Below are positions 1-24,940 of a stretch of 24,940 bases of DNA, piece by piece (the first letter of the stretch is position 1; each line of letters starts with the position of its first letter). The position numbers and the translations under genes are program-made. This DNA is from a virus: IMG/VR virus record IMGVR_UViG_3300032084_001302, positions 1 through 24,940 of that record; one strand, 5' to 3'. The notes beneath the pieces were generated by a model that was given only the letters and a program-made list of their open reading frames with translations, was not told the origin of the DNA and made no database searches.

Positions 1-1230
1 GATGCAAGACGTTATCAAGATCAACGCTACATTGGCCACCACTACTATATGACATTGGTGGAAGCACGACACAAGTTTGGTAATAAGAAATATGACCCTG
101 TCAAGAAAGAAGAATACTTTGACAAGTATGTTTTTGAAAACCACTATGGTGATGATGATGAGATAGCTGATTACAACTTTGATCACTATCAATACATTGA
201 AGTTGTTGAGATGTATGACCTACATACTAAGATGATGTACTTCTGGTCGCCTAACTGGCAAGGTGGCAATCAGTTTTTACTTAAAGCAGAGATACCTTTT
301 ATTGATGCTAAAGGTGATGCAATCTCTCCGATAGTACCGCTCTACTTCAACAGGCTGCCAGACAGGCCACTAGATGGCTACAGTGCAATGCGACGTATCT
401 ATGACCAGATCTTTGAGACAAATATGGTACGTACCTTTCAGGCTAATGCAGTTCGTAAAGCATCGCGTCAGTACTTAGTAAAGAAAGGTGTAATGGATGA
501 AGAGCAAATGGCACAGATCACATCAGGTATTGATGGCTTATTTGTTGAGATAGATGAAGAAAACTTGGCTGGTGCTATTACAGCCCTACCTCAGAACCCT
601 ACACCACCAGATCTACAGTTTTATGTGCAACAAGTACAGAACGACAAAGACAAAGGATCGATACTAGCACCATTTACTCGTGGTGAATCCAGTCGTACCT
701 CCGCTACAGAAGCAGCTGCACTAGCAGCTTACACATCATCGGAGATCGGACGACTGGCAAGAGAACGTGATAGTATGATTGAAGAGATAGCACAGGCCTA
801 TCTCACAATGCTCTCCTTGTACTTAGAAGAGTCAGGTGATAGGCAACTTATCTTGATTGATAACAAACCCTCTGTTGTAAATGCGGGAATGTTAGAGGAT
901 ACTTTTCATATCTATGCACAAGATCAAGCATCAACACCCTTATCAGAATCTGTTAAGAAGCGTGAGTTTATACAGTCAATACCGACACTACAAGGATTAG
1001 GTGTGCCTAGTAATGTACTTTTACAAGAGTTGGTACGATCACTAGGATTACCTGAAGATTTTGTTAGTGCTGCACAAGAGAATGCACAACAAGTATCGGC
1101 AGCTAAAGCAAGAGCCACAGCAGAAGGTGTCGCTCCAGATGCTGCCGAAGTGTCAGGAGGATTAGTTTCCACACCTTCAGGGCCAGCTAACTTACAAGGC
1201 GTCTTACCTGGCGCGAGGAGTATATCGTAA
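1..1230 (+). CDS. Phage portal (head-tail connector) protein, 5' partial
   Basis: The reading frame is open from the first base, so the N-terminus lies outside the window and the ATG at 49 is internal; 409 residues are visible. Portal proteins form a dodecameric ring at one capsid vertex through which DNA is packaged and ejected. The identification rests on overall character: an alpha/beta body, the long helical stretch around MRRIYDQIFETNMVRTFQAN, the Ser/Thr-rich TRGESSRTSATEAAAL segment leading into a long helix of the kind that lines the portal channel, and an Ala/Gln-rich C-terminal tail. Position agrees, since scaffold and capsid genes follow. The stop overlaps the next start as TAATG. 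P22-type and T7-type portals cannot be told apart by eye. No terminase gene is in the window; it would be expected upstream. Confidence 0.85.
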   Translation, partial: DARRYQDQRYIGHHYYMTLVEARHKFGNKKYDPVKKEEYFDKYVFENHYGDDDEIADYNFDHYQYIEVVEMYDLHTKMMYFWSPNWQGGNQFLLKAEIPFIDAKGDAISPIVPLYFNRLPDRPLDGYSAMRRIYDQIFETNMVRTFQANAVRKASRQYLVKKGVMDEEQMAQITSGIDGLFVEIDEENLAGAITALPQNPTPPDLQFYVQQVQNDKDKGSILAPFTRGESSRTSATEAAALAAYTSSEIGRLARERDSMIEEIAQAYLTMLSLYLEESGDRQLILIDNKPSVVNAGMLEDTFHIYAQDQASTPLSESVKKREFIQSIPTLQGLGVPSNVLLQELVRSLGLPEDFVSAAQENAQQVSAAKARATAEGVAPDAAEVSGGLVSTPSGPANLQGVLPGARSIS

Positions 1231-1730
1231 TGGCGTTTTATAAAGTACATTGTAAAAAATGTGATCAAGAATGGGAAGTAATGTGCTCATTCGAAAAGCT
1301 AGAAGAGCTGACTTGTGGTCAAGAAGATTACTGGGGACGCAAGATGTTTTTTGATCCAGAGACAGATACAACACAAGTAGAAGGTTGTGGTAATCCAGTC
1401 GAAAGAATATGGCGACCATCAGAGGCTGTTTTCGCAATCTCAGGCAAAAGTTTGGATACACACGGTGTGCATAACTCAAATGGATATTGGTCGCAATCTT
1501 TTGGACGATATTTTAAAAATAAGAGCACAATGCACGAATGGGCAGAAAATAACGGTTATAGATCCGTTACGCAAGCACAAGCCGATGAAGCATTGGATAA
1601 ACAATATGAAGAACTTAAAAAGCAAGATGATGTTGGAGAAGCTTGGAAAAACAACCTTAAAAAGGCCGGAGGTGATAAAATCGAAGCGGCTGCAAAAACA
1701 TTTGTATCAAAAGATATGCAAGATAAATAG
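1230..1730 (+). CDS. FmdB-like zinc-ribbon protein of the head module
   Basis: 166 aa. It starts with MAFYKVHCKKC, the N-terminal zinc-knuckle pattern of FmdB-type regulators (Cys8, Cys11), followed by Cys29 and Cys53-Gly that could complete a four-cysteine site. The second half of the ribbon is stretched: canonical FmdB proteins have a compact CPxCG, whereas here about 24 residues separate Cys29 and Cys53. A basic/aromatic segment (VERIWRPSEAVFAISGKS) and a helical Lys/Glu-rich C-terminus follow. FmdB-like ribbons next to portal genes are common in marine phages; their role is unproven, and a regulator or a small virion part is possible. The start overlaps the portal stop (TAATG), with GAGGAG nine bases upstream. 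Zinc binding is inferred. Confidence 0.65.
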   Translation: MAFYKVHCKKCDQEWEVMCSFEKLEELTCGQEDYWGRKMFFDPETDTTQVEGCGNPVERIWRPSEAVFAISGKSLDTHGVHNSNGYWSQSFGRYFKNKSTMHEWAENNGYRSVTQAQADEALDKQYEELKKQDDVGEAWKNNLKKAGGDKIEAAAKTFVSKDMQDK

Positions 1731-1741
1731 GAGAAACCATT

Positions 1742-2269
1742 ATGGATATCGAAGAAATGAAAGACAAGGCGATTATGGCTGATATGGCTGAGCAAGGCAA
1801 ACTAATGGAGTTCGCTCCTAGTGGTGAATACTCATCCGACAGTGTCAATCGTACTATTAGATCAGTAAATGAAGTGTTGAAACTTTTCGCTGCTCCACCT
1901 GTAGGAGAGATAGAAGGTGATATTGACGGCGCTTTACCACTTGATCTAGTAAAAGCAATGAACATGATCAACATCGCACTAGAAGATGCTAAGATGTCTG
2001 AGTATATGTTTGATATGGAAGAACTATCAAACGACAGAGATTTAGCGATGGCTCGTGGAAAGTTAGATGCTGCTGGTAAAGATCGAGCATTTAAAGCATT
2101 TTTGGCTAAGCCGATGCGAGACGAGGTAGAAGTAGAAGTTGAGGTAGATGTAGAAGAACAAGTACCTGAAGGTATGCACCGTATGCCAGATGGACGTATC
2201 ATGTCTGATTCGGAGCATGAAGGCGAAGATGAAGATTTAGAACAACTTATGATGTCTCGAATGAGATAA
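1742..2269 (+). CDS. Acidic protein of unknown function in the head module
   Basis: 175 aa, strongly acidic and mostly helical. Residues about 127-140 are an alternating Glu/Val run, followed by a Met/His-rich patch (EGMHRMPDGRIMSDSEHE) and an acidic C-terminus. I do not recognise a defined family, although similar short MPDG-containing tails occur in marine phage head genes as far as I remember. AGGAGA lies upstream of the ATG. It sits between the zinc-ribbon and scaffold genes and is probably co-transcribed with both, so a role in prohead assembly or packaging is plausible but inferred only from position. Confidence 0.6.
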   Translation: MDIEEMKDKAIMADMAEQGKLMEFAPSGEYSSDSVNRTIRSVNEVLKLFAAPPVGEIEGDIDGALPLDLVKAMNMINIALEDAKMSEYMFDMEELSNDRDLAMARGKLDAAGKDRAFKAFLAKPMRDEVEVEVEVDVEEQVPEGMHRMPDGRIMSDSEHEGEDEDLEQLMMSRMR

Positions 2270-2302
2270 AATAACATAATCACTTAGACGATAGGAGATG
2301 AA

Positions 2303-3190
2303 ATGAGTGAAGAAATAAGCAACACGGCGCAAGCCACTGCAACAGAAGCAGTAGAAACCACTGCAGAACAAACGACGTTGGCGACAGAGACAACGGAAAC
2401 AACTCGAGGTGAAAACACAAAGGACATTGTGAAGAAAGCCGCTAGAGACGTTTTCGGAAAAACTAATCAAAAACGACAAGATGCTGCATTAGCCCGAGCA
2501 GAACTGGAGACGTTGAAGAAGCCAGAAAACATAAGCCTCGACGATATGCAAGATGTAGATCTACCATCTGGTAAAGGCATTGATTTTAGACAAGTCATTG
2601 ACAAACTACCTGATGATGCAAAAACATTGATTGGCAACTTACGTGCTGACTACACTAGAAAGACACAAGAGTTGGCACAACAGAGAAAACAGCTAGAATC
2701 TGAAATGAAAGCATTGACAGATTCTGAGTTCTTTAGTAAAGTAAAAGAACGTGCTGAAGCACCTGATGTTGAGCTAGATCCTTACAACACAGACAGTTTC
2801 AATAATAGAATAGAGCAAGAAGTGGCAAGAAGGCTCCAGGAAATGTATGAACCTGTCCGACAGCAACAAGAACTGCAGATGAGGCAACTAAAGCTTCAAG
2901 AGTTTAAAACAGCAAACCCAGATTTAGAGACATACAAAACTGAAGTGGCTGCAGAACTCAAGAAAAATCCTAATATATCACTACAAGATGCATATTTTAT
3001 TGTCAAAGGACGTGATAGTGCTACAAAACTACGCGAACTAGAGAAAGAAAACCTAGAACGCAAGGCTATGATGAGAGAGAATGGGTTGAAGATCGCAACA
3101 GGTCGTCATCACAATCCTAATCGACCACCGAAAGGCCTCAAAGGTTTTGAACTTTATCAGTGGTTTGAACGACAAAAAGCAAAAAAATAG
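2303..3190 (+). CDS. Capsid assembly scaffolding protein
   Basis: 295 aa. Scaffolds direct polymerisation of the major capsid protein into proheads and are then expelled or degraded. Visible features in order: a Thr/Glu/Ala-rich low-complexity N-terminus (residues 1-35), an acidic middle, two predicted coiled-coil segments (about 113-135 and 170-200, rich in Gln, Arg, Leu and Glu), and a basic C-terminal tail from about residue 268 containing RHHNPNRPPKG. A long helical protein with a short basic C-terminal helix is typical of podovirus scaffolds, whose C-terminus binds coat protein. Position directly before the capsid gene supports the call. GATAGGAGATGAA places the Shine-Dalgarno correctly. 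No protease motif is visible. Confidence 0.8.
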   Translation: MSEEISNTAQATATEAVETTAEQTTLATETTETTRGENTKDIVKKAARDVFGKTNQKRQDAALARAELETLKKPENISLDDMQDVDLPSGKGIDFRQVIDKLPDDAKTLIGNLRADYTRKTQELAQQRKQLESEMKALTDSEFFSKVKERAEAPDVELDPYNTDSFNNRIEQEVARRLQEMYEPVRQQQELQMRQLKLQEFKTANPDLETYKTEVAAELKKNPNISLQDAYFIVKGRDSATKLRELEKENLERKAMMRENGLKIATGRHHNPNRPPKGLKGFELYQWFERQKAKK

Positions 3191-3348
3191 TGAAATAGGA
3201 AAAAAACTGTGCTATTTATGAAACGCCCCTCTTATGCATTCGGAAGAGGATAAGCGAACGGATCCGCGAGGACAACCCAAAACTTATCGATGCAAAACAA
3301 AAACATAATCTATATGATATTATACACATTCTTTGGAGGAAAATAATC
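3191..3348 (+). promoter_or_regulatory. Structured leader of the major capsid gene with an 11-codon mini-ORF
   Basis: This 158-base gap is the longest inside the head module. It contains a hairpin with arms CCTCTT (3228-3233) and AAGAGG (3244-3249), enclosed by CGC (3224-3226) and GCG (3254-3256). An alternative pairing is CTTAT (3231-3235) with ATAAG (3250-3254). The hairpin lies within a small frame, 3218-3253, encoding MKRPSYAFGRG and a stop; it has no well-placed Shine-Dalgarno. Downstream are the palindrome CGGATCCG and the octamer ATCTATAT (3308-3315), which recurs in two other operon-start regions. GGAGG precedes the capsid ATG. A promoter, RNA-stability element or translation-control leader would all fit high capsid expression; which one is not shown. 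Confidence 0.45.
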
Positions 3349-4338
3349 ATGGCAATATCAAATGACGTATTATCATCGACCCTCCGTATTTTATTGGATG
3401 AAGAAGTCGATAACCTTTTTAAGGCTGTCCCTCTTCTCGAAGAAATGCGTAAAGGTGGCGGTGTTGAAACATACGATGGTGGTCAAAAACTAGACGTACC
3501 ACTTATCTTAGCGGAACACAGTTCCATAACACAACTCTCTAACGGCTATGAGCCGGTAAATCTCGCAGTTAAGGATGCACTTCGTAATGCTTCTTTCAAC
3601 TGGTGTGATTTTGTCGCTCCTGTTGTTATTACTAAAAAAGAAGAACTCTCAAACAAAGGGCCTCGTGCTATCGTTTCTATCGCAGAAGCGAGAATGAAGT
3701 CAGTTATGGGATTACTACAACGTGAAGTTGAAAAGCAACTTGTCGCTGGATCTTCTACAGTACTTTCAGATTTGAATACCCTTCGGGCTTCAACTACTGC
3801 ACGTGCTAACGGTGGATTCTTGGCTGGTGCAAACTACGGTTCTCAAACAGGTACTGTTGGTGGTATTGATACCTCAGTATTTACCACATATCAGAACCAG
3901 TACAAATCATCTGCTACACTTTCTATTTCAGATATGACAGATCTTTACATTCAATGTCAAGCTTACACTCCTGGTGGAGGCTCACCTAATGTAATCATCT
4001 CTTCTGCAGAAAACTACAGAGATTACAAAGCATTGCTTTTCGCTAACGAACGCTTTATGGCTGAATCTCAGCTTGATGGTGGTCGTTTGGCTCTTATGTT
4101 CCACGGTGCTAGAATGTACTACGATCCGTTCCTTGACAGCGTAACGGATGGTACTAACGACATTCGTGCATACTTCTTAAACACAGATCACATTAAGTTG
4201 GCCTTCGATTCTTCGGCACAGTTTGAAATGGAAGATTTTGAGCACATCTCCGGATATGCTTCTAGATCTGCTAATATTTTCACTCGTATGCAGTTGTATG
4301 TTGATCACTTAGGTGCTCAAGGCTTACTTACTAAATAA
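3349..4338 (+). CDS. Major capsid protein
   Basis: 329 aa, the main shell subunit. It has a mixed alpha/beta composition: an N-terminal helical arm (residues 1-35), the TYDGGQKLDVPL strand region, a long helix (AEARMKSVMGLLQREVEKQL) like the spine helix of HK97-fold coats, a Gly/Ser/Thr-rich central region, and a C-terminal half with SPNVIISSAENYRDYKALL and an aromatic-rich beta segment near the end. The size fits HK97-fold coats. It follows the scaffold and its strong structured leader and has a near-perfect GGAGG ribosome site. The HK97 fold is inferred from gene order and overall pattern, since coat sequences diverge widely. No N-terminal prohead-protease cleavage signal is evident. Confidence 0.88.
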   Translation: MAISNDVLSSTLRILLDEEVDNLFKAVPLLEEMRKGGGVETYDGGQKLDVPLILAEHSSITQLSNGYEPVNLAVKDALRNASFNWCDFVAPVVITKKEELSNKGPRAIVSIAEARMKSVMGLLQREVEKQLVAGSSTVLSDLNTLRASTTARANGGFLAGANYGSQTGTVGGIDTSVFTTYQNQYKSSATLSISDMTDLYIQCQAYTPGGGSPNVIISSAENYRDYKALLFANERFMAESQLDGGRLALMFHGARMYYDPFLDSVTDGTNDIRAYFLNTDHIKLAFDSSAQFEMEDFEHISGYASRSANIFTRMQLYVDHLGAQGLLTK

Positions 4339-4350
4339 TAGGGGGATATC

Positions 4351-4806
4351 ATGGCTACAAATACTATATTACAATACTTAGATCAAGCAAATGCCGATGG
4401 TGAAGATTACGGTTTTCCGTCAAATCGTCAGCAAAAGGAAACATTTATCGCTTCTGAATCAATCTCTGATGGCGACCTCGTTTGTCTCGACATTAGTAAA
4501 ACTTCCGATGGTGATAAGATGCTTCATATCAAAAAGCTCAAGACAGATGCAGGTTTAACTGCTGTCGCTATTGGGGTTGCTGATGAAGATATCGCTTCAG
4601 GTGCATCTGGTGAAGTTGTTATTAGAGGCTTTAAAGCTTCTGCTAATATCGCAACCGGTGCTGCTGTTGGAGAACGATTTATTGGAACTTCAACTGCAGG
4701 TCGTGGAGATGTTTTGGCTAACACCTCAACAATCCCTGCACTTGGTTATATTATTACAGAAGCAGCACTTAATGTTGCTGATGTATTTATCATTAAGCAG
4801 TTCTAA
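4351..4806 (+). CDS. Capsid decoration / head-stabilising protein (putative)
   Basis: 151 aa, beta-rich and rich in small residues (Ala, Gly, Ser, Thr), with repeated short strands such as GLTAVAIGVADEDIASGASGEVVIRG. This pattern, in which a value-modifying strand is followed by a Gly-turn and VVIRG, resembles capsid cement proteins of the DUF2190 type, which sit on the outer capsid surface and stabilise it against internal DNA pressure. It lies 12 bases after the capsid stop with its own GGGGG-type ribosome site and is the last gene before a strong terminator, so it is probably expressed at capsid levels. A head-fibre base is the main alternative. Confidence 0.6.
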   Translation: MATNTILQYLDQANADGEDYGFPSNRQQKETFIASESISDGDLVCLDISKTSDGDKMLHIKKLKTDAGLTAVAIGVADEDIASGASGEVVIRGFKASANIATGAAVGERFIGTSTAGRGDVLANTSTIPALGYIITEAALNVADVFIIKQF

Positions 4807-4896
4807 GCATTACTTGAATACCTTGCGCCCAGGGTTAAGGGCACATTTCATGACGGGTTCTTAGACATTTCCCGTTCTCCTTTGAAATACAGTTGG

Positions 4897-4925
4897 CCCT
4901 GCCTCTTCTGGGGCAGGGTTTTTTT
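4897..4925 (+). terminator. Intrinsic terminator after the capsid genes
   Basis: A perfect 7-bp GC-rich stem, CCCTGCC (4897-4903) paired with GGCAGGG (4912-4918), has an 8-base loop and is followed by seven T residues (4919-4925). The 90 bases before it contain weaker GC stems (GCCC/GGGC near 4830 and ACGGG/CCCGT at 4853-4875). The position directly after the capsid block resembles the terminator after gene 10 of T7, which lowers tail-gene transcription relative to capsid. The next gene starts 15 bases later with no obvious promoter, so partial read-through is likely. Confidence 0.92.
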
Positions 4926-4940
4926 ACTATAGGATAGAAG

Positions 4941-6437
4941 ATGAACTTAATAGAAATGAGAAATATGGTGGCATCGATTATCGACTATGACCCTGATGTG
5001 CAGTCATATCGAGATGAAATAAACCGCTATATAAACGAAACATATCGCAACTGGTTCTGCTCACGTCCTTATGAGTTTTCTCAGAAGACGGTTGATGTTT
5101 TTTGTATGCCAGATTGTTCAATACCAGCCACATCCACAATACAAGGATCTAACTCTACTATCAGAAATAATATTGAGGCTAATGCAACACTTGATAAAAC
5201 AGATAGTGAAGATGTTGGATTCGTACAAAGATTTAAACACTCACATGAAGGATCGATTATCATCGTAACGAATGATGATGAGGTGTCAAACAACGGTACA
5301 TACATTATTGACAAGGTTGATTTTGGTGGTAATGAAGTTTATGTATCAAAACTAAGCAGCACACCACAGGTTGATTGGGCAGGTACTGCTTCAACAGTTG
5401 TAGCAGGATCGGTTCAACAAAGATTTATGACCCTTCCATCAGATTGTATTGATATACTTTCTGTATCGATTAGAAACTTAAATGAAGGTGTTGCTGGATC
5501 TAGCACAAATGCACTAGGTAATATCTACAATCTCACAAGAAGAAAAGACACAGAACTAAATCTTCGCTTTGACTTACAAGGTACGCCTACAGATTTTGTT
5601 GTTTATGACGGCTATCCAGAGCACACAATAGATATCGACCAGTTCACGCCACGTTCAGGTAAAGATTTCAATGTCGATACAACATCAGCCACACCAGGCT
5701 GGCCTCAGGGCACATACGAGTTTAAGATGTCATATGTTTGGCGTGGTGTCGAAAGTAAGTTATCTGATGCACAAGAACTAGTAATAGCGGCAGGAAATAC
5801 AATACCACGTTTCAATACAGAAGATACAACACGACAAGGTTTTAAAGGCCTTCGTAAAAAGTTTTATGTTCGACTAAAATCAATCACAGGTAAAGATGGT
5901 TCAACACACGAAGAGAAGTTTTTCCGTGATCTATCAACTGTGTATAGTAAAACATCACCTAATACAGGTGCTTCACAGTTTAACTTCTTCTTAATCGATG
6001 ATGATGAAACAACAAACGCTTGGCCACAAGCAACAATACAGATCGATTCTACAGCAGATCTTTACAGATATGCTAGACAAGAAGTAAATCTTGGCAACAA
6101 AAAGAGAATAAGATTATATCCACGTCCAGGTACGCAAACACCGATAGAGATCAGATACATCTTTACACCTCAACTGTTGAAAGATGACTATGATAAACCA
6201 TCCTGTCCAGATGGCACACATAGATACCTTGTTTATCGTACCTGTGAAGAAACATTTATGAAACATAACAATCCTGATATGGCAGATTATTACAGAAAGA
6301 AAGCTGATAAAGAACTTCTAAAAATAGATAACAAGTACTTAACACAACGCAGCGCTTATTACATCAAAGAAGGATACATCGCCGGCCCGCTTCGAGTCAA
6401 GCCTTATCAGACATTGACTAAACTACCGGATGCATAA
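4941..6437 (+). CDS. Head-tail adaptor-like tail protein with a fibronectin-III-like insert
   Basis: 498 aa. The N-terminus (MNLIEMRNMVASIIDYDPDV, then helices ending in YRNWFCSRPYEF) matches the small helical adaptor pattern seen where the tail docks under the portal. The segment QRFMTLPSDCIDILSVSIRN and the C-terminal part (IRLYPRPGTQTPIEIRYIF, then a helix with RTCEETFMKHNNPDMADYYR) fit the same family type. In the middle, residues about 250-340 form an Ig/fibronectin-like beta module (YEFKMSYVWRGVESKLSD), also seen in the next gene. It opens the tail operon after the terminator, and its stop overlaps the next start (TAATG). The adaptor role is inferred from motif pattern and order. Confidence 0.65.
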   Translation: MNLIEMRNMVASIIDYDPDVQSYRDEINRYINETYRNWFCSRPYEFSQKTVDVFCMPDCSIPATSTIQGSNSTIRNNIEANATLDKTDSEDVGFVQRFKHSHEGSIIIVTNDDEVSNNGTYIIDKVDFGGNEVYVSKLSSTPQVDWAGTASTVVAGSVQQRFMTLPSDCIDILSVSIRNLNEGVAGSSTNALGNIYNLTRRKDTELNLRFDLQGTPTDFVVYDGYPEHTIDIDQFTPRSGKDFNVDTTSATPGWPQGTYEFKMSYVWRGVESKLSDAQELVIAAGNTIPRFNTEDTTRQGFKGLRKKFYVRLKSITGKDGSTHEEKFFRDLSTVYSKTSPNTGASQFNFFLIDDDETTNAWPQATIQIDSTADLYRYARQEVNLGNKKRIRLYPRPGTQTPIEIRYIFTPQLLKDDYDKPSCPDGTHRYLVYRTCEETFMKHNNPDMADYYRKKADKELLKIDNKYLTQRSAYYIKEGYIAGPLRVKPYQTLTKLPDA

Positions 6438-8611
6438 TGAAAACACCAGGCAAGCTAGAAATAAAACCTCTGTTAGGAATAGATGAACGCATACCAGCAC
6501 CATCTAACTCAACTATACTTTTAGAGAACTGGACGTACGACGCCCATACTAAGACGTGGAACAACTTTCTAGGTTTCGAGGAGTATTTTCACAAGACAAA
6601 TCGTCCGTATGATTCTGCAGTAGGCCTCATTTACGACAACAGCACTGTGGATTCTATCTATGTTTATCAGCGTCATAACTCATCACAACAGTGGGTTTTG
6701 TTTGAGCAAGAGGGTAAGTTAAAATACTTGATACCGAGTGCAGGTCAAGCAGCAAATCAAGTGGCACAGACACTAGAAACAGAGCGACACGTACCTGGTA
6801 TTCAAGAAGCACACACAAACTATACACCGTACGGTCGATATGTCATCATAACTAACGGCATTGACGGCCCACTTAAGTATCGAGGTGGTGATCGAATCTT
6901 TCCACTTGGCTGGGATAGACGACCAGGCACACCAGATGTTATCACACCAGACAACTTTAATAACGATGTAAAGCCACTTAACTATGTCGAAGCAACATCA
7001 AACTTTGAGTTAGGAAACGACGAGTTAGAAGGTAGTGGCACTTTTAAATCACAGTTTTTTGAAGGTGTCGGATTTACCACAGGATCAGATGGTGATAATG
7101 AATATCGATACAGGATTAGCTTTATAAATGAAGCAGGATCAGAATCGCCACTATCAGAACCTACACCGAAGATTGTCTGGCAAACACTAGATATTGACAA
7201 AGGTACAAACACATATGCTAATCGTGCCTGCCCTGTTATGCAGATACCCACAGGGCCTACAGGAACCATAGCCAGAAGGCTTTACCGGACAAACAATGGT
7301 GGATCCACATTTAACTTCTTAGAGACAATCACAAACAACACAGATGAAATCTATGTGGATTACAGAGAAGACACACAACTAGGAGCACAAGCACCTAACG
7401 ATAGTGATAGTGTCATATTTCCTGCACTAGGTGGTCGTTTTACTGCAACATTTAAGAACTGTTTATTTATTGACGGAGGTATAGCTGATGGATCGAGGTT
7501 GTACTTTAGCCAGCCTAATCAACCTGATACATTTAAGGATTCTAACTTCTTCGATGTTGGAACAAGAGAAGGCGGAGACATTACGGGTTTTGAGGTGTAT
7601 TACAACTCACTTCTAGTATTTAGAGAACAAGCTATCGATCTGATCCGTGGTGATGCTGTAAATGGTTTCGAACTAGTACCTTTTGTCGCTGGAATAGGTA
7701 CTCAATCACATCATGCTATTGTAAATGTACCGACAATAGGTATCATGTTTTTTGGACAAGATGGTATATACAGCATCAGCGGTGGATTGGATGGTGGATC
7801 AAACTTAAACATACAAAAAATCAGTGATCCTATACAACAATACATTGAAAGAGTTAGTTTGGATGGATTACCTTCAGTCATATCGATTTATTCTAGCCAG
7901 TGGAGAGAAGTACATTTCTATGCACCACTTGATGACGGTAATCAACTAACACACGGTATCATCTATCACCTAGATTCAGGCACATTCTCTATCAGAAACA
8001 ACAAAGATTTTGGTATCAACTGTATCACAACAGATCGTGATGCAAACTGTATATTTGGTAGATACAAAGATCCAGAAGATGCAAATCAGATTATGCGTGG
8101 TATATTTGTCCTCAGCAAGAATAGACGGTATGGCACAATACAAGAAGGTAGTGGAGAAGGTGCGACATTTCCAGATCAGCCTGCAGGTATATCAACAATC
8201 AGAACACAATGGTTAGATTTTGGACAACCATTTGTAAAGAAACAAATCAAGTATGTGTATTTGTATGCACTAACCACAGGTAATCAAACACCTCGTGTAG
8301 GTTTTTACAAAGACAGAGATTGGGGTGAAGAATATGAAGCACCAGGTAAAATCATGCAGAGAGCAGATCACTTCTATCAAAAGGTTTATGAACCTGTAGA
8401 TCCAGATTTAGAAGACAGTCAAGCACTGTGGGGTACTGCAAAATGGCAAGATAAACTTTTGACAGAGATTAGATATCCTGTAGAGATGAATGGTGCTGCT
8501 TCAACGTTCGCTATGGAAATAATAGCAGACGAAGCAATGATAATCATGGGATACGCAGTAGAATACACAGCAAAAGGTACAGAAACCATCAAAGGTAGAG
8601 GAAACAGATAA
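6437..8611 (+). CDS. Large tail nozzle / stabilisation-type beta-propeller protein
   Basis: 724 aa. The sequence is rich in beta strands with recurrent propeller-like turns. Typical segments are an N-terminal IPAPSNSTILLENWTYDAHT (binding-site naming in such proteins), YTPYGRYVIITNGIDGPLKY, the central LGGRFTATFKNCLFIDGG with RLYFSQPNQPDTF, then EVYYNSLLVFREQAIDLIRG and GIMFFGQDGIYSISGG. These match the pattern of podovirus nozzle or tail-stabilisation proteins (P22 gp10-like or T7 gp12-like role), which form the hexameric tube end below the adaptor. Residues about 219-320 form a fibronectin-III-like insert (YRYRISFINEAGSESPLSEP). TAATG overlaps occur at both ends. It could alternatively be a tail-tube spike, but the adaptor plus propeller order favours a nozzle. 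Confidence 0.68.
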   Translation: MKTPGKLEIKPLLGIDERIPAPSNSTILLENWTYDAHTKTWNNFLGFEEYFHKTNRPYDSAVGLIYDNSTVDSIYVYQRHNSSQQWVLFEQEGKLKYLIPSAGQAANQVAQTLETERHVPGIQEAHTNYTPYGRYVIITNGIDGPLKYRGGDRIFPLGWDRRPGTPDVITPDNFNNDVKPLNYVEATSNFELGNDELEGSGTFKSQFFEGVGFTTGSDGDNEYRYRISFINEAGSESPLSEPTPKIVWQTLDIDKGTNTYANRACPVMQIPTGPTGTIARRLYRTNNGGSTFNFLETITNNTDEIYVDYREDTQLGAQAPNDSDSVIFPALGGRFTATFKNCLFIDGGIADGSRLYFSQPNQPDTFKDSNFFDVGTREGGDITGFEVYYNSLLVFREQAIDLIRGDAVNGFELVPFVAGIGTQSHHAIVNVPTIGIMFFGQDGIYSISGGLDGGSNLNIQKISDPIQQYIERVSLDGLPSVISIYSSQWREVHFYAPLDDGNQLTHGIIYHLDSGTFSIRNNKDFGINCITTDRDANCIFGRYKDPEDANQIMRGIFVLSKNRRYGTIQEGSGEGATFPDQPAGISTIRTQWLDFGQPFVKKQIKYVYLYALTTGNQTPRVGFYKDRDWGEEYEAPGKIMQRADHFYQKVYEPVDPDLEDSQALWGTAKWQDKLLTEIRYPVEMNGAASTFAMEIIADEAMIIMGYAVEYTAKGTETIKGRGNR

Positions 8612-9291
8612 TGGCATATAGATGGAGATACAATAGCATAACTGGATCACAGGTTGTGAATGCAAGAGAATACGACAAGAACTATTCTCAATATACTAGC
8701 ATCATAAATGGTGGTATGGACAGAGACAACTTACCTGTCAATAGTATCACCTTCGACGACTTTGAAGATAAATCAGTTGGAAGATACGGCACGGTAAATA
8801 ACATAAATGCACTTGACGACTATGGTACAGCATCAGATACACTTTATACAGGTGGTACAGTAAATCCACGAGGTAATCAAATCAGAGGATTACGATATGA
8901 AGATCCACCGATTGAAGGTGGTGGATTCTGGTTTCCAGTAGGTGATGCATTAAATATGAAATGTGATGAAGGTATGGCAACTATTCGCTTTCACATAAAC
9001 AGTTATGCAACTAAATACTATACTCTATACACAAGAGGTACAACAACAGAAGTGGCAAGAAGATCTAGACAATGGAAGGTAGAAGTCGATGGTGTAGAAG
9101 TTGCTCGAACATCAGAGATATTTCCACAGTTTCACTGCACACAAATGCACTTACAAGTACCCATCAGCAAAGGTAGTCATGAGTTCAGAGTTTATTGTAA
9201 AGTACCGGCAAGAAAACCCGGTAATGCTGCAGGACAGGTTGTGCTAAACTATTGGGGCGGACAACTATCAGTACATAACAGGAGAAGATAA
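8611..9291 (+). CDS. Tail-associated protein with shared N-terminal docking module (copy 1 of 3)
   Basis: 226 aa, beta-rich. Residues 1-44 (variable start, then YTSIINGGMDRDNLP) match a short motif at the start of many phage fibre and collar proteins, in which a helix ends in NGG followed by D-N-L. The rest looks like one jelly-roll or carbohydrate-binding-like sandwich: a Gly-rich GGGFWFPVGDAL, paired strands with HCTQMHLQVPISKGSHEFRVYC, and a basic end. The two genes downstream have the same layout. Overlaps by TAATG on both sides imply linked translation. Probably a minor tail or fibre-attachment protein; the receptor or ligand is unknown. Confidence 0.55.
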   Translation: MAYRWRYNSITGSQVVNAREYDKNYSQYTSIINGGMDRDNLPVNSITFDDFEDKSVGRYGTVNNINALDDYGTASDTLYTGGTVNPRGNQIRGLRYEDPPIEGGGFWFPVGDALNMKCDEGMATIRFHINSYATKYYTLYTRGTTTEVARRSRQWKVEVDGVEVARTSEIFPQFHCTQMHLQVPISKGSHEFRVYCKVPARKPGNAAGQVVLNYWGGQLSVHNRRR

Positions 9292-10394
9292 TGGGCAGAG
9301 TAAAACTAAATAACTTTTATCCAGGAAACGGCACAACAGATGCAGCAGAAGCAAATGCAAATAACAGTGCAATCAATGGTCAAACACAAAAACTTGATGG
9401 CTTAAATGTAAAAACACAAGGGATTGATATGGTCAATCTGGCAGATAATCCTCATCATAGAGGTTTTTACAGACAAGATAATGGAGCATATGCTTCTCTT
9501 GGAACAGCACCTTCTACTTACAACGGGTGGATTTATAATGCATTTACTATCGGAGGCACGCCATCGGGTCAGCACTACAGCCAGACAGGCTCTCTTAACG
9601 CTCAGTTTGAGTATCCTATCAATCATGATAATCTGTTTGCTATCAATACCACCGCTAACAAAGGAACAAAAATACAAGTCAATGGAACCTCCGGAACCGC
9701 ACTAAAACAGCATGACGTTTTACAGATCACCTGGAATGTCAATCTGTGGGACATATATCACAATGGTAATAAATCTCGTATCGTACCACAGTTTTATATG
9801 TCGCAACTAGTAGATACAGCTAGAAGTGGTATTGGTGTTGGCGAATACTATTATCTAATCTATCCTAAGTTCAATACTATTAGTAATAGTTTGGTAGATC
9901 AAGAGTTTCAATCTGCTGATGATGCAGGTTTCTATCAAGATTTAGGAGACGGCGACTATTTTGACCCATCAGATCTAACAAACGGAAACTCAGACGTCCT
10001 GTTCGATTACAATGCCAGAAGATTTGATCACTGTTCTGTGGTACCGATGCATCTTATTACAGCGACAGATACAGCTAGTGGTGGTGGTAGATTCGCTGCT
10101 TATGCAACTTACGACTTCAGCTCACAAGAGTTCGCATCTGCAGGGCCTTGTATGCAGATATCAGGACAGCACTCTTTCATAGTAAATGTGGCAGCTGGTG
10201 GTGGTAAAACACTATACGGTGTCCAGTTATTTATTAGTGGGCCATACAGAGTAAATAGTAATGGACAGTTCTTAGAATCTGAGATCACAGATCCAGCAGG
10301 CTCACCAGCACAAAATGGTGTTGATGTGAGTGTAGTTTTAGAAAGAGCAGCAATAAACTTACAAATAATCAATCCAGCAAGTGGGAGACAATAA
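9291..10394 (+). CDS. Tail-associated protein with shared N-terminal docking module (copy 2 of 3)
   Basis: 367 aa. The N-terminus (VKLNNFYPGNGTTDAAEANANNSAINGQ, here described in parts) has the same aG-N-N-INGq pattern as its neighbours and continues to LDGLNVKTQGIDMVNLAD, similar to fibre N-termini that carry a helix before the first beta domain. The body is beta-rich with many Tyr, Asn and Gly residues (FYMSQLVDTARSGIGVGEYY; SGQHSFIVNVAAGGG). GHSFxV-type strands near residues 295-310 also occur in copies 1 and 3. It is the largest of the three, and both ends overlap neighbours by TAATG. A fibre or baseplate-like role is inferred. Confidence 0.55.
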   Translation: MGRVKLNNFYPGNGTTDAAEANANNSAINGQTQKLDGLNVKTQGIDMVNLADNPHHRGFYRQDNGAYASLGTAPSTYNGWIYNAFTIGGTPSGQHYSQTGSLNAQFEYPINHDNLFAINTTANKGTKIQVNGTSGTALKQHDVLQITWNVNLWDIYHNGNKSRIVPQFYMSQLVDTARSGIGVGEYYYLIYPKFNTISNSLVDQEFQSADDAGFYQDLGDGDYFDPSDLTNGNSDVLFDYNARRFDHCSVVPMHLITATDTASGGGRFAAYATYDFSSQEFASAGPCMQISGQHSFIVNVAAGGGKTLYGVQLFISGPYRVNSNGQFLESEITDPAGSPAQNGVDVSVVLERAAINLQIINPASGRQ

Positions 10395-11092
10395 TGGCAT
10401 ATACAGCACCTAACTCGTTTTCAGCAGGACAAAAAATAAATGGATCACAAGTAGAACAAAATATCGATGTACTTGAGTCGTATATGAATGGGGGTGTGAG
10501 TGTTAGTGATATTGATCCTACTGCTCTTAGCAACTTCTTTGGATTGAAACATGTAATGAAAGGTGAGTACATAGCACTTATCAATCGATATGAAATGGCA
10601 ACTGGTATCGTACAAGGCACACTAGGTTCTAATCCTACAGGTGGATATGGTGGAAATATTATTGGAGATACATCCGGACAACAAGTGGGTGCTTCAGGAA
10701 CTGGCATAGATTTTTATTTAGAAGAAGATGCAGATGTTATGATTGTAATAACAGCATATCCTCGACAATACAATGGTGTAGATCTAGCAGAAGTTGGATT
10801 AAGCAGTCGTACAACAACATTCGCAATCAAAAGAGATGGTGATCAAAACGCATTCGCAACAACAACAACTGCTGCAATGACAGAAAGTGAGTTTGGTGTA
10901 GGTTTAGGTGCATCAAACGATGGTGGAATCTATGGCCTGGAAAGAAGAAGGCCATTCTATGCACATTACTCTGAGTTTTTGAACGCAGGCGAGCATAAAT
11001 ATAACATAAGGATAGGTAGCACAGAAAGAACTGTCCCAATATTCTTCTATCAAGTGAATGTGTATGCATATTATCGAAGCACAACAGTATAG
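10394..11092 (+). CDS. Tail-associated protein with shared N-terminal docking module (copy 3 of 3)
   Basis: 232 aa. It begins MAYTAPNSFSAGQKINGSQV and continues to a helix ending in YMNGGVSVSDIDP, the clearest example in this window of the tail-protein N-terminal module (TAPN.F.aG..i...VN.N...l...NGG). The C-terminal sandwich has a strand GEHKYNIRIGS and an aromatic end (FYQVNVYAYY). Its start overlaps copy 2 (TAATG). It is the last gene of this run, with a 32-base gap before the ejection-protein genes. Probably a minor tail protein that docks to the nozzle or to a fibre, by similarity of the N-terminus only. Confidence 0.55.
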   Translation: MAYTAPNSFSAGQKINGSQVEQNIDVLESYMNGGVSVSDIDPTALSNFFGLKHVMKGEYIALINRYEMATGIVQGTLGSNPTGGYGGNIIGDTSGQQVGASGTGIDFYLEEDADVMIVITAYPRQYNGVDLAEVGLSSRTTTFAIKRDGDQNAFATTTTAAMTESEFGVGLGASNDGGIYGLERRRPFYAHYSEFLNAGEHKYNIRIGSTERTVPIFFYQVNVYAYYRSTTV

Positions 11093-11124
11093 GAAAAATC
11101 GTTAGCAATATATAGGAGACACAT

Positions 11125-11895
11125 ATGGAACCATTGACAACAGCAGCACTAGTTATGGGAGGAGCAAAGCTTATTGGAGGCATCGGAGCCGGTGTATCTG
11201 ATATTATAGCAACTGCACCGAACGAAGCACTACAAAATAGAATAGCAGAGTTAGAAAGGCTACAGCAAGCAGACGCACTAGGCCTCACAGGCACAGAGAG
11301 AGCAGCATTTGTTGATGCATTTAGGCAACCACAACAAGCGCTAGCACAACAACAGATGGAACAATCACAAGGATTACAAGCTGCTATGCAAGATAGTGGA
11401 AGGCAAATGGCTAGGCTTCGGGCACAAGAAGAACAACAACAAAGAGCTTTAGCGGCTGCAAATCAACAAGTTGAGGTACTAAATCTTCAACAACAAAGAG
11501 CACAAGAACAAGAACTATTAAACTTACAAGCGGCTGAGGCACAAAGAGAAATGGCTAGACGTGCTGCTATCGTTAAAACATCTACTGCAGGATTAGCTGC
11601 AGCTGGTGAGATGGCTGGTCAAGTTATGGCAACTAACGAACTTATCAATGCAGATCCCGGATCATTTGATGCAAATCAACTAAGATCACTCGGTTCTATG
11701 TATGGATACAACTTTCCAGCATACTCAATGCCAGCACAAGGATACGGACAACCAGGCGCATTCTATTATGGACAACAACCATATTATGCACCTCAAGCAG
11801 GCGCATTCGCACCTTTCTATGGTATGCCACCATCACCCGGATTACAACCTGCACAGGCAGCACCACAACAAGGTACAGGCGAAGAGGAGGAATAA
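11125..11895 (+). CDS. Internal virion protein with coiled coil and Tyr/Gly/Gln low-complexity tail
   Basis: 256 aa. Three regions are visible: a Gly/Ala-rich hydrophobic N-terminus (TTAALVMGGAKLIGGIGAGV) that could insert in membrane, a Gln/Glu/Ala-rich coiled coil at residues about 65-145, and a C-terminal low-complexity region (about 190-250) rich in Tyr, Gly, Gln, Pro and Phe (YGQPGAFYYGQQPYY) ending in acidic residues. This order (membrane-prone head, coiled coil, flexible tail) and its place before two larger ejection-type genes match the small gp14-like member of podovirus ejection complexes, which exits first and sits in the outer membrane. SD AGGAGA is present. Its stop overlaps the next start as TAATG with GAGGAGG upstream. 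Confidence 0.6.
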   Translation: MEPLTTAALVMGGAKLIGGIGAGVSDIIATAPNEALQNRIAELERLQQADALGLTGTERAAFVDAFRQPQQALAQQQMEQSQGLQAAMQDSGRQMARLRAQEEQQQRALAAANQQVEVLNLQQQRAQEQELLNLQAAEAQREMARRAAIVKTSTAGLAAAGEMAGQVMATNELINADPGSFDANQLRSLGSMYGYNFPAYSMPAQGYGQPGAFYYGQQPYYAPQAGAFAPFYGMPPSPGLQPAQAAPQQGTGEEEE

Positions 11896-13556
11896 TGCAG
11901 ATAGCTGAATGGTACAGAATAACATATATCGATACACACTTACAACGTTTTAATGATGCACAACGTCTAGTACAGGGTGATATACAACAACAGTTTTTAG
12001 TTGCACAACTACTAAACGAACAAATCAAAAACTTAGATAAGCAGATACAAGACATCAACGATGCACAATCTAAAGGACAGTTTGATCGTCTGGTAAAAGC
12101 CTATGGTTTAGAGCAACAAGTAATCTCAGATACACAACGTCGCCAGCTATCAGTTATCTCTACTGTTGATGATATGTACAGGATTGACTCATCACTTGCA
12201 TCTATCGGTACAGCAGCAGATAGTTTCGGTAATGCACTATCAACTGCAGGTTCTGTCGAAGGTAAAGTCGGACGTTTCGCTAGAACTGTAGGTGGATACA
12301 CAAGAGGATCAGAACAAGCTAAAGCAGTGGCTGCCACAATCTATGATCAGTTTAAAGCAGCAGCAAACGCAAGAGGCTCTTCATTCGCAGCACAGTTTAA
12401 CACAAACGATGCAGCGATTAGAAAAGAAATCGCACAAGCAACTGGCGTTACGCCAACAGATATATCAACTGTAAATCAACAGAAAGAAGCCAAACTAAAG
12501 GAAATGCTTGAAGATCAAGGGCAACAGGCAGTATCTAATAAAGAGATCCAAGAACTGATCGCACTGGCAAAAACAGATGACTCAACGCCACAACAAATAC
12601 AAGATTTAGAAGATAAACTTCTCGCATCAAGGACAGCACTTTCTAATAGACAACTGGCTGCTTTACAACGTGCATCTATTACACCAGAAGAAAAGATGAT
12701 GAGAGCTAGAGAAATATACAATACTCAGTTCGCACCAAAATCTGTACAAAATAAAGCAAGAGGTGCTGCAGCATTCTCAGCATACTTTGAAACACTAGAT
12801 CCAGTACAACAAAACATCATGTTAGGATTTAATGAAACAACAGCAAAGCAAGCCAAGTTTATGACACAGCCTAGATACAAAATCGAAGGCAATGCAGAAA
12901 AAGAAACAGCATATGACTTGTACTATGATGCTAGAAGAAAGAGATTACAAGGCCAACCAATGGATGGCAACCTTCATCAAATCGTAGCAGAGAAGTTTCC
13001 GGATGATATTGAAGCGCAACAAAGAGTTTTAGGTTATATCTTCAGGGCATCATCAGAAGAAGCACAAATCAGTGCAAAGACAGAACAGAATAGATTAGAA
13101 AAGTTTGACAAGCAAAAAGAAAAGTTGTACGGGCCAGCACCCAAACCTCTGAAAGATCGTATCATGGATTTTGTAAGTAGAATAGAGTTAGGTGGAGGTG
13201 ATGCAGATCCTATACAACCTGCAGTATTTGACAAAGATAAAGATGCACCAGCAGAAGATCCAGCAAGTGGCAATCAACCAGGTGATACAGAGGAACAGCC
13301 AGAAGCTGAAATACCTACACCACCTCCAGTAGAAGAACAACCTGCTGCACCTCAACAAATACAATATACAACTCCTGGCTGGTATAAACCAGAAGATACA
13401 GTATTCAAACTACCTGATGGCGGTTATAGCGTTACGTCTGATAGATATGGAACATTTACCATTGACTCAACAGGAACTGTTACGCAAGGTAAAATCAAAC
13501 TAGGTACAGCTGCTGGCCACTTCGAAGATCTTCAGAAGACAAAACCTAAGGAATAA
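11895..13556 (+). CDS. Internal virion protein (gp15-like position), mid-size
   Basis: 553 aa, largely helical and rich in Gln, Ala, Asp and Lys. Residues 1-120 form long helices (YIDTHLQRFNDAQRLVQGDI). After the helical body, a Pro/Glu-rich linker at about 440-488 leads to a compact beta end domain (about 490-535: GWYKPEDTVFKLPDGGYSVT, then TFTIDSTGTVTQGKI). Order and size relative to the neighbours (small, medium, giant) agree with the T7 gp14-gp15-gp16 ejection set, in which the middle protein lines the periplasmic tunnel. Sequence similarity cannot be claimed by eye. It overlaps the previous gene by one base, and the giant gene follows two bases after the stop. Confidence 0.6.
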   Translation: MQIAEWYRITYIDTHLQRFNDAQRLVQGDIQQQFLVAQLLNEQIKNLDKQIQDINDAQSKGQFDRLVKAYGLEQQVISDTQRRQLSVISTVDDMYRIDSSLASIGTAADSFGNALSTAGSVEGKVGRFARTVGGYTRGSEQAKAVAATIYDQFKAAANARGSSFAAQFNTNDAAIRKEIAQATGVTPTDISTVNQQKEAKLKEMLEDQGQQAVSNKEIQELIALAKTDDSTPQQIQDLEDKLLASRTALSNRQLAALQRASITPEEKMMRAREIYNTQFAPKSVQNKARGAAAFSAYFETLDPVQQNIMLGFNETTAKQAKFMTQPRYKIEGNAEKETAYDLYYDARRKRLQGQPMDGNLHQIVAEKFPDDIEAQQRVLGYIFRASSEEAQISAKTEQNRLEKFDKQKEKLYGPAPKPLKDRIMDFVSRIELGGGDADPIQPAVFDKDKDAPAEDPASGNQPGDTEEQPEAEIPTPPPVEEQPAAPQQIQYTTPGWYKPEDTVFKLPDGGYSVTSDRYGTFTIDSTGTVTQGKIKLGTAAGHFEDLQKTKPKE

Positions 13557-13558
13557 TA

Positions 13559-16500
13559 ATGGCAACACCAGGACAACTACAAACTCTGCAACCGCAAGAT
13601 TTAGACACATACATTTTTCTGCAACAGTTAAATGGTCAAAATCCAGACGGTACTTTTGTAAATCAACAAGCTGCTGATTCGTTTGTTGTGGAAAGAATAG
13701 AGTTTTATGGACAGCAAGAACAAGATCGTGCATTTTTAGAACAAGAAAGACAAAGAAAACTGGCTGAAGAAGCAGGTACAGGTATCGGTTTTGACCCTTC
13801 TACTGAAGTACCAGATCCTCCTGCCTTTCAACTAACACCAGAACAGCAACAACAAGCACGTCAATCTATTGATGCTTACATGAAGAAACGTGGCCTAGGT
13901 GCAAACCGTGAAATACCGGGCATTACACCTGATCCGCTTACAGGTGAGGTTAGAACTGGCGTGCCGATGGACGTCAATATCTTAGAAAGACGTGAAAGCA
14001 TACCATCACCTGGTGATATTCAAACACAAGCAGAAGGTACATATGCATCTATCAGACAACAGGCTGCTAATGAAGGTTTGCCTACTCGTAAAGAAGTCGA
14101 AGACATGTTGTTTATGCAGGCCAGAGAAGATTATGGTATCGAAGCATTAGAACAACTAGGTGTTATGGAACAGACAGCTGTTGAAAGTGATCTAAAGGCT
14201 GTCGCTCGACAACAATCATTTAACTACAGAACAGCCGATGACTTTGCAGATCAGAAAATATCTGGTCAGTTCGGTGTTGGGCGACCTCGTCAAGGTGGAT
14301 CACCATTCGAATCACCTCCTACACCACGCGTAGTACCTCGCGCACTAGATCCTAGGCCATTTACTGTCGGTGGTATATTACAAAGAGATCCAGAACTAGT
14401 GCGAGAGATGACGCCTACAGAAGCGATTATCGAATCTATAAAACCACAAACAATCAAAACAACAGACGAGATAAAAGAAGAAAAGGCATCAATGGATGCA
14501 GCGTCATCAGAATACATTTTAGATGTCGAAAGAAGATTAAGAGATATGAATGGTGATGCATATTTCAAGGCATCGCCACAAGTAAAACAAAGTTTGATAG
14601 ACAGTGTAATCAGAGATGACTTCGCAGATTTTGAAAAGAGATTACGACAAGAACTAACAGCAGATTACAAACTACGATACAAAGCAAACACAGGTCAAGA
14701 ACCACCACAAGATACTATCGACTCATATCTTAGAAAGGTTGTGTTTCCAGAGATGAGAAACGCTGTCATGACACAGATACCTCAAGATAATCCGATGTAT
14801 GGTGTAATCAGAAACGAACTCAATGACAAGTACAGTCGAACAGAACAAGTTAGCACACTAGATCCATTTAGTATGATGGATGTAGGTAAAGATCTGTTGG
14901 GTATGGGTATGTCAGAACTGGCAACATCAGAGACACCATTTACAGGTGAGATAACAGAATCTGTCGGTATGGCTGTCATTAGAAACCTTAACTTACCATT
15001 CAGATTAGTACTCAACCCTATTGAAGAAGTGGCTGTTGAAGGTATTATGGGTGAGCCTCCTACTGTTGAAGAACAGGTGGCAGCACACCAGAAAAGACAA
15101 AGATTTTATGATGTACCTACACGAGATCTAACAGAAGAAGTTAGTGGTTTTAGTGATACCTTTGATGCATATCTAAGAGAAGTCGCAGTCGAAAATGCTA
15201 ATGCATACGGTACTGGTAATGCTTTTGCTAACTATGCACTTGTACCTCAATCAGCAGATCAGGCTTTTGTAGCAGGTACAGCAGCAGAGATATTTTTTCC
15301 TTGGGGTACAGTGGCTAAGTTAGGGTCAAAAGGCTTGACTGGATTCGGTATGGTGGGTAGAGCTGCTCGTGCTCTGGATGTAGCAGCAGACGGTCGTGCT
15401 ATGATCTCTATCGCAGATAAGTCAGGACAACCTAGTGTTTATCGTGCAATGACAGCAGCAAAGCGACCCACACAAGTATCAGATGTTGTCGGAACTTCAT
15501 ACAACTCAGCAAACAAAATATCATATGAAGTCGCAGAAAATGTTGAAGCGTTAGATGCTGCTCGTCAATATACACATGCTATTAAGGCAGGTGATGTAGA
15601 TTTAGCAGAAGATATAGCTCGAGCAAATGCTGCAAAAGGTGGTAGATCAAAACAAATATTTGATGCTGCAACAGATGATATACCGTTAGATCAGGTACAG
15701 AGGCTAGATGATGATGATTTTGTTTTTAGTGCGCAAGGTGAAGCACTAGTAGAAACAGCATCCAAACGTTTTGATGAACTAGATAATGGCCTCAATGAAC
15801 TGGCCAAACAAAATACTGTGTATGGTGATGTTGCCAAAGAAATAACGAGAGAAGGTCGAGCACAAATCAGATTACCAAAAGGTAAAAAAGAAATAGATGT
15901 CGGTGGTCAGAAAATGATTGTTGATGACATTGAAGACATCAATCCAAGATCTTCAGCAGGTGCAACGTATGATGGAAGATTAGGGCCTCTCAATAGAAGT
16001 GGTGCTAGTACAGATCAACTAGTAGGTGCAGCAGCATCAAGATTAGCTAAGTACAACATACAAGATTATGTGGCACTAACAGATAGAATGGCAGTACAGA
16101 AAGAAGTATTTAAAGAAATCACACCATCACTAGACAAATCGATGGACATCTTTTTCGATACTGGAAAGATACCATTTGAAAATCAAACTCAACTGTTAAA
16201 GTTAGGTTTGATTGAAGGTAAAACTGCTAGACGTGATAAAGAGTTGATGCGGATCTTTGATAAAATGGAGGCTGCACACAGTAATCCAAATGCTACTATT
16301 TTTAATGTGCTAGATCCAGGTGAGCAAGTATATCTGATGAACAGATTTATTGAAGCGCGTGCTCGATCTATTGTAGGTGAAACAGCAGAAGGCGCAACTA
16401 GAGGAAGAAGAGCAGCTGTTATTGATAGAGTTGAAGGTACTGAACGTGCATTCTTACCAGAAGAGTTAAGAGCAGAAGCAGGAGCACGACCTCTCGGATC

Positions 16501-19165
16501 AGACAGAGTCGAAAGATTGACAAGAACAAGAGGTATTACAAGAGAAGGTGTTGATTTCGCACTGGCTGTAGGTAGGTATATCAAATCTATCAAACCAAGT
16601 TATGCAGCCCGTACAACAAAAGAAGTAGCAAGAGAGATAGGGTCAAAGGTACCGCTTATGCGTCGCTATGTACAACCTGTTAGTAGAACAGCAGCAGAAG
16701 CAAGACGCGTTACGAATGCTTTAGATCAGGCAAAAGAAACTGTTGTACGACTAGAACGTGCATTACCAGAAGCAATGTCTGTCTATGGTAAAAACTCAGA
16801 TAATGCAAGTAATGCTATCTATTCAATGTATGCAGTATCTCTTAAACAAGATCCGACAAACATACTTGTATCAACAGATCCGAAAGCTATGGCTGCGTTA
16901 GGTAAATCTACTAGCATACCTAAGGCAGACGTCGAAAATCTATTGAGGATTACATTTCCTAACTTACAACCTGAAGATTTAACTAAGATTAGAGGTGTTA
17001 GCAGCCCTGCAGAGTTAGAATCTCTAGCACTAGAAATATTAAGTAGTGCTCCTAGATTAGAAAAAGGTATGCTTACAATCAAGGCTGGTGTGCCAGATAC
17101 AACTAAGCCTATGATCTTATTAGCAGGAGATAACGCTGCTAAGTTCAGAATAGCAACCATTGTACAGGAAGAACTAAGTCAGGTTGTTATACCACTAAGT
17201 TATCGCGGGCTTACCAGAGAAGGACAGGATTTCATGATTGAACAAGCTGTTCGACTGGCAAGTGGTGAAGAGATGGATTTCTTCGCTTACTCAGTTAGTA
17301 AAGAGGCACAAACTCGGTATGGATTGACAGATATTTATGATGCTGAGGCTTTCGCTGATGACATTATTACAATGGCTGGTGATCTTAAAGCGCGTGGTTT
17401 TGAGTTGAATATGACACCTCGACAAATACAAGATGACATATTACAGACATTACAAGATACTGTCATACAAGGTGATGCTTCTGCTTTTATCGGTGTAGGT
17501 AGTAGAAAAGAACTGCAAGAACTAAGAGCACTATATTCAGATCCTGCTAAGTTAGGACAGTTAAGACAAAATGTAGATGACTTAGGACGAAACAATGTAG
17601 GTTTGTTAAACTGGTCGAGAAAAGTTATGGGTACATCGATGGATGACCTAAGAAGATCGTTTGTATCAGGTCAGTTAGGTGGTAAATACTATCCGAATGT
17701 ACGCTATCAAATGGAAAATATTATTACAGCACCGATTATATCATCAATCACCACACCAGGTGCTAACAGAGTGATATTACAACCTTATTTACGAAGAAAC
17801 TTTATGTCTGCTGGTCGTTCAAAAGCAGCAGCTATGGATCCACAACTAGCAGATACAAGGATACCGGGTAGTAGATACACATATCGTCAAGCAGCAAACG
17901 GTTTAAGACAAAAGAATATCGGATCGACACAGCAATCAATCAACTTAGGTGATGTTATTATTGAAGATGTCAGACAAGAAGCATTGAGATCGTCAAAAGC
18001 ATTTGGTAAAAACAACATAATCTTAGAACAGATCGATTACAATCTCAGAAACTTTGGTGGTAAAGCTAGTTATTCTAGCCCGGGTATGAGATTAGCATCT
18101 GATGTAGATTATGCGTTCAGAGAAAACCTTTACTATGGTGCATTACAAGATGGTAGAACGATCGATGAAGCAGCACAACTAGCAAAGACAGCATATTTAG
18201 ATTATGGTGCATTACCTGATATCTTCAAGAAGAAGTATGCAAGAGCACTGCTTTATTTCTCATTTACATATCGAACAGGTGTAGAAACAGCAAAGGCACT
18301 ATTCAACCCAAAAGCTGCAGCACAACTAGCAAGGTTAGCAAGAGCACACACTGCAATGGCACAGTATTATGGTGCTTACAACTATGTAGGTGATCAGACA
18401 TTACAATCATTGTGGTTGGGATCACAGGATGGATTATCAAAAGACGCAGACGAAAACTATAGATCTGTAAATCTTTACTATCGTGATCCGTGGATGGGAC
18501 AACTTATGAAAGGTGCTGAAGCACTGACTTACATAAATCAATATATGGAAGGCGACCCAGAAGTTACGCCGACTAGAACAATGCAAGGTATTCTTGACTA
18601 TGTCTATATACCTTTCTTCGACATACTCCAGGATTTAGATCCTGATTACAAAAAAGGTGTGCCACCTAAAACTATGTATCGCATCTTAAAAGCACAACAG
18701 ATGGCTGGTATGATCCCGGAATGGACACCTGACATCATACAAGCACAACTACCTAATGAAGCAGAGTTTTACTTTGATAGATACGACTTAGAAGTACGAC
18801 CTGTGGGTAAGATGGTGCCCGGTTCTCCGACATTCAACAACTATCAATACAGATTCGGATCACAAGAAGGATACAATCGATTTGTTTTAGATACAAACAT
18901 ACTGGCTGCTGCTGGTGCAAAGAGAATGGCAGATGATGCGACTGGTATGATGATAGCAGCCGGGTTGATACCACCTGGTTCAGAGTTCGGTTATCTGGAA
19001 AATGGTAATCCTGTCCTATATTTATTCTTTAGGCAGTCGCCGATGCAGATACCTAAGGATTGGGAAATGATGGATAGACGAATGAGAGCACAGCAATACA
19101 GGCTGAAAGAACTGCAAAGAACTTTCGGTGAAACACAAGATACAAAAGCCGGGAGTCAAAAATGA
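13559..19165 (+). CDS. Giant internal virion / ejection protein
   Basis: 1868 aa, the largest gene here. The N-terminal third is Gln/Pro/Asp-rich and probably flexible. A hydrophobic or amphipathic patch lies at about 577-605 (IFFPWGTVAKLGSKGLTGFG). Residues about 1544-1584 (TAYLDYGALPDIFKKKYARA, then LLYFSFTYRTG) match the aromatic core pattern near the C-terminus of very large phage proteins of the polyvalent / internal virion type, as far as I recall. No lytic transglycosylase motif is apparent at the N-terminus, unlike T7 gp16. By analogy it would be carried in the capsid and injected to form a trans-envelope channel. AAGGA precedes the ATG; the stop overlaps the next gene by ATGA. Confidence 0.7.
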   Translation: MATPGQLQTLQPQDLDTYIFLQQLNGQNPDGTFVNQQAADSFVVERIEFYGQQEQDRAFLEQERQRKLAEEAGTGIGFDPSTEVPDPPAFQLTPEQQQQARQSIDAYMKKRGLGANREIPGITPDPLTGEVRTGVPMDVNILERRESIPSPGDIQTQAEGTYASIRQQAANEGLPTRKEVEDMLFMQAREDYGIEALEQLGVMEQTAVESDLKAVARQQSFNYRTADDFADQKISGQFGVGRPRQGGSPFESPPTPRVVPRALDPRPFTVGGILQRDPELVREMTPTEAIIESIKPQTIKTTDEIKEEKASMDAASSEYILDVERRLRDMNGDAYFKASPQVKQSLIDSVIRDDFADFEKRLRQELTADYKLRYKANTGQEPPQDTIDSYLRKVVFPEMRNAVMTQIPQDNPMYGVIRNELNDKYSRTEQVSTLDPFSMMDVGKDLLGMGMSELATSETPFTGEITESVGMAVIRNLNLPFRLVLNPIEEVAVEGIMGEPPTVEEQVAAHQKRQRFYDVPTRDLTEEVSGFSDTFDAYLREVAVENANAYGTGNAFANYALVPQSADQAFVAGTAAEIFFPWGTVAKLGSKGLTGFGMVGRAARALDVAADGRAMISIADKSGQPSVYRAMTAAKRPTQVSDVVGTSYNSANKISYEVAENVEALDAARQYTHAIKAGDVDLAEDIARANAAKGGRSKQIFDAATDDIPLDQVQRLDDDDFVFSAQGEALVETASKRFDELDNGLNELAKQNTVYGDVAKEITREGRAQIRLPKGKKEIDVGGQKMIVDDIEDINPRSSAGATYDGRLGPLNRSGASTDQLVGAAASRLAKYNIQDYVALTDRMAVQKEVFKEITPSLDKSMDIFFDTGKIPFENQTQLLKLGLIEGKTARRDKELMRIFDKMEAAHSNPNATIFNVLDPGEQVYLMNRFIEARARSIVGETAEGATRGRRAAVIDRVEGTERAFLPEELRAEAGARPLGSDRVERLTRTRGITREGVDFALAVGRYIKSIKPSYAARTTKEVAREIGSKVPLMRRYVQPVSRTAAEARRVTNALDQAKETVVRLERALPEAMSVYGKNSDNASNAIYSMYAVSLKQDPTNILVSTDPKAMAALGKSTSIPKADVENLLRITFPNLQPEDLTKIRGVSSPAELESLALEILSSAPRLEKGMLTIKAGVPDTTKPMILLAGDNAAKFRIATIVQEELSQVVIPLSYRGLTREGQDFMIEQAVRLASGEEMDFFAYSVSKEAQTRYGLTDIYDAEAFADDIITMAGDLKARGFELNMTPRQIQDDILQTLQDTVIQGDASAFIGVGSRKELQELRALYSDPAKLGQLRQNVDDLGRNNVGLLNWSRKVMGTSMDDLRRSFVSGQLGGKYYPNVRYQMENIITAPIISSITTPGANRVILQPYLRRNFMSAGRSKAAAMDPQLADTRIPGSRYTYRQAANGLRQKNIGSTQQSINLGDVIIEDVRQEALRSSKAFGKNNIILEQIDYNLRNFGGKASYSSPGMRLASDVDYAFRENLYYGALQDGRTIDEAAQLAKTAYLDYGALPDIFKKKYARALLYFSFTYRTGVETAKALFNPKAAAQLARLARAHTAMAQYYGAYNYVGDQTLQSLWLGSQDGLSKDADENYRSVNLYYRDPWMGQLMKGAEALTYINQYMEGDPEVTPTRTMQGILDYVYIPFFDILQDLDPDYKKGVPPKTMYRILKAQQMAGMIPEWTPDIIQAQLPNEAEFYFDRYDLEVRPVGKMVPGSPTFNNYQYRFGSQEGYNRFVLDTNILAAAGAKRMADDATGMMIAAGLIPPGSEFGYLENGNPVLYLFFRQSPMQIPKDWEMMDRRMRAQQYRLKELQRTFGETQDTKAGSQK

Positions 19166-19479
19166 GTAAGAGAAGAAGAGACGTCTATAAGAAGATGGCT
19201 TGTAATAAACCACGTCGATCTAACAAACCAGGCAAAAAGAAGATGGTTAAAGGTTGTGAAGGTGGTAAATCTAAAATCATTCATTATGGAGCCAAAGGCT
19301 ATGGACATAACATCTCAAAGGGTGCTCGTAAATCATTTCGGGCACGTCATAAATGTGATCAGAAAAACAGCAAACTTAGTGCTAGATACTGGGCTTGTAA
19401 AGATTTATGGTCAGCATCATCACCTAAAAAAACAACCGGCACAAAGGGTCGGGTGGCAAAATCTAACAGGAGGAAATAA
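19162..19479 (+). CDS. Small basic cysteine-containing phage protein
   Basis: 105 aa, very basic, with cysteines at 14, 32, 65 and 79. The region KSFRARHKCDQKNSKLSARY, followed by WACKDLW, strongly recalls a family common in marine phages whose core reads KSFRARHnCD...KARYWSCKmW; I believe this is a DUF family but will not give a number. A preceding GAKGYGHNISKGAR segment is also conserved in that type. Function unknown; four cysteines and basic charge suggest nucleic-acid or metal binding. Its ATG lies inside the end of the giant gene (ATGA), so it is translationally coupled to an internal virion protein. It may be packaged or may serve in DNA handling. Confidence 0.65.
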   Translation: MSKRRRDVYKKMACNKPRRSNKPGKKKMVKGCEGGKSKIIHYGAKGYGHNISKGARKSFRARHKCDQKNSKLSARYWACKDLWSASSPKKTTGTKGRVAKSNRRK

Positions 19480-19583
19480 TGCCAAAACACTATGGAAAAC
19501 CTATGAAGAAGAAACCAGCTAAGAAACCGATGCCGAAAAAGCCGGTCAAGAAACCTGTAAAGAAAAAGAAGAAGAAGAAATGA
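19479..19583 (+). CDS. Lysine-rich 34-aa protein
   Basis: A 34-codon gene starting at the TAATG overlap with the preceding stop, with a perfect AGGAGG (19468-19473) five bases before its ATG. The product begins MPKHYGKPMKK and consists almost entirely of Lys and Pro, ending in seven consecutive Lys. Its stop overlaps the next start (ATGA). The Shine-Dalgarno and exact double coupling argue that it is expressed. MPKH-type short lysine-rich proteins occur in marine phages as far as I recall. Polyanion (DNA or RNA) binding is likely from charge only; specific function unknown. Confidence 0.6.
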   Translation: MPKHYGKPMKKKPAKKPMPKKPVKKPVKKKKKKK

Positions 19584-19792
19584 AACGGAAAAACAAAGCG
19601 AAAAGCAAACTCCCAGTTGGGTACAATGCACCACCCGGATCAGCTCGTGAAAAAGCCATTCGACGTGCAGCAAAGCTATATAAATCCGGAAACAAACAAG
19701 CAGCATTCCGTCTAAGAGAACAGATGGAGAGGAGAGAACGTGCCAAAAAAGGTTTCAAAAACAAGAAAGCCAAGTACTCGAAAAAAGGGTAA
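19580..19792 (+). CDS. Small basic helical protein
   Basis: 70 aa, Lys/Arg-rich, starting within the stop of the preceding gene (ATGA). A helical middle (GSAREKAIRRAAKLYKSGNK) is followed by REQMERRERAKKGFKNKKAK. The middle reads like a short alpha-helical repeat, with Ala and Leu alternating with basic residues. No family is recognised. It overlaps the next gene by 53 bases in another frame. Like its neighbours it could bind DNA or RNA, but this is inferred only from charge. Confidence 0.55.
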   Translation: MKRKNKAKSKLPVGYNAPPGSAREKAIRRAAKLYKSGNKQAAFRLREQMERRERAKKGFKNKKAKYSKKG

Positions 19793-20039
19793 GAAGAAAG
19801 GATCCGTAATGGAGACACTTCGCAAGAAGGCAGCAAAATCAAAGCGTTTTACAGCTTCTCAGTTAAAGAAGTCGTACGATAAAGGATTAGCAGCATATGC
19901 TTCGAGCGGTTCGAGAAAAGGTATGTCATCTCATCAGTGGGCAATGGCAAGAGTAAATAGTGTGCTTCGAGGTGGTAAAGCCCGTTCAATCGACTTTCCA
20001 TCAAAGAGCAAAAAGAAATCAACAAGGAAGAAGAAATGA
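19740..20039 (+). CDS. Small basic protein with a conserved SY.(R/K)GLAA motif
   Basis: 99 aa. The core (SQLKKSYDKGLAAYASSGSR, then KGMSSHQWAMARVNSVLRG) matches a widespread small phage family with SYnrGLAAw.sghrpG..qWAmARVNSF; I believe it is a DUF5824-like domain, but the number is from memory. The ends are Lys/Arg-rich. The start chosen is a GTG with AGGAGAG a few bases upstream, giving MPKK as in related small proteins; an ATG at 19809 is the alternative and would remove 23 residues. It overlaps the previous gene by 53 bases and the next by ATGA. Function unknown. Confidence 0.65.
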   Translation: MPKKVSKTRKPSTRKKGKKKGSVMETLRKKAAKSKRFTASQLKKSYDKGLAAYASSGSRKGMSSHQWAMARVNSVLRGGKARSIDFPSKSKKKSTRKKK

Positions 20040-20092
20040 AACAGTGCGATTGTGATTGTCCGTGTTGTAAGGATGGACAATGTCAAAAATAA
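20036..20092 (+). CDS. 18-aa cysteine-rich peptide
   Basis: The ATG at 20036 is created by an ATGA overlap with the preceding stop, with AAGGAAG about nine bases upstream. It encodes MKQCDCDCPCCKDGQCQK, six cysteines in 18 residues (CxCxCxCC....C), reminiscent of metallothionein-like or zinc-knuckle peptides. The next gene starts before its stop, overlapping by 13 bases. Expression is suggested by exact coupling to both neighbours, since overlaps of this kind recur through the cluster. Metal or redox binding is only a guess; a regulatory leader for the next gene is an alternative. Confidence 0.5.
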   Translation: MKQCDCDCPCCKDGQCQK

Positions 20093-20280
20093 TACAATGG
20101 ATAAACGAGAATAAAATCGGTGTAATGTTTATGGGTGGTGCCATAGTAATAAGTACCGCATATGGAACATGCACTCTAGAACCAACGTCGTCATCAGGAG
20201 AAGACAATGCCGTACAACAAATACAGCCCGAAGCAGAAGAAGCTAGCATCTCTAGCTCCGCCTCGGAAGAAGATAACTAA
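20080..20280 (+). CDS. Small single-pass membrane protein
   Basis: 66 aa. Residues about 13-30 (IGVMFMGGAIVISTAYGT) form one hydrophobic segment after a short N-terminus (MSKIIQWINENK), followed by a Ser/Glu-rich acidic tail. One membrane-anchored helix with a short acidic exposed part fits an inner-membrane accessory protein; a spanin or holin-related role is possible, but no lipobox is present. It begins inside the cysteine peptide and is overlapped at its 3' end by the next gene in another frame. Family not recognised. Confidence 0.5.
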   Translation: MSKIIQWINENKIGVMFMGGAIVISTAYGTCTLEPTSSSGEDNAVQQIQPEAEEASISSSASEEDN

Positions 20281-20365
20281 AGCTGATCTATTGAAAGCAA
20301 GACGAAGTCGTGGTGGCAAAGCCATTCCGCGTCGTAAGGCAGTCAAGATTAGGAAAAAATCATAG
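20207..20365 (+). CDS. Small basic 52-aa protein overlapping the membrane-protein gene
   Basis: A 52-codon gene in a second frame over the 3' end of the 66-aa gene (74-base overlap). AGGAG (20196-20200) lies six bases before its ATG. The product starts MPYNKYSPKQKKLASLAPPR and continues with KKITKADLLKARRSRGG and a Lys/Arg-rich end. Short proteins with MPxxKYSxxQKKLAxxAPPR and KIT.aDf patterns recur in marine phages in my recollection, which supports a real gene. Function unknown; basic charge again suggests nucleic-acid binding. Confidence 0.6.
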   Translation: MPYNKYSPKQKKLASLAPPRKKITKADLLKARRSRGGKAIPRRKAVKIRKKS

Positions 20366-20390
20366 CATATATTGTAGGAGGAAAGCCGAT

Positions 20391-20837
20391 ATGCAAAGAC
20401 AACAAATAAGAGAAAGCAATCAAGTTGGGTGGGCTGATGCAGTCAATAACAACGCCGAGTTTGATGCTAACTGGGATAAGACAGAATATGGTGAGTTTCT
20501 CATCAGTGATCTAGATTTAGCTTATGCAAATGGACAATGTGTAATCGAACAGATTATGATATCAGGTGCAGCAGGACAACAACCTGCTGAGGCAGACAAA
20601 GAAGCGGTAGAAATACTCATCTCATCTGCTAGTTCATTCGCACAAGACAAGATCATCGGTGTGTTCAAAGGATTATATTCAGCAGGATTGATTGACACAG
20701 ATAAGAGATTATGTTCTTTCTCACCAAGATGTGCTGTAGCACTAGGTGTGAATGATACAATCTATTTCACAGTTAAATGTCCATCTGGTGATGCATTGAC
20801 AGCAGATAATGCAGTTATCACAGTATCACAATCATAG
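20391..20837 (+). CDS. Beta-rich structural protein of unknown function
   Basis: 148 aa. The start is taken at ATG 20391 because AGGAGG (20376-20381) lies nine bases upstream; an in-frame GTG at 20310 would only add codons overlapping the preceding gene. The N-terminus (RESNQVGWADAVNNNAEFDA) is followed by alternating polar/nonpolar strands (QCVIEQIMISGAAG; DTIYFTVKCPSGDAL; AVITVSQS). A small beta-sandwich tail or head-surface protein fits. It begins the fibre-type block, which has ordinary spacing and its own Shine-Dalgarno rather than overlaps. Family not recognised. Confidence 0.55.
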   Translation: MQRQQIRESNQVGWADAVNNNAEFDANWDKTEYGEFLISDLDLAYANGQCVIEQIMISGAAGQQPAEADKEAVEILISSASSFAQDKIIGVFKGLYSAGLIDTDKRLCSFSPRCAVALGVNDTIYFTVKCPSGDALTADNAVITVSQS

Positions 20838-20875
20838 TCATATGAAACCTCAAGGCGCCGATAGTAGGAGGAAGC

Positions 20876-21319
20876 ATGCCAAAACAAGGTTCGTTTGTAC
20901 ATCGAACGATAAAAACAGGTTTGAGCGTGGCGTATGGAACGTCATTCTCTACCTCAACAACAACATTTCTAAATCTTCTTAGTGCAGATAGCAGAGCTGG
21001 ATACAAACCACCCGGGAAACCAGGTGATGCGTTTCAGGGATCATTACAACTTATTAGAATACGCGGTACAGCCGCAGGAGGTGCATCACAGATTACCATT
21101 AAAGGGACGTGGGATTCCGCAGGTAAAGAGTTGATTGTTGCACCAACAACTGTTGTGCTGTCAAACGATATGTTAGACGTGAATGGGGATGGACAACACT
21201 CCACAACTTTACTAATCGATGCTTACGTTGCCAATGATACAGATGCTCTTTACTTGTGGTTAAAGACAGATTCGGGTACATTTACGGTTTCGGAGTATGA
21301 GATAACTTGGGTAGAATAG
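20876..21319 (+). CDS. Beta-rich structural protein of unknown function
   Basis: 147 aa. AGGAGG precedes the ATG. A short basic start (MPKQGSFVHRTIKTG) is followed by several strands (FQGSLQLIRIRGTAAGGAS; ITIKGTWDSAGKELIVAPTT; YLWLKTDSGTFTVSEYEIT) with a DVNGDGQ loop that could be a Ca2+-binding turn (Asp/Asn/Gly spacing), which is only suggestive. Length and pattern suit a compact carbohydrate-binding-like or decoration sandwich. It lies between the 148-aa gene and a 97-aa fibre-domain gene, consistent with an exposed virion part. Family not recognised. Confidence 0.55.
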   Translation: MPKQGSFVHRTIKTGLSVAYGTSFSTSTTTFLNLLSADSRAGYKPPGKPGDAFQGSLQLIRIRGTAAGGASQITIKGTWDSAGKELIVAPTTVVLSNDMLDVNGDGQHSTTLLIDAYVANDTDALYLWLKTDSGTFTVSEYEITWVE

Positions 21320-21329
21320 GAGGTGAGAG

Positions 21330-21623
21330 ATGAGCAGAATAAACTATCCCTCACCATACGTTATCACACAAGATAGAGTAGGTTCTGATTTAGTTTTTGA
21401 AAACATAACTAGTCAATGCAATGGTAGTCGGACAACATTTACATTAAATCAAGCAGCTGATGTCGGAAGAATATTTGTCTATTATAATGGATTATTATCA
21501 AACATCGACATAAGTAGTACAACAGAAACAACATTTACATTGGGGTTTGCGCCGTTTGCTGAAGATACACTCCAAGTTATTTACTCTGTAAAGGGTAATC
21601 CTCTCAATGAGGACAATAGTTAA
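21330..21623 (+). CDS. Small fibre-type beta-domain protein
   Basis: 97 aa. The domain TTFTLNQAADVGRIFVYYNG, followed by LLSNIDISSTTETTFTLGF and EDTLQVIYSVKG, matches the fibre-type pattern F.L...v...vf.NGllq....tt.TF...p..gD.l.v.Y. The same domain forms the C-terminal ~70 residues of the next gene. AGGAGGTGAG provides the ribosome site. It is probably a separate collar or tip unit related to the fibre end. The paired copies suggest duplication and either a free subunit or an attachment piece; the ligand is unknown. Confidence 0.6.
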   Translation: MSRINYPSPYVITQDRVGSDLVFENITSQCNGSRTTFTLNQAADVGRIFVYYNGLLSNIDISSTTETTFTLGFAPFAEDTLQVIYSVKGNPLNEDNS

Positions 21624-21665
21624 GTTAAGTCATAGTTATATAGTGCATAACACAGGAGATCTCAC

Positions 21666-22802
21666 ATGCCAAATATTCAGATTAGAGGATCACAGATCCA
21701 AGGTGAAAGCGTTGAAGCAAGTAATATCAACTTATCAGGTTCATTCGACTTTCGCGCTGCTACTGGAATGCAGTTCCTAACCAAACCAGAAGCAGATAAA
21801 ACAACATTCCCAGCAACCACACAATACGTTCATACCATTGTGTCAGGTTCTCTTATTGATGGGTTCCAAGGTGGAGATGGTATCAGTATTGATACTGCTA
21901 CATCACCAGATACCATCGCAGTAGATCTAGCAGCCAACAAAGGTTTAGAGTTTGCAGGTGGAGAACTACAAATCAAACTTGATGGTTCAACTCTTGCTCT
22001 TGCTTCAACTGGTATTAAAATATCAGATGGTGGAGTTGATGGAGCACAGTTAGCTAACCTCGCTGTTGCTAATGCCAAGTTAGCAGATGGTTCTGTAAAT
22101 AATGCTAAAATCGCTTCAGATGCAGCAATCGCTAACTCTAAGTTAGCTAACAGTACCATTTCAGGTGTCGCATTAGGTGCTAACCTTAACGCATTGAGTG
22201 CAGGTAATGGTATCTCAATGTCATCATACAACGGTTCTGCTGCAGTCAATGACATTACCATTGACCTTGATGGATCAACACTTGCTGTGGGTGCTTCAGG
22301 TATTAAAGTTGCTACCAATGGTATTAGTGGAAATGAAATCGCTTCTCTTGCTGTTGCTACTGCTAACATTGCTGATGCTGCTGTTTCAACTGCTAAGATT
22401 GGGAACTTACAAGTATCAAGTGCTAAAATCGCTGATAGCGCTATTGCTACCGGTAAGATTGCAGATAGTGCTGTTTCAAGTGCTAAACTTGCTGATGATG
22501 CGGTAAGCACAGCTAAAATCGCTGATGCTGCTGTAGATCCAGCTAAGCTTTCATTCCAAGCACAATCCGATACCTTCTCACCTGATGGTGCAACTTCAGC
22601 TTTTGCTCTTTCACAAGAAGTAAATGGAAACTTTGACCAGATGGTAATGGCATTTAAAAACGGTTTGTTGCAGAGATTAGTCGCTTCTTCACCTGCTAAT
22701 GCGGATGAATATACTGTTTCGACTTCTGCAGGTACAACCACCATTACATTCGGTGCTAACTTAAGTGCATCTGATGAGTTAGAAGTTCGGTATCTAGCAT
22801 AA
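21666..22802 (+). CDS. Tail fibre with decapeptide repeats
   Basis: 378 aa. The N-terminus (MPNIQIRGSQIQGESVEASN) and the following AATGMQFLTKPEADKTTFPA resemble phage fibre beginnings. A module of about 37 residues occurs twice, 96 residues apart (LDGSTLA...GIK), each followed by short repeats. From residue 225 to 294 there are seven 10-residue repeats of the form IAD.AV.sAK. The C-terminal ~70 residues repeat the beta domain of the previous gene. Heptad/decad repeats of this kind form trimeric shafts in fibres. A terminator-like hairpin follows. Most probably it is a receptor-contact or side fibre; the host receptor is not inferable. Confidence 0.75.
   Translation: MPNIQIRGSQIQGESVEASNINLSGSFDFRAATGMQFLTKPEADKTTFPATTQYVHTIVSGSLIDGFQGGDGISIDTATSPDTIAVDLAANKGLEFAGGELQIKLDGSTLALASTGIKISDGGVDGAQLANLAVANAKLADGSVNNAKIASDAAIANSKLANSTISGVALGANLNALSAGNGISMSSYNGSAAVNDITIDLDGSTLAVGASGIKVATNGISGNEIASLAVATANIADAAVSTAKIGNLQVSSAKIADSAIATGKIADSAVSSAKLADDAVSTAKIADAAVDPAKLSFQAQSDTFSPDGATSAFALSQEVNGNFDQMVMAFKNGLLQRLVASSPANADEYTVSTSAGTTTITFGANLSASDELEVRYLA
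22338..22550 (+). repeat. 30-bp (10-codon) tandem repeats in the tail fibre
   Basis: Seven copies of a 30-base unit encode 10-residue repeats, residues 225-294: IASLAVATAN, IADAAVSTAK, IGNLQVSSAK, IADSAIATGK, IADSAVSSAK, LADDAVSTAK, IADAAVDPAK. Similar but less regular units occur near 22050-22160. Codon variation between copies (GCT/GCA/GCG; AAG/AAA) shows the repeats are older than a recent slippage event. Confidence 0.85.
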
Positions 22803-22815
22803 GATTTTGAGTTGT

Positions 22816-22870
22816 GGGGATAGGTTCCTTTTATTCTGCCATTTATTAGCCTATCCCCCTTCTCTCTTCT
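22816..22870 (+). terminator. Terminator-like hairpin after the fibre gene
   Basis: A perfect 9-bp stem, GGGGATAGG (22816-22824) paired with CCTATCCCC (22850-22858), has a 25-base loop and is followed by a pyrimidine-rich tail (TTCTCTCTTCTTCT). The T tract is interrupted by C, so it is probably a weaker or partial terminator than the other two. It sits 14 bases after the fibre stop and before the holin-like gene. Confidence 0.7.
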
Positions 22871-22883
22871 TCTGGAGGATGAT

Positions 22884-23126
22884 ATGGAACAGATAATCAT
22901 GGAACTAGCACCATTTCTCAGTGGCCCTGCTGCTGCAGTAATCGTTGCGTTGTATATGAACCGTCAGTTTATTTCTTTCACAAACTCTTCAATCAATCGG
23001 ATACTTGATGATGCTGAAAAGGATAGAGAACTATTCAAAGAAGCCATCACTAAAATCGACCAGAGATTGTATTTTCTAGAAGAACAAATGAAAGACATAA
23101 AATCTGAGTTGAGAAGAAAGGAATAA
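22884..23126 (+). CDS. Holin-like small membrane protein with coiled coil
   Basis: 80 aa. One N-terminal hydrophobic segment (FLSGPAAAVIVALYM) precedes a charged helical region (LDDAEKDRELFKEAITKIDQ, then RLYFLEEQMKDIKSELRR) that reads as a coiled coil. One membrane helix followed by a coiled coil is the layout of BhlA-type holin-like peptides and is also common for small phage lysis or membrane proteins. TGGAGG precedes the ATG. No endolysin is seen nearby in this window, so the lysis call rests on architecture only; a membrane-bound structural cofactor is an alternative. Confidence 0.5.
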   Translation: MEQIIMELAPFLSGPAAAVIVALYMNRQFISFTNSSINRILDDAEKDRELFKEAITKIDQRLYFLEEQMKDIKSELRRKE

Positions 23127-23131
23127 GAGTA

Positions 23132-23205
23132 TCTTTAGTGGGACGACGTTGTACGAGATTGCATTGTAAAAGCTTTTCTGATAAAACATAAAGGCCCACT
23201 AAAGA
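23132..23205. repeat. Perfect 11-bp inverted repeat between convergent genes
   Basis: TCTTTAGTGGG (23132-23142) and CCCACTAAAGA (23195-23205) pair perfectly, enclosing 52 bases that include the palindrome AAAAGCTTTT (23168-23177). It lies exactly between a plus-strand gene ending at 23126 and a minus-strand gene ending at 23219. No T tract follows on either strand, so it is not a standard intrinsic terminator; it could be an RNA structure, an mRNA 3' end stabiliser or a small RNA. Confidence 0.65.
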
Positions 23206-23218
23206 AATCATTCTGTGT

Positions 23219-23506
23219 TTATTCTGATAACTCTATATCAATCAAATCCCAACATACTTCATTACCTGTTGAGAAGGTACTGATATTAGTTAGTAGATCT
23301 GTTTGTGCCCAGGTACCATTACTGAAGTATGTAGTTTCAAAATCTTCTTCTTCATAAAACTCTTCAAACTCTGAAGGGTCAATGTATTGTTCTCTTAAAT
23401 AACTTACATTATCTGGATGAGCACCTATTTCAGTACTGAGGATATACAGTTCTATACCTTCATCATTCTTTAGATCTAAGTTATATAATCTTATTTTCTG
23501 TTTCAT
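23219..23506 (-). CDS. Highly acidic protein of unknown function, only minus-strand gene
   Basis: 95 aa. By direct count it has 22 Asp/Glu against 5 Lys/Arg, net about -17, with an acidic centre (DPSEFEEFYEEEDFETTYF). On its strand AGAGG lies eight bases before the ATG, and a TATAAT box is 45 bases upstream. Size and charge recall DNA-mimic anti-restriction proteins such as Ocr (117 aa), but no sequence similarity is recognised. It is divergent from the adenine methyltransferase operon and shares its upstream repeat region, which makes a role in DNA-defence evasion or regulation an attractive inference. A transcriptional antagonist is an alternative. Confidence 0.6.
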   Translation of the reverse strand: MKQKIRLYNLDLKNDEGIELYILSTEIGAHPDNVSYLREQYIDPSEFEEFYEEEDFETTYFSNGTWAQTDLLTNISTFSTGNEVCWDLIDIELSE

Positions 23507-23550
23507 ATTCTGCCTCTTATCTAGTTGTTATGTAATCAATCAATAATGAT

Positions 23551-23580
23551 ATTATACAGCTATATTTATCTGATGTACAA
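23551..23580 (-). promoter_or_regulatory. Candidate sigma70-type promoter for the acidic gene
   Basis: On the minus strand TATAAT (plus-strand 23551-23556, written ATTATA) is a perfect -10 box. TTGTAC (plus-strand 23575-23580) is 18 bases further upstream and matches only half of the -35 consensus. The start point would be near 23544, so the GTAATCAATCA element at 23532-23542 lies just downstream and the 10-bp repeat array just upstream, consistent with operator positions. Confidence 0.45.
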
Positions 23581-23589
23581 CTAAGTTTA

Positions 23590-23639
23590 TGTAATAGTTT
23601 GTAATCAAATGTAATCAAATGTAAATAAATGTAATCGTT
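23590..23639. repeat. Iteron-like 10-bp tandem repeat array
   Basis: Five consecutive 10-base units starting TGTAAT or TGTAAA: TGTAATAGTT, TGTAATCAAA, TGTAATCAAA, TGTAAATAAA, TGTAATCGTT. Two are identical and all begin TGTAA. The exact 10-base period is close to one DNA turn, so a protein could bind all units on one face. Further GTAATCA copies lie at 23532, 23821 and, outside the region, 24673. Iteron origins and repressor arrays look like this. Confidence 0.7.
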
Positions 23640-23790
23640 ATTGTAAATATAGATTTTTAGAGTATATTTATTACTGAGGGGAAGGAGAGAGAGAGGATAA
23701 ATAACCAGTAGAACGGCACCAGCCGGTTCGTATCGGTTTATAATCTATATATTAGAATATTATTTATATTATTATTCTATTATTATTGTA

Positions 23791-23809
23791 AATCTATTCT
23801 CTATAGATT
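23791..23809. promoter_or_regulatory. Perfect 7-bp palindrome, operator-like
   Basis: AATCTAT (23791-23797) and ATAGATT (23803-23809) are exact reverse complements around a 5-base TCTCT loop. It lies 64 bases before the plus-strand gene start and downstream of a TATAAT at 23739-23744, a position suited to a dimeric repressor site. The stem contains only one G-C pair per arm, so an RNA terminator is unlikely. Confidence 0.4.
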
Positions 23810-23872
23810 ATTATTATTAAGTAATCAATCATAATCAATAACAATAACATAATAACTTATTCAGGAGGCAGA

Positions 23873-24088
23873 ATGAATAACTTAGAAATACTAAAATCTA
23901 ATGATAAAGAAATCATAGATCTAAAGAAACACTCTAATGCTAAACATATCAGATTACTTGTAAGAGCACTAGAAGAAGAAATGTATGAGATGAGAAGATG
24001 CTATCGAAAAGCAGAACTTAAATACTCAATCATACCTACACTCAAAAGGTACCTCACAGATTTAGAACACCTTGAGGATGAGAAATAG
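23873..24088 (+). CDS. Small helical protein preceding the methyltransferase
   Basis: 71 aa, mixed charge and strongly helical (MNNLEILKSNDKEIIDLKKH, then IRLLVRALEEEMYEMRRCYR). AGGAGG precedes the ATG. The Shine-Dalgarno context GAGGCAGAAT is shared with the divergent acidic gene. It ends two bases before the methyltransferase start, so the two are almost certainly co-transcribed and probably co-translated. No family recognised; a small regulatory or accessory protein is possible. Confidence 0.6.
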   Translation: MNNLEILKSNDKEIIDLKKHSNAKHIRLLVRALEEEMYEMRRCYRKAELKYSIIPTLKRYLTDLEHLEDEK

Positions 24089-24090
24089 AG

Positions 24091-24606
24091 ATGATCAAAA
24101 CTATTGTGATGGATCCACCCTGGAAGTTTGAGGGTGGTGGTAATAGAGGAGCATCAGTGCATTATCCAACTGTAGAACATAAGAATATCTATGGTTTGAT
24201 ACATTCTGCCCTATCAAACTATCAGATAGCGGATAATGCACACCTCTATTGCTGGGTATTGAATAATCACATTGACCAAGGTTTAGATCTAATCGACAAA
24301 CTAGGTTTCAGATATTTAACTAACATCGTATGGGTCAAGAACTCTATTGGGATGGGTAGGTACTTCAGGGGCAAGCATGAAATATGTATGTTCGCAACTA
24401 AAGGAAGAGGATTTGATGCGAGGACAGATCCAAACAACATCCCCTCAGTATTTTTCGGCAAGAAGAGAAAGCATAGTCAAAAGCCGGAAGAGTTCTATCA
24501 ACTGGTAGAAGATAGATCGAAGGGCCCATACCTTGAGTTATTCAGTCGTACCAATCGTCCTGGTTGGGTTGTATGGGGTAATGAAACAGGAAAGTTTAAC
24601 AAATAA
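24091..24606 (+). CDS. MT-A70-type adenine (N6) DNA methyltransferase
   Basis: 171 aa. Residues 8-11 are DPPW, the catalytic motif of N6-adenine methyltransferases of the MT-A70 class. Other family marks are YCWVLNNH, the strand NIVWVKNSIGMGRYFRGKHE, FATKG, then HSQKPEEFYQLVE and a C-terminal LELFSRTNRPGWVVWGNE. The enzyme would transfer a methyl group from S-adenosylmethionine to adenine; in phages such enzymes typically protect DNA from restriction. Length fits small phage members with no extra target-recognition domain, and the target site is unknown. It follows the 71-aa gene and is terminated by a strong hairpin. Confidence 0.85.
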   Translation: MIKTIVMDPPWKFEGGGNRGASVHYPTVEHKNIYGLIHSALSNYQIADNAHLYCWVLNNHIDQGLDLIDKLGFRYLTNIVWVKNSIGMGRYFRGKHEICMFATKGRGFDARTDPNNIPSVFFGKKRKHSQKPEEFYQLVEDRSKGPYLELFSRTNRPGWVVWGNETGKFNK

Positions 24607-24802
24607 ATCGTGTAAATGTAAGATATGTATGTATGAGGAAGTCAGGCACCTCATCAAACTCTTCAGTAAATCGTAATCAGCAATCAACATTTACTATGGC
24701 TCGCACATACTGCAATATGTCGGGCCACTTTTTTTCTAAAAAACTTTTGGGCATGATAGTTATCTATATCGGTCGCTTGCAGGCGGCTGGTATGGAGACA
24801 TC
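24607..24802 (+). promoter_or_regulatory. Intergenic region between operons
   Basis: 196 bases with a 6-bp hairpin (24633-24654), a GTAATCA copy (24673-24679), the terminator, and after it the octamer ATCTATAT (24762-24769) followed by a short GC-rich stretch. No well-formed sigma70 promoter is seen, yet a new gene begins at 24803, so the octamer is the best candidate for a promoter element. Confidence 0.4.
24697..24735 (+). terminator. Intrinsic terminator after the methyltransferase gene
   Basis: A long stem, TGGCTCG with CGGGCCA (one G-T pair), a bulged C, then ACATA with TATGT around a CTGCAA loop, spans 24697-24727 and is followed by C and a run of seven T (24729-24735). A smaller hairpin ATGAGG/CCTCAT lies at 24633-24654. 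It ends the operon that starts at 23873. Confidence 0.9.
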
Positions 24803-24940
24803 ATGCCTGACTTATTTGATCGTCTCTCGACAGCAGCACGACCTTATGAGATTGCAGTGGGGAGAGTAATAGAAGAAAAGAGTTCGCTTCAATACGAAGA
24901 GGATGATACCAGTATGGATTACGATGTAAAGCTGATAGAC
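24803..24940 (+). CDS. Unknown protein, 3' partial at window edge
   Basis: 46 codons are visible, open to the last base. The product begins MPDLFDRLSTAARPYEIAVG and continues with an acidic stretch. GGAG lies five bases before the ATG, which is the reason for this start; an ATG at 24792 in another frame closes quickly. It starts a new transcription unit after the terminator. Too little is visible to assign a family. Confidence 0.55.
   Translation, partial: MPDLFDRLSTAARPYEIAVGRVIEEKSSLQYEEDDTSMDYDVKLID

Follow-up and report, generated by a model that had tools for sequence, protein, structure and literature searches.

The window, that is, the whole 24,940-nucleotide stretch of DNA of an aquatic phage analysed here (record IMGVR_UViG_3300032084_001302), carries on its plus strand seven small open reading frames, the upstream neighbour of which is a giant gene of 1868 aa (13559..19165). 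These are A105 (19162..19479), a stand-alone version of a viral domain linked to the phage head; B34 (19479..19583), a Lys-rich protein of 34 aa with 53% K+R; C70 (19580..19792), a basic protein; D99 (19740..20039), also basic, with a DUF5824 domain and a GTG start; E18 (20036..20092), a cysteine-rich microprotein (MKQCDCDCPCCKDGQCQK); F66 (20080..20280), small and acidic, with a single hydrophobic segment and, after it, a conserved TC motif; and G52 (20207..20365), basic, the start of which lies inside F66. I147 (20876..21319, plus strand), a conserved gene downstream of this slot, served as an independent anchor. All seven cluster frames are real genes, and they lie where a sequence-only reading had placed them, with the lengths given in their names. 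The coupling to the giant gene that was proposed there is also borne out, as the junction of the giant gene with A105 is ATGA. The A/B junction is TAATG, those of B/C and D/E are ATGA, and longer overlaps join C/D (53 nt), E/F (13 nt) and F/G (74 nt). The claim of clear Shine-Dalgarno sites stands except for C70, for which none was recognisable in our scan and the start is coupled by ATGA.

Five of the products are Lys/Arg-rich, as had been described, with net charges of +31 (A), +18 (B), +22 (C), +31 (D) and +19 (G); unlike these, nearly all products of the other genes in the window are near-neutral or acidic. F66, with its single hydrophobic segment, agrees with the one membrane protein that was expected, while the member described as almost pure cysteine, E18, contains 33% Cys (6/18), so that this description was overstated. 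A Pfam search of B, C, E and G returned no matches.

The giant protein gave no match in Pfam or PHROG, nor did its C-terminal part, used as a single sequence against viral contigs, or the whole protein, used in tblastn against phage records. Its homologues, which lie beside the cluster in relatives, were found only with an alignment of the C-terminal part, and none was found in bacterial genome contigs. From its size and position alone, we infer an internal-virion or ejection role for this protein.

About 12 other contigs carry the cluster genes as well, in the interval from the giant gene to the conserved downstream gene. The overlaps are identical in the closest relatives, and the overlapping seven-gene layout is found in L004 and L093. 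When relatives with the large gene were inspected for absence of the small frames or of their Shine-Dalgarno sites, the frames were found beside the giant gene in most of them, and the cluster thus came through this check. In a sample of 15 distinct intervals anchored on I147, which were picked without reference to A or D, A was present in 11, and D and an E-type peptide in 10 each. In the same loci, Lys/Arg-rich small frames (K+R ≥30%) accounted for 49 of 89 inside the interval versus 1 of 134 elsewhere. All seven members are missing from L177, L180 and L188. HTVC111P has A upstream of the terminase but D after the lysozyme gene, and the set is therefore not obligatory.

In relatives with synteny beside the giant gene, amino-acid conservation reaches 68–87% for A and 63–90% for D, versus 28–56% for the giant protein. 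The pN/pS values for A, B and D are mostly 0.05–0.3, indicating strong protein-level constraint; in close pairs, A shows 0.05–0.12 and B34 0.07–0.14, the latter with silent changes nearly saturated. F66 is the weakest member by substitution pattern, with pN/pS of 0.7–1.0 in some pairs, a value that should be read with its low pS and the 74 nt common to G in mind. Relatives nevertheless conserve the F66 sequence, together with the hydrophobic segment and the TC motif.

To characterize the cysteine-rich member, micro-frames that are preceded by a Shine-Dalgarno site, encode 14–30 aa and contain at least 28% Cys were searched for in 1.99 Mb of related loci. All 11 distinct ones fall in the interval between the giant and downstream genes, and E18 itself is kept in L004, L093 and L089. 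E18 represents a new microprotein family; that it binds metal is a guess suggested by the Cys pattern alone. For E only, one may consider instead a cysteine-codon leader peptide, that is, a translational attenuator that tunes the downstream F and yields no functional peptide, as E is short and Cys-rich and mostly lies directly 5′ of F, overlapping or abutting it. We regard this as unlikely, since the non-Cys residues are partly conserved (CPCCK.G.C in five contigs), since L007, L185 and L187 have E in the absence of F, ahead of A or at another place, and since no RNA structure is supported (z −1.5, with an unfavourable covariation term). A test for an additional RNA-level role of the E-F segment gave no support either.

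The basic members show further associations. D99 matches DUF5824 (PF19141) with 39.8 bits (E 6.1e-10; Pfam gathering score 25), and a full-text literature search gave no paper naming this family. C always neighbours D, and the two form one protein in L162/L163; A is joined to D in L102, L128 and Melnitz gp18. D and A recur together with an X domain and a C-like frame in the cyanophage MED4-184. Among cultured phages, free-standing members are carried by P-HS2/MED4-184 and HTVC111P (D, A, X and C-like in each), by HTVC106P (A and G) and by a Flavobacterium elemo phage (A). Other phages have relatives of G52 close to A or to C-D. The resemblance of two members to small marine-phage families, stated in the sequence-only reading, holds for A and D, and G recurs in other phages as well. 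When phage records were searched by tblastn with C70 and G52, nothing was returned, perhaps owing to low-complexity filtering. In Melnitz, D and A are carried by the cytidylyltransferase family T4-GC190, members of which are present in the virions of S-SM1 (PMC3037559) and S-CREM2 (PMC10665884). We considered whether the virion-detected cyanophage enzyme itself bears D or A and rejected this, as the Syn33 member has neither; virion detection of T4-GC190 is thus indirect evidence for D and A.

A105 provides the clearest link to the phage head. It matches phrog_7595 (1.1e-13) and a segment of phrog_220 (2.5e-15), and its place in the A-domain family is indicated by the profile match together with the shared motifs NKP, FG/YG, F.ARH and YW. 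The domain is compact (about 75 residues), virus-only and matched in at least 595 stretches of viral contigs; its profile also matches 14 of 16 phage records, most of which were picked for holding A or D. In 33 of 80 loci, some of them on near-duplicate contigs, A starts no more than about 70 bp past the end of a T7-type portal gene (PF12236). The gene of about 540 aa preceding A in many contigs was also considered as GroEL, which was rejected because Pfam assigns it to this portal family. In four contigs sharing the capsid genes of the window, A precedes the putative scaffold and MCP genes, and in KBS-S-2A minor head and coat genes flank it. Fusions point in the same direction. In the portal-MuF polyprotein of Aphanizomenon phage CL131 (A profile match 1.8e-17), which has a polyvalent-type architecture (cf. 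PMC5512222), the portal at residues 60–419 is followed by A at 529–608 and then by InPase and MuF. In Aeromonas phage 2L372D gp102, A (83–156) is fused to an XkdF capsid protease (176–287), and in ICP1 gp125 the C-terminal A (189–269, E 1.2e-8) is joined to such a protease in the opposite domain order. The likeness to these proteases is one of sequence and, for ICP1, also of predicted fold (1.7 Å over 74 columns between the AF2 model of A105 and ICP1 ORF125).

A105 differs from these proteins in that it has no protease domain (no match to PF14550, Peptidase_S78_2, at E≤1) and, unlike A in CL131, is a separate gene with separate small proteins as neighbours. The window proteins are single small frames and do not combine several effector or structural domains in one polypeptide, as polyvalent proteins do. 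Against DUF5754 (PF19058), A105 shows a weak profile similarity (10.1 bits, E 0.86), well under the gathering score of 27.4, and it has weak fold matches in Tunisvirus and an iridovirus; any relation to DUF5754 is distant at best. Among solved structures, none matched A or D by sequence above chance, nor A by fold, and no DNA-binding fold was identified in these searches.

The head association of A105 is thus well supported. The earlier proposal, that the products may enter the capsid or host with the giant protein, gains support in part: for this lead member, a head or virion link is backed by unrelated phages in which A is fused to, or lies next to, portal and capsid-protease genes. It should be considered that such fusions show head assembly and not retention in the mature virion. 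As the A domain is elsewhere part of a portal-MuF polyprotein and of capsid-maturation proteases, the prohead is the most likely site of action of A105, which would dock at the portal, scaffold or core region. The giant-to-I147 interval would then be a slot in the late (structural) operon for small head-associated proteins. Together with A105, the basic proteins B, C, D and G would most likely be taken into the prohead, where their Lys/Arg tails most likely bind the packaged DNA, and they may exit through the tail with the DNA and the giant protein. F would be a small membrane protein, with which the cysteine-rich microprotein E would usually be produced. We infer from this that B to G are head-associated as well, and that A to G may be present in the virion, and the binding of DNA, the ejection and whatever E and F may do are likewise conditional. 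The set probably comprises small proteins working in, or travelling with, the phage head; for the fuller reading, in which the basic ones are packaged with DNA and maybe ejected, we consider the chances about even. The other suggestion made earlier, an early host-takeover set made late, is unsupported because the context of the cluster is a structural operon.

Other readings of the set should be weighed against the same data. A and its partners might build or fill the prohead and then be released or degraded, and would be absent from the virion; the roles meant here are portal nucleation, scaffold or protease recruitment, or charge balance during packaging. The capsid proteases fused to A do their work in the prohead, Gp125 of ICP1 has been assigned to scaffold removal in a review (PMC9040626) and solo A adjoins portal or scaffold genes, but in the lineage of the window the set adjoins the giant gene instead, and F and E are not readily explained, and we find this reading rather doubtful. 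That the interval is an accessory hot spot, where small genes that are unrelated and have no joint function gather next to the giant gene on its downstream side, would suit the changes between contigs: the order is A-E-F-G-C-D-B in L015/L027, members are absent from some others, and HNH-like or other Lys-rich frames replace the set in L177, L180 and L187. These replacements are basic too, however, and with the C-D and A-D associations and the MED4-184 grouping described above, they make a hot spot distinctly unlikely. Late non-virion proteins acting in the dying host, the basic ones on the nucleoid or ribosome, F on the membrane and E in metal or redox chemistry, would fit the basic composition and the membrane protein, and proteomic detection of free-standing A-G proteins was not found in the literature, which also counts against the head-associated reading. 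That A is repeatedly fused to, or next to, portal and capsid protease nonetheless renders this reading of late non-virion proteins improbable.

Within the preferred, head-associated reading, the set would best be seen as analogous to the T4 internal proteins and to T7 gp6.7 and gp7.3. The small T4 proteins IPI-IPIII lie in the packaged DNA, with lysines touching phosphates, and one of them, IPI, is injected (PMC3012670). Like them, the proteins of the window set are small and basic and are encoded in a structural gene region; the likeness is by description, and the window proteins begin with basic residues (MSKRRRD, MPKKV) and not with a targeting peptide. Reading the N-termini revealed no T4-type N-terminal capsid targeting sequence in the window proteins. 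Relatives in T4-like phages do begin with peptides of the kind MKKFSEIIEA, which may resemble the T4 targeting sequence, but the products of neighbouring genes often begin in this way too. In T7, gp6.7 and gp7.3 are small and are ejected with the core proteins, and the basic N-terminus of gp7.3 lies near DNA (PMC11784390). The likeness to these is by description, both being small proteins of a short-tailed phage. T7 is not known to have a cysteine peptide or a comparable cassette of seven overlapping genes.

More broadly, and only tentatively, since we consider it rather doubtful, marine short-tailed phages may pack into their heads a modular kit that comprises small basic proteins, one membrane protein and a new family of Cys-rich microproteins of 16–24 residues. 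These would be delivered with a giant ejection protein, and the A domain would direct prohead entry. The A domain occurs widely among aquatic phages and has links to portals and capsid proteases. If our reading is true, it would be a common sequence mark for small head-associated proteins that are usually left hypothetical, and one prohead domain would tie together marine podophages, cyanosiphophages, T4-like and ICP1-like phages. A conserved family of cysteine-rich microproteins, which most gene callers miss at this length, would be added, and specific proteomic tests would be feasible in phages that are already cultured.

The seven small overlapping ORFs at 19162-20365 (A105, B34, C70, D99, E18, F66 and G52, or A to G, numbered by length in amino acids) lie exactly where the sequence-only reading had placed them, directly downstream of the gene for a giant 1868-aa protein. 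The junctions giant/A105, B/C and D/E are of the ATGA type and A/B is TAATG, while C/D, E/F and F/G overlap by 53, 13 and 74 nt, respectively. A, B, C, D and G are strongly basic (K+R 33-53%, net charge +18 to +31), F66 is small and acidic with a single hydrophobic segment, and six of the 18 residues of E18 are Cys. All seven are real genes. Two related loci, L004 and L093, contain the full set with overlaps of the same kinds. For close pairs, Nei-Gojobori-type counts put pN/pS at 0.05-0.12 in A and at 0.07-0.14 in B, the lysine run of B34 being preserved despite near-complete change at silent sites. Values are about 0.1-0.45 for C and D and mostly 0.16-0.6 for G; those for F66, which partly overlaps E and G, are ambiguous, reaching 1 with unusually low silent-site change. 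As E18 has too few sites for such an analysis, a census of micro-ORFs was used instead. The loci fetched amount to 1.99 Mb (partly overlapping, with distinct peptides alone counted) and contain 1,436 ORFs of 14-30 codons preceded by a Shine-Dalgarno site. Of these, 11 distinct ORFs contained at least 28% Cys, and 11 of 11 were on the coding strand between the giant gene and I147, a conserved downstream gene (20876..21319, +), in this phage group. The sequence-only reading had thus picked out something real and under-described.

E precedes F wherever both are present; in L009 and L086, F is there but E is not intact or is missing. Cys-rich micro-ORFs also occur without F (L007:4186-4239, L185:2513-2587 and L187:4713-4787), two of them directly preceding A. 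At 20036-20200, covering E and the 5' part of F, pS between contigs is 0-0.4, as compared with up to 0.9 in most flanking genes, which suggests either recombinational exchange of the E-F block or extra constraint. RNA folding of this stretch gave no support for extra constraint at the RNA level, and recombination may have carried the stretch from one phage to another.

The interval between the giant gene and I147 is a conserved slot. As the first related loci had been obtained through A or D, sampling was redone via I147 and the C-terminal part of the giant protein. Of 15 distinct intervals in the I147 sample (two pairs with equal match scores were each counted once), 11 contained A, 10 D and 10 an E-type peptide. 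None of the seven ORFs was found in L177, L180 or L188, and L187 had the cysteine peptide only; L177, L180 and L187 nevertheless hold other Lys-rich ORFs. An HNH-like motif (DH.RP.SKGG...N) is seen in small basic slot ORFs of relatives without A-D (L180:4744-4965, L187:4438-4713). Over 17 intervals, K+R reached at least 30% in 49 of 89 Shine-Dalgarno-preceded slot ORFs, as opposed to 1 of the 134 ORFs of 15-130 aa that these loci carry outside the slot, although the Fisher value of 2e-23 overstates independence, the contigs being related. Gene order varies (A-E-F-G-C-D-B in L015/L027, A-E-F-B-C-D in L010/L186), with C and D adjacent in all. An acidic 148-aa ORF adjoining the cluster (20391-20837) is 91% identical in L004, 37-54% identical in other relatives and missing from some, and thus evolves differently from its neighbours.

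Elsewhere, the window, a virus record of 24,940 bases, encodes a portal-like protein (49-1230), a major capsid protein (3349-4338; phrog_9953, 5e-28), an SU10-adaptor-like protein (4941-6437; PF24175, 1.7e-10) and a protein matching internal virion proteins (6437-8611; phrog_511, 7e-10). As the giant (13559-19165) has no family match, we infer from size and position that it is an internal virion protein. An 80-aa ORF at 22884-23126, with an N-terminal hydrophobic segment, a charged C-terminal part and up to 98% conservation in relatives, is possibly a holin-like lysis protein.

A105 falls in phrog_7595, also matches a segment of phrog_220 and has relatives encoded in at least 595 viral contig stretches. 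The 37 loci with this domain in bacterial genome collections are nearly all from metagenome bins, and no title among them gives a named isolate, which fits a viral domain. In its AlphaFold model (mean pLDDT 76, higher at residues 11-80), two helices come after a beta hairpin. With this model, Foldseek recovered three proteins of like fold: ICP1 ORF125 (1.7 A over 74 columns), one XkdF protein and one of 1393 aa, the length of the phage CL131 polyprotein. The PDB gave no match. Cys 14 and Cys 32 are jointly absent from several members, and the cysteines are also missing from the ICP1 and cyanophage versions; they are thus not required for the fold.

The main clue to the role of A105 is its gene context across other phages. 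In 33 of 80 loci, A starts no more than about 70 bp from where a T7-type portal gene (PF12236) ends, and in four loci with the window's capsid genes (L008, L014, L024, L026) it lies upstream of a putative scaffold gene and the major capsid protein gene. The domain is found within a portal-InPase-MuF polyprotein in Aphanizomenon phage CL131, ahead of an XkdF-type protease domain (PF14550, 2e-20) in a single capsid protease encoded between the portal and major capsid protein genes of Aeromonas phage 2L372D, and after the protease in ICP1 gp125 (E 1.2e-8), an annotated capsid protease to which the ICP1 review assigns scaffold degradation (PMC9040626). A lies between minor head protein and coat genes in cyanophage KBS-S-2A and is the last gene of the late operon in SIO1 and P12053L. 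Exceptions to the head context are Flavobacterium elemo phages, where A adjoins GroEL, and cases next to tail or other genes. One 473-aa ORF (L022:4864-6285) joins DUF5872 (PF19197) to the A domain.

D99 is DUF5824. It is fused to A in L102, L128 and phage Melnitz gp18, there behind a cytidylyltransferase, and to C in L162 and L163. In cyanophage MED4-184, a MuF gene is followed by a C-like ORF, D, a 51-aa ORF termed X and A, while HTVC111P has X, a C-like ORF and D together and A elsewhere; the C-like assignment is weak (E 0.012 in HTVC111P, nothing above threshold in MED4-184). X, a basic His-containing domain of about 48 residues with an HHS.KHM motif, accompanies C and D (L166:6210-6365, L165:5613-5795), being fused to a B-type ORF in L015 (9106-9384) and L027 (3897-4166) and lying between B and C in L089 (5719-5832) and L007 (4887-4970). 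In T4-like phages, the N-termini of A, C and D relatives resemble T4 capsid-targeting peptides, a lead only, as starts of this type are also common in neighbouring genes. Virions of S-SM1 (PMC3037559) and S-CREM2 (PMC10665884) contain cytidylyltransferases of the family that is fused to D and A in Melnitz, with possible co-purification conceded for S-CREM2 by its authors. As the one member checked, that of Syn33 (T4-GC190), has neither D nor A, these detections support packaging only indirectly.

The fusion of the A domain to, or its position beside, portal, capsid protease and head genes strengthens the proposed connection of the cluster with the head, while the idea of an early host-takeover set found no support. 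For A, several independent fusions and neighbourhoods point to the head; for B, C, D and G, the evidence is linkage, composition and, for D, fusion with A, and for E and F it is linkage. We think that A105 would act at the prohead, on portal, scaffold or core. The basic proteins would bind packaged DNA and may leave along with it. The model is provided by the T4 internal proteins (PMC3012670) and T7 gp6.7/gp7.3 (PMC11784390), which leave with the DNA. The closest rival is that the products are assembly factors absent from the mature particle. The cassette is a variation on a known theme, that of small basic phage proteins associated with the head; what sets it apart most is the recurrent attachment of the A domain to portal and protease genes, together with the conserved Cys-rich microprotein.
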